Shown: positions 1-64,000 of the stretch, piece after piece
Numbering within the stretch: position 1 is the first letter of the stretch
How the letters are laid out: every line of letters starts with the position of its first letter
Assembly: GCA_024643325.1 (NCBI GenBank)
Contig: JAHEND010000003.1
Coordinates: forward strand, 62,001 to 126,000
Direction: 5' to 3'
Length of the DNA: 64,000 nt
DNA from: Sediminicola sp.
Lineage (GTDB): Bacteria > Bacteroidota > Bacteroidia > Flavobacteriales > Flavobacteriaceae
The notes under the pieces: generated by a model
Told to the model about the DNA's origin: nothing
Seen by the model: the letters and a program-made list of their open reading frames with translations, nothing else
Databases searched by the model: none
Position numbers and translations under genes: made by a program

Positions 1-90
1 TTATTGGAAGGGCGTGAAGTAGTGATTTCTCAACATTGTTACGGCTGCACGGCTGGGGCTGGGAGCAGTTGCCAGGGAACGGTGGCTTAA
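1..90 (+). CDS. C-terminal tail of an unidentified protein (partial)
   Basis: The window opens inside a frame that stays open for 29 codons and ends with TAA at 88-90. The tail carries three cysteines (residues 13, 16 and 24 of the visible part, C-x2-C-x7-C) in a Gly/Ala/Ser-rich stretch, which could be a metal site or a disulfide pair. The frame runs tail-to-tail with the GT9 gene, 22 bases away. A 30-codon open frame can occur by chance and I recognise no family, so this is tentative. Confidence 0.35.
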   Translation, partial: LLEGREVVISQHCYGCTAGAGSSCQGTVA

Positions 91-112
91 AAAATTGACT
101 AATTGTTTTTGC

Positions 113-1192
113 CTAACCGGCCCGTGCCACATTTAACAATTCCCTCATTTTATGGGCAACCGTCTTGGGATTTATGCTTTCCATGACCTTTTCATATCCT
201 TTAGGCACTTCTTTTCCAAAGACAGATGTAGGCAATCCTGGGTACTGATTGCGGTCAGATAATAGCTGGTGATTTTCGGGCTGAAAAACAGGCGCAAAAC
301 CAGCGTAGGGATGGGTGTTCCCCCATAGGGTCAATGTAGTTACGCCGTACATGGCTGCCAAATGAGCATTCCCAGAATCCATAGCTAGCATCAGATCCAG
401 ATGGGCAATAAGGGACAATTCCTGCTCAAAAGAAAGTGACAAACCGTGACTGCTGTTGGGAAATTGTTCACAGAGGGCTTTAATTTTAGGAGACTCTACA
501 GGACCACCACCCAAAAATACAAAACGTATGTCTCTATATTCCTTCTCAGCCAAACGACTAAAAATTTCTAAGGCCTGAACCATGAACTTTAATGGGTATT
601 GCTTGCCTGCATGAGCGGCAAAAGGGGCTATGCCAATAGTTTTATGTGGCTTTTCGGGAATGCTTTGTACCTTATTTGGCGGCTTGGGCAAAACAGCTGT
701 TGCGTCCAAAGTCACAGGATATCCTAATTTTTTGAATACCTCCGCATAGCGAAAACTGCTGTGTGTGAGGGGTGTAAAAACTTTATTCTCCAAGCGGGTT
801 AAGGCTTTTTTCTCTGCTCTACCCTTGTCTATGTGTGCCCATTTGTGCCCACTTAAAGACAGAAAAAAACACAAGAGACGGGAGCGCAGTACATAGTGAA
901 GGTCTGCTACCGCCCTAAAACCTTCTTTTTTTAACGACTGACTGAGCCGCCAAATTCCTGTAAGGCCTTTATGAATACCTTTGGTATGCACCGGGATGGT
1001 TTTTAGTCTGGGGATATCTTTAAAGATAGGCGCCCACCTTTCTAAGGTGACTAAGCTTATTTGTAACTGGGGATACTGCCTGAGTAGGGCATTTAAAACA
1101 GGTGCCATTATGGCCACATCTCCCATAGCAGAAAGCCGGATCACCAATAAATGGTGATTTGAAGCTTTAGTTATGTTTTCTGAGCTTGACAA
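113..1192 (-). CDS. Glycosyltransferase family 9 (heptosyltransferase-like)
   Basis: A 359-residue GT-B fold transferase of the ADP-heptose:LPS heptosyltransferase family (GT9). The N-terminal Rossmann start VIRLSAMGDVAIMAPVL (about residues 17-33) and the C-terminal donor-site block with DSGNAHLAAMYGV and LWGNTHPYAG (about 268-298) are the family signatures. The expected role is adding a sugar to lipopolysaccharide core or another envelope glycan at the inner face of the cytoplasmic membrane. The donor cannot be read from sequence. It is the last gene of a minus-strand run with DUF6427 and DUF4254, 26 bases after DUF4254, which suggests a common envelope task. Confidence 0.9.
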   Translation of the reverse strand: MSSSENITKASNHHLLVIRLSAMGDVAIMAPVLNALLRQYPQLQISLVTLERWAPIFKDIPRLKTIPVHTKGIHKGLTGIWRLSQSLKKEGFRAVADLHYVLRSRLLCFFLSLSGHKWAHIDKGRAEKKALTRLENKVFTPLTHSSFRYAEVFKKLGYPVTLDATAVLPKPPNKVQSIPEKPHKTIGIAPFAAHAGKQYPLKFMVQALEIFSRLAEKEYRDIRFVFLGGGPVESPKIKALCEQFPNSSHGLSLSFEQELSLIAHLDLMLAMDSGNAHLAAMYGVTTLTLWGNTHPYAGFAPVFQPENHQLLSDRNQYPGLPTSVFGKEVPKGYEKVMESINPKTVAHKMRELLNVARAG

Positions 1193-1218
1193 TGGGGGTA
1201 ACGGTTTAAATGGAATTC

Positions 1219-1821
1219 TTATTTCTTGGCCCTTAGTACTGGGTTCAGGTTTGCGTCGTTGTACATTTTCATTTGCTTATAGACTTTCATGTACTTGTTT
1301 CCGGCTTCAAAATCTGCCAACAGCTGGTCTATGGCCAAACAAAGGTCTTCCTTTTGAGTGAGCAACACTTTTAATTTTTCTTGACATTGGGCTATGTGAT
1401 CAGGGCTAGCGTCTTCTCTAAGTACCTCTTCCCGCATATGGTACACTTTCAAAGCCAAGATAGAAAGCCTGTCCACCGCCCATGCAGGACTTTCTGTATT
1501 AATAGTGGCATTTGTCCGTGCATTTATCTCTTTGTACTGTTCGTAGAAATAACTGTCTATATGCTCTACCAAATCCGTACGTTCTTGGTTGCTCGCATCT
1601 ATCTTTCGCTTGAGCTCAAGGGCGCCAACCGGGTCAATCGCTGGGTCGCGAATGAGGTCTTCATAATGCCACTGTACCGTATCTATCCAGTTTTTCTTAT
1701 AGAGTAAATGGGCAATCTCTTTAGCGTCGTGGGGGTTGTGGAATTCCTGATCTACACGGTCTAAAAGATGGTAATTCTCTATACTTTCATTGAAAATTTT
1801 CCAAGCGATGGCAGCAAACAT
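1219..1821 (-). CDS. DUF4254 domain-containing protein
   Basis: A 200-residue soluble, mainly helical protein with no signal peptide and no membrane segment. Its start (FAAIAWKIFNESIENYHLLD) and the following block DTVQWHYEDLIRDPAIDP match my recollection of the DUF4254 family, which in Bacteroidota sits beside a GT9 glycosyltransferase. The biochemical function is unknown. The upstream DUF6427 gene ends 30 bases away and the downstream GT9 gene begins 26 bases away, so co-transcription is likely. The short ATG-proximal region has no obvious Shine-Dalgarno, which is usual in this phylum. Confidence 0.85.
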   Translation of the reverse strand: MFAAIAWKIFNESIENYHLLDRVDQEFHNPHDAKEIAHLLYKKNWIDTVQWHYEDLIRDPAIDPVGALELKRKIDASNQERTDLVEHIDSYFYEQYKEINARTNATINTESPAWAVDRLSILALKVYHMREEVLREDASPDHIAQCQEKLKVLLTQKEDLCLAIDQLLADFEAGNKYMKVYKQMKMYNDANLNPVLRAKK

Positions 1822-1851
1822 ACTCTAGTGATTTTGGGCAAAGGTACCCAT

Positions 1852-2814
1852 TTAATTTTGAATCAAATAAACGATTAAACCCCAAAGAGGTGTACTTAAA
1901 AAGCCCCACAATAGGATCTCTTTATGCAAAATCTTGGGGAGTAATTCAGTGGTGTTGCTCCATAAAAAAGCCAGAGGAAAGAAAGAGAATACCAAGGAGC
2001 TGTTGTTGTCTGCTGGTGAAAAGAAATATAGGAGCACTCCTATAAACCCGGTCAAGGTCAGTATAGCCAAGCTATTTTTACGACCCAATGAAGCTACTTT
2101 CGCACTCGCTTTCCTGCTGTAATTCCACAATAAAGCCAAAGTGCTACTGCCAAAAAAACCAATAATTAACAAGCTTATTTTGGTAGAAAACCCTTCGGGC
2201 TTAAAATTAAAAAGATACTGATGGTTGAAAAAAGTATTGGGATTGTCTCTAATAACAAACCCCCAAAGCAGTGCAGCATAGACCAAAATGGCCCAAAGAA
2301 TTAATCCCCAATACCGCGGGTTGTTTTTGTCATAAATGACTAGGGATACCAATAAAACAATGAGGTATAATAGGGTCCAATCATAAAAATAACTAGCCAC
2401 CATAAACCACAAACAGGCTTCAAAAACTTTTCTTCTAGAACGTTGTTTGGTCTTTAAACTCAAGATACGCCTGAGCCCTAGAAGGACAAAAAAGTGAGCC
2501 AAAAGGAGGTCTGCATGGGAAAAAACAGCAGGAAAGAGACCACAAAAGACCACAAAATAAAAGAGCGTATAGCTGTGAGTGAGTACCAATTTGTTTCTTT
2601 TGAGTATAAAGTCTATAAGAAAGAGTACGGGAACAAAAAGCGCCAAGCCCTTTAGGAAAAAACCAATGTTTTGCAGTAAATAGGGCCAAAAACCACGGCT
2701 GTCTTGTGAACCAATTCCTATTAAGCCCTCAAAAGAAAGTATAAAAACAGCCAATAAGAAGGTAAGCAGTAAAAAGTTTACAGGCTTTGTTTTGCTAAAA
2801 ATGTGGCTTATCAT
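1852..2814 (-). CDS. DUF6427-family polytopic membrane protein
   Basis: A 320-residue protein made almost entirely of hydrophobic helices, roughly ten membrane segments, beginning just after a short basic N terminus (MISHIFSKTKPVNF). Its position next to DUF6341, purD and DUF4254 and its composition fit the Flavobacteriia family DUF6427; I call the family from context and length more than from a catalytic motif, since none is visible. It heads the operon with DUF4254 and GT9, so a role in envelope polysaccharide handling is possible but inferred. The start ATG at 2814 is the only early Met. Confidence 0.75.
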   Translation of the reverse strand: MISHIFSKTKPVNFLLLTFLLAVFILSFEGLIGIGSQDSRGFWPYLLQNIGFFLKGLALFVPVLFLIDFILKRNKLVLTHSYTLFYFVVFCGLFPAVFSHADLLLAHFFVLLGLRRILSLKTKQRSRRKVFEACLWFMVASYFYDWTLLYLIVLLVSLVIYDKNNPRYWGLILWAILVYAALLWGFVIRDNPNTFFNHQYLFNFKPEGFSTKISLLIIGFFGSSTLALLWNYSRKASAKVASLGRKNSLAILTLTGFIGVLLYFFSPADNNSSLVFSFFPLAFLWSNTTELLPKILHKEILLWGFLSTPLWGLIVYLIQN

Positions 2815-2926
2815 GAGAAGATTTTATACTTTTGTATACTGAGAGGATATTTAACTCCCTCCTCTAGGATAAAGTTACGCTAAAAAATAAAAATTTTGTC
2901 TTGTTTACCAGGGCGATATAAAATAA

Positions 2927-3157
2927 ATGATCATGATGATTTCTCTTTTTAAAGCCATTGAAAGTCTTTTTGTAGATTTTTTATTCTTGCCTTTTGACGC
3001 CTTACGCAGTATGGACAACTGGTGGGGAGCCAACGCGCTTAACTGGGTTTTTATGCTCATTGGTGCTGTCGCCATGGTGTATTGGATGCTTCAATTAAAA
3101 AGTTTCAGTGATTCAGGAGAAGAAAATAAAGACGTTTCTGCACACTCTTATATTTAA
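2927..3157 (+). CDS. DUF6341-family small membrane protein
   Basis: A 76-residue protein with a short amphipathic start (ISLFKAIESLFVDFLFLPFDALR), the block MDNWWGANALNW, and one clear membrane helix (VFMLIGAVAMVYWML). This matches the DUF6341 family, which some databases label uracil phosphoribosyltransferase by mistake because of its neighbour upp; the protein has no PRPP-binding loop, so that name would be wrong. Three in-frame ATGs (2927, 2933, 2936) lie close together; the third gives the most typical N terminus. It ends at a bidirectional terminator shared with purD. Confidence 0.8.
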   Translation: MIMMISLFKAIESLFVDFLFLPFDALRSMDNWWGANALNWVFMLIGAVAMVYWMLQLKSFSDSGEENKDVSAHSYI

Positions 3158-3182
3158 TACTTATGGCTTAGGCCATACAACA

Positions 3183-3218
3183 TATTAAAAAAGCCCGCTG
3201 AAAGCGGGCTTTTTTAAT
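3183..3218. terminator. Bidirectional rho-independent terminator
   Basis: AAAAAAGCCCGCT, a 3-base GAA loop, then AGCGGGCTTTTTT. A G/C-rich perfect stem is flanked by A and T runs, so it can stop both the rightward DUF6341 transcript and the leftward purD transcript that ends at 3252. Confidence 0.9.
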
Positions 3219-3251
3219 GACTTTACAAAAAGTCAGAGGTGTTTTTGGGTC

Positions 3252-4526
3252 TTAATCTAAATCAAAACCTAAATCTTCTCTATAGTATATGTCTTTAAAA
3301 GAAATGCCTTTTAATCGACCGTAAGACCTGGACAAAGCTTCTTTGTAATCGTTTCCAAAACTTGTTACCGCCAGAACCCTTCCTCCATTGGTTACCACCC
3401 TGCCGTTTTGAATTGTCGTTCCTGCATGAAAAATCAGAGAATCGCTCGATCTTTCTAGGCCTGATATTTCATGCCCCTTTTCATATGCTTCTGGGTAGCC
3501 GCCTGCAACGCTCATCACTGTGGTGGCTGTTCTTGGGTCCATTTCTAATTGAATCTGATCTAATGTTTGCTTGGCTACGGCATTAAACACCGCCACTAAA
3601 TCTGTTTTTATCCTAGGCAGGACTACCTCTGTTTCTGGATCTCCCAAACGCACATTGTACTCTATGACAAAAGGATCTTCGCCCACTTTAATCAGGCCAA
3701 TAAAAATAAAGCCTTTATAAGGGAGGCCATCTTTTTCAAGACCTTGAATCGTAGGTTCCACTACCCTTGTATGAATCTTATCCATAAAGGCTTGGTCTGC
3801 AAAAGGGACAGGAGAAATAGCGCCCATACCACCGGTATTGAGTCCTGTATCTCCAGCGCCAATTCTTTTATAATCCTTAGCTGTAGGGAGTACTTTATAG
3901 TTTTTACCATCTGTTAAGACAAAACAAGATAGTTCAATCCCGTCTAAAAACTCTTCAATCACCACAGTGGTACTCGCTGCGCCAAACTTGGCGTCTACCA
4001 ACATGTTTTTCAATTCTTCCTTAGCCTTTGCCAAGTCTTCTAAAATAAGTACCCCTTTACCGGCCGCTAAACCGTCTGCCTTTAACACATAGGGAGGCTT
4101 CAATGTGTCTAAGAAAGCATAGCCCATTTCTAAGTTTTTAGCAGTAAAAGCTTGGTATGCTGCTGTTGGTATGCTGTGACGCATAAGAAATTGCTTGGCA
4201 AAATCTTTACTGCCTTCTAAGGCAGCAGCAGCTTTCTGAGGGCCTATCACTGGAACATCCGCAAGGGCTGGATCTGCTAGAAAAAAGTCGTGTACGCCCA
4301 ATACTAGCGGGTCTTCTGGCCCAACAACAACCATTTGTATTTCATGGGCTAAGACCGCTTCCTTAATCGCTGGAAAATCGGTAACACCAATCGCTAAATT
4401 AGTCGCAATCTGAGCTGTTCCTGCATTTCCAGGAGCTACAAACAACTGGGTAGGGGTTTGGCTTTCTTTGAGCTTCCATGCAATGGTGTGTTCACGCCCT
4501 CCGGCGCCTAGAATGAGAATATTCAT
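3252..4526 (-). CDS. purD: Phosphoribosylamine--glycine ligase (GARS)
   Basis: Catalyses the second step of de novo purine synthesis, joining phosphoribosylamine and glycine with ATP to make GAR in the cytoplasm. The start MNILILGAGGREHTIAWKL is the family N terminus. The ATP-grasp core follows, with PPYVLKADGLAAGKGV, the block FLDGIELSCFVLTDG, and the metal-site region FVIEYNVRLGDPETEVVLPR. The open frame extends nine codons further upstream, but the conserved N terminus fixes the ATG at 4526 (424 residues, normal for PurD). It is the last gene of the long minus-strand run and ends at a strong terminator. Confidence 0.97.
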   Translation of the reverse strand: MNILILGAGGREHTIAWKLKESQTPTQLFVAPGNAGTAQIATNLAIGVTDFPAIKEAVLAHEIQMVVVGPEDPLVLGVHDFFLADPALADVPVIGPQKAAAALEGSKDFAKQFLMRHSIPTAAYQAFTAKNLEMGYAFLDTLKPPYVLKADGLAAGKGVLILEDLAKAKEELKNMLVDAKFGAASTTVVIEEFLDGIELSCFVLTDGKNYKVLPTAKDYKRIGAGDTGLNTGGMGAISPVPFADQAFMDKIHTRVVEPTIQGLEKDGLPYKGFIFIGLIKVGEDPFVIEYNVRLGDPETEVVLPRIKTDLVAVFNAVAKQTLDQIQLEMDPRTATTVMSVAGGYPEAYEKGHEISGLERSSDSLIFHAGTTIQNGRVVTNGGRVLAVTSFGNDYKEALSRSYGRLKGISFKDIYYREDLGFDLD

Positions 4527-4586
4527 GAGGGTAAAATTTTTGTAAAAATACACTTTGTAAAAGAAACCCTTTGGCTCTGCGTAAAT

Positions 4587-5579
4587 TTATTTAAAGTCTC
4601 TATGTGCCTTGGCGTTTAATTCTTCCAAAGGCAGGGACTTAAAATAGTCAAAAACTTTGGCAATACCCTCTTCCCTAGATACTTTAGGGGTCCAATCCAA
4701 TACTTTTTTAGCCAGTGAAATATCTGGTTTTCGCTGGAGTGGGTCGTCCTGAGGAAGGGGCTTAAAGACTATTTTCTGATCTGTACCGCTGAGGCGTTGA
4801 ATTTCCTGTGCAAATTCTAGAATAGTCGTTTCGTGAGGGTTTCCAATATTGACAGGCTCCGCATAATCAGACATAAGCAAGCTGTAAATACCGGCTACCT
4901 GATCTGAAATATAACAAAAGGATCTTGTCTGGCTGCCGTCTCCAAATACGGTGAGGTCTTCTCCCCGGAGTACCTGTCCCATAAAAGCAGGGACTACCCT
5001 ACCGTCATTGAGCCTCATTCTAGGGCCGTAAGTATTAAAGATTCTCACAATACGGGTCTCTAGTCCGTGAAAACGATGGTAGGCCATGGTAATAGATTCC
5101 ATAAAGCGTTTGGCCTCGTCATAAACACCCCTAGGTCCTACAGGGCTCACGTTCCCGTTGTAGTCTTCTGTTTGTGGGTGTACCAAAGGGTCTCCGTACA
5201 CTTCTGAGGTAGAAGCCACTAAAATTCTGGCATTTTTCTCCTTGGCCAAGCCTAATAAGTTGTGAGTACCCAAGGCGCCTACCTTTAGGGTTTCTATGGG
5301 TATTTTAAGGTAATCTATAGGACTTGCGGGAGAAGCGAAATGTAAGATATAATCCAATGTACCAGGCACATGTACAAAAGTGGTGACGTCGTGGTGGTGA
5401 AACTCAAAATTAGGTAAAGAGAACAGGTGGGAAATGTTTTTTAAATCTCCTGTGATTAGGTTGTCCATGCCAATGACATGAAAGTCCTTTGCTATAAAAA
5501 AATCACAGAGATGGGACCCTAAAAAGCCCGCAGCTCCAGTGATTAAAATTCTCTTTTTTGTCAGTGTTGTATGCGTCAT
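4587..5579 (-). CDS. UDP-glucuronate decarboxylase (UXS-type SDR)
   Basis: An extended SDR epimerase-family enzyme of 330 residues. It has the NAD motif [10 protein letters not shown] (about 15-24), then [14 protein letters not shown], the active-site STSEVYGDP, the catalytic YDEAK of the YxxxK pair, and [19 protein letters not shown]. These blocks are typical of UXS enzymes, which convert UDP-glucuronate to UDP-xylose in the cytoplasm. A related UDP-sugar epimerase is the alternative. It lies 23 bases after rfbD in a nucleotide-sugar operon, which points to supply of sugar donors for surface glycan assembly. Confidence 0.88.
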
Positions 5580-5602
5580 ATAAAACGAACTTTATAAGGG
5601 TG

Positions 5603-6601
5603 TTAAGCGGTCTTTAGTATGCTAAGCGCCTCAGCTAAGGCTTCTTTCCAATGTCTCGCCTTTGGGTCTAGTGTGTTTTCTAATACGCTAAAATGAGGGC
5701 GAGGTGCTGGTGCTGCGAAGTCTTCTGTGCTAATGGGTTTTACTGTGATGGGTAAATTACGCTGTTCAAAAATCGCGCCAGCCAACTGAGCCCAATGGGC
5801 AGGGCCTGTATTGCTGTAATGATGTATGCCATAAGGAGAAGCCTTTGTAGCTATCAGTAAGATTAAAGCTCTGGCCAAATCTAAGGCAGAGGTAGGGCAG
5901 CCAAATTGGTCTGCTACCACAGAAATAGTTGGAGGGTTGCGATCTGACGTTTGCTGATTTTGTTCAGATAAAAAGGAAAGTCTTTCCTGCGCCAGACGCA
6001 ACATGGTTTTTACAAAGTTGTGCCCAAAGGGACTAAAAACCCAAGAAGTTCTCACAATATAATGAGGTCCTGCAGCGTCTTGTACCGCCTTTTCTCCCGC
6101 CGCTTTAGAGCGGGCATATACGCCTTCTGGTGCAATAGGATCTAAGGGTAAAAAGGGTTTTTGATGGATGTTTTTTCCGCCAAATACAAAATCTGTAGAG
6201 AGATAAATAAATAGAATGTTTCTAGCGGCGCAGGCTTTGGCTAACAAGTCAGTGGCGGTTTCATTCAGGTGAAAAGCGGCTTGCTCATCTAATTCTGCCG
6301 CGTCTACCTGGGTATATGCTGCAGCGTGTATAAAGGCCTTAGGCCTGTGCTCCTCTATAAGCCTGTCAATATCCTGAGAAAGGCTTTCCCTAGGGCTTAA
6401 ATCTAACTGGTTTCTGTCTAAAAAAACATAGTCATGTCCTGCCGGAAATGTAGCCATTTGCTCATGAATGGGAGTACTGTCTAAAACAACGGAAGTCTTT
6501 TGATGGGCAAGCTGCTGCTGTAAAACATACTGCAAAGACTGTCCCAACTGGCCACTAGCGCCTGTGACCAATACAGTTTCTTTTTGTAGCAACCCCCCCA
6601 T
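5603..6601 (-). CDS. rfbD: dTDP-4-dehydrorhamnose reductase
   Basis: The last step of dTDP-L-rhamnose synthesis, NAD(P)H reduction of dTDP-4-keto-L-rhamnose. GASGQLGQSL (14-23) is the nucleotide motif, DLSPRESL and IHAAAYTQVDAAELDEQAA follow, with YLSTDFVFGG and the catalytic YARSKAAGE. At 332 residues it is longer than the usual ~290 because of insertions near residues 29-60 and 205-222. Its ATG overlaps the rfbC stop by one base (TAATG), implying translational coupling. The start codon begins a G7 run, so its reading frame is set next to a homopolymer. Confidence 0.95.
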   Translation of the reverse strand: MGGLLQKETVLVTGASGQLGQSLQYVLQQQLAHQKTSVVLDSTPIHEQMATFPAGHDYVFLDRNQLDLSPRESLSQDIDRLIEEHRPKAFIHAAAYTQVDAAELDEQAAFHLNETATDLLAKACAARNILFIYLSTDFVFGGKNIHQKPFLPLDPIAPEGVYARSKAAGEKAVQDAAGPHYIVRTSWVFSPFGHNFVKTMLRLAQERLSFLSEQNQQTSDRNPPTISVVADQFGCPTSALDLARALILLIATKASPYGIHHYSNTGPAHWAQLAGAIFEQRNLPITVKPISTEDFAAPAPRPHFSVLENTLDPKARHWKEALAEALSILKTA

Positions 6602-7143
6602 TAAAAAATGTCTTTTAAAAGCGGAAGGGCTTGGTCTTTTTCAGATAATAAAGGGGTTCTGTCTCCAAGGCCCCAGTCAATATTCAAGGAAGGGTCTGCG
6701 TAATACACCCCGCCTTCTTGATCCTTTTGATAAGGCGCGTCACAGGAGTACACCACTGTAGCAATTTTACTCAACACAGAAAATCCATGGGCAAAGCCCT
6801 TGGGTATATAGAGCTGCTTGAGATTCAAAGCGCTTAATTGTATTCGATGGTGCATGCCGTAGGTAGGAGAACCCGGCCTTAAATCTACCACTACATCTAT
6901 AATGTCTCCCTCTAATACCCGAACCAATTTGGCTTGTGCGTAGTCCCCTTTTTGGTAATGAAGGGCTCTAATGGTCCCTTTCACAGAAGTAGACTGATTC
7001 TCTTGGGCTACCTCAAAAGAAATTCCTGTAGCTGCTTGAAAATGGGCCTTATTAAAAGCCTCAAAAAAAGAACCGCGAGCGTCTTTAAATAGGGTTGGAG
7101 TTATTTCAAAACAACCTTTTAAAGGGGTTTCTATATAGGCCAT
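6601..7143 (-). CDS. rfbC: dTDP-4-dehydrorhamnose 3,5-epimerase
   Basis: A cupin-fold epimerase of 180 residues that inverts C3 and C5 of dTDP-4-keto-6-deoxyglucose. FEITPTLFKDARGSFFEAFN is the family start, ALHYQKGDYAQAKLVRVLEG contains the catalytic His, and the C-terminal SCDAPYQKDQEGGVYYADPS with IDWG closes the active site. The length matches the family. It lies 42 bases after rfbA and overlaps rfbD by one base, so all four rhamnose genes are probably made from one transcript. Confidence 0.97.
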   Translation of the reverse strand: MAYIETPLKGCFEITPTLFKDARGSFFEAFNKAHFQAATGISFEVAQENQSTSVKGTIRALHYQKGDYAQAKLVRVLEGDIIDVVVDLRPGSPTYGMHHRIQLSALNLKQLYIPKGFAHGFSVLSKIATVVYSCDAPYQKDQEGGVYYADPSLNIDWGLGDRTPLLSEKDQALPLLKDIF

Positions 7144-7185
7144 GCCAAAAGGGGTTTTTCCATTAAGGTCGCGTTCATAGTGTTT

Positions 7186-8058
7186 TTATTCATGATGCTG
7201 TTGGAGGTTTCTCAATAAATTTTTCCCGTAGCCACTTTTTTCAAGTGGTTTTGCCAAGGCAATAAAAGCATCTTTGCTTATATAGCCCATTTCATAAGCC
7301 GCCAACTCTATGGATCCCACGCTGAGTCCCTGTCTGGTCTCTATGACTTCTACAAATTGAGCAGCGTGTCTTAGAGAGTCAAAGGTGCCTGTATCTAGCC
7401 AGGCAATCCCAGCGTCTAGTTTTTGAACATTTAATTTTCCCTCCTTTAAGTAAGCGCTGTTAATATCTGTTATTTCTAACTCTCCCCGTTGACTAGGTTG
7501 AATAGACTTTGCAATGGCCACTACCGAGGCATCGTAAAAATAAATACCTGGAACGGCATAATTAGAGGCCGGATGCTCCGGTTTTTCTTCTATGGAAAGG
7601 GCTTTTTGTTGGTCGTCAAAAGTCACTACGCCATAACGCTGAGGATCTTGAACAGCATAGGCAAAAATAGTCCCTCCTTGTAGGTTTTTAGCCGCTTGTA
7701 AGGTTTTTGACAAACCACTTCCATAAAAAATATTGTCTCCTAAAATCAAGGCCACATCTGAATCTCCAATGAAGGATTCTCCTATAATAAAAGCCTCCGC
7801 CAATCCATTTGGTGCCTCTTGAACAGCATAAGAAAACCGACAGCCCAAGGCGCTTCCGTCTCCCAATAACTGTTTAAAAAGCGGTGCATCTGTAGGAGTG
7901 GTAATGATTAAGATCTCCTGAATACCCGCATACATCAGGGTAGAAATAGGATAGTAGATCATGGGTTTATTGTAGACAGGCATGAGTTGTTTACTTACCG
8001 CCAAAGTAATGGGGTGTAGTCTGCTTCCGCTCCCGCCTGCTAAAATAATACCTTTCAT
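7186..8058 (-). CDS. rfbA: Glucose-1-phosphate thymidylyltransferase
   Basis: The first step of dTDP-rhamnose synthesis: dTTP plus glucose-1-phosphate to dTDP-glucose. [18 protein letters not shown] is the nucleotide-binding signature at the very N terminus, followed by [28 protein letters not shown] holds the metal-binding Asp, and [20 protein letters not shown] and [11 protein letters not shown] are further conserved blocks. At 290 residues it matches RmlA. It sits 68 bases after rfbB. Confidence 0.97.
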
Positions 8059-8126
8059 TTTCTTTTTTTAAAAGGGTTTTAAGACGCTTTGTGACGACTC
8101 AAAACCTATCGCTAAAATAACACTTT

Positions 8127-9173
8127 CTATTCCGATTTGTATTGGTTTTCGTAATAGGATTTGTAAGCGCCAGAAGTAACCTGACTTAACCAATCTGGAT
8201 TTTCTAAATACCATGTGATGGTAGCGGCCAGCCCTTGTTCAAAAGTATGGGCCGGAGTCCAACCCAAGCTTCGCTCAATTTTACTAGCGTCTATAGCATA
8301 ACGAAGGTCGTGTCCTGGACGATCTTTTACAAAAGTTATCTGCTTCTGTGCTGTTCCTTGGGGTCTGTTTAAGCGGGCGTCCATTTGGTCACACAAAAGA
8401 CGAATAAGGTCTATATTGGTGTATTCATTATGCCCCCCTATGAGATAGGTTGCTGCATTTTCTCCCTGATGGTAGACCTGATCAATAGCCAGGGCATGGT
8501 CTTTTACATACAGCCAATCCCTGGTGTATAAGCCATTGCCATAAATAGGCAAGTCTTTGCCTTCTAAAATATTGTGTATACAAAGCGGGATGAGTTTTTC
8601 TGGGAAATGATTGGGGCCGTAATTATTAGAGCAATTAGAGATCACATAGGGCAAATCATAGGTTTCTCCATAGGCGCGCACCAAGTGGTCTGCGCTTGCC
8701 TTTGAGGCTGAATAGGGAGAATTAGGTGCGTAAGGGCTTTCTTCTGTAAAATAACCTGTAGCGCCTAAAGCGCCAAACACCTCATCAGTAGAAATTTGAT
8801 AAAAGCGTCTTCCCTCAAAAGATTTCCAATGGGCCCTGCAAGCGTTTAAAAGCGCTGCGGTACCTTTAATGTTTGTATCTATAAATGCCATAGGATCTTT
8901 AATGGAGCGGTCAACATGGCTTTCTGCCGCTAAATGAATGACCCCTTTAATGTCGTATTGTGTAAAAAGGTGTTCTAAAAGCGAACTGTCTGTAATACTG
9001 CCTTTTACAAAGGTATAATTTGGCAACTGCTCTATATCTTTAAGGTTTTCTAAATTACCTGCATAAGTCAGTGCGTCTAAATTAATAATATGGTAGTCGG
9101 GATACTTTTGGACAAACAAACGCACCACATGGGATCCAATAAAACCAGCACCACCTGTTATGAGTAATGACAT
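8127..9173 (-). CDS. rfbB: dTDP-glucose 4,6-dehydratase
   Basis: An extended SDR of 348 residues converting dTDP-glucose to dTDP-4-keto-6-deoxyglucose. GGAGFIGSHVVRLF is the NAD motif at residues 7-20, HLAAESHVDRSI follows, the catalytic ISTDEVFG gives the Asp-Glu pair, and YSASKASADHLVRAYGETY gives YxxxK. NNYGPNHFPEKLIP and RDWLYVKDHA are typical of RmlB. It starts the four rhamnose genes, two bases after the DUF6909-like gene. No rhamnosyltransferase is adjacent, so the product must be used by enzymes encoded elsewhere. Confidence 0.97.
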   Translation of the reverse strand: MSLLITGGAGFIGSHVVRLFVQKYPDYHIINLDALTYAGNLENLKDIEQLPNYTFVKGSITDSSLLEHLFTQYDIKGVIHLAAESHVDRSIKDPMAFIDTNIKGTAALLNACRAHWKSFEGRRFYQISTDEVFGALGATGYFTEESPYAPNSPYSASKASADHLVRAYGETYDLPYVISNCSNNYGPNHFPEKLIPLCIHNILEGKDLPIYGNGLYTRDWLYVKDHALAIDQVYHQGENAATYLIGGHNEYTNIDLIRLLCDQMDARLNRPQGTAQKQITFVKDRPGHDLRYAIDASKIERSLGWTPAHTFEQGLAATITWYLENPDWLSQVTSGAYKSYYENQYKSE

Positions 9174-9175
9174 GT

Positions 9176-10849
9176 CTAATTATTTAATATTTGGGTGAGT
9201 ATTTTTTCTGTAATGAGGTAAGTAGGTTTTACCCCTGTTGTCCCAAGCCCCCCAGAGGCTAAAGTACTCCCAGTTTCCAATGGGTTGTCTGAGGCGTAAT
9301 ACGCGTAATTCACTTCTACGTCTTCTCGAATGCTCCTGCGTACTTTAGAAGCAGATTGAATGGCTTTTTGATAATGCACCCCTTCCATCTCTAAGCCAAT
9401 TACGTTCCAAGTAGATTCATGAAAGTAAGTTAGGATGTCTTTGTTTTGAAGCGAGGTACCTAACACAGAAATCATAGCCCCTTCTAACACTAGTAGATCA
9501 TGGCCTTCAAAATCTGCCGCACAAAGCTGGTTTTTAAAAGGATAGTTGTCTGCAGAACCCTCAAAAATATGGGCATTTGGAATCATTAAATCTCCTTTTC
9601 CGCCTTCTAAAATTCCTGCTTTCCCCATGATAGAGATAGAATGAACATCTAAAAACAAAGGTGTTTTTTTATTGGCTTTATATGGCTTTAACAGCTCGTC
9701 CATGGTCTCATAGGCCTGCTCTCCAAAGGCGTAATCCATCACAAAAATAACAGGGGCTTTTGTAGGGTCTGTAAATTTAGGCACAAAATGACTCTGCCCT
9801 ACTGCTTTGGCTAGATCAAATATTTGTATATCTATATTGGTTCCAGATTGGTCTGGAATAACAGTCATTCCATGTGCTGTTGCAAATTCGGTTACCTGTG
9901 CTCTAAGGGGCTCGTTTTCAGGAGCACTGAGGGCTTCGTATATGGCTAAATCGGTGCTTTTTTCAAAGGCTTTGCCCAAGGCTTTTCTTGCGAACAAAGC
10001 GTTCATTACCGAGTGCATATTTGCACTGATAATATGTAAAGGCCTGCCCATAAGATCTTGTTTAATGAGCAATTCTTTAATGGCATTAGCCCATCTTTCT
10101 CCATGAATATGGTGCCCCAGACGCTCTCTCAATAATGGGCTAAAAGTAATAGTGCGTTTTTCTCCTGTAGTTTCTTCTTCAATAGCCAAATTACCCAGCC
10201 AGTAAATCACTTTTAAAAAGCGCTCTGGCTGCGCTTTAGTCGCTAACTTTTTATGCATCTCTGAGACTTCTAGAAAAGAACGTCCCAGAAAATTAGACAT
10301 ATGAATTAAGGCAGTTTCACGTTCTGCTACAGTGAGTTTTCCTTTGGCTATGGCCTCTGAAAACTTGGTCCAATCTCTGGTCGTTTTCTGACTGTCTTCT
10401 AAGTAAACACGCTTTAAAATCTTGTGTGATTCTATAAACAAGAAGGTCAGGTGGGTAAGAATATCGTAAATATCCGAACGGCCTCTAGTAATTTCTACAT
10501 TCATTTGCTCGTGGTCTATTCTAAAGCAATTCCTGCGCCTTTTTGGGGGCACAATGGCTTTAAAATGAGCCGCCCCATAGCCTTCATCTGAGGTAAGGTT
10601 TATAAAACGACATTCCTCAATACCTTCCGGCAAACGCTCCAATACATAAATGAGTCCGTTAAGCTCTGCTTTTTCCTCTGCTATACTTCCGTAAATTTCC
10701 GGCCTGAGTTGTAAGAGGGCATTTCTTAGGGTCTCTCCGGAAACCCCCATCGGCTTGTAAAAGCCCCTATTAAACAGGTGCCTCATGGTAATATAAATAC
10801 GCTCAATGGCGTTGGTGGACTCTCTGGCCCTTGTGTTATTGTTAGACAT
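9176..10849 (-). CDS. Conserved Bacteroidota protein, DUF6909-like
   Basis: A 557-residue soluble protein without signal peptide or membrane segment. I recall this Flavobacteriia family as DUF6909, but no enzymatic motif is evident to me. Visible landmarks are RIDHEQMNVEITRGRSDIYD near residue 120, IFVMDYAFGEQAYETMDELL near 370, and LFLDVHSISIMGKAGILEGG followed by KGDLMIPNAHIFEG near 400-430. The later blocks resemble a phosphorylase-like nucleoside fold only in a vague way. Its start overlaps the stop of the GH3 gene by eight bases, so the two are translationally linked. Confidence 0.7.
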   Translation of the reverse strand: MSNNNTRARESTNAIERIYITMRHLFNRGFYKPMGVSGETLRNALLQLRPEIYGSIAEEKAELNGLIYVLERLPEGIEECRFINLTSDEGYGAAHFKAIVPPKRRRNCFRIDHEQMNVEITRGRSDIYDILTHLTFLFIESHKILKRVYLEDSQKTTRDWTKFSEAIAKGKLTVAERETALIHMSNFLGRSFLEVSEMHKKLATKAQPERFLKVIYWLGNLAIEEETTGEKRTITFSPLLRERLGHHIHGERWANAIKELLIKQDLMGRPLHIISANMHSVMNALFARKALGKAFEKSTDLAIYEALSAPENEPLRAQVTEFATAHGMTVIPDQSGTNIDIQIFDLAKAVGQSHFVPKFTDPTKAPVIFVMDYAFGEQAYETMDELLKPYKANKKTPLFLDVHSISIMGKAGILEGGKGDLMIPNAHIFEGSADNYPFKNQLCAADFEGHDLLVLEGAMISVLGTSLQNKDILTYFHESTWNVIGLEMEGVHYQKAIQSASKVRRSIREDVEVNYAYYASDNPLETGSTLASGGLGTTGVKPTYLITEKILTQILNN

Positions 10850-12341
10850 GGTCTTTAATTTTTAATAAAGCGTCTGCAATATCTCGGTCGTTGGCCAAGC
10901 GCTGCACTTTGTTTTGTCCGCCTAATTTGCCTTTTGTTTTCATAAACTGGGTAAAAGCGTTTGTGGGAAGTGAAGTGATTTTTAAGCCTTGCAATACCTT
11001 CCCTACAATGAGGTCTTTATAATAACTGTTTTGGTCCTGTAAAGACTGGTCTAAGATACTGGAAAATAGACTAATATCTGAAGGGGCTTTTTCAAAAGCA
11101 ACCAGCCACTCGTGATAAGGCAATCCGGTACTAGGTGCTATCTGAGGCGCTACCGTAAATTCTAATACCCTAGCGTCTGTCTTTGTTATGGCCTCCTGCA
11201 TGGCGTATTCCACCTCTTTTGCAATGACGTGTTCTCCAAAAGCAGAAATAAAATGTTTAATACGTCCTGAAACTATTACTCTATAAGGTTTTAAAGAAGT
11301 AAATTGAACCGTGTCTCCAATATTGTAGCCCCACAAGCCTGCGTTGGTAGAAAGGATTAATACGTAATTTACTCCCATAGCAACTTCCCCAATTGTCAAT
11401 CTTGGTGGGTGTTTTTCATAGAACTGATCTGCGGGAATAAACTCGTAAAAAATACCGCTATTCAAGAGCAGTAACATACCTTTTTCATCGCGCAAGTCTT
11501 GGTAGGCAAAAAAGCCTTCACTCGCAGGGAAAAGCTCAATGGTGTCTACTTTTCTTCCTATTAAATTTTCAAAATTAGCCCGGTACGGGTCATAATTAAC
11601 CCCCCCATAAATAAAGAGGTTAAAATGCTTAAATAAGTCTCCTACTGGTTTGCCGCTGGCTGCTTTGAGACGTTCAAAATACATTTGAACCCAAGAGGGT
11701 ATTCCGGCAATCACGCCCATGTCTTCGGCAATGGTTTCTTTAACCACGGCCTCTACTTTTGTCTCCCAATCTTCTATACAATTGGTCTCCCAACTAGGCA
11801 ATCTATTGCGCTGTAGGTAGGCCGGAACATAATGGGCAGAAATTCCAGAAAGCCTTCCTGTTGGAATATATCCAGAGGTGTCTAAAACAGGACTCCCTTG
11901 TAAAAAAATCATCTTTCTGGTCACAAAATCACTGTTCCCACTCTGGTGTATATAATGCAGAATAGCGTCTCTTGAGGCCTTTACCTGTTCCTGAATAGAG
12001 GCCTTGGTAATGGGAATGTATTTGGCACCAGAGGTTGTGCCTGATGTCTTGGCAAAATAAGCCGGTTGTCCTGGCCAGAGTATGTTTTTTTCTCCAGCAA
12101 CTACTTTTTGAACATAAGGCTTTAGGTCTTCATAATCCCTCACGGGAACGCTTTTTATAAAATCTCCATGGGTCTTTATCTGATCAAAACCATGGTCTTT
12201 CCCAAACTGCGTATTGCGGGCTTGGGTTATTAGAGAGGCAAAAACCGCCTCTTGAGTTGCTACAGGCTCATTGGCCCATTGGGCGGTTTGTTGTACGATG
12301 TATTTAGCAAATATCTTTGCTGCAAATTGCTTTAAGCCCAT
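10842..12341 (-). CDS. GH3 auxin-responsive promoter family protein (acyl-adenylating)
   Basis: A 499-residue member of the bacterial GH3 family, in the ANL adenylate-forming superfamily. The P-loop-like motif FAKTSGTTSGAKYIPIT (about 108-124) is the ATP-binding signature; LFPASEGFFAYQ and YNIGDTVQFTSLKPYRVIVSG are later conserved blocks. Plant GH3 enzymes conjugate acyl acids to amino acids; the bacterial substrate is unknown. It follows the M23 gene by three bases and overlaps the next gene by eight, so it belongs to the same transcript. A G7 run (C7 at 11600-11606) lies inside the coding sequence. Confidence 0.9.
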   Translation of the reverse strand: MGLKQFAAKIFAKYIVQQTAQWANEPVATQEAVFASLITQARNTQFGKDHGFDQIKTHGDFIKSVPVRDYEDLKPYVQKVVAGEKNILWPGQPAYFAKTSGTTSGAKYIPITKASIQEQVKASRDAILHYIHQSGNSDFVTRKMIFLQGSPVLDTSGYIPTGRLSGISAHYVPAYLQRNRLPSWETNCIEDWETKVEAVVKETIAEDMGVIAGIPSWVQMYFERLKAASGKPVGDLFKHFNLFIYGGVNYDPYRANFENLIGRKVDTIELFPASEGFFAYQDLRDEKGMLLLLNSGIFYEFIPADQFYEKHPPRLTIGEVAMGVNYVLILSTNAGLWGYNIGDTVQFTSLKPYRVIVSGRIKHFISAFGEHVIAKEVEYAMQEAITKTDARVLEFTVAPQIAPSTGLPYHEWLVAFEKAPSDISLFSSILDQSLQDQNSYYKDLIVGKVLQGLKITSLPTNAFTQFMKTKGKLGGQNKVQRLANDRDIADALLKIKDHV

Positions 12342-12344
12342 AGG

Positions 12345-13214
12345 TTAATTAAAATCTATATAATTTAGGGGGTTTACTGGTCGGTCTTTCTCCCACAATT
12401 CAAAATGTAAATGTGCGCCTGTAGAATACTCTCCTGTATTCCCCACGGCAGCTACCACCTCACCCGCCAATACTTGGTCGCCTTGGTTTTTTAACAAGGC
12501 CCCATTGTGTTTATAAACAGACAACATACCATTTCTGTGTTGAATCATAATCACATAACCCGTATCTGAAGTCCATTCTGAAAAGACCACAGTACCTGAG
12601 GTAATGGCTTTAACGGGGGCATCTTCTACCGCGGTTATATCTATAGCATAATGCTTTATTTCAGGGTCAAATCTTTGAGTGATTAAACCACTTACTGGGG
12701 GAAACAAAGCAGTTTCCAGGGCATTGGTGTTGCTTTCAAATAAATTATATCTGTCTTCTAAGGCTACCCTAGCGCGCAAAATAGAGTCTTCACGAATAGG
12801 GGTCAATACTACAGTAGTGGTGTCTAAATTAAAAGGAAGGTCCAAAGAATCGTTCTCAATTTGGCTAGGCGCGTAATCTCCTTTGAGCACCATACGAATG
12901 CGCTCAATATAACGTTCGTTGTAAGAGATAATCTGGCTCAAAGAATCCGTAACTTCTACTAGAGAAACAGCCTGTCTTTTAAGGTCTGTTGAGGCGTAAC
13001 CTGGAATATATTCTCTAAGGGAGGTAAAAGCCACAAGCACAATCGTAGCCGCAATTAAAGCAACAGCAGAAAGGGTGCCTACCACAAAAACATTCAGCCT
13101 AGAGAGCTTAAAGGACACCTTTTCTTCAAAGGTGTCTTCATTTAAGACCACTAGCCGGTATTTGTAACGCCATTTGTTTTCGGAGCGCTCCTTTTTTACT
13201 GCTTTCTTAGCCAT
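12345..13214 (-). CDS. M23 family metallopeptidase (LytM-type)
   Basis: A 289-residue inner-membrane-anchored protein. After a basic cytoplasmic start (AKKAVKKERSENKWRYKYR) there is one membrane helix at about 49-66, a coiled linker, and a C-terminal LytM domain. Zn ligands are visible as HYAIDI (H and D) and the late HLHFELW; the catalytic YKHNG sits between them. The role is cutting or regulating cutting of peptidoglycan cross-links. It is the first gene of the ten-gene minus-strand run and faces tatA across about 95 bases. A -7 box lies only six bases before its ATG. Confidence 0.93.
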   Translation of the reverse strand: MAKKAVKKERSENKWRYKYRLVVLNEDTFEEKVSFKLSRLNVFVVGTLSAVALIAATIVLVAFTSLREYIPGYASTDLKRQAVSLVEVTDSLSQIISYNERYIERIRMVLKGDYAPSQIENDSLDLPFNLDTTTVVLTPIREDSILRARVALEDRYNLFESNTNALETALFPPVSGLITQRFDPEIKHYAIDITAVEDAPVKAITSGTVVFSEWTSDTGYVIMIQHRNGMLSVYKHNGALLKNQGDQVLAGEVVAAVGNTGEYSTGAHLHFELWEKDRPVNPLNYIDFN

Positions 13215-13220
13215 ACACTA

Positions 13221-13228
13221 CAAAGATA
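13221..13228 (-). promoter_or_regulatory. Bacteroidota -7 box TATCTTTG before the M23 gene
   Basis: The minus-strand sequence TATCTTTG matches TAnnTTTG exactly and lies six bases before the ATG at 13214. Transcription would start at or next to the ATG. I see no clean TTG/TTTG -33 element at the expected spacing, so the call rests on the -7 box. Confidence 0.55.
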
Positions 13229-13280
13229 CATTTAGTATCACGATTTGCGAGGGAAAAATACAATCTTAGAACTTTTTTAG

Positions 13281-13288
13281 TACTTTTG
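13281..13288 (+). promoter_or_regulatory. -7 box TACTTTTG before tatA
   Basis: TACTTTTG fits TAnnTTTG and lies 21 bases before the tatA ATG at 13310. No clear -33 TTTG at the right distance was found. Confidence 0.5.
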
Positions 13289-13309
13289 TAGAACATAAAA
13301 TTATTGATC

Positions 13310-13504
13310 ATGATCAGTTTAGTTCCTTTTTTAGCCTTTGGCCCCATGCAAATAGTTGTAGTAGTTCTTGTTGTATTACTACTTTTCGGAGGAAAGAAAA
13401 TTCCGGAATTAATGCGTGGATTAGGAAGTGGCATTAAAGAATTTAAAGACGCTTCAAAAGACGACGCCAAAGATGTAGATCCTAAGATTGAAGATAAAAA
13501 ATAA
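13310..13504 (+). CDS. tatA: Twin-arginine translocase subunit TatA/TatE
   Basis: A small pore-forming subunit of the Tat system for exporting folded proteins. One N-terminal membrane helix ([16 protein letters not shown]) is followed by the hinge and amphipathic helix [22 protein letters not shown], then a charged tail. The ATG at 13310 is used; the open frame reaches a TTG two codons earlier, which is a less likely start. It is 64 residues, normal for TatA. No tatC is in the window. A Tat-signal oxidoreductase is encoded at 60092-61525. Confidence 0.95.
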
Positions 13505-13528
13505 AGAATCCAATAAATTATTGGTCCT

Positions 13529-13562
13529 AAAAAAACCCTTTCAAAATTGAAAGGGTTTTTTT
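13529..13562. terminator. Bidirectional terminator between tatA and DUF4837
   Basis: A-run plus CCCTTTC, a short AAAATT loop, then GAAAGGG plus T-run. It sits 25 bases after the tatA stop and 18 bases beyond the end of the leftward DUF4837 gene, so it can serve both. Confidence 0.85.
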
Positions 13563-13580
13563 ATGCCTTGTAAACCCTAT

Positions 13581-14567
13581 TTACCTTTGAATGGGGTGTA
13601 ACGTGTTCACTATCGCTTCTAATTCAAACAAATGAGGTCTTTTCTCTTTATTGGGCGCAAAAACAAAACCCTCTAAGACTATTTTTCTGTCTCTGGAAGG
13701 ATCATTTAAAATATAACTCACAAAAGGTCCTGCCATGGGGTAGTTATGCATTTCCCAAATGCCTCTAACCTCTACGCCTTTCATCCCTCCAATTTCTACT
13801 GGAAAAACATAAGGCATAAAAACAGTTTCCGTTTTCATATAAGTTTTTTTTCCAGGCACATCTGGCCCTGGAATATTGATTTTAACCACAGAATCCCTAG
13901 CCGCTACAATGTCTTCTACAAAGGTCTCTGGATTGTCAAAACTATTATAAGGTAAGGCGTAAGCAATTAAGTTGGAACTTCCTGCTGGAATAGCCCTGTC
14001 TATCCATGCAAAGCTTTCCGTTTGCATTCCCAGCCTATAGGCAGAAGGGATGTCTACTCCAACACCCAATAAATTTTCAATGCCTTTTTCCTGATTTAAG
14101 GAGCGCTTAAAACGCTCTTGGGTTTGGTCTATTTCCAATTCCTTAAAAGCGGTTATGAAATCTCTTTTCTTCGCTTGAAATTGACGCATTAGGTCTGCTT
14201 GGTCCACGCCTTTAACCACTCCTATTAATTGTGGTCTTGCATAAACATCCTTTTTAATGTGCGCGAGAGACAAACTGTCTAATCCCACTGCTAAAACTGT
14301 TCTGTTTTGCTTTACCGTTCCCTTAAAAACAGACGGGGGTATATATTGAATATGGTGGGCCGGCTCCGCTACGGCCAGTCCTTTAATAGGACTCATAAAA
14401 GCTTTTCTAACGGAATCTCCCACGGCACTTTCCCATAAATCTTCTTCCATGACCACTAAAATAGACTGCACCTGACCAATCGATTCAGGGAGGTATTTGT
14501 AATTGGATTTTTCCTTACAAGAAGAGACTATAAAAAGAAGGGAAAAAAATACGATTACATTTTTCAT
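13581..14567 (-). CDS. DUF4837 family lipoprotein
   Basis: A 328-residue protein with a lipoprotein signal (MKNVIVFFSLLFIVSSCKEK, lipobox VSSC with Cys at 17), so it is probably anchored in the envelope. The rest matches the Bacteroidota family DUF4837: SIGQVQSILVVMEEDLWESA near the start and GIWEMHNYPMAGPFVSYIL near residue 270. No function is established for the family as far as I know. It follows the LysM transglycosylase gene by nine bases and is co-transcribed with it, which suggests a cell-wall connection. Confidence 0.88.
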   Translation of the reverse strand: MKNVIVFFSLLFIVSSCKEKSNYKYLPESIGQVQSILVVMEEDLWESAVGDSVRKAFMSPIKGLAVAEPAHHIQYIPPSVFKGTVKQNRTVLAVGLDSLSLAHIKKDVYARPQLIGVVKGVDQADLMRQFQAKKRDFITAFKELEIDQTQERFKRSLNQEKGIENLLGVGVDIPSAYRLGMQTESFAWIDRAIPAGSSNLIAYALPYNSFDNPETFVEDIVAARDSVVKINIPGPDVPGKKTYMKTETVFMPYVFPVEIGGMKGVEVRGIWEMHNYPMAGPFVSYILNDPSRDRKIVLEGFVFAPNKEKRPHLFELEAIVNTLHPIQR

Positions 14568-14576
14568 GGGTTGGTT

Positions 14577-16109
14577 TTATGGGGAACAAGAACACAATTT
14601 CAAGGTTGTTCCAGGTTTTAATTGATTGTCCCAAATATCGTTCCATTTTTTTAGATCATCTACACTGACTCCTTTTAGCTTTTGGGCAATAAGCCAAAGT
14701 GAATCTCCTGCAGCGACGGTATAAGTCTTTTGATCCGAAGCTATAGAAGTAATCTTTGAAGCGCTTTTTTGGCCTCCGGTCGATGCGTTTTGGGTTCCAT
14801 TCAAAGGAAAAGTTTTGGGATAAAGGGTTAGTCTTTGTCCAATAGAGATGTTGTTTCCGCTCAATCTATTCCATTTTTTAATATCAGACACCCTTAATCC
14901 ATATCGCTGGGCAATTTTGCCTAAATAATCTCCAGATTGTACCCTGTATCTTAGTGGCGCTCCTACGGTCTGAAGGGCAGGGAAAGGTTTTTTTAAAAGA
15001 GCCATTTCTGCAGCTACTGCAGCGTAAATACTGTCTTGTTGGTCTATAAAAAGTGTGGTAGAGGTGCTTGGAAGCCTCAGCGCCTGAGGTTTTCCTTTGA
15101 TCTGAGGAATAATCCCTAGTTTATATACGGGATTCAATTGTTCAATGGTTTTTTCTGGCAAAGACAAAGCTTTAGAAAGTTGTGAAAAACTGATGGCTTT
15201 TTTGAGGTGTATGGTGTCTGTAGCATAAGATGCTAAAGCCGTTTTAGGCAACTCAAAGCCATGATCTTCTGCGTATTCAAACAAGTACATGGTGGTAAGC
15301 AAAGCAGGAACATAGCCTGCTGTTTCTCTGGGTAAAAAACTTCTTATGGCCCAGAAATCTTTCACGCCCCCAGCACGCCTAATGGCCTTTCTTACATTTC
15401 CTGGTCCAGAATTGTAGGCCGCTAAAGCCAAATTCCAATCTCCAAACATCCCGTGTAATTTCTTTAAATATTTAAAAGCTGCTTGAGTAGATTTAAAAGG
15501 GTCTTGACGCTCATCTATGTAATTATTGACCTCTAATCCCATCATTTTACCAGTGCCGTACATAAATTGCCAAAGCCCCGTAGCGCCAACTTTAGACCTT
15601 GCTTTGGGGTTTAAAGCTGACTCCACAATGGCCAAATATTTAATTTCCATAGGCATGGAAAGTGCGTCTAATTCCCTTTCAAAAAGCGGAAAATAATAGG
15701 CACTTCTATGCAACATTTTTTGAATAAGAACCCTTTTAGAACGTAAATACATCTTAATAACCCCCTCCAGTGAAGGGTTGTAGCGACTATCTAAAATAGT
15801 TTTCTGATCTAAAAGCGTCAAACGGCTTTTTAAACTGTCTTTAGGTGGGTTAAAAAGAGCTATGCTGTCTTGAGCGGAATAGCTTATTTCTGGATCCGGC
15901 ACCACATGTGAAGCGTTTAAAATAGAGTCTAAAACTGCGGCAAAAGTTAAGGCCTCTAAGGAAGGTTTTGAGATGGTATCTGTTAGAATAAGCGCTGGTA
16001 ATTCTTGAGATAAAGAGGCTTCTTGGGATATGGGTATAGAAATTTCTTGGGCCACTAATGGCCCAAGAAATATCCATAAAAAGAATGTTGCGAAGTGTTT
16101 TTTCATCAT
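14577..16109 (-). CDS. LysM-containing lytic transglycosylase (MltD-like)
   Basis: A 510-residue secreted murein hydrolase that cleaves the glycan strand to a 1,6-anhydro end. The signal peptide is MMKKHFATFFLWIFLGPLVA, with cleavage before QE. The SLT domain (about 140-260) shows the catalytic Glu in AIVESALNPKARS, then GATGLWQFM and AAYNSGPGNVRKA. Two LysM repeats follow, at about 390-433 (YRVQSGDYLGKIAQRYGL) and 463-505 (YTVAAGDSLWLIAQ), for peptidoglycan binding. Start could be the first or second Met. It precedes DUF4837 and follows pgk by 19 bases. Confidence 0.94.
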   Translation of the reverse strand: MMKKHFATFFLWIFLGPLVAQEISIPISQEASLSQELPALILTDTISKPSLEALTFAAVLDSILNASHVVPDPEISYSAQDSIALFNPPKDSLKSRLTLLDQKTILDSRYNPSLEGVIKMYLRSKRVLIQKMLHRSAYYFPLFERELDALSMPMEIKYLAIVESALNPKARSKVGATGLWQFMYGTGKMMGLEVNNYIDERQDPFKSTQAAFKYLKKLHGMFGDWNLALAAYNSGPGNVRKAIRRAGGVKDFWAIRSFLPRETAGYVPALLTTMYLFEYAEDHGFELPKTALASYATDTIHLKKAISFSQLSKALSLPEKTIEQLNPVYKLGIIPQIKGKPQALRLPSTSTTLFIDQQDSIYAAVAAEMALLKKPFPALQTVGAPLRYRVQSGDYLGKIAQRYGLRVSDIKKWNRLSGNNISIGQRLTLYPKTFPLNGTQNASTGGQKSASKITSIASDQKTYTVAAGDSLWLIAQKLKGVSVDDLKKWNDIWDNQLKPGTTLKLCSCSP

Positions 16110-16128
16110 TTACACTAAGGAAATGAGC

Positions 16129-17325
16129 TTAAGCCATGACCTCAATAGCCGCAATACCTGGAAGCGTTTTTCCTTCTAAGCTCTCCAGCATAGCGCCACC
16201 TCCTGTAGACACATAACTCACTTTGTTTTCAAAACCAAACTCTTTCACTGCGGCTACAGAATCTCCACCGCCCACTAGTGAAAAAGCCCCTGCTGCAGTG
16301 GCCTTCGCAATAGCTTCTCCAATAGCAATGGTCCCTTCAGCAAAGGTTTCTATTTCAAAAACACCTACTGGTCCATTCCATAAAATGGTTTTGGACTGCG
16401 ATATGATTTCAGCAAATTGCGCTAAGGTTTTTGGTCCAGCGTCTAAACCTTCCCACCCTTCAGGAATAGCAAAAACATCTGCTACTTGTGTATTGGCATC
16501 TTTATTAAAATCGTCAGCAGCCAACACGTCCACAGGTAAATGAACCTGAACTCCTTTGGCAGACGCTTTCTCTAAAATCTCTAATGCCAAAGACATTTTG
16601 TCGTCTTCACAGATAGAGTTTCCAACGCTACCCCCTTGTGCTTTAATAAAGGTGTAAGTCATTCCTCCTCCAATAATCAAATGATCTACTTTGTCTAGAA
16701 TATTTTCAATAATGGTAATTTTAGAAGACACTTTTGATCCTCCCAAAATAGCCGTTACTGGTTTTTCTCCACTACTCATGACCTTGTCAATGGCTAAAAT
16801 TTCTTTAGCCATTAAAGCGCCAAAGCAACAAGACCCTTTAAAGAATTGTGCAATAATAGTGGTAGAGGCGTGTGCTCTATGAGCAGTACCAAAAGCATCA
16901 TTTATATAAATGTCTCCCAAACTAGCAAGTTGTCTAGCGAAGGTTTCGTCACCAGACTCTTCTGCTGCATGAAATCTTAAGTTTTCCAAAAGCAAAACCC
17001 CTCCTGGCGCCATGGCGTCTACAGCAGCTCTGGCTTTTTCTCCCACACAATCTTCACTAAAGGCCACCGGAACACCTAATACTTTAGACACCGCGTCTAC
17101 AATTAAAGAAAGAGACATGCTTGGGTTTGCCTGTCCCTTTGGACGCCCAAAATGGCTCATTAATACAGCTTTCCCTCCTTGCGCCAACACGGCGTCTATG
17201 GTGGGTTTTGCTGCTGAAATTCTATTGGTGTCTGTGACTTGATTTGCCTCGTTCATAGGAACGTTAAAATCTACACGAATCAGGGCCACTTGGTCCTTGA
17301 AATTAAAATCTGAAAGTGTTTTCAT
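16129..17325 (-). CDS. pgk: Phosphoglycerate kinase
   Basis: The glycolytic enzyme that makes ATP from 1,3-bisphosphoglycerate and ADP in the cytoplasm. VALIRVDFNVPMNE at the N terminus, SHFGRPKGQ, LLENLRFHAAEE, GGSKVSSKI and the C-terminal nucleotide loop SLVGGGDSVAAV are all standard Pgk signatures. At 398 residues it is the normal length. The ATG at 17325 gives the conserved start. A TATATTTG -7 box on the minus strand (17351-17358) lies 25 bases upstream, so pgk probably heads the transcript that includes the transglycosylase and DUF4837. Confidence 0.97.
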   Translation of the reverse strand: MKTLSDFNFKDQVALIRVDFNVPMNEANQVTDTNRISAAKPTIDAVLAQGGKAVLMSHFGRPKGQANPSMSLSLIVDAVSKVLGVPVAFSEDCVGEKARAAVDAMAPGGVLLLENLRFHAAEESGDETFARQLASLGDIYINDAFGTAHRAHASTTIIAQFFKGSCCFGALMAKEILAIDKVMSSGEKPVTAILGGSKVSSKITIIENILDKVDHLIIGGGMTYTFIKAQGGSVGNSICEDDKMSLALEILEKASAKGVQVHLPVDVLAADDFNKDANTQVADVFAIPEGWEGLDAGPKTLAQFAEIISQSKTILWNGPVGVFEIETFAEGTIAIGEAIAKATAAGAFSLVGGGDSVAAVKEFGFENKVSYVSTGGGAMLESLEGKTLPGIAAIEVMA

Positions 17326-17350
17326 GGGGTTTTTAATAATTGTACGAACA

Positions 17351-17358
17351 CAAATATA
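17351..17358 (-). promoter_or_regulatory. -7 box TATATTTG before pgk
   Basis: The minus-strand TATATTTG fits TAnnTTTG and lies 25 bases before the pgk ATG. A matching -33 element is not evident. Confidence 0.5.
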
Positions 17359-17419
17359 CCTAAAATAAGCCCTTTTAATAGGCCTAAAAGATAAAAATTG
17401 AACTACAAGGTTTTCGTTT

Positions 17420-17460
17420 AACTAAAAATTCAGTTGTATAACTATTTTTTTAGTTATACA
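17420..17460. promoter_or_regulatory. Predicted BlaI-type operator pair
   Basis: A perfect 10-bp inverted repeat TGTATAACTA (17435-17444) and TAGTTATACA (17451-17460), spaced by six T, lies 28 bases before the repressor gene. A second, weaker AACT...AGTT dyad (17420-17423 and 17432-17435) has its centre exactly 20 bp upstream of the first dyad centre, about two helical turns. This spacing fits two repressor dimers on one face of the DNA. Autoregulation of the BlaI-M56 pair is the likely role. Confidence 0.65.
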
Positions 17461-17488
17461 TTCGTGATGAATTTAAAACACATTTTTT

Positions 17489-17854
17489 ATGAAACCATTA
17501 ACCAATAAGGAAGAAGAGGTGATGAAAATCCTTTGGAGACTTAAGAAGGGGTTTGTGAAAGATATTTTGGAAGCCTACAAAGGCCAGCAAGAAATCCCTC
17601 ATTACAACACCCTATCTACCATGGTTAGAAATTTAGAGGAAAAAGGCTATGTGGCCTATAAAGCATACGGAAAAACACATGAGTACTTCCCTGTAATAAG
17701 CAAAGAATCATATAGGGCAGTCTTTATGGAAAAAGCCATTTCTGATTTTTTCAGTGACTCCTACGCCCACCTTGTCTCTCAGTTTGCCAGGGAAGAGAAA
17801 ATTTCCATCAATGAATTAAAAGAAATCATTAAGCTTATAGAAAAAAACAAGTAA
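17489..17854 (+). CDS. BlaI/MecI/CopY family transcriptional repressor
   Basis: A 121-residue winged-helix repressor. The start LTNKEEEVMKILWRLKKGFV and the recognition region HYNTLSTMVRNLEEKGYVA are the family DNA-binding signatures; the C-terminal helical part forms the dimer. In this family the paired M56 membrane protease triggers loss of repression. Here the M56 gene follows after two bases, so the two form a sensor-repressor module. No beta-lactamase gene is adjacent, so the regulated target is not evident. A palindromic operator precedes the gene. Confidence 0.93.
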   Translation: MKPLTNKEEEVMKILWRLKKGFVKDILEAYKGQQEIPHYNTLSTMVRNLEEKGYVAYKAYGKTHEYFPVISKESYRAVFMEKAISDFFSDSYAHLVSQFAREEKISINELKEIIKLIEKNK

Positions 17855-17856
17855 GC

Positions 17857-19953
17857 ATGGATACTTTTGTAAATTTTGCTTGGAAAAACACGGTCATTTT
17901 AGGCCTATTCTTTGTTGTGTACCGCTTTTGGCTATATCCCAGAAAACAATTCTCCTTTAACAGACATTTTTTACTATGCGGTCTATTACTCTCTGTTGTG
18001 CTGCCCTTTATAAGTGTTAAAAAAATAGTCCTAATTACTTGGAACCCAATCATGGCTCAAGGCACTTTTGAAGCTGTTCAACAAAAAGGAACAGATACCA
18101 TCTCCCTTGAAGCGGTATTAATGGGAATTATTGGAGCAGGAAGCGCCTGTATTTTAGGGTGGATTATACTCAAACTAGGCGGCATAGTTAAACTACTCAT
18201 TCAAGCCAAAACCATCCAGAAAACACCTCCAAAATTACTGCTCTCCAATGCGGTTAAGGGGCCGTTTTCTTTTTTAAATACCATTGTGTTTCCCGCGCAT
18301 TTATACCGCTCTGAGGACTATGAACTCATGCTTACCCATGAAAAAATTCACGTGAAACAGTGGCACTCTTTGGACATATTGCTCACAAACTTTCTATTGG
18401 TAATGGCCTGGTGGAATCCCTTTCTATGGGCCTACAGAAAAACGGTGGTAGAAAACCTAGAGTTTCTTACAGATCAACTCTCTGTAGCCACCACTAAAGA
18501 CTTAAAAACCTATCAATATATATTACTCAAACAAACCGTGCCCTTAGACCATTTGAGTCTGGTGCACCCATTTTATCATTCATTTTTAAAAAAACGTATT
18601 ATGATGCTCAACCATGAGAACAACAAAAAAAATCCCTGGGCCAGTGTATTGCTCGCCCCGCTTTTAGTAGGCTTTGTCTTTGCATTTAACACAGAAGTCG
18701 TGGCTCAAATAGCGCCGCCACCACCTCCACCAACAAGCCCAAAGGCTTTAGATACCATTCCGCCTCCACCACCAAAGGTTTACAAGGCAAATGGCTATTC
18801 TGTTCCGCCTCCACCGCCGCCTGCTTATGAAAAAAAGACGGTTTCAGGGACAAAGTTTTCTGTGGAAATCACATCAAACTCATCTGATGAAGATTTAAAA
18901 GGAGACAATGGCTACAAAACACTTTTTGGGAAATTCAATGTGCAACTTTATTTTAAAAATATCAAGCGAAATGCCGTAGGAGAGATTACTGGAATTAAAG
19001 CGAACTTTAAGTCAGATAATGGTAAAAAAGGCGTGTATGCGGTGAGTGGTAACGAGCCCATCAGTGACTTTATATTTGAGGTTTCTTTAGACCAAAATGA
19101 TCAATTGACCGATGCTGTTTTTAAAGCCGCCAAAAGCAAGACTAAAGTCGTTAAAGGATACAAAAGCAGTAGGGTAGTAGTGATGAATGAAGACGGCGAG
19201 ATTATGACTGAAAATGTCTATGGCAGGAGTGATGAAAACATTTTTATTTTCAAAGGCAGTGAGGAGAATACCTTGACTAAAAAGATGCGCGGTAAAGAGG
19301 GGGATAGTATCTTTATTGTAAAAGACCTTAGTGGAAAAGTGGTCTCAGAAAATATTTATGGAAATACTGGAAATAACATCTTTATAATAAAAAGAGGGCA
19401 TCTGGACAAGGACTCTTTAATGGTTACTTACAGTGCTGTTTTTGATGAGGATTACCTCAAAGATTCAGAAGAACTAAACGACATTCTTGCTGAAACAGAA
19501 AAAGAAGAAGAAGCCCTGGAATTAAAAGTAAGGATAGAAGTATCTGAAGCGGCAGAATGGAACCTTAACGAAAAGGGGGAAAGCCTGGAAGAAGAAGCTG
19601 AAGAGATGGTTTCAGGCCTCTGGGTATCAGAAGGCAGAGATCAAAAAAAACACAAAGTCATTAAGATTAAAAACCTGAAAGCCACAAAAGAACAGAAAGA
19701 TGCTAAAGAACAGAAAGACGGTTATGAAACAAAAATTGTCGTGAAGAGAAAGGCAAATAGCTGGACGGCAGAGGATAAAAATCAACCGCTCATTGTAATT
19801 GATGGAAAAATCATGGAAAAAGGCAAAAACCTGAATGAAATAGATCCAGACGGTATTGAAAGTGTCAATGTGTTAAAAGGCAAGTCTGCTAAAGAAAAAT
19901 ATGGAAACAAAGGAATAAATGGCGTAATTGAAATAGTGACTAAAAAAGAGTAA
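17857..19953 (+). CDS. M56 (BlaR1-like) peptidase with proline-rich linker and TonB-plug-like tail
   Basis: A 698-residue membrane protease. The N-terminal part has about four helices; the zinc motif HEKIH is at residues 161-165, with MAWWNPFLW and the downstream ENLEFLTDQ block of the family. A further membrane helix near 265-284 leads to a proline-rich periplasmic linker (about 285-325, runs of five to six Pro). A long acidic, repeat-like periplasmic region follows, with DEN/F-I-F/V-K repeats near 430-510. The last ~60 residues (PLIVIDGKIM, GIESVNVLKGKSAKEKYG, GVIEIVTK) resemble a TonB-dependent receptor plug. The role is presumably sensing an envelope signal and inactivating the adjacent repressor. 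Confidence 0.9.
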   Translation: MDTFVNFAWKNTVILGLFFVVYRFWLYPRKQFSFNRHFLLCGLLLSVVLPFISVKKIVLITWNPIMAQGTFEAVQQKGTDTISLEAVLMGIIGAGSACILGWIILKLGGIVKLLIQAKTIQKTPPKLLLSNAVKGPFSFLNTIVFPAHLYRSEDYELMLTHEKIHVKQWHSLDILLTNFLLVMAWWNPFLWAYRKTVVENLEFLTDQLSVATTKDLKTYQYILLKQTVPLDHLSLVHPFYHSFLKKRIMMLNHENNKKNPWASVLLAPLLVGFVFAFNTEVVAQIAPPPPPPTSPKALDTIPPPPPKVYKANGYSVPPPPPPAYEKKTVSGTKFSVEITSNSSDEDLKGDNGYKTLFGKFNVQLYFKNIKRNAVGEITGIKANFKSDNGKKGVYAVSGNEPISDFIFEVSLDQNDQLTDAVFKAAKSKTKVVKGYKSSRVVVMNEDGEIMTENVYGRSDENIFIFKGSEENTLTKKMRGKEGDSIFIVKDLSGKVVSENIYGNTGNNIFIIKRGHLDKDSLMVTYSAVFDEDYLKDSEELNDILAETEKEEEALELKVRIEVSEAAEWNLNEKGESLEEEAEEMVSGLWVSEGRDQKKHKVIKIKNLKATKEQKDAKEQKDGYETKIVVKRKANSWTAEDKNQPLIVIDGKIMEKGKNLNEIDPDGIESVNVLKGKSAKEKYGNKGINGVIEIVTKKE

Positions 19954-19976
19954 TAACCCTTATTAAGAAAAAGATC

Positions 19977-20003
19977 AAAAGCCGCCTTTAAAGGCGGCTT
20001 TTT
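19977..20003. terminator. Terminator after the M56 gene
   Basis: AAAAGCCGCCTTT, then AAAGGCGGCTTTTT, about 25 bases after the M56 stop. The T-run runs directly into the -7 box of holB, so the terminator and the next promoter are merged. Confidence 0.85.
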
Positions 20004-20004
20004 G

Positions 20005-20012
20005 TATCTTTG
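20005..20012 (+). promoter_or_regulatory. -7 box TATCTTTG before holB
   Basis: An exact TAnnTTTG match four bases before the holB ATG at 20017, immediately after the terminator T-run. Transcription would begin at or within a base or two of the start codon. The -33 region falls inside the terminator stem and has no clear TTG. Confidence 0.6.
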
Positions 20013-20016
20013 GAAT

Positions 20017-21174
20017 ATGCATTTTTCAGAAGTTCTAGGTCAAGAGGCCATTAAAAGCCGTTTAAAAACGGCTATAGCGACTAACCATCTCGCCCATGCG
20101 CAATTGTTTGTGGGAGCAGAGGGTAGCGGGACTCTGGCTATGGCATTGGCTTTGGCCAGGGAGGTACTTTGTGGTGGTGAAGGTTTAACAGAAGAACAGA
20201 AACAAGCGAGCCATTTAAAAATGGATCATCTAAACCATCCGGACCTTCATTTTGTGTTTCCCGTTGCTACTTCAGAAATTGCTAAAACAAAACCCATTAG
20301 CGATCATTACGCAGCGCCTTGGAGGACATTTATTAAAACACAGGTTTACGGCAATCTCTTTGACTGGTACCAACTTATGGGTACGGAAAAAAAACAGGGT
20401 AATATCTCTGTAGAAGAAGCAAAAGACCTGAGCCAAAAACTCTATTTAAAATCTTATGAAGGCGGTTATAAAGTTATGCTGATTTGGGGTGTGGAAAAAA
20501 TGAATACTGCAGCGGCAAATAAAATCTTAAAGCTGCTGGAAGAGCCCCCTGAAAAAACCCTTTTTATCCTCATTGCAGAAGAAGAAGAGCAATTACTCGC
20601 GACCATAAGGTCCCGTTGCCAAATCACCTATTTTAAGAAACTTCAGGAAATAGATATTGTGAAAGGCCTTTTAGCAGAAGGTGCGGTTATGCAAAATGCC
20701 AAACAAATAGCTGTTATGGCAGAGGGCAACTTCAATAAAGCGCTTGATCTCTTTAGACAAGATTCAGAAGAATTGCGTTTTGGCGAATGGTTTGTATTTT
20801 GGGTTAGGGCGGCATTTAAAGCTAAAGGAAATAAAAGCGCTATAAACGAACTACTCAATTGGAGTGGGGAAGTGGCTAAATCTGGTAGAGAGATACAGAA
20901 AAACTTTCTTTTGTACTGTTTGTCTTTGTTTAGAGAAGCGGTTTTAATGGGCTATGGTTTAGAGCAACTGCAACACACACAAATTGAGATATCCAATTTT
21001 GATTTTAAAAAGTTTGCCCCTTTTGTACACGAAGGAAATATAGAACAAATCACTGCCGCTTTAGAAAGTGCTGTGTACGAAATAGAAAGAAATGGAAACG
21101 CGAAAATGGTCTTTACAGACCTAGCTATTTCTCTCACTCGCTTACTGCACGCGCCAAAAGCGGTCTCAAACTAA
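20017..21174 (+). CDS. holB: DNA polymerase III subunit delta'
   Basis: A clamp-loader subunit of 386 residues from the ATG at 20017 (a TTG further up is open but overlaps the -7 box). The start MHFSEVLGQEAIKSRLKTAI and the degenerate ATP-site region VGAEGSGTLAMALALARE match DnaX/HolB-type AAA+ proteins. KVMLIWGVEKMNTAAANKIL, LLEEPPEKTLFILIAE and TIRSRCQI are the characteristic clamp-loader blocks, including the SRC motif. The function is loading the sliding clamp during replication. Confidence 0.93.
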   Translation: MHFSEVLGQEAIKSRLKTAIATNHLAHAQLFVGAEGSGTLAMALALAREVLCGGEGLTEEQKQASHLKMDHLNHPDLHFVFPVATSEIAKTKPISDHYAAPWRTFIKTQVYGNLFDWYQLMGTEKKQGNISVEEAKDLSQKLYLKSYEGGYKVMLIWGVEKMNTAAANKILKLLEEPPEKTLFILIAEEEEQLLATIRSRCQITYFKKLQEIDIVKGLLAEGAVMQNAKQIAVMAEGNFNKALDLFRQDSEELRFGEWFVFWVRAAFKAKGNKSAINELLNWSGEVAKSGREIQKNFLLYCLSLFREAVLMGYGLEQLQHTQIEISNFDFKKFAPFVHEGNIEQITAALESAVYEIERNGNAKMVFTDLAISLTRLLHAPKAVSN

Positions 21175-21181
21175 ACTTATT

Positions 21182-21589
21182 ATGCTACATTTCGAAAACA
21201 ACTTAACGGTATTAATACTACTCGCTTTCCTCTGTATTACTTTTATACAAAGCGCATTAGACAAACTGATTGATTGGAAAGGAAACCTTGAATGGCTCAT
21301 AGGCCACTTTAACAATAGCTTTCTCAAAAACACTGTGCCCTTTTTACTGGTGACTATTATTATCATGGAAGTCATAAGTGGTGTTCTAGGTGTTTGGGGA
21401 ATAATGGATATTATTCATTACAACAAACCCAGCGTTGCGCTAAGTGGCGCAGTAGTAGGATGTATTACCCTGCTCATGTTACTTTTTGGACAAAGGGTTG
21501 CCAAAGACTATGACGGCGCTAGAACTATAGTTATTTATTTAATACCTGCGGTCTTGCTCGTATTCTTTTTAGAAATGTCTACCTGGTAA
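21182..21589 (+). CDS. DoxX-like small membrane protein
   Basis: A 135-residue protein with four hydrophobic helices and little else. SALDKLIDWKGNLEWLIGHF after the first helix, and the second helix TVPFLLVTIIIMEVISGVLGVWG, resemble the DoxX/DUF4870-like group of small Bacteroidota membrane proteins. No catalytic motif can be seen. It starts seven bases after the holB stop, so it is likely co-transcribed with holB, though a shared function is doubtful. Confidence 0.75.
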   Translation: MLHFENNLTVLILLAFLCITFIQSALDKLIDWKGNLEWLIGHFNNSFLKNTVPFLLVTIIIMEVISGVLGVWGIMDIIHYNKPSVALSGAVVGCITLLMLLFGQRVAKDYDGARTIVIYLIPAVLLVFFLEMSTW

Positions 21590-21768
21590 ATTATTTTTGT
21601 AAGAAGCTATTAAAAAAACTATAAGATTAATTTATAATCACGCAGAGGTATTATAGGTTTTTAAAATAAACATTGGCTTTCATAGATTGGATTTAAGGCT
21701 GTTTTTAAGAAAATCTGTGTTATCTGTCATAAGTGTTTAAAAAAACGAAACAAACGCTTTAAAAGCGC

Positions 21769-22614
21769 TTATTCGGGTTTTTTTAATACATATACGATGG
21801 AAGAATACTCTTTTGACCTTAAAGCAGATAAGTTAGAATAAAAACCTTTAAAAAAAGCGTTAAACAAAGGGGTTCTTTTGTTGGAGTATCTTTCAGATAA
21901 CAAAGACACATAAAAAGCGTCTAAAAGCATTGGTTTGGTTTCTTCCAAAGACAGACCGTTTTTGTCTGCCAATTTTTTTATGCCTCCTTGGGAAAAATGC
22001 CACAAATGCCTCGGAACATCATAGGCTGCCCAATAGGATCCGTAATGTTTTGCGTCCCATGAATTATAATTAGGCACGGCAACGATTAGTTTGCCTCCAG
22101 GCGCTAAAACACTTAATAATTTCTGAAGGCTTTGTTCATAATGAGGCAAATGCTCTAAAACATGCCAGAGTGATATAACAGAGAATTCTTGTTTTGGAAT
22201 GGATTCTAAAGAGGGGTATAGCACACAGTTATTCTCTAAAGCAATAGCCCTGGCGTTTGGATTGGGCTCCACTCCTATAGAATGCCACTGCCTGTTTTTT
22301 AGATAAGACACTAGTGCGCCAGATCCGGCTCCAAAATCTAAAAATTTCTTTGGTCCATTGCAATGTTGCTCTAATAATGCAGCCTTCTTTTTTAACTGAT
22401 AATTTTTAGCAATGGCATACAATCTATCGGTTAAGCTGAGTTTATTGTTTTGATGAGAAATGTAATTGTCTTCAGGATAATAAGCCGCTATTTCAGCTGG
22501 AATAGGCTTAGTCTGAAGCACATCTAAACCTGGCACACAATCCACGCTAAACGTTTCTTTGCTATACACATGATCTAAAACCTCTATTGGAAACCGCTCT
22601 TTTCTTTTAAGCAT
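21769..22614 (-). CDS. Class I SAM-dependent methyltransferase
   Basis: About 281 residues. KKFLDFGAGSGALVSYLK (motif I) binds SAM, IGVEPNPNARAIA follows, and VISLWHVLEHLPHYEQSL with LAPGGKLIVAVPNYNSWDA completes the Rossmann methyltransferase fold. The substrate is unknown; the class often acts on lipids or sugars. I place the start at the Met at 22614 (MLKRKERFPIEVLDH). An in-frame ATG at 22650 exists, but it lies inside the parS site and would translate it as MFHVEQ. The gene follows mnmG and is probably co-transcribed. Confidence 0.88.
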   Translation of the reverse strand: MLKRKERFPIEVLDHVYSKETFSVDCVPGLDVLQTKPIPAEIAAYYPEDNYISHQNNKLSLTDRLYAIAKNYQLKKKAALLEQHCNGPKKFLDFGAGSGALVSYLKNRQWHSIGVEPNPNARAIALENNCVLYPSLESIPKQEFSVISLWHVLEHLPHYEQSLQKLLSVLAPGGKLIVAVPNYNSWDAKHYGSYWAAYDVPRHLWHFSQGGIKKLADKNGLSLEETKPMLLDAFYVSLLSERYSNKRTPLFNAFFKGFYSNLSALRSKEYSSIVYVLKKPE

Positions 22615-22633
22615 TTGGGTGTTAAAATAATAT

Positions 22634-22649
22634 TGTTCCACGTGGAACA
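22634..22649. other. parS: parS-type palindrome (site 1)
   Basis: TGTTCCACGTGGAACA, a perfect 16-bp palindrome that matches the chromosomal parS consensus TGTTNCACGTGNAACA (ParB binding). It lies in the junction between mnmG and the methyltransferase gene. The identical sequence occurs 1900 bp away at 24534. Confidence 0.85.
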
Positions 22650-22655
22650 CAAAAA

Positions 22656-24524
22656 TTATCTTCCTAAAAAGACCAACAAAACAGAAATATCAGAAGGAGA
22701 AACTCCGGAAATTCTGGACGCTTGTGCAATGCTCACAGGTTGAATTTCTTGAAGCTTTTCACGAGCTTCATATGAAAGCGATTTTAAAAGCGAATAATCA
22801 AAATCTGAGGGGATTTTTACATGTTCCAAGCGCTGTAATTTGTCTGCGTTGTTTTTTTCTTTTTCAATATATCCTGCGTACTTAATTTGAATCTCTGCTT
22901 GTTCTAAAACTTCTCTGGAGAAATTATTATCGCGAACATATGATTCTACACTGTCTACAGAAAGCATGTGATCCATAGTGACATTGGGTCTTGAAAACAC
23001 TTTAAACAATTTACCAGATTGAGAAATAGGGGCAGAATCTACAGAGGCCAATTGATCATTAATCTCTGCTGGTTTGACGGAGGTTTCTCTAAAAAAAGAC
23101 ACCAAATTTTCAGAGGCTGCTGCCTTTAACTCCATTGCCTTAAGTCTTTCTTCAGAGGCTAAACCTATAGCATGACCCATTGGTGTTAACCTAAAATCTG
23201 CATTGTCTTGTCTTAAAAGTGTTCGGTATTCTGCCCTAGAAGTAAACATCCTATAGGGCTCATCTGTTCCTTTGGTAATAAGATCATCTATTAAAACACC
23301 TATATAAGCTTCATCTCTTTGGAGGGAAAAAGGCGCTTTTTCTTGAACTTTTAAAGCAGCGTTTATTCCTGCCATTAGACCTTGTGAAGCAGCTTCTTCG
23401 TAGCCCGTTGTTCCATTTATCTGACCCGCAAAAAATAGGCTGTCTATTAATTTTGTCTCTAAGGTGTGTGTGAGTTGAGTAGGGGGGAAATAATCGTATT
23501 CAATGGCGTAACCTGGTCTAAAAAACTTAACGTTTTCAAATCCTTTAACAGAGCGCAAAGCTTTAAATTGAACGTCTTCTGGCAAGGAAGTAGAAAAGCC
23601 ATTTACATATACTTCAACGGTATCCCAGCCTTCTGGTTCTACAAAAAGTTGGTGGCTATCTTTATCTGCAAATCTATTTATTTTATCTTCAATTGATGGA
23701 CAATATCTAGGACCTAAACTCTGAATAGATCCGTTAAACATAGGAGATCTATCAAAGCCTTCTCTCAGTAAATCGTGTACCAGTGAAGAAGTATGCGTCA
23801 TATGACAATCTCGCTGAGTAGTAAGCGATTTTGTATTAGTATATGAAAATTTTTCAGGATGGGCATCGCCCGGCTGAGGGATCATTACAGAATAATCTAA
23901 GGACCTTCCATCTACTCTAGGAGGAGTGCCTGTCTTCATTCTCCCAGACTCGAAGCCTAGGGCAACCAATTGCTCTGTAATTCCAGTAGAAGCTTTTTCA
24001 CCTGCGCGACCACCTCCTAACTGACGTTCACCAATATGAATTAGCCCGTTAAGAAAAGTGCCATTGGTTAGCACAACACTCTTTCCGTAAATTGGAATAC
24101 CTAAAGACGTTTTTACCCCAATAACTTTATTACCTTCTATAATTAGAGAAGACACCATGTCTTGATAAAAATCTACATTAGGAGTGCGCTCCAAGGCCAA
24201 ACGCCATTCTTCTGCAAAGCGCATTCTGTCGTTCTGTGTTCTTGGACTCCACATAGCAGGACCCTTTGATTTATTGAGCATTTTAAACTGAATGGCTGAG
24301 AGGTCAGAAACAATACCACTGTAACCGCCTAGGGCGTCAATCTCTCTCACTATTTGACCCTTTGCAATACCTCCCATGGCTGGATTGCAAGACATCTGAC
24401 CAATAGACTGCAGGTTCATAGTTACCAATAGTGTGCTTGAACCCATATTGGCAGCCGCGGCAGCCGCTTCAGCACCTGCATGACCGCCACCAACAACAAT
24501 TACATCATACTTATCTTGAAACAT
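22656..24524 (-). CDS. mnmG: tRNA uridine-5-carboxymethylaminomethylation enzyme MnmG
   Basis: The FAD-dependent enzyme (GidA) that with MnmE modifies the wobble uridine of several tRNAs. The start DVIVVGGGHAGAEAAAAAAN (8-27) is the FAD-binding motif, followed by QIGQMSCNPAMGGIAKGQ-type blocks (here IGQMSCNPAMGGIAKGQ), RTQNDRMRFAEEW, GRMKTGTPPRVDGRS and RFADKDSHQLFVEPEG. At 622 residues it is the normal length. It lies between the two parS palindromes. In many bacteria gidA is near the chromosome origin, which fits the candidate oriC 10 kb away. Confidence 0.97.
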   Translation of the reverse strand: MFQDKYDVIVVGGGHAGAEAAAAAANMGSSTLLVTMNLQSIGQMSCNPAMGGIAKGQIVREIDALGGYSGIVSDLSAIQFKMLNKSKGPAMWSPRTQNDRMRFAEEWRLALERTPNVDFYQDMVSSLIIEGNKVIGVKTSLGIPIYGKSVVLTNGTFLNGLIHIGERQLGGGRAGEKASTGITEQLVALGFESGRMKTGTPPRVDGRSLDYSVMIPQPGDAHPEKFSYTNTKSLTTQRDCHMTHTSSLVHDLLREGFDRSPMFNGSIQSLGPRYCPSIEDKINRFADKDSHQLFVEPEGWDTVEVYVNGFSTSLPEDVQFKALRSVKGFENVKFFRPGYAIEYDYFPPTQLTHTLETKLIDSLFFAGQINGTTGYEEAASQGLMAGINAALKVQEKAPFSLQRDEAYIGVLIDDLITKGTDEPYRMFTSRAEYRTLLRQDNADFRLTPMGHAIGLASEERLKAMELKAAASENLVSFFRETSVKPAEINDQLASVDSAPISQSGKLFKVFSRPNVTMDHMLSVDSVESYVRDNNFSREVLEQAEIQIKYAGYIEKEKNNADKLQRLEHVKIPSDFDYSLLKSLSYEAREKLQEIQPVSIAQASRISGVSPSDISVLLVFLGR

Positions 24525-24529
24525 AACAA

Positions 24530-24976
24530 CTATTGTTCCACGTGGAACATTTTAATTTTTTCATTTTCTTTATTGGACATAACCAACTGATCTTCAGGTG
24601 TTTTGTCTTTGTATCCCATGAGATGTAGAAGGCCGTGTGCCATAACCCTCAAGCGTTCTTCTTCAAAGGTAACATTAAAAATCGCTGCGTTTTCTTTAAG
24701 ACGGTCAACAGAGATAAAAATATCCCCAGACACTACAGTTCCCTCTACGTAATCAAAGGTAATAATATCTGTAAGGGTGTCGTGTGAAAGATACGACTGA
24801 TTGAGCTCTAACAAATATTGGTCATTACAAAAAATATAAGACAGTGCTGACAAGCTATAGCCTTCAGATTCAGCCACCTTTAACAGCCAATCGAAAAAAG
24901 GACGGTCATGTTCAATTGAAGGCACGTCTATAAAATTAAAATCTATCACTAGGAAATTTTTGGCAAAGGTAAGCAT
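24530..24976 (-). CDS. ybeY: rRNA maturation endoribonuclease YbeY
   Basis: A 148-residue metal-dependent RNase of rRNA 3'-end maturation and 70S quality control. DTLTDIITFDYVEGTVVSGDIFIS is the family core, and the metal site is MAHGLLHLMGYKDKTPED. Two of the three canonical His are present; the third is replaced by Asp (K-D instead of D-H), as I recall in Bacteroidota homologues. The last six residues MFHVEQ are encoded by the second parS palindrome, so the frame runs through parS before stopping. mnmG follows after five bases. Confidence 0.93.
   Translation of the reverse strand: MLTFAKNFLVIDFNFIDVPSIEHDRPFFDWLLKVAESEGYSLSALSYIFCNDQYLLELNQSYLSHDTLTDIITFDYVEGTVVSGDIFISVDRLKENAAIFNVTFEEERLRVMAHGLLHLMGYKDKTPEDQLVMSNKENEKIKMFHVEQ
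24534..24549. other. parS: parS-type palindrome (site 2)
   Basis: A second perfect TGTTCCACGTGGAACA, identical to site 1. It lies inside the 3' end of ybeY and just upstream of the mnmG ATG. Together the sites bracket mnmG. Confidence 0.85.
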
Positions 24977-25020
24977 AAGCGATTAGATTCCTAAAAATGT
25001 GTAACTTAGAAATAAAAAAA

Positions 25021-26076
25021 ATGACCTCATTCAAATACTTAGCGGCCTATACCATTCCAATGGCCACAGCCTTAGCGTTATATTTAAAAGGGACGTTTTC
25101 GTTTGCAGCACTCATTTATGCATTTGGAATAATTCCTTTGTTAGAAATAGTCCTCAAAGAAGATGCTATAAATGACACAAAAGAAGTGGTTGCGCTTAAA
25201 AAAGCAAATAAAATTTATGACTTCCTTTTATATATAAACCTACCTATTATCTATGTCCTAGTGGTATGGGCGGCGATTGAATTTTACCATGGAGCATTGA
25301 GTCCGTTTGAGGCTTGTGGTTTAGTACTTTCATTAGGGGTTGCTCTAGGAACAAACGGTATTAATGTAGCCCACGAACTAGGGCACAGAAAAAATAATTT
25401 AGAAAAGACCTTAGCAAAAGCATTACTCTTACCCAGCTTTTATATGCACTTCTTTATAGAGCATAATTGGGGGCACCATACTTACGCAGCCACCAAAGAA
25501 GATCCTGCGACGGCACAATACCAACAAAGTGTTTATGGATTTTGGATCAGCAGTGTGAGTAGGCAATATGCCAATGCATGGAAAATTCAAGGCAAACGCA
25601 ATAGAGAAAATGGCTGGGGGTTTTGGAGTATTTATAATGATATGATGTGGTACACAGTAATACAATTGGTGTATTTAATCACTATTTTGTTTGTGTTTAA
25701 TATTAATACCGCTTTGCTGATGCTAGCCGCTGGTGTGGTGGGCTTTATACTGCTTGAAACAGTTAACTATATAGAACATTACGGCTTACTTAGGGCCAAA
25801 AATGCGCAGGGGCGCTACGAAGCGGTTCGCGCCATTCACTCTTGGAACTCCAACCACATTATTGGAAGAATTGTCCTGTATGAGCTTACCCGTCACAGCG
25901 ACCATCACTATATGGCCTCAAAAAAATACCAAACCTTGATGTGTAGGGAAGAGGCGCCTCAAATGCCCTTTGGCTACCCTACCTCAATGGTTATTTCCTT
26001 ATTTCCGCCGCTCTGGTTTAAACTGATGAATCCAAGGGTGCCAGAAGCGATGAAGGCCTTAGCAAAGGCCCGTTAA
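25021..26076 (+). CDS. AlkB-like membrane di-iron enzyme (alkane 1-monooxygenase / fatty-acid desaturase superfamily)
   Basis: A 351-residue integral membrane protein with six or so hydrophobic helices and the AlkB-type histidine boxes: HELGHR (from residue 118), HNWGHHTYAATKEDP (about 147-161), NYIEHYGLLR and the last box LTRHSDHHY. This set is typical of alkane 1-monooxygenases and related desaturases that use a di-iron centre at the cytoplasmic face. The first ATG of the open frame (24997) would add eight residues; the Met at 25021 is preferred. It is transcribed away from ybeY. The substrate is unknown, and no rubredoxin gene is nearby. Confidence 0.85.
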   Translation: MTSFKYLAAYTIPMATALALYLKGTFSFAALIYAFGIIPLLEIVLKEDAINDTKEVVALKKANKIYDFLLYINLPIIYVLVVWAAIEFYHGALSPFEACGLVLSLGVALGTNGINVAHELGHRKNNLEKTLAKALLLPSFYMHFFIEHNWGHHTYAATKEDPATAQYQQSVYGFWISSVSRQYANAWKIQGKRNRENGWGFWSIYNDMMWYTVIQLVYLITILFVFNINTALLMLAAGVVGFILLETVNYIEHYGLLRAKNAQGRYEAVRAIHSWNSNHIIGRIVLYELTRHSDHHYMASKKYQTLMCREEAPQMPFGYPTSMVISLFPPLWFKLMNPRVPEAMKALAKAR

Positions 26077-26176
26077 ATGAATTTTTTCTAAGAAAATAAT
26101 CGCTTACTGATGTTAGGGCTTTATTGGAGCATTAAAATTCAACTCAATCCATTATGGATGGTTGCAACACTTAAAG

Positions 26177-26184
26177 TATCTTTG
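26177..26184 (+). promoter_or_regulatory. -7 box TATCTTTG before gltX
   Basis: An exact TAnnTTTG match 19 bases before the gltX ATG at 26204, giving a short leader. No convincing -33 element was found. Confidence 0.5.
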
Positions 26185-26203
26185 CTCCAACAAAAAAGAG
26201 ATC

Positions 26204-27724
26204 ATGACTAAGAAAGTTAGGGTGCGTTTTGCACCTAGTCCAACAGGTGGGCTTCATATTGGTGGGTTAAGAACTGCCCTTTTTAATTATTTATTTGCCA
26301 AGAAACACGGAGGAGATTTTATCTTAAGAATAGAAGATACGGACCAAACTCGTTTTGTGACCGGAGCAGAAGAATATATAGAAGAAGCATTAATTTGGGC
26401 TGGAATACCTTACGACGAAGGGCCTAATAAAGCAGGTGACTTTGGGCCATACAGACAGAGTGAAAGAAAAGACAGTTATGCCACTTATATAACCACCCTA
26501 ATAGAAAAAGGGGCGGCTTATTACGCATTTGATACGCCTGAATCGCTCAATTTTCATAGAACAGATCATGAGTCTAAAGGAAAAACATTTATCTACAATG
26601 CCCACAATAGGTTAAAGCTGGACAACAGTCTCAGCCTTTCGAAAGAAGAAACAGCCTCAAAAATTGCAACCGGAACACCCTATGTAGTGCGCTTTAAAAC
26701 GCCTGAAAATACTACCATTACTACATCTGATATGATTAGAGGATCGGTTTCTTTTAAAACAGACACTTTAGACGACAAGGTGCTCTTTAAAAGCGACGGA
26801 ATGCCTACCTATCACTTAGCTAATGTGGTAGACGACCACCTCATGCAGATCAGCCATGTTATTAGAGGAGAAGAGTGGTTGCCTTCTCTTGCCTTACACA
26901 CTCAATTATACCAAGCATTTGGTTGGGAAGCCCCTAAATTTGCACACTTACCTCTGATCATGAAGCCAACTGGAAAAGGAAAACTGAGTAAAAGAGATGG
27001 AGAAAAAGGCGGTTTTCCGGTGTTTCCATTGACATGGTTATCTTCTACAGGATATAAAGAAGCGGGGTATTTTCCAGAAGCGGTCATAAACTTTTTGGCC
27101 CTCTTGGGTTGGAATCCAGGTACTGAACAAGAGTTGTTTGGTCTGGATGAATTGGTGGCCACTTTTGAATTGGAGCGGGTACAAAAATCGGGTGCTAGAT
27201 TTGATCCTGAAAAAACAAAATGGTTCAACCAACAATACCTGCAAATGTCTACTGCAGCAAAAATTCTACCTGAATTTAAAAAAGGAGTCCTCGCTGCATT
27301 TGGTGCAACAGCTATTGAAAATAAAAGTGATCGTGTTCTGGAGACCATCATAGACCTGGTAAAAGAACGTGCTACTTTTACCCATGAACTCATTGAATTA
27401 GCTGCATACTTTTTTGTTGATCCAACAAGCTACGATCAAAAGGCGCTTAAAAAGCAGTGGAAAGAAAATACCCCTGAAATTGTAGCTGCGCTGACAGAAA
27501 TTATTAAAAGCCAAACAGATTTTAGCAGCGCTAACTTAGAGCTGACTATAAAAAATTATATCTCTGAGAAGTCACTTTCTTTTGGCGCCGTAATGCCTCC
27601 GCTTCGCTTGGCATTAGTGGGCGCACTTAGTGGTCCTCATGTATTTGACATTATGGAAGTGTTGGGTAAGGACCGTTGTATAGAAAGGATTCTTGCGCTG
27701 GGAAATACGGCGAAAGATCTTTAA
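26204..27724 (+). CDS. gltX: Glutamate--tRNA ligase
   Basis: A class I aminoacyl-tRNA synthetase. The start MTKKVRVRFAPSPTGGLHIG contains the HIGH-equivalent HIGG; KLSKRDG is the KMSKS equivalent near residue 263. RIEDTDQTRF and SERKDSY are family blocks. It is 506 residues from the ATG at 26204; the open frame extends upstream but the conserved start is here. GlnRS is also encoded (glnS at 28878), so this GluRS is probably the discriminating type that charges only tRNA-Glu. Confidence 0.96.
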   Translation: MTKKVRVRFAPSPTGGLHIGGLRTALFNYLFAKKHGGDFILRIEDTDQTRFVTGAEEYIEEALIWAGIPYDEGPNKAGDFGPYRQSERKDSYATYITTLIEKGAAYYAFDTPESLNFHRTDHESKGKTFIYNAHNRLKLDNSLSLSKEETASKIATGTPYVVRFKTPENTTITTSDMIRGSVSFKTDTLDDKVLFKSDGMPTYHLANVVDDHLMQISHVIRGEEWLPSLALHTQLYQAFGWEAPKFAHLPLIMKPTGKGKLSKRDGEKGGFPVFPLTWLSSTGYKEAGYFPEAVINFLALLGWNPGTEQELFGLDELVATFELERVQKSGARFDPEKTKWFNQQYLQMSTAAKILPEFKKGVLAAFGATAIENKSDRVLETIIDLVKERATFTHELIELAAYFFVDPTSYDQKALKKQWKENTPEIVAALTEIIKSQTDFSSANLELTIKNYISEKSLSFGAVMPPLRLALVGALSGPHVFDIMEVLGKDRCIERILALGNTAKDL

Positions 27725-27738
27725 GTATTTTCCGCGAC

Positions 27739-27767
27739 TAACGGATTTATTTACACAACATCCGTTA
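27739..27767 (+). terminator. Possible hairpin after gltX
   Basis: TAACGGAT (27739-27746) and ATCCGTTA (27760-27767) form an 8-bp perfect stem with a 13-base loop, starting 14 bases after the gltX stop. It is followed by AAA rather than a T-run, so it is a weak terminator at best. It may instead stabilise the 3' end. Confidence 0.4.
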
Positions 27768-27856
27768 AAAGCAGATGTACGCCTATTAACGGCAGTTTTT
27801 AGTGATAAAACGGCATTTTTTGTATCTTTTAATTATAATTTAAAACAATACCACAC

Positions 27857-28810
27857 ATGGAACAATATGTATTAATTTTCCTGGGATTACTGCTTTTTTT
27901 AGGGTTTCTTAGGTCCTTTTTCACCGTAAAACAACAAACAGCAGCTATTGTGGAGCGTTTTGGTCGTTTTCATTCTATTCGAACTTCTGGGCTTCATTTA
28001 AAAATTCCTTTTGTAGACAAGATTGTCGCAAGGGTAGGCTTAAAGATCCAACAATTAGATGTGATTGTAGAGACAAAAACCAAAGACGACGTTTTTGTAA
28101 AACTCAAGGTTTCGGTACAATACGTTGTTATTAGAGAAAAAGTTTACGAAGCGTTTTACAAGCTAGAGTATCCTCACGATCAAATTACCTCTTATGTGTT
28201 TGATGTGGTGCGCGCAGAGGTGCCTAAGATGAAGCTAGATGATGTTTTTGTTAAAAAAGACGATATTGCTATAGCGGTTAAATCAGAGCTACAAGACGCC
28301 ATGCTAGACTATGGATATGACATTATTAAAACCTTGGTTACTGACATTGATCCCGATAGTCAAGTAAAAGAGGCTATGAATAGAATTAATGCTTCTGAAA
28401 GAGAGAAAATTGCAGCACAATTTGAGGGAGACGCAGCAAGAATTCTCATCGTAGAAAAAGCAAAAGCAGAAGCAGAGAGTAAAAGGCTTCAAGGACAGGG
28501 TATAGCAGACCAAAGAAGGGAAATTGCCCGAGGTTTAGAAGAGTCTGTTGAAGTGCTGAATAAAGTGGGGATTAATTCTCAAGAAGCTTCTGCGCTAATT
28601 GTAGTAACCCAGCATTACGACACCCTTCAATCTATAGGAGAAGCAACAAACACCAATCTAATTTTGCTACCCAACTCTCCACAGGCTGGAAGTGATATGC
28701 TTAATAATATGGTGGCTTCTTTTACAGCGAGTAATCAAATTGGTGAAGCTATGAAAGAGCAAAAAGCATTAACTATAAACCAAAAGAAAACAGAAAACGG
28801 CGACACATAA
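27857..28810 (+). CDS. SPFH (band 7/stomatin-like) membrane protein
   Basis: A 317-residue protein with an N-terminal membrane helix (about 4-20, LIFLGLLLFLGFLRSFF), then the band-7 domain starting QQTAAIVERFGRFHS and continuing through LKIPFVDKIVARVGLKIQQ, to about residue 185. A helical, charged region with EREKIAAQFEGDAARILIV and KAEAESKRLQGQ follows, typical of stomatin oligomers. It is expected to form ring-shaped scaffolds at the cytoplasmic membrane. An Nfed partner is not present, so its protease partner, if any, is elsewhere. A hairpin terminator follows. Confidence 0.9.
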   Translation: MEQYVLIFLGLLLFLGFLRSFFTVKQQTAAIVERFGRFHSIRTSGLHLKIPFVDKIVARVGLKIQQLDVIVETKTKDDVFVKLKVSVQYVVIREKVYEAFYKLEYPHDQITSYVFDVVRAEVPKMKLDDVFVKKDDIAIAVKSELQDAMLDYGYDIIKTLVTDIDPDSQVKEAMNRINASEREKIAAQFEGDAARILIVEKAKAEAESKRLQGQGIADQRREIARGLEESVEVLNKVGINSQEASALIVVTQHYDTLQSIGEATNTNLILLPNSPQAGSDMLNNMVASFTASNQIGEAMKEQKALTINQKKTENGDT

Positions 28811-28828
28811 ACACTCCAGATATCGGGC

Positions 28829-28861
28829 AAAAAAAGAGGGGCTTTAGGGCCCCTTTTTTAA
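28829..28861. terminator. Terminator between the SPFH gene and glnS
   Basis: A-run, GGGGC, a short loop, GCCCC, then TTTTTT. It lies about 19 bases after the SPFH stop and 17 bases beyond the 3' end of the leftward glnS, so it can act for both. Confidence 0.8.
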
Positions 28862-28877
28862 TAATATGTTGTAGCCA

Positions 28878-30560
28878 CTAAGAAGCGTCTAATTTAGACC
28901 AAGTATCTCTGAGTCCTGTCGTTTTATTGAAAACCAATTGATCGGAACTGCTGTCTTGATCTACCACAAAGTATCCCATTCTTTGAAATTGAAACCTATC
29001 TCCCTCCTTTGCAGATGCAAGACTAGGTTCTACATAGGCTGTTATTTCTTCTAAGGAATTTGGATTGATGAAATCCATGAAGTCTTTGTCTTTGTGGGCA
29101 TCTGGAGTAGGATCCGTAAAGAGTCTATCATATAAACGAACCCTCGCTGTTAAAGCGTGTTTCTGAGAGACCCAATGTAAGGTTCCTTTAACCTTCCTTA
29201 AACTCTCTTCAGTCCCACTACCACTTTTACTCAATGAATCATAAGTGCATTGTACCTCAGTGATGTTTCCATTAGTGTCCTTTGTACAAGATTCAGCTTT
29301 AATGATATAACCGTTCTTAAGGCGTACTTCTCCACCTAACTTAAGTCTAAAAAACTTTCTATTGCCTTCTTCTTTAAAATCTTCCTGCTCTATAAAAAGA
29401 TGTTTGGAAAAAGGTACTTCCCTTGTTCCAGCGCTTTCATCTTCTTGATTATTTTCAGCCACAAGAAGTTCTTCTTTTCCCTCTGGATAATTTGTGATGA
29501 CTAATTTTAAGGGGTTTAAAACACCCATCACTCTTGGTGCCACCCTATTTAAATGTTCTCTTAAGGTAAAATCTAAAAGCGAGACATCTACCACGTTTTC
29601 CCTCTTGGCAATTCCTATGGTTTTAGCAAAAGCAACAATAGATTCTGGAGTATAACCCCTTCTTCTAAGGCCGGAAATAGTAGGCATTCTTGGGTCATCC
29701 CAACCACTTACTACGCCTTGTTCCACGAGTTGCATGAGTTTTCTTTTGCTCACAACAGTATGGCTAAAATTTCTTCTGGCAAATTCTCTCTGTTTAGGCC
29801 TTACCAGTGAAGGGTCTATCAATTGGTCTAAAAACCAATCATATAATTCCCTATGCATAGCAAATTCAAGGGTACAAAAAGAGTGAGACACTTGCTCTAA
29901 ATAATCACTTTCTCCATGGGTCCAGTCATACATTGGATAAATACACCAATCATTTTGTGTTCTGTGGTGCGTCTTGTGAAGAATACGATATATAATAGGG
30001 TCCCTCATTAACATATTCGCAGCAGACATATCTATCTTAGCCCTTAATACATGGGTTCCTGATTCGTGTTTACCCGCTTTCATTTCTTCGAATAAACGGA
30101 TGTTTTCTGTGATAGACCTATCTCTAAAAGGGCTGTTAGTACCTACGCTTGTAGGAGTTCCTTTTTGAGTAGCTATAGCTTCTGCTGTTTGGCTGTCTAC
30201 ATAAGCTTTGCCTTCTTTGATGAGCAGAACAGCCCAGTCGTAAAGTTGTTGAAAATAGTCAGAAGCATAACATTCCTTATCCCATTGAAAACCCAACCAA
30301 GAAACATCTTTTTTAATAGCGTCTACGTATTCTTGTTCTTCTTTTGCGGGGTTGGTGTCGTCAAAACGTAGGTTGACAGGAGCGTTGTAACGATTGCCAA
30401 GACCAAAATTTAAGCAAATAGAACTGGCATGACCCATGTGTAAGTAACCGTTTGGTTCAGGGGGAAATCTAAAACGAAGTTGGTCTTTTGTAAAACCATT
30501 CGCAAGATCGTCTTCTATAATATGCTCAATAAAATTGAGGGGTTTTTCTGCTTCGTTCAT
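28878..30560 (-). CDS. glnS: Glutamine--tRNA ligase
   Basis: A class I synthetase of 560 residues. RFPPEPNGYLHMGHASSICL has the HIGH equivalent HMGH (about 38-41), RFDDTNPAKEEQEYVDAI is the family block, and VVSKRKLM is the KMSKS equivalent. The C-terminal beta-barrel anticodon-binding domain is complete up to the last residues. A TATTTTTG -7 box (minus strand, 30578-30585) lies 17 bases upstream. Its presence implies a GatCAB-independent route for Gln-tRNA. Confidence 0.97.
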   Translation of the reverse strand: MNEAEKPLNFIEHIIEDDLANGFTKDQLRFRFPPEPNGYLHMGHASSICLNFGLGNRYNAPVNLRFDDTNPAKEEQEYVDAIKKDVSWLGFQWDKECYASDYFQQLYDWAVLLIKEGKAYVDSQTAEAIATQKGTPTSVGTNSPFRDRSITENIRLFEEMKAGKHESGTHVLRAKIDMSAANMLMRDPIIYRILHKTHHRTQNDWCIYPMYDWTHGESDYLEQVSHSFCTLEFAMHRELYDWFLDQLIDPSLVRPKQREFARRNFSHTVVSKRKLMQLVEQGVVSGWDDPRMPTISGLRRRGYTPESIVAFAKTIGIAKRENVVDVSLLDFTLREHLNRVAPRVMGVLNPLKLVITNYPEGKEELLVAENNQEDESAGTREVPFSKHLFIEQEDFKEEGNRKFFRLKLGGEVRLKNGYIIKAESCTKDTNGNITEVQCTYDSLSKSGSGTEESLRKVKGTLHWVSQKHALTARVRLYDRLFTDPTPDAHKDKDFMDFINPNSLEEITAYVEPSLASAKEGDRFQFQRMGYFVVDQDSSSDQLVFNKTTGLRDTWSKLDAS

Positions 30561-30607
30561 CTGTAATAATTCTGAGACAAAAATAGGAAATTAGCCGCTA
30601 TATTTCA

Positions 30608-30637
30608 TTTGTTTTTACAGGTATACTGCTATCTTTG
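30608..30637 (+). promoter_or_regulatory. Complete Bacteroidota promoter for folB
   Basis: TTTG at 30608-30611, an 18-base spacer, then TATCTTTG at 30630-30637: an excellent match to TTTG-N17-23-TAnnTTTG. The folB ATG starts five bases after the -7 box (30643), so the transcript would be leaderless or nearly so; a second in-frame ATG at 30649 is the other possible start. Confidence 0.7.
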
Positions 30638-30642
30638 AAATT

Positions 30643-31002
30643 ATGGGAATGATATATTTAAAAAACATAAAAGTATTTGCCCACCACGGTTGCTTGGCGG
30701 AGGAAACCTTAATAGGAAGTGACTATTTAGTAGAACTAAAAGTTTGGGCAGACTTAGAAAAATCTACAGCCTCGGATCAATTAGGAGACACGGTAGATTA
30801 TGTACTGCTCAACGCGATTGTAAAAGAAGAAATGGCCAACCCCTCAAAACTATTAGAGCACGTAGCCCAAAGAATCATCAAAAGTATCTTTAAACAGTCT
30901 AGCTTAGTAGACAAAGTACAGGTGTCGGTGGCTAAAATAAACCCACCAATTGGTGGAGATGTGGCGTCAGTCTCTGTGGTACTTAAAGAAAAAAGAGCCT
31001 AG
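30643..31002 (+). CDS. folB: Dihydroneopterin aldolase
   Basis: A 119-residue folate-pathway enzyme that cleaves dihydroneopterin to 6-hydroxymethyl-dihydropterin and glycolaldehyde. IYLKNIKVFAHHGCLAEET is the family start, the core DYLVELKVWAD and DTVDYVLLNAIVKEEM follow, and SVAKINPPIGGDVASVSV carries the conserved Lys-x-Asn-Pro-Pro block. The length is standard. Start ATG either at 30643 or 30649. It has its own promoter, with tRNA-Cys just downstream on the same strand. Confidence 0.95.
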   Translation: MGMIYLKNIKVFAHHGCLAEETLIGSDYLVELKVWADLEKSTASDQLGDTVDYVLLNAIVKEEMANPSKLLEHVAQRIIKSIFKQSSLVDKVQVSVAKINPPIGGDVASVSVVLKEKRA

Positions 31003-31031
31003 TTTAGGATTATTAAAATAATAAAAAGCAC

Positions 31032-31039
31032 TACATTTG
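31032..31039 (+). promoter_or_regulatory. -7 box TACATTTG for tRNA-Cys
   Basis: TACATTTG fits TAnnTTTG and ends 12 bases before the mature 5' end of the tRNA. The -33 element is unclear. Confidence 0.5.
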
Positions 31040-31051
31040 CATCCTGAATAA

Positions 31052-31122
31052 GGCATCGTGGCCGAGTGGCTAGGCAGAGCTCTGCAAAAGCTTGTACAGC
31101 AGTTCGAATCTGCTCGATGCCT
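31052..31122 (+). tRNA. tRNA-Cys (GCA)
   Basis: A 71-nt cloverleaf: acceptor GGCATCG paired with CGATGCC, D stem GCC/GGC, anticodon stem GAGCT/AGCTT with loop CTGCAAA (anticodon GCA at 31084-31086), a 4-nt variable loop, and T arm AGCAG-TTCGAAT-CTGCT. The discriminator is T (U73), the main identity element for cysteinyl-tRNA. CCA is not encoded. Confidence 0.96.
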
Positions 31123-31130
31123 CAGAAATT

Positions 31131-31156
31131 AAAACCCATCCTAGGATGGGTTTTTT
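31131..31156. terminator. Bidirectional terminator after tRNA-Cys
   Basis: AAAACCCATCC, a TA loop, GGATGGGTTTTTT. It ends the tRNA-Cys transcript nine bases after the tRNA. Its right half contains the stop codon and last codons of the leftward LysE-family gene (stop at 31141-31143), so that gene's end is built into the terminator. Confidence 0.85.
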
Positions 31157-31818
31157 GTTTCGAGTATTTCCATGCTCTTTTCAATACTTATAGAAGATTT
31201 TGGTAAAAAACCTTTCACACATAAGATAAGGCCAGAAAGAATTAAAATAGCTCCTATTATTTTTTTTACGTAATGAACTCTTTTTGGGGTTAACTTGGTT
31301 TTTAATTGCTTAGCTAATATTATTTTAAGAAGATCTGTAACGAAATAAGCTCCTATCATTGTAGAGAAAAACAAGGTCATTCGTTGGGGGTCATTATTTA
31401 AATTAGGTCCCACAATAATAATAACGCCCAACCAAAAAACCAGCACGCCAATATTGATAAAATTCAATAGAAAGCCTTTTACAAACAAGCCTATATAATA
31501 ACTCTTAGTCACCTTCACTGAAGACTCTGTTAATGGGGGTTCTTTTTTAAAAGATATAGTGGTACCGTAAATAAATAGAATTAAACCCCCAAATACATAT
31601 ATTCCTGGTTGATTTTTGAGGTTTTCTAATAATTGAATACTGCTAAAATATGCGGCTGAAATAAAAATAATATCTGCAAGAATAACCCCTAAATCAAACA
31701 CAAGGGCGGCTTTAAATCCTTTTAAAGCGGCTGTTTCCAGTAAGACAAAAAACACCGGCCCTATCATAAAGCTTAGAAAAAAACCTAAAGGGATGGCTGC
31801 TTGAATATCTGAATACAT
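31141..31818 (-). CDS. LysE family transporter
   Basis: A 225-residue polytopic membrane protein with about six helices. The start IPLGFFLSFMIGPVFFVLLETAALKGFKAALVFDLGVILAD (read as consecutive helix 1 and loop) is the LysE/RhtB-family pattern: a GP-x-FF motif followed by G-x-K-A. It probably exports amino acids or related small molecules. It starts two bases after the GIN-domain gene, and its last codons overlap the terminator of tRNA-Cys. Confidence 0.85.
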   Translation of the reverse strand: MYSDIQAAIPLGFFLSFMIGPVFFVLLETAALKGFKAALVFDLGVILADIIFISAAYFSSIQLLENLKNQPGIYVFGGLILFIYGTTISFKKEPPLTESSVKVTKSYYIGLFVKGFLLNFINIGVLVFWLGVIIIVGPNLNNDPQRMTLFFSTMIGAYFVTDLLKIILAKQLKTKLTPKRVHYVKKIIGAILILSGLILCVKGFLPKSSISIEKSMEILETKNPS

Positions 31819-31820
31819 AT

Positions 31821-32498
31821 TTATTGCTTAACACGCTCGATAGTACCACCAAAAAAAGTCTTTTCATCCATTTTCTTTGGATCCCCAAAAACTTTAATTT
31901 TTCCTCCCGCTTTTACGGTAGCCCCTACGTAATCCGAAGCAAAAATAGAGGCAATTCCGCCTGCATTAACACCAATCGTTGTAAAAGAGGTCTTTAAAGA
32001 TTGTCCATTATAAATACCCCCAGTATTGATAGATACGTCTTGAATTTTTGCATATCCTTTGGTAGTAATTTGGCTACCTGTAACAGTTTTAACTATGAGT
32101 TGTTCTACTTTTAAAGAAGCTTCTATTTGAGCCCCTTCTTGAACTTTTAAAGAAATTTTTTCTTGCTCTATGAGATTGTCAACTTTAATACTCGCTTCCT
32201 CATTTGCGTCTAAAATAATAAAAGGACTTGAGTAATTAAGTGATATAAACGTCCTATAACCACTGAACATTTTTTTAAACTTCATCTTAATTTTTAAGAC
32301 CCCTTGGTCGTTAGTAATGGATACATTTTTAGGGTCTTCTCCAGAGATAACTACTGTGTTATCAGTCCCCTTTGTCATAGTTACAGAAAGGCCATCATAC
32401 ACTTTAAGTTCAGAAAAATCTGCAGTTTTTAATGTAATATTATCTCCTTGTGCGAAAAGAATACTATTAAAAAATAAAAAAAATAAAAAAACCTTCAT
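31821..32498 (-). CDS. Secreted head-GIN domain (DUF2807) protein
   Basis: A 225-residue exported protein with a signal peptide (MKVFLFFLFFNSILFAQ). The rest is short beta strands with the DUF2807 (putative auto-transporter adhesin, head GIN) pattern: FSELKVYDGLSVTMTKGTDN near the start, NTGGIYNGQSLKTSF and AGGIASIFASDYVGATVKAGG at the C terminus. The function is unknown; the fold is a right-handed beta helix. It lies 37 bases after rnr and two before the LysE gene, in an rnr-headed operon. Confidence 0.85.
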   Translation of the reverse strand: MKVFLFFLFFNSILFAQGDNITLKTADFSELKVYDGLSVTMTKGTDNTVVISGEDPKNVSITNDQGVLKIKMKFKKMFSGYRTFISLNYSSPFIILDANEEASIKVDNLIEQEKISLKVQEGAQIEASLKVEQLIVKTVTGSQITTKGYAKIQDVSINTGGIYNGQSLKTSFTTIGVNAGGIASIFASDYVGATVKAGGKIKVFGDPKKMDEKTFFGGTIERVKQ

Positions 32499-32535
32499 TA
32501 TTGTTTTATAATATTAAAGTAAGATAATAAAAATA

Positions 32536-34746
32536 CTATAGAGTCTCATTAATAGTGTGTTTACCGATCAGAGAAAAATCCAGATGTCTTTTTTCTAAAT
32601 CGGTGCTTTTTACCATCACCACAACAATGTCTCCTAATGTGTACACTTGCTTTTTTCTTTCACCAACAACAGCGTAGTTTTTAGGATCAAAAGAGTAATA
32701 ATCCCCTTTAATATCTCTAATTCTAACCATACCTTCACACTTATTTTCTATAATTTCTACATACATACCCCATTCAGTAACCCCAGAAATAACCCCAATA
32801 AACTCTTGGTCCTGATGGTCTTCCATAAATTTAATTTGCATGTATTTAATAGATTCACGCTCTGCATTAGCTGCTAAGCCTTCCATATCTGAACTGTGCT
32901 TACATTTTTTTTCTAAGGCTTCTTTTTTAGTGGTAGAACCACCCTCTAAATAATATTGAAGCAACCTGTGTACCATAACATCCGGATACCTTCTAATCGG
33001 AGAGGTAAAATGGGTATAATGTTCAAATGCTAGTCCGTAATGTCCAATATTATCTGTCGTATAAATAGCTTTACTCATGGACCTTATCGCTAAGGTATCT
33101 ACTAGATTTTGTTCTTTTTTACCTTTTACATTGTGTAGTAAAGTATTTAAAGATTGGTTTATAGTCACCTTAGATTTAAAATCTAGTTGATGCCCAAAAC
33201 GAGACACCACACCCTGTAAAGCAATTAATTTATCTTCATCAGGTTCATCGTGAACTCTATAAACAAATGGTTTCTCTGGTTTTTGTTTACCAATAAATGC
33301 TGCTACCTGTTTATTAGCAAGTAACATAAATTCCTCAATAAGCTTATTAGCGTCTTTAGACTCTTTAAAAAACACAGTAGTAGGATTAAAGTCTTCATCT
33401 AAAGCAAAACGAACTTCTACCTTGTCAAAAGAAATTGCCCCTTGCTTCATGCGCTTGGTTCGTAGTATTTTAGCTAAATAATCTAGGGTTAAAATACCTT
33501 CTTTAACTTCATTAGAAATATTATAAGCAGTATTTCTAATAGATATATTTAAAGGAATTTCATTAGACTCAGTCTCTATCACATACTGTGCTTCTTCATA
33601 CGCAAAACGTTCATTTGAATTGATTACAGTTCGTCCAAACCATTCAGAAATTATTTGTGCTTGAGGGTTAATTTCAAAAATAGCAGAGAAAGTATATTTT
33701 TCTTCATGAGGTCTTAAAGAACAGGCTTGATTAGAGAGTACTTCTGGAAGCATAGGTACTACTCTGTCTACTAAATAAACAGAAGTAGCCCTTTGAAATG
33801 CCTCATCATCTAATACAGTGCCTTCTTGTAAATAATGAGAAACGTCTGCAATATGAATACCTATTTCAAAATGTCCATTATCTAATTTTTGAAATGAAAG
33901 TGCATCGTCAAAATCTTTAGCGTCTTTTGGATCAATTGTAAAAGTAAGGACATCTCTCATATCCCTTCTTTTTGCAATTTCAGAAGCTTGAATACTGGTA
34001 TCTATTTGATTGGCAAATTCATTCACTTCATATGAAAACTCATAAGGAAGACCATAGGCGGCTAAAATAGCATGTATTTCTGTTTGGTGTTCCCCAGGAA
34101 CGCCTAGTACTTGTATAATTTTACCTTCAGGAGAACTAGAATTTTGTTCCCATTTAGTTAATTCAACAACAACTTTATCTCCATGTTTGGCTTTATTAAT
34201 ACCCTGTTGTGGAATAAAAAAATCTGTATACATTCTGAAATCTGCTATTTTAACAAAAGCAAATCGATCTTGAATTTCAATAACACCAACAAAAGTTGTT
34301 TTAAAACGATGGGTAATACTAATAATTTCTCCTTCTAATTTTTTCCCTTTTCTTCTAGGGTAAACATACACCTGAACAGTATCTTTGTGGAACGCTTTAT
34401 TTATTTTATTAAAAGGAATAAATACATCTTCTTCAAAACCATCTATAATAATATAAGCATTTCCTTTTCCGGTAATATCTACAGTACCTTCGTGGTATTG
34501 CTTTGTTTTTTCATTAATAATCGCTTGATAATATCCTCTTGTAGGTTCTAAAATGCGTTTTTGCTCTTTTAGAGAAACTAATTTTTTAATTAAAATATTT
34601 CTATTGGTAGCGTCTAATATTTGAAGCTTTTCTGCAATATCTTTATAAGTGAAAGGTTTATTTGAGTCTTGTTCTAATACAGTAAAAATACCTTTAGTAA
34701 TATTATTTTTCTGATGGTTTTTAGAACGTTTTTGTTTTTTTGACAT
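32536..34746 (-). CDS. rnr: Ribonuclease R
   Basis: A 736-residue processive 3'-5' exoribonuclease. A basic N terminus (MSKKQKRSKNHQKN) precedes cold-shock domains; the catalytic RNB core is fixed by FTIDPKDAKDFDDALSF (metal-binding Asp cluster) and HFTSPIRRYPDVMVHRLLQ. A C-terminal S1 domain (FIGVISGVTEWGMYVEI) closes the protein. It degrades structured RNAs and acts in rRNA and tmRNA quality control. It is transcribed away from the AT-rich candidate origin. Confidence 0.96.
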   Translation of the reverse strand: MSKKQKRSKNHQKNNITKGIFTVLEQDSNKPFTYKDIAEKLQILDATNRNILIKKLVSLKEQKRILEPTRGYYQAIINEKTKQYHEGTVDITGKGNAYIIIDGFEEDVFIPFNKINKAFHKDTVQVYVYPRRKGKKLEGEIISITHRFKTTFVGVIEIQDRFAFVKIADFRMYTDFFIPQQGINKAKHGDKVVVELTKWEQNSSSPEGKIIQVLGVPGEHQTEIHAILAAYGLPYEFSYEVNEFANQIDTSIQASEIAKRRDMRDVLTFTIDPKDAKDFDDALSFQKLDNGHFEIGIHIADVSHYLQEGTVLDDEAFQRATSVYLVDRVVPMLPEVLSNQACSLRPHEEKYTFSAIFEINPQAQIISEWFGRTVINSNERFAYEEAQYVIETESNEIPLNISIRNTAYNISNEVKEGILTLDYLAKILRTKRMKQGAISFDKVEVRFALDEDFNPTTVFFKESKDANKLIEEFMLLANKQVAAFIGKQKPEKPFVYRVHDEPDEDKLIALQGVVSRFGHQLDFKSKVTINQSLNTLLHNVKGKKEQNLVDTLAIRSMSKAIYTTDNIGHYGLAFEHYTHFTSPIRRYPDVMVHRLLQYYLEGGSTTKKEALEKKCKHSSDMEGLAANAERESIKYMQIKFMEDHQDQEFIGVISGVTEWGMYVEIIENKCEGMVRIRDIKGDYYSFDPKNYAVVGERKKQVYTLGDIVVVMVKSTDLEKRHLDFSLIGKHTINETL

Positions 34747-35347
34747 TAGGTTTTTAAAATTTGTTAAAATTACAAATTATAATCCAAGGGTACTGTTTCT
34801 ATATGAGAACATTATATGAAAGTTTAGAAGTTATACACAACAACAGTATAAATATTATTTTTCTTTTTTTTATAAAATTTAAATAGTGTTTATTATAGGA
34901 TGTTCATAAGTGTAATAACTTTTTAAGTATTTTTTTTTATACATAAACAAATCACTTTATTAACTAACTATCTTTTTATTATTATACTGTAAATCATAAT
35001 TTTAATTCAATTATTAACATTTATGTATAAGTTAGTTAACAGGTTTTTTTTAATTGTTTTTTATTTTTTTAAGTGTATAAAACCTCATTTTTTAATGATA
35101 AGTGATTATTAAAAAAAGATAAAATTAAAATGGTTTATAAGATTATTTTTATACCTGAATTTTTTAAAATGAGTAACAAATTTTTAAGTATTTATTTTTT
35201 ATTCACTTGTCAACAAAACACTTTTTTTATAAATAGCTATTTTTTAGAAGGTTAGTAATTACTTAAAAAATCATTGTTTATAACTTAAAAAAACAAAGCC
35301 TTTTATATCTTTAAAGCAAATTAATCATTTAACACTTACAGACATTT
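34747..35347. other. oriC: AT-rich intergenic region, candidate chromosomal replication origin
   Basis: A 601-bp gap between divergent rnr and rpiB that is extremely AT-rich (9 G/C of 60 in 35101-35160) with no open gene. DnaA-box matches to TTATNCACA: perfect TTATACACA at 34831-34839; one-mismatch copies at 34901-34909 (reverse), 34937-34945, 35022-35030 (reverse), 35072-35080 (reverse) and 35275-35283 (reverse). A 10-bp inverted repeat TTAACTAACT/AGTTAGTTAA is at 34960-34969 and 35030-35039. The two parS sites 10-12 kb away and the nearby mnmG and rnpA support this call. Chance matches are more likely in such AT-rich DNA. Confidence 0.65.
34831..34839 (+). other. Perfect DnaA box TTATACACA
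   Basis: A 9-of-9 match to TTATNCACA within the AT-rich gap, 85 bases upstream of the rnr start. Confidence 0.6.
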
Positions 35348-35779
35348 ATGACAATAGCTATAGGAAATGACCATGCAGGAACAGAATATAAATTTGCTAT
35401 TGTAGCCTTTCTTAAAGAATCGGGATATGAGGTATTAAACTTTGGAACAGATACTTCAGATTCTGTAGATTATCCAGATCATATTCATCCAGTGGCTGAG
35501 GCAGTTTCTTCTAAAAAAGCAACTCTAGGAATTATTATATGTGGTAGTGGAAACGGTGCCGCTATGACGGCTAATAAACATCAAGATATTAGAGCTGCTT
35601 TATGTTGGTCAAAAGAAATTGTCGCTTTAGCTAAGCAACATAATAATGCGAATATATTATCCCTTCCAGCGAGATATTTATCCCTACCTCAGGCTTTAGA
35701 AATGGTAAAAGTGTATTTAGACACTCCTTTTGAAGGAGGTAGACACGCTAATAGAGTAGCTAAAATTTCTTGTAGTTAA
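35348..35779 (+). CDS. rpiB: Ribose-5-phosphate isomerase B
   Basis: A 143-residue isomerase interconverting ribose-5-phosphate and ribulose-5-phosphate in the pentose phosphate pathway. MTIAIGNDHAGTEYKFAI is the typical start, VDYPDHIHPVAEAV follows, and IIICGSGNGAAMTANKH includes the catalytic Cys. HNNANILSLPARYLS with ALEMVKVYLDTPFEGGRHANRV closes the fold. The length is standard. A TATCTTTA element is at 35306-35313 upstream. It is transcribed rightwards from the candidate origin, and the CDF gene follows after six bases. Confidence 0.96.
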   Translation: MTIAIGNDHAGTEYKFAIVAFLKESGYEVLNFGTDTSDSVDYPDHIHPVAEAVSSKKATLGIIICGSGNGAAMTANKHQDIRAALCWSKEIVALAKQHNNANILSLPARYLSLPQALEMVKVYLDTPFEGGRHANRVAKISCS

Positions 35780-35785
35780 AAATTT

Positions 35786-36700
35786 ATGGGACACCACCAT
35801 TCTAACCAAAACCACATACAATATGATGCTAAAGGTAGAAATTTAGTTATTTCCATTTTTCTTAATATCATTATTACAGCCTCACAAGTCGTAGGAGGTT
35901 TATGGTCTGGTAGTTTGGCTTTACTTTCAGATGCTCTTCATAATTTTTCAGATGTTTTATCCTTAATAATCAGCTATGTAGCAGTTAAATTATCTAGAAA
36001 TAAAGCTTCTTATGGAAAAACTTTTGGTTATAAAAGAGCAGAAATTATAGCGGCATTTGTCAATGCTTTTTCTTTAGTTATTGTGGCTATTTTTTTAATT
36101 ATTGAGGCTTATAAACGTTTTGTTTCTCCAGTAGAAATAGCGGCTGATTTAGTGATTTGGTTTTCTTTACTTGGTATAGTAGCCAATGGTTTTAGTGTTT
36201 TATTATTAAAAAAAGATGCCAATAACAATATGAATATGAGGTCTGCTTATATTCATTTATTCTCTGATATGTTGGCTTCAATAGCGGTTTTAATAGGAGG
36301 ATTATTAATGCGTTATTTCTCTCTTTTTTGGATAGATCCATTACTCACCTTAATTATAGCGCTTTATTTAGTATATATGGGTTATGACCTTATTGTAGAC
36401 GCCACTAGAATTCTCATGCTTTTTACTCCCTCTTATATTAATTTAAAAGCTTTACAAGTAGACGTTTCTAAAATTTCACCTGTTAAAAACCTCCACCACC
36501 TTCATGTATGGCAACTCAATGAGGCAGAAGTTCATTTAGAAGCCCATATAGAATTTTCTAAAAATCTTAATCTAAAACAATTTGACACTATTTTGCTTCA
36601 AATAGAATCTTTACTCTTAGAGAAGTATGGTATTAACCATGTGACTTTACAACCTGAATTTGAAAAGGAGGATTCTAAAAAACCCATCATTCAAGATTAG
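35786..36700 (+). CDS. Cation diffusion facilitator (zinc/cobalt exporter)
   Basis: A 304-residue CDF-family exporter. A His-rich N terminus (MGHHHSNQNHIQYD) precedes six membrane segments. The metal site is read as SLALLSDALHNFSDVLSL in helix 2 and YIHLFSDMLASIAVLI in helix 5. The C-terminal cytosolic domain (HHLHVWQLNEAEVHLEAHIEF) binds regulatory metal. It moves Zn(II) or related metals out of the cell. It follows rpiB by six bases. Confidence 0.93.
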   Translation: MGHHHSNQNHIQYDAKGRNLVISIFLNIIITASQVVGGLWSGSLALLSDALHNFSDVLSLIISYVAVKLSRNKASYGKTFGYKRAEIIAAFVNAFSLVIVAIFLIIEAYKRFVSPVEIAADLVIWFSLLGIVANGFSVLLLKKDANNNMNMRSAYIHLFSDMLASIAVLIGGLLMRYFSLFWIDPLLTLIIALYLVYMGYDLIVDATRILMLFTPSYINLKALQVDVSKISPVKNLHHLHVWQLNEAEVHLEAHIEFSKNLNLKQFDTILLQIESLLLEKYGINHVTLQPEFEKEDSKKPIIQD

Positions 36701-36809
36701 TTATTAAGCTTTTAATGAGTTAGCTTAAGAATGTACTATAACTTTAAAATAACCAACGATCAAATAATTACTACAGCTATAAAATACCTTAAAACAACAA
36801 AGTACAACT

Positions 36810-37259
36810 ATGGAGATTAACTGCTGTTCCTTTTCTTCTTTAAGTACCATCCAATTATATGAGCTACTTCAGTTGCGGTCTCAGGTATTTGTGGTGGAAC
36901 AAGATTGTGTGTATCAAGATATAGATGGTAATGATCAAAAAGCCCTTCATATATTAGGAACAATTAAAGGTAGGATTGTTGCTTATACAAGAATTTTTAA
37001 ACCTGGAGATTATTTAGAGAAAGCAGCGATTGGCAGGGTCGTAGTCGCTGCTGATTTTAGAAAAAGAGATTTTGGAAAAGCGATTATGCAAGCTTCTATA
37101 GCTGCTATTGAAAACTATTTTAACACAACTGATATAGGTCTTTCTGCCCAGACCTATTTATTGAATTTCTATAATGATTTAGGTTTTTATGCCCTTGGCG
37201 ATACCTATTTAGAAGACGGCATTCCCCATATTTATATGGAGCGCTCTTTAATGTCATAA
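36810..37259 (+). CDS. GNAT family N-acetyltransferase (ElaA-like)
   Basis: A 149-residue acetyltransferase. QLYELLQLRSQVFVVEQDCVYQDIDGND near the start and AAIGRVVVAADFRKRDFGKAIMQAS (acetyl-CoA binding Q/R-x-x-G/A-like segment) are typical of the ElaA subgroup, which also has the RSQVFVVEQ block. The end YLEDGIPHIYMERSL matches too. The substrate is unknown. It sits about 110 bases after the CDF gene. Confidence 0.88.
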   Translation: MEINCCSFSSLSTIQLYELLQLRSQVFVVEQDCVYQDIDGNDQKALHILGTIKGRIVAYTRIFKPGDYLEKAAIGRVVVAADFRKRDFGKAIMQASIAAIENYFNTTDIGLSAQTYLLNFYNDLGFYALGDTYLEDGIPHIYMERSLMS

Positions 37260-37297
37260 GTTTTTAAGAAGGGGTGTACCTGAGTATTGGGCAGCAC

Positions 37298-38398
37298 TTA
37301 ATTTTCTGCTATAGCAACACCAATTTTAGAATCTGCAGTGCCGTAATACAAAAACCATTTTTCTTTAAAAAAGACCATACCCTCTACAAAACATACCTCA
37401 TTTACTTCTCCTATTTTTTCGTAATCCTTGTCGGGATATATAAAATAACCCTTGGTTCTATCTATTAACTGGTAGGGTTTGGTAGCGCTAAATAAGGCTT
37501 GTCCTGCAGCATAAGTAAATTTAGGCAAATTAGGATCATTGTTATTTGCTGCATTACTGGCGTTGTAAATTAAATTTATCCCGTCTTTAGTCCATAATGC
37601 GTATGGGCCAGGCTCCACAAGCCTACTGTCAAAATATCCAGGTCGCGGGTGAAGCACAGAAACCATAGTATTATTTTCTGCGTTTTCCAGCACCTTCCAA
37701 TCAATTAAATTGGTTGAATGAGCCATAAATAAATCCGTATCTCCAAAATACATCCAATACTTACCGTCTATTTTTTTAGCACGCATTTCTACTCCAAACT
37801 GTTCTACAACAATAGCACCTGATTTTGACCACAAGTTTATATTTTTAGGATCTTTTAATACTGGGCCGTGTTTAGTCCATTCTTTTAAATTTGTTGAGGT
37901 GGCCAAACATAGGCGGGCTGTTTTTCCATCATAAGAGGTATAGGTAAGAATATATTCTCCATTTGGATCTTGAACCACCCTGGGGTCTTCTACCCCTCCA
38001 AAGGCTTCATAAACCAACATATCATCATTTTCTGGAAAAAAAATAGGAGCCTTTTCTTTGGTAAAATGTATCCCGTCTTCACTGGTTGCCAGTGCAATTC
38101 TAGAGGTCATTTTTTGGTCTTGAGCCCTATAAATTAAGTGCACTTTTCCATCTTTAACAACTGCAGATGGGTTGAGCACATTTCTTGCTTCAAAGGCTGT
38201 TTCTTCCCCACTTACAGGATCTAAAAAAACCAATTCTGGATTGGGAGTAAGTATGGGATTTTCTGCATCTTGCTTTAAAAAAGGCCCCATTTCCCAAACT
38301 TTTTGATCGGAAGTGTCTTTTTGAACAACTGATTTATTACAAGAAGAGAGACTGATTAGGAAGCCTAAAAAGAATAGCGGTTTAATATATTTATACAT
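37298..38398 (-). CDS. GH130 family glycoside hydrolase/phosphorylase lipoprotein
   Basis: A 366-residue protein with a lipoprotein signal (MYKYIKPLFFLGFLISLSSC, Cys at 20), so likely anchored in the outer or periplasmic membrane. The five-bladed propeller of the GH130 (GH43-like) family follows: FEARNVLNPSAVVKDGKVHLIYRAQD, FGGVEDPRVVQDPNGEYILTYTSYDG and EPGPYALWTKDGINLIYNAS are conserved blade blocks, with the VEDPR motif. The family acts on beta-mannosides. It is the last gene of the minus-strand run after DUF3050. Confidence 0.85.
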   Translation of the reverse strand: MYKYIKPLFFLGFLISLSSCNKSVVQKDTSDQKVWEMGPFLKQDAENPILTPNPELVFLDPVSGEETAFEARNVLNPSAVVKDGKVHLIYRAQDQKMTSRIALATSEDGIHFTKEKAPIFFPENDDMLVYEAFGGVEDPRVVQDPNGEYILTYTSYDGKTARLCLATSTNLKEWTKHGPVLKDPKNINLWSKSGAIVVEQFGVEMRAKKIDGKYWMYFGDTDLFMAHSTNLIDWKVLENAENNTMVSVLHPRPGYFDSRLVEPGPYALWTKDGINLIYNASNAANNNDPNLPKFTYAAGQALFSATKPYQLIDRTKGYFIYPDKDYEKIGEVNEVCFVEGMVFFKEKWFLYYGTADSKIGVAIAEN

Positions 38399-38412
38399 GT
38401 TTAGGTGTTTGC

Positions 38413-39192
38413 TTAAGACACCAAGTTAGACTTTATTTCTTGATCTATAGCATCCCAAAGGGCAATTCTAACAGCTAAAGCTTTTTGAGATACTTCAGTA
38501 GCCTCTTGCCATTTTAAAGTGTCTTTTCCACAGAGTTCACTGACCATTTTTAAAGATAGTGGGCCATGTTCATCACCATCTATTTCAATATGTCTATTGA
38601 GATAGTACATAAATCTCGGATAATTGGTAGCATTCTTTTTTGCTGCTTTGCTTACAATTTCTATAAACATGTCCGGTATAAGGTCTTCTCTCCCAAAAGT
38701 GAACGCAGCGGCAACAAGATGAGGTTTTCCAGTCGCTATAGTTTCAAAAGTAAAGTTTAAAAAATCTTTTACTGCAGGGTTTAAAGGCGCTTTACGAATA
38801 GCCTCTATTACAGGCACATCATTTTTTAAAAGACTTAGAAAATTATTAACTCCATCTGTGCTCGCCCCTACCTCTTCCATGGCGTCTAAATACATTTGAT
38901 AATGACTAATTGGGGTACCATTAACGTCTATATCGCTTTCTTCCCCCATCACTATCTCATTGATAAATCTGGAGAGAGTTGGATTTTTTGGGGCCATCCA
39001 AGGGAGGCTCACACAAGTAAGTTGTTGTTGCAGCGATTTTAATAAAGACATAAAATCCCACACAGCGTATACGTGTAACTCCATGAAAATAGCTACGTCT
39101 TTAAGACTGTTTAAAGATTGATATATGGGGTGTTCTTGTAAATTATGGCGTAAAGGTTGAATGGCTTTTTCAAGTGTTTGGATCTCTTTCAT
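38413..39192 (-). CDS. DUF3050 family protein (haem-oxygenase-like fold)
   Basis: A 259-residue helical protein. FMELHVYAVWDFMSLLKSLQ, INEIVMGEESDIDVNG and YLNRHIEIDGDEHGPLSL are the DUF3050 blocks; His and Glu/Asp residues in them (HVYAVWDF, HIEIDGDEHG) are consistent with a di-iron, haem-oxygenase-like fold. The role is unknown; related proteins act as non-haem oxygenases. It lies 16 bases after rnpA, which may reflect operon stacking rather than a shared job. Confidence 0.85.
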   Translation of the reverse strand: MKEIQTLEKAIQPLRHNLQEHPIYQSLNSLKDVAIFMELHVYAVWDFMSLLKSLQQQLTCVSLPWMAPKNPTLSRFINEIVMGEESDIDVNGTPISHYQMYLDAMEEVGASTDGVNNFLSLLKNDVPVIEAIRKAPLNPAVKDFLNFTFETIATGKPHLVAAAFTFGREDLIPDMFIEIVSKAAKKNATNYPRFMYYLNRHIEIDGDEHGPLSLKMVSELCGKDTLKWQEATEVSQKALAVRIALWDAIDQEIKSNLVS

Positions 39193-39208
39193 AAAAATTT
39201 TTATAGCC

Positions 39209-39649
39209 TTACAAAGATAAGCTCTTTAACCATTTCTCTATAAGGATCGATACACTTTTGTTTGTATTTTCTTGCGAAGGAATTTCTTTACCATTAAATA
39301 GGATCATGCCCATATAGGGCTGAGAGAGGTTTTGATTCAGTGTAGGTTTTATTTTTCTATAAGACTCCCTTAATAATCTTTTAATCCTGTTGCGATCTAC
39401 CGCTTTTTTAAAGTGTCTTTTAGACACACTAAAAGCACACTGCATAGGAACAGTACTGTTTGGGTTACTCACAAAAACCAATCTTAAAGGGTATGCACTT
39501 ATAGCTTTTCCCTCTGAAAACAAGCGCTCAATAGATTTGGCGCTTTTTAAGCGTTCTTTTTGTCCTAGAGAAAAACGCCCCGAAAGATATTTTTGGGGCG
39601 TTTCTGTTGGTTGATTTTTGTTTAAACCTGCGGTATCTTGATTGGACAC
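39209..39649 (-). CDS. rnpA: Ribonuclease P protein component
   Basis: The protein subunit of RNase P that helps process tRNA 5' ends. The conserved body begins at FSLGQKERLKSAKSIERLF (about residue 27) and includes CAFSVSKRHFKKAVDRNRIKRLLRESYRK, the RNA-binding basic helix. The open frame starts with GTG at 39649 and gives 146 residues, with a 26-residue N-terminal extension. A strong hairpin (39573-39603) lies within that extension. No ATG precedes the conserved body, so the GTG start is my choice. rnpA is often near the origin. Confidence 0.93.
   Translation of the reverse strand: MSNQDTAGLNKNQPTETPQKYLSGRFSLGQKERLKSAKSIERLFSEGKAISAYPLRLVFVSNPNSTVPMQCAFSVSKRHFKKAVDRNRIKRLLRESYRKIKPTLNQNLSQPYMGMILFNGKEIPSQENTNKSVSILIEKWLKSLSL
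39573..39603. terminator. Terminator-like hairpin inside the start of rnpA
   Basis: AAACGCCCC (39573-39581), a 13-base loop, GGGGCGTTT (39595-39603): a perfect 9-bp stem. On the minus strand it is followed by T-rich TTTTTCTC, the orientation of an intrinsic terminator. It is 91 bases after the M1 stop and lies within the rnpA reading frame. It could attenuate read-through into rnpA. Confidence 0.55.
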
Positions 39650-39693
39650 TTTTATTTGTTTTTAGGGCCTAAGAGGCTGTTTCAATATGCCAA

Positions 39694-41559
39694 TTATTCT
39701 TCTGCGGATTGAAGTGAGTTATTATCCAAATCAGCATCGGCCATGAGGCCAGATGGATCAATTTGAATCGCTTTAATGCTTTGATAAGGCTTAGAAATAG
39801 TAAACTCATAGCTTGGATAAGCCCAAGCCCAGTTAGGTAACACGGTTCTTTGGATTTCCGGATAAGGATTCTCTTTTCCGCCTCGCATCATCCTAAGGGG
39901 TATGTAAAAAGTTTCTTGACTCCCATCTTGGTAAACCACTAAAATATCTAAAGGCATAGGCATTAAACCTTTTCTTTCTAAGACCACTGTGGTGTTTTCA
40001 AGGTCTGCCGCAACAACTTCTTGAATGGCGTAATCTATGGTATTGGTGGTTTGTGTCCAATCCATTAAATACCAGTCTAACTGAAGCCCAGACACTTTTT
40101 CTGCGGTTCTTTTAATGTCATTTGGCGTTGGGTGTTTGAATTTAAAGTCTGTGTAGTATTTTTTAAGGGTTTCCATCAGTTTGTCTTGGCCAATGATATA
40201 ACCTAATTGAGACAAGAAAATAGATCCTTTCGAATAAGCAGCAATGCTATAAGCACTGTTGTATGCGTAGCGGTCTGAATGGGTGGTTTGAGGCTGTTCT
40301 TTTCCAGACTTTACTAAATACTGGTAGCCCCTATAACTTCCTGAAAAAGGATTTTCAGCAGGATTTTCACTGATTTCTTGCATGAATAAATTAGAGATAA
40401 AAGAGGTGAATCCCTCGTCCATCCATGAGTGCTTGGCTTCATTGGTAGCTAAAATATGTTGGAACCATGAGTGGGCCATTTCATGTGCCATTACTCCTAT
40501 TAAAGAGTTTAATTTACGCTCTCCTGTAATTAGGGTGCTCATGGCGTATTCCATTCCGCCGTCTCCTCCTTGGATTACACTGTATTGCTCATAAGGATAG
40601 GGGCCTATATTTTTGCTAAAAAATTCCATGGCTTGTGCTGTTTTTGGCTGTAAGGCCTTCCAGTTTTCTACCAATTCAGACTTGTTTTTATACAAGAAAT
40701 GAAGGGTTGGTCCATTTTCCATTTCAAGGACGTCATGGGTGTATTCCGGGTCTGCTGCCCACATAAAGTCATGCACCATAGGTGCTTTAAAATGCCAGCT
40801 TAAGGTATTTCCTTTTTGCTTTTTAACTTTTGTCCCAGGGGCCTCATATCCGTGTCCAATTTTCTGTGGGTTTTGTAAATAGCCTGTTCCGCCAATGGTA
40901 TAGTTTTTATCTAAAGTAATGGTTACATCGTAGTCTCCCCAAACGCCGTGAAATTCTCTAGCAATATAAGGATCTGCATGCCAGCCCTCAAAGTCATATT
41001 CTGCCATTTTAGGATACCACTGAGACATAGATAAAGCCACTCCTTCTGAGCTGTTTCTTCCAGAACGTCTAATTTGTAGCGGCACCTGACCTTTAAACTC
41101 TAAACTAAATACTGCAGTAGCTCCAGGCGCGATAGGTTCCGCAAGAATGGCTTGCAACACCGTTCCATCTACCGTAAAGTTAACAGGTTTTCCATTTTGG
41201 AGTAAGTTTTTTACATCTAAAAAACCAATTTCATCAGGACTTAGCGAGCTAATTCTGCTTTTTTTGTCCTCCATCATTCTTCCGTCTGGATCTGCAATAT
41301 TACTCAATCTCGCGTCCATTTCTGATCCGGGTTGAAAAGCATTGAAATAAAGGTGAAAAAACACTTGATTCAGTGCGTCTGGGGAGTTGTTGGTGTAAGA
41401 GATTTGTTGGGTTCCCTGATATTGAAACGTATTTATGTCCATGGTAACATCCATGGTATAATTGGCTTCTTGTTGCCAGTAATGCGTGTTTTGAGCCGTT
41501 GCGGCAACAGAAAGTACTAAGGCGAATAACGCCACGACACGTTTAGCGAATAAAATCAT
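39694..41559 (-). CDS. M1 family metallopeptidase (secreted)
   Basis: A 621-residue secreted aminopeptidase-like enzyme. Signal peptide MILFAKRVVALFALVLSVAATA is followed by a beta-sandwich domain, then the zinc motif HEMAHSWFQH with the third ligand Glu in WMDEGFTSF (HExxH-x18-E), and GGMEYAMSTL carrying the substrate-binding GxMEN-like block. It probably processes peptides in the periplasm. Its start overlaps the 3' end of the S8 protease gene by 17 bases, so translation of the two is coupled. Confidence 0.92.
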   Translation of the reverse strand: MILFAKRVVALFALVLSVAATAQNTHYWQQEANYTMDVTMDINTFQYQGTQQISYTNNSPDALNQVFFHLYFNAFQPGSEMDARLSNIADPDGRMMEDKKSRISSLSPDEIGFLDVKNLLQNGKPVNFTVDGTVLQAILAEPIAPGATAVFSLEFKGQVPLQIRRSGRNSSEGVALSMSQWYPKMAEYDFEGWHADPYIAREFHGVWGDYDVTITLDKNYTIGGTGYLQNPQKIGHGYEAPGTKVKKQKGNTLSWHFKAPMVHDFMWAADPEYTHDVLEMENGPTLHFLYKNKSELVENWKALQPKTAQAMEFFSKNIGPYPYEQYSVIQGGDGGMEYAMSTLITGERKLNSLIGVMAHEMAHSWFQHILATNEAKHSWMDEGFTSFISNLFMQEISENPAENPFSGSYRGYQYLVKSGKEQPQTTHSDRYAYNSAYSIAAYSKGSIFLSQLGYIIGQDKLMETLKKYYTDFKFKHPTPNDIKRTAEKVSGLQLDWYLMDWTQTTNTIDYAIQEVVAADLENTTVVLERKGLMPMPLDILVVYQDGSQETFYIPLRMMRGGKENPYPEIQRTVLPNWAWAYPSYEFTISKPYQSIKAIQIDPSGLMADADLDNNSLQSAEE

Positions 41560-43300
41560 ATTTATTTAAATTAAATTTTTTGTCTTGTATTTGTTTGGCT
41601 AAAATTAAAGCATTGTAGGCATTTATCATCCTTCCTGAGACAGAAAGACTGCTAAAGGGAACCTTTTTGTCTGGATCTGAAGGTGAAATTACTGGAATTT
41701 CTGAGCGGACTCCAGAAAGCATGAGTATTTTTTTAATATCTGCCGCACGCAGTTTTGGATAGATAGACCAAACGAGGGCGGCAACGCCGGCTGCGCCGGG
41801 GGCCGCCATGGAGGTGCCATCTTGAAAGTCGTATGCTCCCCCTGGCATGGTGGAATAAATGGCTCCTCCGGGCGCAAAGAGGTCTACATTAATTTTTCCA
41901 TAATTTGAAAAATCCGCCACTAAATTTCCCCCTAACTCACTTGTTAAAGCCCCTACTGTGAGTACATTATTGGCTATCTCTGGACCGTTGTTAATTTGGT
42001 CGTTGGGAAAATTTGGGTGGCTAGGATGGTCCAGATCTTCTCCTTCATTTCCTGCTGCATGAACGATTAAGACGTCTTTAGATGCTGCGTATTTTATTGC
42101 CTCATGAACCCATTCCACATTTGGAGAATAGGATTTCCCAAAACTTGCATTGATTATTTTTGCTCCATTGTCTACCGCATAACGGATTCCTAAAGCAATG
42201 TCTTTGTCGTATTCATCTCCATTAGGTACTGCTCTTAAGGCCATTATTTTTACTTGAGCAGCAGCGCCATTTATACCTAATCCATTGTCTCTTTGTGCCC
42301 CAATAATTCCGGCAACATGGGTTCCGTGACTTTCTTCCGGAAGCCTATTTTTAGGGTTTCCATTACCGTAAGGAACATCTAAAATATCGTATGGATTGTC
42401 TCCTACAACGGCTCTTCCATCAAAGTTTTTATTGAGATTGTAGTCTGCAAGTTCACTAAAATGAGTCACACCAGCATGGAGTTCTTTAAGCACTTGCGGA
42501 ATACTATCTGCAAAAGAAAACATTTGCTTTAGCACCCCTATTTTCTGCTGCAGCATAATGCTGTTGGTTTCAAATTTTTCAAGATCTGTAAGGTTGTAAC
42601 GGTCTTTTCCAAGCGCCTTTTTAACGTCTGCATCGGCGGTTTCTACTGCCATTAAAATTTGTCTGTACTGGTCCTTGTCTTGAAGCGCCTTGGGAAGTGC
42701 TTTTTCTAATTCTTTTTGTGCGCGCTTTTGAAGGGCTGTGTCCCCAAGTTTTAATGCGACAATTCGCGTTACCTCTACTTGTTCGTGGTAAGATTCTCCC
42801 AGAAAATTATAACCGTGTAGATCATCTGTGTAGCCGTTGTTGTCGTCGTCAACTTCATTGGCCGCGATTTCTTTTTCGTTGGTCCAAAGTTGGTTTTTTA
42901 AGTCTTCATGTAAGAGGTCAATCCCAGAATCTAACACAGCCACGGTAATGCTGTTAGACTTAAAACCATTGTCTTTAATATAGGCATAAGCTTTTTCCAA
43001 ACCCATTCCTGGAATACTATCCGTATAAGGATCCTTGTGGGACCATTGTTTTTTCTCGTCTAAGCTCAAGGCTATTTTTTTGCCAACAAGCACAGGGGTT
43101 TCCGCCACAAAAGAGGGTGGCAAAGCTTTACAACTGGCGAGTAAAAACAACAGCATTAAAGGTTTAAAAAAACCGCGACATATTGACCTGTGCAGGGCAA
43201 CATATTTTGTTTTTAGGCCAGCATGTTTTATGGGTAGAGATATGTATTTCTTATGTGTGCTCATATATTTTTTGTGTAAGGTTGTACATGGCGTGTGCAT
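41543..43300 (-). CDS. S8 family serine peptidase (subtilase), lipoprotein-like
   Basis: Up to 585 residues. The catalytic triad is clear: Asp in VAVLDSGIDLLHEDL, His in EESHGTHVAGIIGA, Ser in GTSMAAPGAAGVAAL. A lipobox (LLFLLASC) precedes KALPPSF, but the N-terminal 40 residues before it are unusually long, with Lys/His/Tyr-rich repeats, and start candidates are 43300, 43264 or, with a one-base deletion in a T7 run (43166-43172), an ATG at 43181. The latter would give a textbook lipoprotein signal MSRFFKPLMLLFLLASC. It heads the S8-M1-rnpA minus-strand run. Confidence 0.9.
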   Translation of the reverse strand: MHTPCTTLHKKYMSTHKKYISLPIKHAGLKTKYVALHRSICRGFFKPLMLLFLLASCKALPPSFVAETPVLVGKKIALSLDEKKQWSHKDPYTDSIPGMGLEKAYAYIKDNGFKSNSITVAVLDSGIDLLHEDLKNQLWTNEKEIAANEVDDDNNGYTDDLHGYNFLGESYHEQVEVTRIVALKLGDTALQKRAQKELEKALPKALQDKDQYRQILMAVETADADVKKALGKDRYNLTDLEKFETNSIMLQQKIGVLKQMFSFADSIPQVLKELHAGVTHFSELADYNLNKNFDGRAVVGDNPYDILDVPYGNGNPKNRLPEESHGTHVAGIIGAQRDNGLGINGAAAQVKIMALRAVPNGDEYDKDIALGIRYAVDNGAKIINASFGKSYSPNVEWVHEAIKYAASKDVLIVHAAGNEGEDLDHPSHPNFPNDQINNGPEIANNVLTVGALTSELGGNLVADFSNYGKINVDLFAPGGAIYSTMPGGAYDFQDGTSMAAPGAAGVAALVWSIYPKLRAADIKKILMLSGVRSEIPVISPSDPDKKVPFSSLSVSGRMINAYNALILAKQIQDKKFNLNKYDFIR

Positions 43301-43329
43301 GCTTGTTTTGTGCGTAAGGCTGTATATGG
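43271..43329. repeat. Two imperfect tandem direct repeats
   Basis: TTTGTGTAAGGTTGTACATGG (43271-43291, 21 bases) and a 23-base copy TTTGTG-CG-TAAGGC-TGTATATGG (43307-43329), differing by a 2-base insertion and two substitutions. They lie at the 5' end of the S8 gene, in a TG-rich stretch. Their role is unknown; they may reflect a slippage-prone leader. Confidence 0.55.
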
Positions 43330-43415
43330 TTTAAATTAATCTTTCTCTGTTAAAGCGAATATTGTGTTTTTTTATAGAAACCACAGTCTCTATGGTTTTG
43401 ATCTCTGTTTAAATC

Positions 43416-44276
43416 CTAATTAAATAATTCATCAAAAGTAAATGCCTGATCTAATCGAATGCCTTTTTCGGTCTGTTTAACGGTAATGACCTCATGGTGT
43501 GCGTCGTGCTCCAAAAACAAATAATATCCCTGGCTTGCTGCCAGATTTAAGAAATAGGCTTTTTCTTCTAAGGTCAATAGCGGTCTGGTGTCATAGCCCA
43601 TGACATAAGGTAGGGGAATATGGCCTGTTGTGGGCAATAAATCTCCCATAAAGACCAATGTTTTTCCCTGGTATTGTATCATTGGAAGCATTTGCTTTTC
43701 CGTGTGACCGTCTGCATAAAATACCTCAAAATTAAAATCAGAGGCGCGCTCCACCACCTGAGCATTGTCCCTTAGAAACCGCAGTTGCCCCGCTTCTTTT
43801 ATGGGCTGTAAATTTTCTCTTAAAAAAGAGGCTTTTTCCCTGGCGTTGGGTTCTGTAGCCCACTTCCAATGATTTTTATTGGTCCAAAAATGAGCGTTTT
43901 TAAAAGCCATTTCATAGCCAGAATGGTCTTTATTCCACTGCACTGCCCCCCCCACATGATCAAAATGAAGGTGGGATAAAAAGACGTCTGTTACCTCATC
44001 CATTGAAAAACCGGCCTTTTCAATGGAATCCTTTAAATTATGAGACCCCCAAGGACTGTAATATCCAAAGAACTTATCGGACTGTTTGTGGCCCATTCCA
44101 GTGTCTATAAGCGTGAGCTTGTTGCTTTCTTCTATGAGTAAGCAACGGGCAGCAATATCGATGAGGTTATTGGCGTCTGCTGGATTGGTGCGTTGCCAAA
44201 TGGTTTTAGGTACTACGCCAAACATACCGCCACCGTCTAATTTAAAATTACCTGCTTCTATTGGATGTAAAACCAT
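43416..44276 (-). CDS. MBL fold metallo-hydrolase
   Basis: A 286-residue metallo-beta-lactamase-fold hydrolase. The metal motif HLHFDHVGGAVQ (HxHxDH) is at about 115-126, with further ligands in YADGHTEKQ, MGDLLPT and a late EHDAHH. There is no signal peptide, so it is cytoplasmic. Family members include quorum-quenching lactonases, but the substrate cannot be told. A G8 run lies within the coding region (C8 at 43946-43953), at the HVGG codons. Confidence 0.9.
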   Translation of the reverse strand: MVLHPIEAGNFKLDGGGMFGVVPKTIWQRTNPADANNLIDIAARCLLIEESNKLTLIDTGMGHKQSDKFFGYYSPWGSHNLKDSIEKAGFSMDEVTDVFLSHLHFDHVGGAVQWNKDHSGYEMAFKNAHFWTNKNHWKWATEPNAREKASFLRENLQPIKEAGQLRFLRDNAQVVERASDFNFEVFYADGHTEKQMLPMIQYQGKTLVFMGDLLPTTGHIPLPYVMGYDTRPLLTLEEKAYFLNLAASQGYYLFLEHDAHHEVITVKQTEKGIRLDQAFTFDELFN

Positions 44277-44431
44277 CGTTGCTATTTTTCTATCTTTGAG
44301 AGATAAATTTAATCAAAACCAAGCCTTTAAAAAGCCAAAAAAAGCTTAAATTCAAGTTTTGGCGGCGGACACTACCCTTTGGTCGTATCCGTATTGTTAT
44401 TAAAAACTTATACGAATAAAGAGTTTTCCCT

Positions 44432-46255
44432 ATGATTGAACTTGCTGGTATAATTATTTTAGGTATAGTAGCCCAGTGGATGGCATGGCGATTAAAATTA
44501 CCTGCTATCTTGCCGCTTATTTTAATAGGTTTATTGGTAGGGCCTATCGCTACCTTTTATACTGCAGACGGCGCCAAACTTATTGAGCCTATATGGAACG
44601 GCACCAAAGGTTTGTTTCCTGGAGACGGCTTGTATTATTTTGTTTCCCTAGCCATTAGTATTATTCTTTTTGAAGGAGGTCTTACCCTAAAAAGATCCGA
44701 AATTGCCACAACAGGACCGGTGATTTCTAAACTCATTACCTTGGGTTCTACTGTGACCTTTTTTGGCGCAGGAATTGCGTCTCATTTAATCTTTGGCCTG
44801 AGTTGGCCTATGGCATTCTTATTTTCTGCTTTGATTATAGTCACTGGACCTACAGTGATTACACCTATATTGAGAAACATCCCTCTAAAAAAGGAGGTTT
44901 CTGCTATTTTAAAATGGGAAGGCATACTCATAGATCCAATAGGTGCTTTGGTAGCTGTATTGGTGTATGAATTCATCAGTGTAGAAGGCGGACAAGCTTT
45001 TACTCAAACGGCATTAATTGCCTTTGGGAAAATATTACTTTTTGGATTTAGTTTTGGATTTACTTTTGCCCACGCCTTAGTGTTTGTCATTAAAAAACGC
45101 TTTATCCCGCATTACTTACTGAACGTTGCCTCTTTGTCTATGGTGTTATTGGTCTTTGTTACCTCTGACTTATTTGCCCATGAATCGGGTCTTTTGGCTG
45201 TGGTTGTGATGGGAATGGTTATGGGAAATATAAACCTACCCAACCTCAAGGAGCTGTTGTATTTCAAAGAGTCTTTAAGCGTACTACTCATCTCTATTCT
45301 CTTTATATTACTGGCTGCAAACATTAATATAGACCAATTATTGTTGCTTTACGATTGGCGCACCGCTATGTTGTTTGCCGCAATTATTTTAGTGATACGT
45401 CCTTTAGGGGTCTTTTTGAGCAGTTCGGGATCTGGTTTACAATTTAAAGAGAAATTGTTTATTGGTTGGGTGGGCCCTAGAGGTATTGTCGCAGCCGGTA
45501 TTGCCTCTTTGTTTGGATCTAAATTAGTTGCTAGAGGAGAAGTTGGGGCAGAGTATATTACCCCTTTGGTCTTTATGATTGTATTGGGAACAGTTTTGTT
45601 AAATGCCACTACCGCTAGAATTGTAGCCAAATGGCTGGGCGTGTTTTTAAAGAAATCAGAGGGAATCTTAATGGTTGGCGCTGCGCCAGCATCTAGATTA
45701 ATTGCCCAGTACCTTCAGGACAATGACCGTCATGTGGTGCTTATAGACAGTAACGAGAATAACATTAGTGCTGCCAAAGAAAAAGGCATAGATGCCCTTA
45801 CAGCTAATATATATTCGGACAATCTAGCAGACAATTTAGAACTCAATGACGTAGGCTATTTAATGGCCCTTACAGGAAATGCAGAGATCAATGATTTTGC
45901 CTTAAATAGATTTACTGAACAGTTTGGTGAGAACGGTGCATTTAGACTCATTCACGCTAATGAAAAGGGAAATAAAGCCCTACAAAACAAACAGCATTTA
46001 TTCTCTAGCACCCATGATTATATCGCTTTAGAAGAAACTGCTCGTTTGTTTCCACAGGTGTTGGAACTCACTTTTAAAGACCAATCTCATTACGAGAATG
46101 TCATGCAGCAAGCGGCAAAAGCCCCTAACAGCATTCCGTTGTTTTTAAAAGACAAAGAGGGAGATTTAAAAATTATCCCTTCTTATGAGACACAATCCAA
46201 TGAATCTAAAGAAGGCATGCGCCTGGTGTATTTAGGAAAACCCTTAGTCGTTTAA
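44432..46255 (+). CDS. Cation:proton antiporter with RCK/TrkA-N-type domain
   Basis: A 607-residue transporter. The first ~390 residues form about twelve membrane helices of the CPA (NhaP/KefB) family, with [25 protein letters not shown] and [17 protein letters not shown] as family blocks. The C-terminal cytosolic part (from [17 protein letters not shown]) is a Rossmann TrkA-N/RCK-like domain. It exchanges Na+ or K+ for protons. Its end overlaps the end of the convergent lepA gene by 12 bases. Confidence 0.92.
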
Positions 46256-48040
46256 TTTAAGAACCGCCATAAATGCTTCTTGTGGAATTTCTACGTTCCC
46301 TACTTGACGCATACGTTTCTTCCCTTTCTTTTGCTTTTCAAGGAGCTTTCTCTTTCGAGAAATATCTCCTCCATAACATTTAGCGGTAACATCTTTCCTG
46401 AGCGCCTTAATGGTTTCTCTGGAGATTATTTTAGCGCCAATCGCTGCTTGGATAGGAATGTCGAACTGTTGTCGCGGTATAAGGGCCCTGAGTTTTTCGC
46501 ACATTTTCTTTCCAATAATTGGAGCAGTGTCTGCGTGAATAAGCGCAGAAAGCGCGTCTACTGGCTGAGCATTCAACAAAATATCTACACGAACCAGCTT
46601 TGAAACCTTCATCCCAATTGGGGCATAGTCAAAAGAAGCATATCCCTTGGAAACTGTTTTTAAGCGGTCATAAAAATCAAATACAATCTCCGCCAAAGGC
46701 ATGTCAAAAGTCAATTCTACCCTATCTGTGGTGAGGTATGTTTGGTTGGTAATAATCCCTCTTTTGTCAATACAAAGAGACATTACATTTCCAACATAAT
46801 CAGACTTTGTAATGATTGTTGCCTTAATATAAGGTTCCTCTACACGATCTAAAGTAGAGGGGTCAGGAAGGTCAGAAGGATTGTTTACAATAATAGGTGT
46901 TTCAGGATTTTTTCTAGTAAATGCGTGGTAACTCACGTTTGGAACTGTAGTAATTACAGTCATTTCAAATTCACGCTCCAAGCGTTCTTGAATAATTTCC
47001 ATGTGGAGCATTCCTAAAAAACCACACCTAAATCCAAAGCCTAAAGCCGCAGAACTCTCTGGAACAAAAACCAGCGAAGCGTCGTTGAGTTGTAGTTTCT
47101 CCATAGAGGATCTAAGCTCTTCGTAATCTTCAGTATCTACAGGATAAATTCCAGCAAATACCATGGGTTTTACGTCTTCAAACCCCCCAATAGGTTTTTG
47201 AGTAGGGTTCACCGCGTCTGTGATGGTGTCTCCCACCTTTACTTCTTTGGCTTCTTTTATTCCTGTGATTAAATAACCAACATCTCCAGCTTTAACCGAC
47301 TGTTTTACTTGTTGTGTGAGTTTTAAAGTGCCTACCTCATCTGCAAAATAATGTTTGCCAGTGGCGACGAATTTTATTTTTTGTCCTTTTTTAATTTCAC
47401 CATTAATCACCCTGAAATACGTTTCTACCCCTCTAAATGGGTTGTAAACAGAATCAAATATTAAGGCCTGCAACGGTTCATCTACATTTCCAACAGGCGC
47501 TGGAACACGGTCAATAATTGCATCTAAGATCGCTTCTATACCCAAACCCGTTTTGGCCGATGCCGGGATGACTTCCTCTGCCTTACAGCCCAATAAATCT
47601 ACAATGTCGTCCGTAACCTCTTCAGGATTGGCAGAAGGTAAATCTACCTTGTTCAATACCGGAATAATTTCCAGATCGTTTTCTAGGGCCAGGTAAAGGT
47701 TAGAAATGGTTTGTGCTTGAATACTCTGCGCTGCGTCTACAATTAAAAGCGCACCTTCACAGGCAGCAATAGATCTAGACACCTCGTATGAAAAATCTAC
47801 ATGGCCAGGAGTGTCTATTAAATTTAAGATATAGGTTTCTCCATCTCTAGTGTATTCCATTTGAATGGCGTGACTCTTAATGGTAATACCTCGCTCTCTT
47901 TCGAGATCCATACTGTCTAGCAGTTGGTTTTGTTTTTCTCTTTCTGTCACCGTTCCTGTAAAATCTAACAAACGGTCTGCCAAGGTACTTTTACCGTGGT
48001 CAATGTGAGCGATAATACAGAAGTTTCGAATATTTTTCAT
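46244..48040 (-). CDS. lepA: Elongation factor 4 (LepA)
   Basis: A ribosome-dependent GTPase. [21 protein letters not shown] (G1, from residue 3), the switch block [18 protein letters not shown] (G3) and NKVDLPSA (G4) are all intact, and the C-terminal domain with [19 protein letters not shown] is LepA-specific. From the ATG at 48040 it is 598 residues; the open frame goes 16 codons further but the conserved start is here. A TATATTTG element lies at 48063-48070. The tail overlaps the antiporter gene. Confidence 0.96.
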
Positions 48041-48062
48041 GCGTATAGGGCCTATAAAGCTG

Positions 48063-48070
48063 CAAATATA
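48063..48070 (-). promoter_or_regulatory. -7 box TATATTTG before lepA
   Basis: A minus-strand TAnnTTTG match 22 bases before the lepA ATG. A TTTG at 48086-48089 lies 15 bases upstream, a little short for a -33 element. Confidence 0.5.
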
Positions 48071-48146
48071 GGCTAAAAATGCGTCCAAACCATTGCCTTA
48101 CAGCGTCACTTGCGTATCTTTACCCCATAATTTTAATCTGTGCACT

Positions 48147-49139
48147 ATGCCACGCATTGGAGACATTGAACTTCCAGACTTCCCACTGTTACTCGCTCCT
48201 ATGGAAGATGTGAGCGACCCACCTTTTCGCGCTTTGTGCAAAGAGCAGGGGGCAGACGTGGTATATACCGAATTTATTTCTTCAGAAGGGCTCATTAGAG
48301 ACGCAGCTAAAAGCACCATGAAGTTGGATATTTACGAAAAAGAACGCCCTGTGGGTATTCAAATATTTGGCGCAGAAATGGATTCCATGCTTCAGGCCAT
48401 AGAAATTGTAGAAGCCTCAAAACCAGATATTATAGACATTAATTTTGGTTGCCCCGTGAAGAAAGTAGTCTGCAAAAATGCAGGCGCTGGAATATTAAGA
48501 GACATTCCCCTAATGGTGAAACTCACAGAAGCGATGGTGAAACACACCCATCTTCCGGTGACGGTAAAAACTAGATTGGGATGGGATTCAGACAGCATTA
48601 AAATTGTAGAGGTGGCGGAGCGCTTGCAAGACGTTGGGATTGCGGCCATTTCTATACATGGAAGAACCAGGGTTCAAATGTATAAAGGCCAAGCAGATTG
48701 GGGACCTATTGCTGAAGTTAAAAACAACCCAAGAATGCATATTCCAGTCTTTGGAAACGGAGACGTAGACACGCCAGAAATGGCCGTTAAAATGCGTGAC
48801 GAATACGGTTTAGACGGCGCAATGATTGGCAGGGCTAGTATTGGATATCCTTGGTTTTTTAACGAGGTAAAACACTTTTTTAAGACGGGCACACACAAGG
48901 CACCACCAACTTTAGAGGAGCGAGTAGAAGCCGCTAGAAGACACCTTCAGATGTCGATTGATTGGAAGGGAGAAAAGCTAGGTGTTTTTGAAACTAGAAG
49001 GCATTATACCAACTATTTCAAGGGCATTCCAAACTTCAAAGAATACCGAATGAAGATGGTTACCTCAGATGAGTCTAAAGATGTTTTTGATGCTTTTGAT
49101 GAGGTGCTAGAGGTATTTTCGCACCACGAGTTTGTTTAA
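48147..49139 (+). CDS. dusB: tRNA-dihydrouridine synthase
   Basis: A flavin enzyme of 330 residues that reduces uridines in tRNA D-loops. PLLLAPMEDVSDPPFRALC, INFGCPVKKVVCKNAGAGIL (catalytic Cys), VKTRLGWDSDS and ISIHGRTRVQMYKGQADW are Dus blocks; the ATG at 48147 gives the usual start MPRIGDIELPDFP. The open frame extends 18 codons further upstream without conserved sequence. It is transcribed away from lepA. Subfamily assignment to DusB is by general similarity. Confidence 0.93.
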   Translation: MPRIGDIELPDFPLLLAPMEDVSDPPFRALCKEQGADVVYTEFISSEGLIRDAAKSTMKLDIYEKERPVGIQIFGAEMDSMLQAIEIVEASKPDIIDINFGCPVKKVVCKNAGAGILRDIPLMVKLTEAMVKHTHLPVTVKTRLGWDSDSIKIVEVAERLQDVGIAAISIHGRTRVQMYKGQADWGPIAEVKNNPRMHIPVFGNGDVDTPEMAVKMRDEYGLDGAMIGRASIGYPWFFNEVKHFFKTGTHKAPPTLEERVEAARRHLQMSIDWKGEKLGVFETRRHYTNYFKGIPNFKEYRMKMVTSDESKDVFDAFDEVLEVFSHHEFV

Positions 49140-49160
49140 AAAAAGCATTTGCCATAGGCC

Positions 49161-50369
49161 TTAAGCCGTTTTAATTAGTTTTTCATTCACCCTGAGGCTT
49201 GCCACCCAAGAGGCCAGTACCCCTAAAACACTTATGGTACCCAGAACTACGCCTACATTGAACCACTCAAAAGAAACTGGGTAGGCCAAACTGGCCGATA
49301 TTCTCAACCATCCAAACATCATTTGTGAGCCAATTAAAAGGCTGGCTACTCCAATTCCTATCAGCCCGCCCAACAAAGAGACCACTATGCCTTGAAGGAA
49401 ATAAATTCGTCTGATTTCTCGAATGCTCAATCCCATATGGAACAAGGTTTTGCTATTGCCTTTTTTGTCTAATATCATCATAATTAAGGCACCTACTAAG
49501 TTAAACAAGGCTACGATGAGCACCAGTGTAAAGATGAGGTAGGTGGCTATATTTTCTGTGTTGAGCATTTTGTACAAGCCGCTATTGAGTTGTGCCCTGT
49601 TTTTAACCACCACCTTTTCTAAAAGTATTTGGGACAATTGTAGGGAGATTAAATCTTCGTTCGCTCCTGCGGTGAGCTTTAAGTTTAGGGCACTTATTTC
49701 GCGGGGGTTTTTTTCTAAGAGTTGCTGGGCAAAATCTAAACTAGTGAAGAGGTATTTTTCGTCAATTTCTGCCTCTATAGCATACACTCCGCTAATGGTT
49801 GTATTGGCTTCTGTGTAGGGCTTGCTTCCAAATCCCATTCCGCCACTTTTCTTTTTTAACGGCCTTGGAATAAGAATTTTTAATGGACTGTAATAGTCTT
49901 GAATGCTGAGGCTTAATGTATTGGCTAAGCCTATTCCCACCACACTTTCTCCTAACAGGTTCCAGTTGCCGGCATAAATAACACTGTCTACCGCTATCAC
50001 TTTTCGGTAGTTTTCGTCTACGCCCTTGAGATAGGCAATTTGACTCTTTTCTCTATGGCTTAGGTACACTTTTTCTTCTATTTCTTTGGCGTAAAAAGCC
50101 ACTCCTTTAAGTGATTCTATGGCGTTTTCTTGCTCAGAGGTCAGTTCAAAATACTTCCCACTCTTAGGAAGCACTTTGAGCGCTGGATCAAAACTATTGC
50201 TGAATGACAGGCTGAATTCTTTAAGCCCTGAAAATCCAGAAAGTACAATAAATAATGCAGCAGCACCTATAACCACTACAAAGAAGGTCATGTAATTAAT
50301 GAGGTTCACCGCGTTCTGTGAACTTTTGGCGAGAAGGTATCTTTTGGCTATGTAAAAAGGGACATACAC
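49161..50369 (-). CDS. LolC/LolE-like ABC transporter permease
   Basis: A 402-residue FtsX-type permease. An N-terminal helix (INYMTFFVVVIGAAALFIVLSGF) is followed by a large periplasmic MacB_PCD domain (about 55-265), then three C-terminal helices (TYLIFTLVLIVALFNLVGALI, IVVSLLGGLIGIGVASLLIG, VGVVLGTISVLGVLASWV). The start YVPFYIAKRYLLAKSSQNAVNLI is typical of the lipoprotein-releasing LolC/E group. No LolD ATPase is adjacent. It follows rbfA by one base. Confidence 0.9.
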   Translation of the reverse strand: MYVPFYIAKRYLLAKSSQNAVNLINYMTFFVVVIGAAALFIVLSGFSGLKEFSLSFSNSFDPALKVLPKSGKYFELTSEQENAIESLKGVAFYAKEIEEKVYLSHREKSQIAYLKGVDENYRKVIAVDSVIYAGNWNLLGESVVGIGLANTLSLSIQDYYSPLKILIPRPLKKKSGGMGFGSKPYTEANTTISGVYAIEAEIDEKYLFTSLDFAQQLLEKNPREISALNLKLTAGANEDLISLQLSQILLEKVVVKNRAQLNSGLYKMLNTENIATYLIFTLVLIVALFNLVGALIMMILDKKGNSKTLFHMGLSIREIRRIYFLQGIVVSLLGGLIGIGVASLLIGSQMMFGWLRISASLAYPVSFEWFNVGVVLGTISVLGVLASWVASLRVNEKLIKTA

Positions 50370-50370
50370 C

Positions 50371-50766
50371 CTATGCCTTTTTTCTTTTTTCTAGTAAATC
50401 TGGGTCTTTAATAGGATTATTTTCTCCTTTTAAAGAACGGTCAATGCCGTCTAAATAGGCTAAGGTGTCGTCTATAAAAAACAACAACTGAGGCATTCTT
50501 CTCAGTTGGTTTCTGGTTCGCTTTGCCAATTCATGTTTAATTAAGGGCTGGTTGGACTGTATGCCCTCTAATATTTCTTTAGCGCGGTCTTCTGGAAAAA
50601 TACTCAAATACACTTTTGCAATGGAAAGGTCTGTAGTGACGCTTACCTTACTTACAGAAATTAACAATCCCTTTAGGCCACCATCTGTTGCGGCGCGTTG
50701 CAATACGTCTGCCATATCTTTCTGAATGACTCCTGCTATTTTTTTCTGACGTTGTGTTTCTTCCAT
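50371..50766 (-). CDS. rbfA: 30S ribosome-binding factor A
   Basis: A 131-residue KH-fold protein involved in 16S rRNA maturation and late 30S assembly. The start TQRQKKIAGVIQKDMADVLQ, the core LLISVSKVSVTTDLSIAKVYLSIFPED and LRRMPQLLFFIDDTL are the RbfA signatures. The length is standard. A TATTTTTG -7 box lies four bases before the ATG, predicting a leaderless mRNA. The permease gene follows after one base. Confidence 0.95.
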   Translation of the reverse strand: MEETQRQKKIAGVIQKDMADVLQRAATDGGLKGLLISVSKVSVTTDLSIAKVYLSIFPEDRAKEILEGIQSNQPLIKHELAKRTRNQLRRMPQLLFFIDDTLAYLDGIDRSLKGENNPIKDPDLLEKRKKA

Positions 50767-50770
50767 GCCA

Positions 50771-50778
50771 CAAAAATA
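50771..50778 (-). promoter_or_regulatory. -7 box TATTTTTG before rbfA
   Basis: A minus-strand TAnnTTTG match four bases before the rbfA ATG, so transcription would start at the codon. No clean -33 motif was seen. Confidence 0.5.
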
Positions 50779-50862
50779 CGCACAATATTGTGTACTTTAG
50801 TGGGATAAGCGCAAAACCAGCGTTTTTTATTCAAAATCTGTTTTTAACCTAAATAAAAATAA

Positions 50863-51282
50863 ATGAGCTCCTTAGTCCCTGGCGCAGAAAAAATAGATCA
50901 CATTGGTATTGCGGTCAAAGACTTAGATGTCGCAGAGAAAACCTATACCCAACTCTTGGGTGTGGCGCCTTACAAAAGGGAAACAGTGACTTCCCAACAG
51001 GTCATAACCTCTTTCTTCAAGGTGGGCGAAAGTAAAATTGAGCTCTTATTCCCTACCGCTCCAGAAAGTACCATTGCCAAATTTCTCCAAACCAAAGGAG
51101 AGGGCATGCACCATACGGCTTTCTTGGTAAAAAATATAGAAGCATCACTAGCCCAACTTAAAGCCCAAGGATTTAGACTCATTCACGAAACCCCCATTTT
51201 AGGCGCAGACCAAAAACGCATAGCCTTTGTACACCCCAAAGACACCGCAGGCGTTTTAATAGAACTTTGCGAGCAGTTATAA
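50863..51282 (+). CDS. mce: Methylmalonyl-CoA epimerase
   Basis: A VOC-family epimerase of 139 residues that interconverts (2R)- and (2S)-methylmalonyl-CoA. KIDHIGIAVKDLDVAEKTY, ESKIELLFPTAPES, KGEGMHHTAFLVKNI and FVHPKDTAGVLIELCEQ provide the metal ligands (His, Glu, His, Glu) and match the family well. It supports propionate or odd-chain metabolism with methylmalonyl-CoA mutase, which is not in this window. Confidence 0.94.
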   Translation: MSSLVPGAEKIDHIGIAVKDLDVAEKTYTQLLGVAPYKRETVTSQQVITSFFKVGESKIELLFPTAPESTIAKFLQTKGEGMHHTAFLVKNIEASLAQLKAQGFRLIHETPILGADQKRIAFVHPKDTAGVLIELCEQL

Positions 51283-51410
51283 CCGGGAATATCTGGCTGC
51301 TGTTTTAAGCTTGGGCCATGAATTGAACTAATTTAAGCGTTTTCTTGTGCTGCTTTAAAATAAGTAGTAATATTGCACCCTCCTTTCACTGAAAGGTTCG
51401 CAGTAATGCG

Positions 51411-51484
51411 GGTCCTATAGCTCAGTTGGTTAGAGCACCTGACTCATAATCAGGTGGTCCCTGGTTCGAGCCCAGGTGGGACCA
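51411..51484 (+). tRNA. tRNA with CAU anticodon (tRNA-Ile2 likely, tRNA-Met possible)
   Basis: A 74-nt cloverleaf: acceptor GGTCCTA/TGGGACC, D arm GCTC...GAGC, anticodon stem CCTGA/TCAGG with loop CTCATAA (anticodon CAT at 51445-51447), T arm CCTGG-TTCGAGC-CCAGG. Acceptor pairs C4-G69 and C5-G68 resemble tRNA-Ile2 (lysidine-modified by TilS) more than E. coli elongator tRNA-Met. There is no encoded CCA. tRNA-Met cannot be excluded. Confidence 0.9.
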
Positions 51485-51496
51485 CAACCAAGAATC

Positions 51497-51528
51497 AAAA
51501 GCCCTTCTTATTAAGAAGGGCTTTTTTT
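51497..51528 (+). terminator. Terminator after the CAU tRNA
   Basis: AAAAGCCCTTCTTA, TTAAGAAGGGC, then seven T: a strong intrinsic terminator 12 bases after the tRNA. Confidence 0.88.
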
Positions 51529-51581
51529 GTAAACTAGATTAATATACTTTTATGGAGTATAATATAATTTTAAAATATATT

Positions 51582-52421
51582 ATGATGTGTTTTACCACTA
51601 AATATTTTAAATTAAGTTTTTTACTGTGCCTTTTATCCACTGTGGTTGTCGCACAAGATCTCACGGTGCTTTCGTACAATATTCGTTACAATAGCCAGAG
51701 CGACGGAGAAGATCTTTGGGACAAACGTAAAGGGGAATTAGTGAACCAAATTAAGCAGCATTCACCTGATAGCTTTGGGGTTCAAGAAGCTACAGCGGTT
51801 CAAATGCAATACATTTTTGAGGCCCTGCCTGAATATGCATATGTAGGTGTAGGTAGAGATGACGGTGAAATGAAAGGAGAGTATAGCGCTGTTTTTTACT
51901 TAAAAGGAAAGTTTAAATTATTAGAAAGTAAGACCTTTTGGCTGTCTGAAACGCCTCAAGAGGTATCTGTTGGCTGGGATGCCGCTTTACCAAGAATTTG
52001 CACCTTTGCCCAGTTAAAAGAACGCACTACAGGGCGTGTTTTTTGGCATTTTAACACCCATTTTGACCATGTAGGTAAAGAGGCTCGTGCAAATTCTGCG
52101 CTTTTAATTATAGATAAAATCAAAAGCTTATTAAGTTCTGAAAGTGTATTTGTTTTGACGGGCGATTTTAACGCAGAACCCAATGAGCTCACTATAACCC
52201 ATTTAAAAAGCGCTTTTAAAGACCCTTTGGAGTACATTGAATTGTCTGGACCTGAAGGAACTTTTAATTCATTCAATTTACAAGCACCACTAGACCGCCG
52301 AATAGACTATATATTTTTTCAGGGGCTTACACCGTTAAAGTATACACATTTGGATGAAAAAAGGGCCAATGGCCGATGGATCTCAGACCATCTTCCAGTG
52401 AAACTTGAGTTGGAGTATTAG
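51582..52421 (+). CDS. Secreted endonuclease/exonuclease/phosphatase family protein
   Basis: About 279 residues from the Met at 51582; the open frame could start at 51552. A signal peptide (TKYFKLSFLLCLLSTVVVAQ) is followed by the EEP (DNase I-like) domain: LTVLSYNIRYN, FGVQEATAVQMQYI, FWHFNTHFDHVGKEARANSA, VLTGDFNAEPNELT and WISDHLPVKLELEY include the catalytic Glu, Asp and His. It acts in the periplasm or outside the cell; the substrate could be nucleic acids or phospholipids. No operon partner is clear. Confidence 0.9.
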   Translation: MMCFTTKYFKLSFLLCLLSTVVVAQDLTVLSYNIRYNSQSDGEDLWDKRKGELVNQIKQHSPDSFGVQEATAVQMQYIFEALPEYAYVGVGRDDGEMKGEYSAVFYLKGKFKLLESKTFWLSETPQEVSVGWDAALPRICTFAQLKERTTGRVFWHFNTHFDHVGKEARANSALLIIDKIKSLLSSESVFVLTGDFNAEPNELTITHLKSAFKDPLEYIELSGPEGTFNSFNLQAPLDRRIDYIFFQGLTPLKYTHLDEKRANGRWISDHLPVKLELEY

Positions 52422-52469
52422 CAGTTTTGTTGAGTTGTTTTCTGAGAGCTTTTATTATTTTTATACGCT

Positions 52470-52652
52470 ATGTTAGAACACTATTTTGATTGTCCCCATT
52501 GTTGGGAGTCCCAGCTTAAAATGATAGACCCTTCTGTAGGGTTCCAGGAATTTATTGAAGACTGTGAAGTCTGTTGTAATCCCATTCAGTTTCAAATAGG
52601 AGCCTCCTATAATGAGGTGATTGAATTTTCAGCAGAACCTATTGGGCAATAG
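52470..52652 (+). CDS. CPXCG motif-containing cysteine-rich protein
   Basis: A 60-residue protein with a Cys pair C8-x2-C11 (FDCPHCWE) and a second cluster C32-x2-C35-C36 (EDCEVCC), giving a probable zinc ribbon. It matches the small CPXCG family. The function is unknown; Zn binding is expected. It lies 48 bases after the EEP gene on the same strand. Confidence 0.85.
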   Translation: MLEHYFDCPHCWESQLKMIDPSVGFQEFIEDCEVCCNPIQFQIGASYNEVIEFSAEPIGQ

Positions 52653-52677
52653 GAAATGCAGTCCTTTAAACAGAGTA

Positions 52678-53142
52678 TTATTTCATTTTTTCCAAATACA
52701 CCGCTTGTTTTACTTTGCCATCTTCTACTGCGACCAGTTGTTTGTCTAGGAGCATCCAGGAGCCGTCGTGCTGCACATTCACATGGTCGTTGTCTATATC
52801 TTCTATTTCCAGTTGTCCTTGATTGTTAATGAACCACTTAAGGGTTTCTGTTTCTGTGGTGTCTTCATCCTTGTTGTGAATTTTTAGCAAGACCTCGTTA
52901 TTTCGCTTAAAATTAAAACGAATGTCTACGTGATTCATGGCGGTGGTTACAATACCAGATACGGCACCTACCAAGGCTTTTTCTAAAAAGTTAAGATTAC
53001 TGTCTTTGTCTTGAATTTCTTTTTGAAGGTCTACATGTAGCTTCCATTCACCTAGTACGTCTCTGTCTTTTACTTTAGATTGTGCATTCAAAAACGAGCT
53101 GCTTAAAAGCGCTACCATACATAATAAAGCTATTTTTTTCAT
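52678..53142 (-). CDS. Secreted protein of unknown function (lipocalin-like)
   Basis: A 154-residue exported protein: signal peptide MKKIALLCMVALLSSSFLNA, then LGEWKLHVDLQKEIQDKDS and beta-rich segments such as HVDIRFNFKRNNEVLLKI and GSWMLLDKQLVAVEDG, a pattern seen in small Bacteroidota lipocalin-like domains. I recognise no family with certainty. The start ATG is directly preceded by nine C (minus strand), an unusual homopolymer at the ribosome-binding position. It converges on the CPXCG gene, 25 bases apart. Confidence 0.75.
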   Translation of the reverse strand: MKKIALLCMVALLSSSFLNAQSKVKDRDVLGEWKLHVDLQKEIQDKDSNLNFLEKALVGAVSGIVTTAMNHVDIRFNFKRNNEVLLKIHNKDEDTTETETLKWFINNQGQLEIEDIDNDHVNVQHDGSWMLLDKQLVAVEDGKVKQAVYLEKMK

Positions 53143-53151
53143 GGGGGGGGG
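53143..53151 (-). repeat. C9/G9 homopolymer at the ribosome-binding position
   Basis: Nine G on the plus strand (nine C on the minus strand) immediately before the start codon of the 52678-53142 gene. Length change by slippage would alter the 5' UTR only, not the frame. Confidence 0.8.
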
Positions 53152-53198
53152 TATTTTTAAGGGTTTATATAATGACGAATTTGGGGGTTAATTGTTAC

Positions 53199-53230
53199 AA
53201 AAAAACCCCGCATCTATTGCGGGGTTTTAA
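53199..53230. terminator. Terminator after the VPS10/BNR gene
   Basis: AAAACCCCGCA, a TCTAT loop, TGCGGGGTTTT, with A and T runs outside. It lies 44 bases beyond the end of the 1082-residue gene and shields the 53142 gene from read-through. Confidence 0.88.
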
Positions 53231-53273
53231 ATGAATCAATGGCACTTTAGTTTAAGATGTAAAGCGCGGGCAG

Positions 53274-56200
53274 CTACTCAATGCCTTGTCCAGCCAAATA
53301 AGGCGCTCCAGCTTTTTTAAGCGCTGCTTCTATAGCAGGTACTTTTTCTTCAGCCAACTCTTTAATAGCCCCCTTCATATTTTCCAATAATTCGGCAGCA
53401 ATTTGTAGACTCTGCATGTGAAGCGGAGTTGGGCCATAAGTGGTCCCCATGCCTCTCATAGCTACGCTTAAATGATCTTGCCAAGAGGCAGGATTACGCT
53501 CTCCTATCACATTTTTAGAAGGGCTGCCATCTATTTGTTTGCGTAAATCAGCCAACGCTTTTTTAGCGTCGGTGATTTGAGACAAAATAGCCTGAGGATC
53601 TGTAGCAGTTCTATACAAGGCTATCTCAAACGTCCCTAGTTTTTTATCTGCCATAGACAGCGCGTCTTCGTAGGCAGCACTTTCATTTAAAAGGGCTTTT
53701 ACACGTGTAAAGTAGTTGTTAAATGTCGCGTAGTCTACCCCTTTTAATACCCCTTCTCTGATGGGTTTTACTTCAAAAGAAACGGGGCCGTCTAATGGAG
53801 TAATAACCCCATCTTTTTCCATAGAAAGATGGGCTATATAGGTTCCAGGAGTAGCCATTGGCCCTCCAGATCTTCTGCCGCCGCTTCTATTATTGACTGG
53901 GTAAGGGTTGGCGTGTCTTAGGTCCCAGGAAATTCTTTGAGAACCTTTTTTAGGCTTAGCTGTGATGGTTCTGATCAAGTTGCCCTGAGCATCTTTGATG
54001 TGAAGTAACAATTTGGCAGCTGTTTCGGAAGCCTCTGCATCTAATGCGTCCCAGCCAGGGAAAGGCACATTGTCATTGGCGCCTAATTTTTTCTCTTCAT
54101 CCTGTCTTTTGGCTTTTAAACTCTTGTATTCATCTTTCATATGAACCGTGAATTCCGCCCCGAAAGTTGGGTTTTCTGCAAAGTAATAATCTGCTCCTGT
54201 GTTTCCTACATTGCTTCTTGGCACATACCATTTAGCCGTTCTTGGCGCAAATAAAGCGGCTTTTTTGTTGAGGTTTTCAGCAGAGAAGTCTCTCAATGGG
54301 GCATAGTTGTCTAGCACAAAGAAACCACGGCCAAAAGACGCCGCCACCAAGTCATTTTCTTCTCTTTGAATGGTAATATCTCTAAAAGAAATGGTAGGCG
54401 TACCACTCATTTTTTGCCAATTTTGTCCTCCGTTTAAGGAGGTGAAAACACCATTTTCAGTGGCAGCAAATAACAGGTCTTTTTTAACATAATCCTGTAC
54501 CATTCTCCAAACGAGGTTTCGTTCTCCGAGATCTTTGCCTAGGGAGCGCCATGTTTTACCCATGTCATTAGACATAAATAAATACGGCTTGTAATCTCCC
54601 TCTTTATGGTTGTCTAAGGACACATAAACGGTGTTTTTGTCAAAGAGGTCTGCTTTAATATCATTTACAAATGCCCTTGAGGGTAACCCCAATTTGGTCA
54701 CAGGAATTTTAGTCCAATTGTTCCCTCCGTCTGTGGTGTATTGAATAATACCGTCGTCTGTACCTGCCCAAAGCATTCCTTCTTGCACTTCAGATTCAGA
54801 CAAAGAGGTAATGGTGTTGTAATTAGACATAGCCCTTACATCCCAAGCATTGTCCCAAGACTGTTGCTTGCCCATAATAGGCAGCTCAATGCGCGCTTCA
54901 TTTCTAGTAAGGTCTCCAGAGATAGGGGTCCAAGAATCTCCCCTGTCTTCTGACTTCCAAACGCGGTAAGAAGCAAAATAAAGTCTAGAAGCTTTGTGTG
55001 GGCTTACTAATATTGGGGCGTCCCAATTAAATCGCTCGTGGGGTTCACCCGCCCTAGCTTGTGGCTGAATCATTACAGGCTCTCCAGTAGTGAGGTCTAC
55101 TCTGTGTAAGCCCCCTTGCTGTGTTTCTGCATATATAATATTTGGGTTTTCTGGGTCTGTAGCAGACTGATGCCCGTCTGCAAATAAGGTTTTATACCAG
55201 TGTTTGTTGGCAATACCTTCTCGCTCATCTGTAGCAGAAGGCCCTCCTGAAGAACCGTTGTCTTGGGTCCCTCCAAAGATGTGATAAAAAGGTTTGGCGT
55301 TGTTTACGGCCACCTTATAATATTGGGTAAGCGGTAAGTTTTTGTGGTATTTCCAAGTATCTGCCAGGTCAAAACTCTCATAGATTCCAGCATCTGTTCC
55401 CAACATAATATAGTTAGGATCGTCTTTTTTAAAGACAATAGCATGATTGTCTGAGTGTTTGTCAGATTCTTTTAAAGTGGCAAAATTAGCCCCGCCATCT
55501 TCTGAAGTTAGTACCCTTACATTCATAAGGTATAAACGGTCAAATTTGTGCGGACTAGCATATAATTCTTGATAGTAGTGTGGTCCGGTTCCACCGGAAA
55601 CAGTATTGGACATTTTTTTCCAAGAGCTTCCGCGGTCTTCAGATCTAAAAACCCCACCAGTGGTTCTGTCTAATTCTATAGCCGCATAGACCACATCTGG
55701 TTTTTGTGGGGAAATGGCCAGGCCTATTTTGCCGAGGTTTGAACTTGGAATACCAGAGGTGAGTTTGGTCCAGGTTGCTCCCCCGTCTGTAGAGCGATGA
55801 ATACCAGATCCAGGTCCTCCACCCATATAGGCGGCTACTGTTCTGTGTCTGTCCCAAGTGGCAGCGTATAAAACGTCTGCATTTCTCGGGTCCATTAATA
55901 GGTCAGTGGCACCGGTCCATACGTTGTCTCCAAGTACTTTCTTCCAGTTTTTTCCACCGTCCGTTGTTTTGTAAACGCCACGGTCTCCACCAGAACTCCA
56001 TAAAGGTCCCTGAGCGGCTACCCAAACTACCTCAGCATTGTCTGGATGTACTATAATTTTAGAGATGTGCTCTGAGTTTGGAAGCCCCATGTTTTTCCAT
56101 GACTTTCCTCCGTCTGCGCTTCTGTATACACCGTCTCCAAAAGCGATATGACGCCCCCCTACATTTTCTCCACTCCCTACCCAAATCGTACTGGGGTTGT

Positions 56201-56522
56201 TGGGATCTATAGTCACACAGCCTGCAGCAAAGGTGCCTTGACCTTCAAAAATAGATTGCCAGGTAGTCCCGGCATTTTCTGTTTTCCAAACCCCGGAAGA
56301 AGCAGTCGCTACATACCAAAGATTATCGTTTTCAGGATGCATGGCTATATCTGAAATACGTCCAGATAAAAATGCAGGGCCCACGTTTCTGAATTTAAAT
56401 GCGTCTAACGAGATCTTATCTGAGCTTGTTTCAGCGATCTTTTTTCTTTTTTGTGCCGATGCTTCTTCCACGGATATGAGCAGCATAAAAAAGGCCAAAA
56501 AAGGGATTAAAATTTTTTTCAT
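53274..56522 (-). CDS. Secreted VPS10/sortilin-like BNR-repeat protein
   Basis: A 1082-residue exported protein. The signal peptide (MKKILIPFLAFFMLLISVEEASA) is followed by about ten repeats of the BNR Asp-box (S/T-x-D-x-G-x-x-W): SADGGKSWKNM, TTDGGKNWKKV, STDGGATWTKL, SEDRGSSWKKM, TTDGGNNWTKI and others, forming a beta-propeller up to about residue 720. The C-terminal third is a fibronectin-like region plus helices. Flavobacterial homologues are called VPS10 domain or glycosyl hydrolase, though hydrolase activity is not shown by motifs. It is transcribed away from the gasdermin-like gene. Confidence 0.88.
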   Translation of the reverse strand: MKKILIPFLAFFMLLISVEEASAQKRKKIAETSSDKISLDAFKFRNVGPAFLSGRISDIAMHPENDNLWYVATASSGVWKTENAGTTWQSIFEGQGTFAAGCVTIDPNNPSTIWVGSGENVGGRHIAFGDGVYRSADGGKSWKNMGLPNSEHISKIIVHPDNAEVVWVAAQGPLWSSGGDRGVYKTTDGGKNWKKVLGDNVWTGATDLLMDPRNADVLYAATWDRHRTVAAYMGGGPGSGIHRSTDGGATWTKLTSGIPSSNLGKIGLAISPQKPDVVYAAIELDRTTGGVFRSEDRGSSWKKMSNTVSGGTGPHYYQELYASPHKFDRLYLMNVRVLTSEDGGANFATLKESDKHSDNHAIVFKKDDPNYIMLGTDAGIYESFDLADTWKYHKNLPLTQYYKVAVNNAKPFYHIFGGTQDNGSSGGPSATDEREGIANKHWYKTLFADGHQSATDPENPNIIYAETQQGGLHRVDLTTGEPVMIQPQARAGEPHERFNWDAPILVSPHKASRLYFASYRVWKSEDRGDSWTPISGDLTRNEARIELPIMGKQQSWDNAWDVRAMSNYNTITSLSESEVQEGMLWAGTDDGIIQYTTDGGNNWTKIPVTKLGLPSRAFVNDIKADLFDKNTVYVSLDNHKEGDYKPYLFMSNDMGKTWRSLGKDLGERNLVWRMVQDYVKKDLLFAATENGVFTSLNGGQNWQKMSGTPTISFRDITIQREENDLVAASFGRGFFVLDNYAPLRDFSAENLNKKAALFAPRTAKWYVPRSNVGNTGADYYFAENPTFGAEFTVHMKDEYKSLKAKRQDEEKKLGANDNVPFPGWDALDAEASETAAKLLLHIKDAQGNLIRTITAKPKKGSQRISWDLRHANPYPVNNRSGGRRSGGPMATPGTYIAHLSMEKDGVITPLDGPVSFEVKPIREGVLKGVDYATFNNYFTRVKALLNESAAYEDALSMADKKLGTFEIALYRTATDPQAILSQITDAKKALADLRKQIDGSPSKNVIGERNPASWQDHLSVAMRGMGTTYGPTPLHMQSLQIAAELLENMKGAIKELAEEKVPAIEAALKKAGAPYLAGQGIE

Positions 56523-56698
56523 GAGTTGGTTTTTTTGGTTTTCCCGCCAAGGGGAATTGTTAATTACCTAAAGATAATGAATTAGTGCAAGCAAAAAAAC
56601 ATCGGCCAAAGGTCATTTAATTAGGACTATTGACACAAAAAGACAAAAAGCTGGATTATGAGGTATCTTTAATTCAAAGGCGGTAAAGGGTTAAATAT

Positions 56699-57415
56699 AT
56701 GAATATGCTACAATCAAATTTGAGTAAAAACCTAAGGGAACACGGATACGACCTGCTTGGCGGGCCAATTAGAAGTTATAAATTATTGCAGTTGTGGCTG
56801 AAGGTTCCCGCCAACCCTATTGAGTTGTATTACGCTCACATAAATCATGCATTTGAATCTAAAAAGTCCCTTGAGGTCTCTGAGAACAGCGCATTAAAAG
56901 TGTCTTCTAGGTATAAAAACGAATATTTGTTTAATATGGGAATGTCTTTGTTGGAACCACTTTTAAGTGCTTTTGGACTTGGAAACCTCTCTTTGGAAAC
57001 CCTGATTACCTCTGGAAAGTCTATAAGTATTTCTTATGAAGGATCAGAGTCTGAGGAATTGGTGATGGGAAGTTTGGAAAATTATTTGCACCAGGCAGAT
57101 TATTTACATCCTAATCCCAGCCTGTTCTCCCACGCAAACAAGGATCAAATTCTACTAATTTCAGGGGTTTTGTGGGCTAAGAATCTCGTGATTAACATAG
57201 AAACAGATATTGAAATATCTCCTTCTCTAATATTAAAGCTAGATAAAAAAACAGACGGGAAACTCAATACTTTTAAGAAAAATGACAAGGTGCTAAAGCT
57301 TGTTTCGGAGGGTAAAATGCCTTTTCCTATAGCGGTAAAAGCAAACAGATTACATTTTGACAAAGGCCATTTTAAGGGCACTAATTTAGTAACTGACAAT
57401 CGCTCTTTATTTTAG
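56699..57415 (+). CDS. Candidate bacterial gasdermin (pore-forming, bGSDM-like)
   Basis: A 238-residue cytosolic protein without signal peptide or long hydrophobic helix. I match it to bacterial gasdermins by pattern: the start LREHGYDLLGGPIRSYKLLQ resembles the N-terminal L-x-x-x-G-Y-x-L segment; ALKVSSRYKNEYLFNMGMSL and LLSAFGLGNLSLE resemble the strand before the pore-forming sheet; GKSISISYEG, then SLENYLHQAD, VLWAKNLVINIE and EGKMPFPIAVKANRLHFDKG (205-224) follow the same order as in known members. The C-terminal tail (about 228-238) could be the short inhibitory peptide. No Cys is present for the N-terminal palmitoylation seen in some members. No caspase-like protease is adjacent. The call is from motif order only. 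Confidence 0.55.
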   Translation: MNMLQSNLSKNLREHGYDLLGGPIRSYKLLQLWLKVPANPIELYYAHINHAFESKKSLEVSENSALKVSSRYKNEYLFNMGMSLLEPLLSAFGLGNLSLETLITSGKSISISYEGSESEELVMGSLENYLHQADYLHPNPSLFSHANKDQILLISGVLWAKNLVINIETDIEISPSLILKLDKKTDGKLNTFKKNDKVLKLVSEGKMPFPIAVKANRLHFDKGHFKGTNLVTDNRSLF

Positions 57416-57507
57416 GATTTTTATCTGTAGCGTTTCATAATAGAGGAAAGGGTGCTAAGCAAAATTTCTTTGGTATCTTTAAAGGGTAAAACCTTAAACC
57501 CTTTCTT

Positions 57508-60021
57508 ATGTTATTGAGATTATTTACCCTGCTGTTGTGTTGCAGTAGTATGGCTTTTGGCCAAGACTATTTTTATGAAAAATATGCTCCTTTTAATCAG
57601 GAGGTGGCTTCTCCAGCGTCTTTTTTAGGATACGACATTGGCAGCCAACACAGCCGTCATGACTTAATTGTGGGGTATTTAGAACAATTGGCAGCGGGAT
57701 CTGACCGCGCTCAAATCATGCCCTACGGAAAAACCCACGAAGGAAGAAAACTGGCATTTTTAGTGGTGAGTAGCCCTGAAAACCTCGCTAGATTGTCGGA
57801 AATTAAAGCAGCGCATATAGCTTCTATAAAAAGTGGGGAAGCGCCAAAAGGCAAAGCGCTTCCGTTAATTATAAACCTAGCTTATAACGTACACGGAAAC
57901 GAACCATCTAGTTCAGAGGCGGCTCTTTTAGCAGCTTATACGTTTGTGGCCTCTAAAAATGCTGAGATAGAAAAATACTTAGAGAATGCAGTTATTTTTA
58001 TAGATCCAACGATCAACCCAGACGGTAGAGATAGACACACCCAGTGGGCCAACACTTATAAAGGAAGCCCCTTGGTGGCAGATCCTCAAGATGCAGAGCA
58101 CAATGAATATTGGCCTGGGGGTAGAACCAACCATTATTGGTTTGACCTTAACCGAGACTGGTTGTTAACCGTAAATCCTGAAAGCCAAGGAAAGGTGGCT
58201 TGGTCGCATGAATGGTACCCTAATGTGGTGACTGATTTTCACGAAATGGGCAGCCAGAGCACGTACTTTTTTGAGCCCATGAAGCCCAACGCTTCTTGGG
58301 ACCCCATTATGCCAAAAGAAAACTATACCACCTTAAATGATCTTTTTGGAAGTTATTTTTCAAAAGCCTTAGACAGCATAGGGTCTTTGTACTTTACCAA
58401 AGAAGCTTTTGACGGCACATATCCAGGATACGGCTCTTCTTATCCAGATCTTCAAGGCGCTTTGGCTTTGTTGTTTGAACAAGCCAGTTCAAGGGGTTTA
58501 AAGCAAACTACAGCTTTTGGAGAAATCACCTTTCCTTTTACGATAAGAAACCAATACGTTTCTAGTATTACTACGGTGAAAGCAGCAGTAGAAAATGCCG
58601 CTATGCTTCAGGCGTATCAGCGGGATTTTTTTAAGAGTGCTTTTTCAAATGCCGCAGCCAGTAAAATTAAAGGCTACTCTTTTAAAGAAACGGATCAAAA
58701 CCTAGCCAAGGCATTTATTGGAAAACTAAACACCCATAAGGTCTCTGTGTATGAAATCGCAAAAGATCAATATGTAGTGCCTACCGCTCAGGCGCAATAC
58801 CGAATGGTTCAGAGTTTCTTTGAGACCTACAATAAATACAGGGATTCTGTTTATTATGACGCAAGCGCTTGGTCTGTGGCTAATTTTTTTAATATTTCTT
58901 ATAAGCCTCTTACCAAACTTCCTAAGTTGGGCAGCCCTTTAAATGAAGCAGACGTAGTAAAAGCACCTGATTTTGTCCCTTCAGACTATGCGTATGCTAT
59001 TGACGCCAGAGATTATAATGTTCCTGCAGCCATAGCGCATTTGCAAAATAATGGCGTAGTGCTTTCTGCGGCCTTTAAGCCTTTTGAAGTGTCTACCTCA
59101 GTAGGAGCAAAGCCTTTTTCATACGGATCCCTTATGGTTCCTGTGGCGCTACAAAAAATCTCAAAGGACAGCTTGGCTAGCTTAATGGCAGATTTACCCA
59201 ATAAATTAGGAGTTTCGGTGTCTGCTGTACAATCTGGTTTAAGCCTATCTGGAGTAGATTTAGGAAGTAGGAATGTGCGCCCACTACAAGCACCTAAAGC
59301 CGCTATGATTATTGGGAATGGCACTTCTTCATATGAAGCAGGAGAGATTTGGCATTTGTTAGACACTCGCGTGGGTATGCCTATTAGCAAATTACCTATC
59401 AGAAATTTAGACCGTGTTTCACTAGAGGTCTACAATACTTTAGTGATGGTCTCTGGCCGGTATGCATTGTCTGAGCGGTTTACAAAAAAACTTTCTGATT
59501 GGGTGTCTAAAGGGAACACTTTAATTACTATTGGCAGCGGTTCTTCTTGGGTGGTGAACACTAAATTTGTAAACGAAAAACTGATTAAAGCCCCCTCAGA
59601 CTCCACTGAAATAGTACAGAGAAAACCCTATGTTGACGCTGGAGAAAACATAGGGAGAGAAGCCTTAGGTGGGGTATTTTTAAAGGGCTATATAGATTTG
59701 ACTCATCCGCTTGGATTTGGTTACGATCAGTCTAGAATAGCCTTGTATAAAAACAATGAGGTTTGGCTGTCTCCCTCGAAAAGCGCCTATGGTACTGTAA
59801 TAGATTATGCAGACAACCCACATTTAGACGGCTATATTTCACCAAAAAACAGCCGTGATTTTTTACCTAAAAGCGCCTCACTCATTGTGAGTCCTAAAGG
59901 CAGTGGTCGTGTAGTGATGTTTGCAGACAACCCAAATTTCAGAGGGGTGAATTACGGAATGAATAGGCTTTTCTTAAATGCTATATTTTTAGGAAACCAT
60001 ATAGAGGTGCCTGCCGAATAA
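57508..60021 (+). CDS. M14 family zinc carboxypeptidase (secreted)
   Basis: An 837-residue secreted metallopeptidase. Signal peptide MLLRLFTLLLCCSSMAFG precedes the M14 core: NLAYNVHGNEPSSSEAAL (zinc ligands His and Glu), DPTINPDGRDRHTQW, and TDFHEMGSQSTYFFEP (third ligand His). LLFEQASSRGLKQTTAFG carries the catalytic Glu. A long C-terminal region (about 450-830) has a GATase/THUA-like fold with MIIGNGTSSYEAGEIWHLL. It is 92 bases after the gasdermin-like gene, with a TATCTTTA element (57474-57481) between, so independent expression is likely. Confidence 0.9.
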   Translation: MLLRLFTLLLCCSSMAFGQDYFYEKYAPFNQEVASPASFLGYDIGSQHSRHDLIVGYLEQLAAGSDRAQIMPYGKTHEGRKLAFLVVSSPENLARLSEIKAAHIASIKSGEAPKGKALPLIINLAYNVHGNEPSSSEAALLAAYTFVASKNAEIEKYLENAVIFIDPTINPDGRDRHTQWANTYKGSPLVADPQDAEHNEYWPGGRTNHYWFDLNRDWLLTVNPESQGKVAWSHEWYPNVVTDFHEMGSQSTYFFEPMKPNASWDPIMPKENYTTLNDLFGSYFSKALDSIGSLYFTKEAFDGTYPGYGSSYPDLQGALALLFEQASSRGLKQTTAFGEITFPFTIRNQYVSSITTVKAAVENAAMLQAYQRDFFKSAFSNAAASKIKGYSFKETDQNLAKAFIGKLNTHKVSVYEIAKDQYVVPTAQAQYRMVQSFFETYNKYRDSVYYDASAWSVANFFNISYKPLTKLPKLGSPLNEADVVKAPDFVPSDYAYAIDARDYNVPAAIAHLQNNGVVLSAAFKPFEVSTSVGAKPFSYGSLMVPVALQKISKDSLASLMADLPNKLGVSVSAVQSGLSLSGVDLGSRNVRPLQAPKAAMIIGNGTSSYEAGEIWHLLDTRVGMPISKLPIRNLDRVSLEVYNTLVMVSGRYALSERFTKKLSDWVSKGNTLITIGSGSSWVVNTKFVNEKLIKAPSDSTEIVQRKPYVDAGENIGREALGGVFLKGYIDLTHPLGFGYDQSRIALYKNNEVWLSPSKSAYGTVIDYADNPHLDGYISPKNSRDFLPKSASLIVSPKGSGRVVMFADNPNFRGVNYGMNRLFLNAIFLGNHIEVPAE

Positions 60022-60056
60022 AGAGAACTCTTTCATTTGCGTTCCCCCTTTTTCAT

Positions 60057-60087
60057 AAAAAAACCCCCAGCCAATGCTGGGGGTTTT
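60057..60087. terminator. Bidirectional terminator between M14 and the oxidoreductase
   Basis: AAAAAACCCCCAGC, a CAAT loop, GCTGGGGGTTTTT. It lies 35 bases after the M14 stop and five bases beyond the end of the leftward Gfo/Idh/MocA gene. Confidence 0.88.
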
Positions 60088-60091
60088 TGTT

Positions 60092-61525
60092 TTATAGACC
60101 CGGGATACTCCAGCCTTCTCTGTAGGGCTTTGTAACAAATTGGTTGGCGTCTTCGAAATTGGTGATGCGCATATTTTCTCCATCCCAACGCAACTTTTTC
60201 CTTCCGTAGAACTCCATATTACCTCCTTCATTTTCTTTTCTGAGCATATGGCTTCTAATGGCTATATTACCCATTAGTACCGTCTCAGTAAATGGTCCTG
60301 CATAGTCAAAAGAAGAAGTAAGCGCTTTGTGTTTGTCAGAATTAAATCCAGCCTTACAAGCCTCTGTCCAAGCAGCATTATGAAGGGCGTCTAAGTTGCC
60401 TTGTATGCTGGTGTCAAAGGGCTGAGGTTCCATTCCTTTTTTAAATAAAATAGGGTTGTTTCCGTAGTCGGTACAGGTAATAATACCTTCGGAACCCATC
60501 ATCATTACCCCACTGCTAGAAGCGGAGTAGTAATCGCTAATTTCATCTGGAATAGCTGGCGTAATGCCTCCGTCTGTCCATTCTAATTCAACCCCTGATT
60601 GTCCTGCAATTTTACTAGGAAAGTCTATGGTTACTTTAGAAGCTACTGGGCATCCGTCAGGGACGTAATCTGGGGTCCACATTCTAGAGTAAATATTGGC
60701 TACACTACATTGCACTCCTGTAGGGTATCCTAGATTTAACACTTTGTAAGGAACATCTAGTAAATGACAACCCATGTCTCCAAGGGCTCCAGTTCCATAC
60801 TCCCAAAATCCCCTCCAATCAAATGGGTGCAATCCTGGAGTGTATTCTTTATTAGATGCAGGGCCAAGCCATAGGTCCCAATCCAAGCCCTGTGGTTTTT
60901 TAGATGGGTTTGCCTCTGGCGCACCTTTTCCTTGAGGCCATACGGGTCTGTTGGTCCAAATAAATACTTTTTTAACGTCTCCTATGGCATTTCCGTCTAT
61001 CCATTCTTTGATTTTAACCACCCCCAAAGAAGAGCCTCCTTGGTTTCCCATTTGAGTAACCACCTGTTGTTTTCTCGCTAAATGAGTCAAGTGCCTAGCT
61101 TCTGCTATGGTATGGGTTAGTGGTTTTTGAACATATACATGTAAATTACGCATCATGGCCTCATGGGCTATGATTGCGTGGGTATGATCTGGCGTAGAAA
61201 TGGTTACTGCATCTAGGTCTTTTTGCTGGTCTAGCATTTTTCTAAAATCATGAAAAAAAGCAGCTCCCTCGTGTCTTTCCATAGCGTTTTTTGCCATAGC
61301 AGGATCTACATCACAAAGTGCTGCAACCCTGTTTTTGCCTTCGTTATATGCGTTGTTTATATCAGAGCCGCCTTTTCCGCCGGCACCAATCGCGCCAACG
61401 ACCAGTTGATCACTAGGCGCTGTAAAACCAGTGCCTCCTAAAACATGCCTTGGCACTATATAGAATCCAGTGCCTATTAAGGCGCTTTTTTTAATAAAAT
61501 CTCTTCTGTTGTTTTTTGTTTTCAT
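60092..61525 (-). CDS. Tat-exported Gfo/Idh/MocA family oxidoreductase
   Basis: A 477-residue oxidoreductase. The N terminus KTKNNRRDFIKKSALIGTGF is a twin-arginine signal (RRDFIKK), so folded export with bound NAD(P) is expected. LVVGAIGAGGKGGSDINNAY is the Rossmann motif, VTISTPDHTHAIIAHEAM and VYVQKPLTHTIAEAR (catalytic Lys EKP-type, here QKP) are family blocks. Substrates are typically sugars or inositols, not determinable here. The tatA gene at 13310 supplies the export route. Confidence 0.9.
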   Translation of the reverse strand: MKTKNNRRDFIKKSALIGTGFYIVPRHVLGGTGFTAPSDQLVVGAIGAGGKGGSDINNAYNEGKNRVAALCDVDPAMAKNAMERHEGAAFFHDFRKMLDQQKDLDAVTISTPDHTHAIIAHEAMMRNLHVYVQKPLTHTIAEARHLTHLARKQQVVTQMGNQGGSSLGVVKIKEWIDGNAIGDVKKVFIWTNRPVWPQGKGAPEANPSKKPQGLDWDLWLGPASNKEYTPGLHPFDWRGFWEYGTGALGDMGCHLLDVPYKVLNLGYPTGVQCSVANIYSRMWTPDYVPDGCPVASKVTIDFPSKIAGQSGVELEWTDGGITPAIPDEISDYYSASSSGVMMMGSEGIITCTDYGNNPILFKKGMEPQPFDTSIQGNLDALHNAAWTEACKAGFNSDKHKALTSSFDYAGPFTETVLMGNIAIRSHMLRKENEGGNMEFYGRKKLRWDGENMRITNFEDANQFVTKPYREGWSIPGL

Positions 61526-61649
61526 GAATGTGAACCGAGTTTGGTGGTTATTAAATAATTCCGCACTAAATAGTTTGTCTAAGAAAGGATAGTAATCTTT
61601 TACAGCTATTAAATTAATAAAAAAAAAGCTTCCTTGTGTTTTTGTCTGC

Positions 61650-63710
61650 TTATAAAGACAATTCTATTCCCATATAAAGGTGTCTCGTTGGCGCGGCTTC
61701 GTAAAATCTTCCTCCAAAAGCATTAATTCTAATATTGTCAAAATAAAGACTATTCGTCAGGTTGTTAATACCAGCAAAAAGCTTGAGGGTACCATTTTTT
61801 AAAGGCAGTTGTTTTACACCTGAAAGATTTAATACGCTATATGGATCCACTTTTACACTGTTGTTATTGTTGGCCATTAAGGCCCCTATATGCTGATACT
61901 CTAATCGTATATTAAGTTGACTAAGAAATTTTAACTGTATTTGTGAGTTAAAGTGATGGCTTGGAACGCCAGGAATCCTCTTTCCTGACAGCGAGGTAAC
62001 TTCTGTGTTTTCTTTAAAGGTGTAGTTTGCAAAGGTTGCTGAATTGGTCCATTCCAGTATGTTTCCTGTGAATGAAGCCATTGCCTCCACACCCCTTCTT
62101 TGAGTTTCACCAATATTTTTAAAAAATTGCCTCTGTGGAAATTCAGGCAACTCATAAGGTAAAATTTCTCCATTTGAATCACTTATAAAACCACTGATCT
62201 CCCAATTTAATTTATGGTTGTTTTTTATGAAGTGCTTACCCCTGTAGGTTAATTCTATATTATTAGATTTTACTGGATCTAGGGCTTCGTTAAAACCCAA
62301 GCTTCCGTCTGGTGCATTGCTTAACTCACTTAGGGTGGGGGTTTCGAAACTTTGTGCAAAGGAGAAATTAATGTATTGATTAGCACCTATTTTTCTACCT
62401 AATGCGGCTGTTGGGCTTAAGGCGGTAAAATTTCTTTTTTGGTTTGCGTCCATTTCTATACGGATGAGGTCTGTCCTTAAAGCAGCGCTAAGGGTCCATT
62501 TTTGAAAAGGAATTTTACCAGTGATAAATCCGTAACTGTTAGAAAAAACCTCATTTTGTTGCCCGACCAATGTACCAACAACACCTTTTTCATTTTGGAA
62601 CCTACTTCTAAGGTCGCTTTGCAAAGCATGGCCTATACCAACAACCAACTGTTCGTTGTTTTCTCTTTTAAAAACGGCTTTTGAACCAAGCCCGTAATAG
62701 TTTCTTTTAAATGCAGATACACCACCATTTAAAAAAGGCAATAGCCCTTGAAAGTTTCTTTGGGCAAAAAAGGCATAGGAGTTTATTTCAAAGGCATTGT
62801 TTAAGGCATCAACACCCTTTTTTTTAGGAGTGTATTGGTGGCTTAAACCAAATTTCAAATGATTTATTTTTTCTGTTGTTTGATAAACAATATTAGCCTC
62901 TCTTGCCATTCTTCTCCCGTCTGTAACTTGGTTTAGATTTAAACTACCAGGGTCGTTTGCATAGGGGCTATCGGTGTAATTGAACTGTCCTTTTAAGGAC
63001 TGATTTTTGGCCAATTGATATGTAAATGTTCCATTTAATTGACTTTGTTTAAATCCACTCAGCGCCCTATATCCCTCTGAGACGCTATGGTTAAAATGCC
63101 AAAGGGATTTAAATTTATTTTCACCTAAAGCAACCGTTAGTTGAGAAGTAGCCAATCCAAACGCCCCGCCCATGGCTCTGAATTTTAAGGTGTTTGCCCC
63201 TAAGTCTTCCTGGGTGCTCATTAAAATTACTCCACCAGCGGCGTTGCCATAGAGCGCACTACTAGGCCCCCTGAGCACTTCAATGTTAGATAAAATACTA
63301 ATGGGTATATTATCTAACTGACCCTGTCCGTCTGGAGTGGTTTCTGGTATGCCGTCTATATTTAGAGACACACCCCTTATGCCAAAAGCGGCTCTTGCCC
63401 CAAAACCTCTAATAGATATTCGCAAGTCTTGGTTGTAATTGTATTGGTTTTGGGCAAATAAACCCGGCACCTGACCCAGATATTCTTTTAGGGATAGTTG
63501 GGGGGTTGTTTCATGAATTTTTTTGGCATTCACGAAACTAGAAGCTGTAGGAGCTTCTAATAAGTTTGTTGTGATTACAGAAGCAGTAAGGACCACTTCA
63601 TTTAATACAGTGGTGTCTTTGACTTTTTCACTACTGTCTTGACTGTAAATAATACTATTAAATGAAAATGCAAAAAGCAAAACGGATAGTAAGCGAGATT
63701 TAGAAACCAT
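61650..63710 (-). CDS. TonB-dependent receptor
   Basis: A 686-residue outer-membrane receptor. Signal peptide MVSKSRLLSVLLFAFSFNSIIYSQ precedes the plug domain (about 35-165), with LNEVVLTASVITTNLLEAP, RGFGARAAFGIRGVSLNIDG and IEVLRGPSSALYGNAAGGVI. A 22-strand barrel follows to the C terminus (RHLYMGIELSL). Siderophore- or cobalamin-like uptake is the usual role; the substrate is not shown. It lies 124 bases upstream of the oxidoreductase on the same strand. No adjacent SusD gene is present. Confidence 0.92.
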   Translation of the reverse strand: MVSKSRLLSVLLFAFSFNSIIYSQDSSEKVKDTTVLNEVVLTASVITTNLLEAPTASSFVNAKKIHETTPQLSLKEYLGQVPGLFAQNQYNYNQDLRISIRGFGARAAFGIRGVSLNIDGIPETTPDGQGQLDNIPISILSNIEVLRGPSSALYGNAAGGVILMSTQEDLGANTLKFRAMGGAFGLATSQLTVALGENKFKSLWHFNHSVSEGYRALSGFKQSQLNGTFTYQLAKNQSLKGQFNYTDSPYANDPGSLNLNQVTDGRRMAREANIVYQTTEKINHLKFGLSHQYTPKKKGVDALNNAFEINSYAFFAQRNFQGLLPFLNGGVSAFKRNYYGLGSKAVFKRENNEQLVVGIGHALQSDLRSRFQNEKGVVGTLVGQQNEVFSNSYGFITGKIPFQKWTLSAALRTDLIRIEMDANQKRNFTALSPTAALGRKIGANQYINFSFAQSFETPTLSELSNAPDGSLGFNEALDPVKSNNIELTYRGKHFIKNNHKLNWEISGFISDSNGEILPYELPEFPQRQFFKNIGETQRRGVEAMASFTGNILEWTNSATFANYTFKENTEVTSLSGKRIPGVPSHHFNSQIQLKFLSQLNIRLEYQHIGALMANNNNSVKVDPYSVLNLSGVKQLPLKNGTLKLFAGINNLTNSLYFDNIRINAFGGRFYEAAPTRHLYMGIELSL

Positions 63711-63779
63711 TTATAGCAATAATTATCTTTTGCACTAAGGTATTGATAATTCAAAGTATTGGCCATTAGCAGAAGGGTT

Positions 63780-64000
63780 TTATTTTTCTAAACGCACTTT
63801 AACCTGAGGTATTTTTAAACTGTATATGCGTATGCGCTTGTCCTCTGGAGATTTTTCACTGGCAATGGGCGTGCCACTCCCTTCTATCACATAAGAAAGT
63901 TTAAGGTTTAGCGATTCTATCAGGTTATTTTTTATTTTTTCATTATGAGATTTGGTCAGGCTTTCGTTGTAGATAAGGGATAGTATTTGTGCAGATTCAA
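63780..64000 (-). CDS. C-terminal part of an unidentified protein (partial)
   Basis: An open minus-strand frame of 73 codons ending with TAA at 63780-63782 and running off the window end. The visible C terminus is helical and charged (SLTKSHNEKIKNNLIESL), then a beta-like end KLSYVIEGSGTPIASEKSPEDK and YSLKIPQVKVRLEK. I do not recognise a family. It is 69 bases upstream of the TonB-dependent receptor on the same strand, so it may be in the same transcript. Confidence 0.6.
   Translation of the reverse strand, partial: ESAQILSLIYNESLTKSHNEKIKNNLIESLNLKLSYVIEGSGTPIASEKSPEDKRIRIYSLKIPQVKVRLEK

Follow-up and report, generated by a model that had tools for sequence, protein, structure and literature searches.

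By sequence homology, a gene at positions 56699-57415 of the window (the whole 64,000-nucleotide stretch of DNA analysed here) encodes a gasdermin related to those of other bacteria. Our best reading, to which we assign a probability of roughly 55%, is that it is a stand-alone, cytoplasmic, core-only bacterial gasdermin that is activated without removal of a C-terminal peptide. Gasdermins are the pore-forming family behind inflammatory cell death in animals, and the bacterial members studied need proteolysis, according to excerpts of PMC9079055, PMC10989679, PMC9612521 and PMC12547243. The gene described here suggests that cleavage may be dispensable for some bacterial gasdermins. We further propose, tentatively and at slightly below even odds, that a lineage of such proteins in at least five genera of Flavobacteriales does without protease, inhibitory peptide and palmitoylation, and carries a new cleavage-independent switch, the first in bacteria.

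The gasdermin gene and its neighbours

The features of the locus, by position in the window, are:

53274..56522, minus strand: Sortilin-Vps10/BNR protein (Pfam), divergent, probably outside the system; no homologue in the viewed stretches of other genera
56569-56576: promoter-like element TATCTTTA, 54 bp before the BNR start
56664..56671, plus strand: promoter-like element TATCTTTA, 35 bp before the gasdermin start; kept in 5/5 syntenic genomes
56699..57415, plus strand: stand-alone gasdermin coding sequence, 238 aa; NF051890 and PADLOC bGSDM matches, purifying selection
56744..56803, plus strand: codons 16-35 (GYDLLGGPIRSYKLLQLWLK), within the most conserved stretch of the lineage (alignment of 12)
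57371..57412, plus strand: short C-terminus, codons 225-238; LVTD and the final F invariant in 12/12 (alignment of 12)
57474..57481, plus strand: promoter-like element TATCTTTA, 34 bp before the M14 start; kept in 5/5 syntenic genomes
57508..60021, plus strand: Peptidase_M14 zinc carboxypeptidase (Pfam), probably outside the system; among the carriers viewed, adjacent to the gasdermin in this genus alone

The open reading frame starts with ATG and comprises 238 codons without a single Cys, and it contains, in the order given, all of the motifs that a first-pass annotation had quoted when it proposed a candidate gasdermin of this length and composition. That proposal was borne out by profile searches: the NCBIfam model NF051890 (prok_gasdermin) matched the protein with 107.4 bits against a curated cut-off of 100, over model positions 1-203 of 203, and the PADLOC model bGSDM matched it with an E-value of 3.2e-21 (74 bits). 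Pfam yielded no match, and a search of the PDB with the single sequence came back empty up to E 1. When a profile of 12 lineage members was used instead, the PDB search recovered 8sl0 (E 3.3e-5) and 7n51 (E 4.8e-5) over profile positions 57-201, and no other match up to E 10; a confident match to another family, which the annotation had named as one result that would speak against a gasdermin, did not appear. AlphaFold2, run on the window protein together with L001-L003 (four near-identical sequences), gave no usable model (pLDDT 33, pTM 0.24), and the basis on which a gasdermin fold is attributed to the protein is sequence homology.

Comparison with three close relatives (94-99% identical) gave dN/dS values (NG86) of 0.0053/0.277, 0.0125/0.328 and 0.0315/0.96, a ratio below those of both neighbouring genes, BNR and M14, in each of the three comparisons. 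Against the more distant G006 (65% identical), where dS is saturated, the gasdermin's dN of 0.285 exceeded that of BNR (0.129) and M14 (0.199). The gene, with one match per genome (a single copy), is thus a real, conserved gene under purifying selection.

In the window's genus, the gasdermin lies between the BNR and M14 genes in 5/5 carriers. Both neighbouring proteins have signal-peptide-like N-termini, as judged by eye, in agreement with their earlier description as a divergent secreted VPS10/BNR protein before the gasdermin and an M14 carboxypeptidase after it. The element TATCTTTA, which is over-represented in the window (13 occurrences, 4.75 expected) and is probably a promoter element of this organism, precedes each of the three genes. 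As had also been noted before, M14 has such an element of its own, and so need not share an operon with the gasdermin; moreover, since the elements before gasdermin and M14 are both kept in the five syntenic genomes, the gasdermin is probably transcribed alone. We also observed M14 without BNR or gasdermin beside it in four genomes of the genus (L045-L048, in G003, G007, G008 and G010), indicating that the locus was rearranged within the genus.

Beyond the genus, the gasdermin was found in five other settings, beside genes other than BNR and M14. In g174 (Pfam on G184) these are a GDSL lipase and an ABC/FtsX pair; in G474, META and DapD-like genes; in G738, Mpo1-like and DUF4494 genes; and in G431, a 219-aa open reading frame without a Pfam match, upstream of the gasdermin. 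The setting in G070 comprises an esterase, YbaB and a prolyl oligopeptidase, the last about 560 bases downstream with an opposite-strand gene in between, and not seen at the other loci. A PADLOC scan of nine neighbours in the window gave 0/9 matches at E 0.01, so that no defence-gene neighbourhood was found by this measure at the window locus; the neighbours in other genera were scanned by Pfam only.

The C-terminus, cysteines and candidate proteases

The first-pass annotation had described a short C-terminal tail. The tail is indeed short, but it is shorter still than this description implied, the region of the cleavage site and inhibitory peptide being missing by length and alignment. After the NCBIfam core, 25 residues follow in the window protein and its three close relatives and 26 in the other eight lineage members (six of these lengths were read directly and six worked out from match coordinates), as compared to 59 in the caspase-linked protein L019; the lineage thus stops 33-34 residues earlier. 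In an alignment of L019 with 7n51 and 8sl0, the core ends at residue 215 of chains of 266 (7n51) and 237 (8sl0) residues. The lineage would therefore end at about residue 240, near the end of 8sl0, which we take to be the activated pore form, and some 25 residues short of the end of 7n51. The tails were thereby compared with a single intact caspase-linked relative, L019, and with the PDB chains. The second caspase-linked protein, L018 (L018:9589-10308, in G024), continues in frame for 18 residues beyond the core. Just downstream of its gene, a tail-like stretch with PLLIEL at its end can be read in another frame; the shortening of the L018 protein may reflect a frameshift, a sequence error or a real difference.

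According to excerpts of PMC9079055 and PMC9612521, cleavage of the Runella gasdermin occurs after L247, and the cut in bacterial gasdermins lies some 20 residues short of the C-terminal end. Considered together with these cut sites, an end near residue 240 would leave little room in the lineage's C-terminus for a cleavage loop plus an inhibitory peptide of about 20 residues, and by length and alignment we found no such peptide behind a cleavage site in any lineage member. Rather, codons 225-238 appear to stand in the place that the linker and cleavable inhibitory tail occupy in studied members. Such a lack of an inhibitory C-terminal part is compatible with a short built-in clasp. The last 14 residues, which carry the motif LVTDxRxxF in most lineage members, are moderately conserved (mean identity 0.79 vs 0.73 overall; rank 48 of 225 segments of that length). 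Of the 12 best-conserved 14-residue segments, ten have their first residue between 15 and 26, and the remaining two begin at 158 and 160 (ranking over nine rows, with the near-copies L001-L003 left out). As for cysteines, 11 of the 12 lineage proteins have none and the twelfth has one at residue 154, so an N-terminal Cys is found in 0/12; the palmitoylated N-terminal Cys of some known members is missing, as the first-pass annotation had said of the window protein.

That annotation had also noted the lack of an adjacent protease and suggested a survey of the neighbourhood in relatives. In the stretches viewed (in most cases 8-13 kb per side; G184 offered 4 kb on one side, and G011 about 5 and 8 kb), a caspase-, CHAT- or trypsin-like protease adjoined the gasdermin in 0/12 carriers, where the contig of G431 ends 250 bases downstream and the Pfam scan of loci covered the nearest open reading frames. 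The genome-wide search covered the families C14, CHAT and Trypsin_2. Peptidase_C14 was absent from 9/9 carriers tested (all but G431, G474 and G738), on which ground an unlinked caspase-like protease was rejected as a partner; in the caspase-linked genomes, a Peptidase_C14 gene adjoins the gasdermin in 2/2. CHAT proteins were found in 3/12 carriers: G070, G474 and G738 have a single unlinked copy apiece, and the nine carriers of the window's genus, g174 and f2 have none. Trypsin_2 gave at least one match in 11/12 carriers, the nearest about 22 kb from the gasdermin (G070); in the window's genome it matched a single protein, which is HtrA-like and carries a hydrophobic segment at its N-terminus. 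Since this search was positive in 13/14 genomes as compared to 12/14 control genomes, the presence of Trypsin_2 alone says little. The window's genome is 89.7% complete and that of G001 64%, and the protease absences rest mostly on G006, G184, G407 and G417, which are 99-100% complete and have neither C14 nor CHAT.

A patchily distributed lineage in Flavobacteriales

Altogether, we collected 12 distinct carriers, the window included, from five genera of Flavobacteriales and six settings without common neighbours. All 12 proteins exceed the NCBIfam gasdermin cut-off and match PADLOC bGSDM, and all are 233-242 aa long by the start codons chosen (the longest open reading frame of L001 would give 261). 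They share 45-99% identity with one another and 13-20% with two caspase-linked gasdermins of the same family, from which they are split in a 14-row tree by a branch with a support of 100/100. A direct profile comparison between the lineage and these two gasdermins gave a weak match (51% probability, E 1.5e-4, 77 columns). Short loci of the same genes were counted once. Set aside were the matches below cut-off in G258, G181 and G859 (lipoprotein-like proteins), the weak partial matches in G103 and G170, and the caspase-linked G024 and G347.

The frequencies are not independent, since the genome draws overlap. Of the 12 genomes surveyed in the window's genus, five carry the gasdermin, all over the NCBIfam cut-off; when only genomes with a completeness of 90% or more and a contamination of 5% or less are considered, the count is 2/5. 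The family draw (397 genomes) gave nine matches, six of them over the cut-off: four of the lineage (the window's genome, G006, G184 and G070) and the two caspase-linked (G024 and G347). In the order draw (395 genomes), the lineage profile matched six genomes, five strongly, adding G431 (from another family), G474 and G738, and in the phylum draw (395 genomes) four matched, three over the cut-off. The gasdermin is present in 3/27 genomes of g174 (the genus of G184), in 1/2 of the genus of G070 and in 1/3 of the family of G431. This patchiness (5/12 and 3/27 genomes of two genera) is more what one would expect of an accessory, defence-type gene than of a housekeeping gene. Four scans of viral contigs found no relative, and phage and plasmid records gave no match to the window protein; we thus see no sign of a mobile carrier.

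Several weaker likenesses came up in the same searches. Three Bacteroidota proteins with lipoprotein-like N-termini, as judged by eye (L023:9612-10349, L022:9398-10276 and L067:7600-8520), matched the gasdermin profile weakly, with 21-27 bits against the cut-off of 100, over much of its length, and are possibly exported gasdermin-like lipoproteins. L065 matched the VPA1262 family with 18 bits, far below cut-off, and the PADLOC KwaB model matched 3/12 lineage gasdermins weakly, e.g., L020:13164-13862, with a best E-value of 2.2e-6.

Proposed switch, alternatives and known systems

Taken together, these results fit the annotation's description of an orphan or differently activated gasdermin, and we infer the different activation. 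A lineage gasdermin would still assemble membrane pores, under a switch that does not depend on a dedicated protease clipping off a C-terminal peptide. Its resting state is probably held by the short C-terminus (LVTDxRxxF) packed on the N-terminal block (residues 16-35), a region that would also receive the inhibitory peptide in studied members; in the Bradyrhizobium gasdermin, as described in an excerpt of a review, that peptide packs in the vicinity of residues 21-29 and of the lipidated Cys 3 (PMC10989679). Alternatively, or in addition, the resting state may be held by self-association, as in TrichoGSDM. Release would then be triggered, without cutting, by a lipid, membrane stress, a phage factor or another such signal, and the most likely outcome would be a killed or leaky cell, plausibly as abortive infection. 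Points that speak against this reading are the proteolysis required by studied bacterial gasdermins, the unlinked CHAT proteins and the Trypsin_2 matches of the carriers, the moderate conservation of the last 14 residues and the weak profile match to the two caspase-linked gasdermins.

The protein could conceivably be a pore-forming gasdermin that is still switched by proteolysis, through a protease that is either unlinked or general, be it a subtilisin-like enzyme, Clp, Lon or one encoded by a phage. Clp, Lon and similar proteases are expected in any such cell. This explanation, which we consider unlikely, is in keeping with the cleavage activation of the studied bacterial members, with the unlinked CHAT proteins of three carriers and with a protease search that covered three families; yet C14 is absent from all nine carriers tested and CHAT from 9/12, and the C-terminus appears to have little room for a cleavage loop and a peptide of about 20 residues. 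Less probable again is a domesticated gasdermin fold that has lost its pores and taken on a housekeeping or membrane-binding role, as may be the case for pejvakin. The ordinary gene neighbours, including the nine in the window that gave no PADLOC match, would suit such a role, as would the strong purifying selection and the loss of a Cys which helps studied members to form pores (according to an excerpt of PMC9612521). However, the core is full length against NF051890, so that by length the pore-hairpin segments are kept, and the gene's presence is patchy in the manner of defence genes (5/12 genomes of the genus, 2/5 of the good ones, 3/27 in g174).

A partnership of the gasdermin with the M14 carboxypeptidase or the VPS10/BNR protein is very improbable and was rejected: the three genes do stand side by side in every carrier of the genus, but the two neighbours bear, by eye, signal-peptide-like starts, each gene has its own promoter-like element, M14 is kept without the gasdermin in four genomes, and in other genera the gasdermin has other neighbours. 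Scarcely credible, finally, is that the protein is no gasdermin at all. The lack of a Pfam match, the empty single-sequence PDB search and the weak KwaB matches would agree with this; against it, every lineage member passes the NCBIfam cut-off and matches bGSDM, and in the PDB the lineage profile finds gasdermins and nothing else up to E 10.

The nearest known systems are the Runella, Bradyrhizobium and Vitiosangium gasdermins with a linked protease (PDB 7n51, 8sl0), with which the lineage shares a homologous core over the whole NCBIfam model. Unlike them, it has no linked protease in the stretches viewed, no N-terminal Cys, little apparent room for a cleavage loop and peptide, and no PADLOC match among the nine window neighbours. 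In excerpts of PMC13305819, PMC12547243, PMC12881547 and PMC11760362, cleavage-independent activation is reported for eukaryotic gasdermins only. Titles and the beginnings of abstracts, among the matches listed, mention no protease-less bacterial gasdermin lineage, though primary papers of 2022, 2024 and 2025 may mention one. A bacterial lineage without tail and protease would demonstrate a different means of keeping the pore core in check and of setting it free, and it offers small proteins (233-242 aa) for the study of cleavage-independent control.

The closest parallels in build are RCD-1 of Neurospora and TrichoGSDM of Trichoplax, described in excerpts of PMC12547243 and PMC11760362 as eukaryotic core-only, cleavage-independent gasdermins. 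Like the lineage, they are single domains without an inhibitory C-terminal domain, of 244-257 residues as compared to 233-242 here. RCD-1, however, has two incompatible alleles, whereas the lineage has one gene copy per genome, and TrichoGSDM has a disulfide switch, whereas the window protein has no Cys. Cleavage independence is reported for these two proteins and, on our reading, would extend to the lineage; the likeness drawn here is one of description. The same holds for the animal protein pejvakin (DFNB59), which is likened by description, through its reduced C-terminal part and unclear processing (excerpt of PMC9612521). The lineage thereby bears on the origin of core-only gasdermins such as RCD-1.
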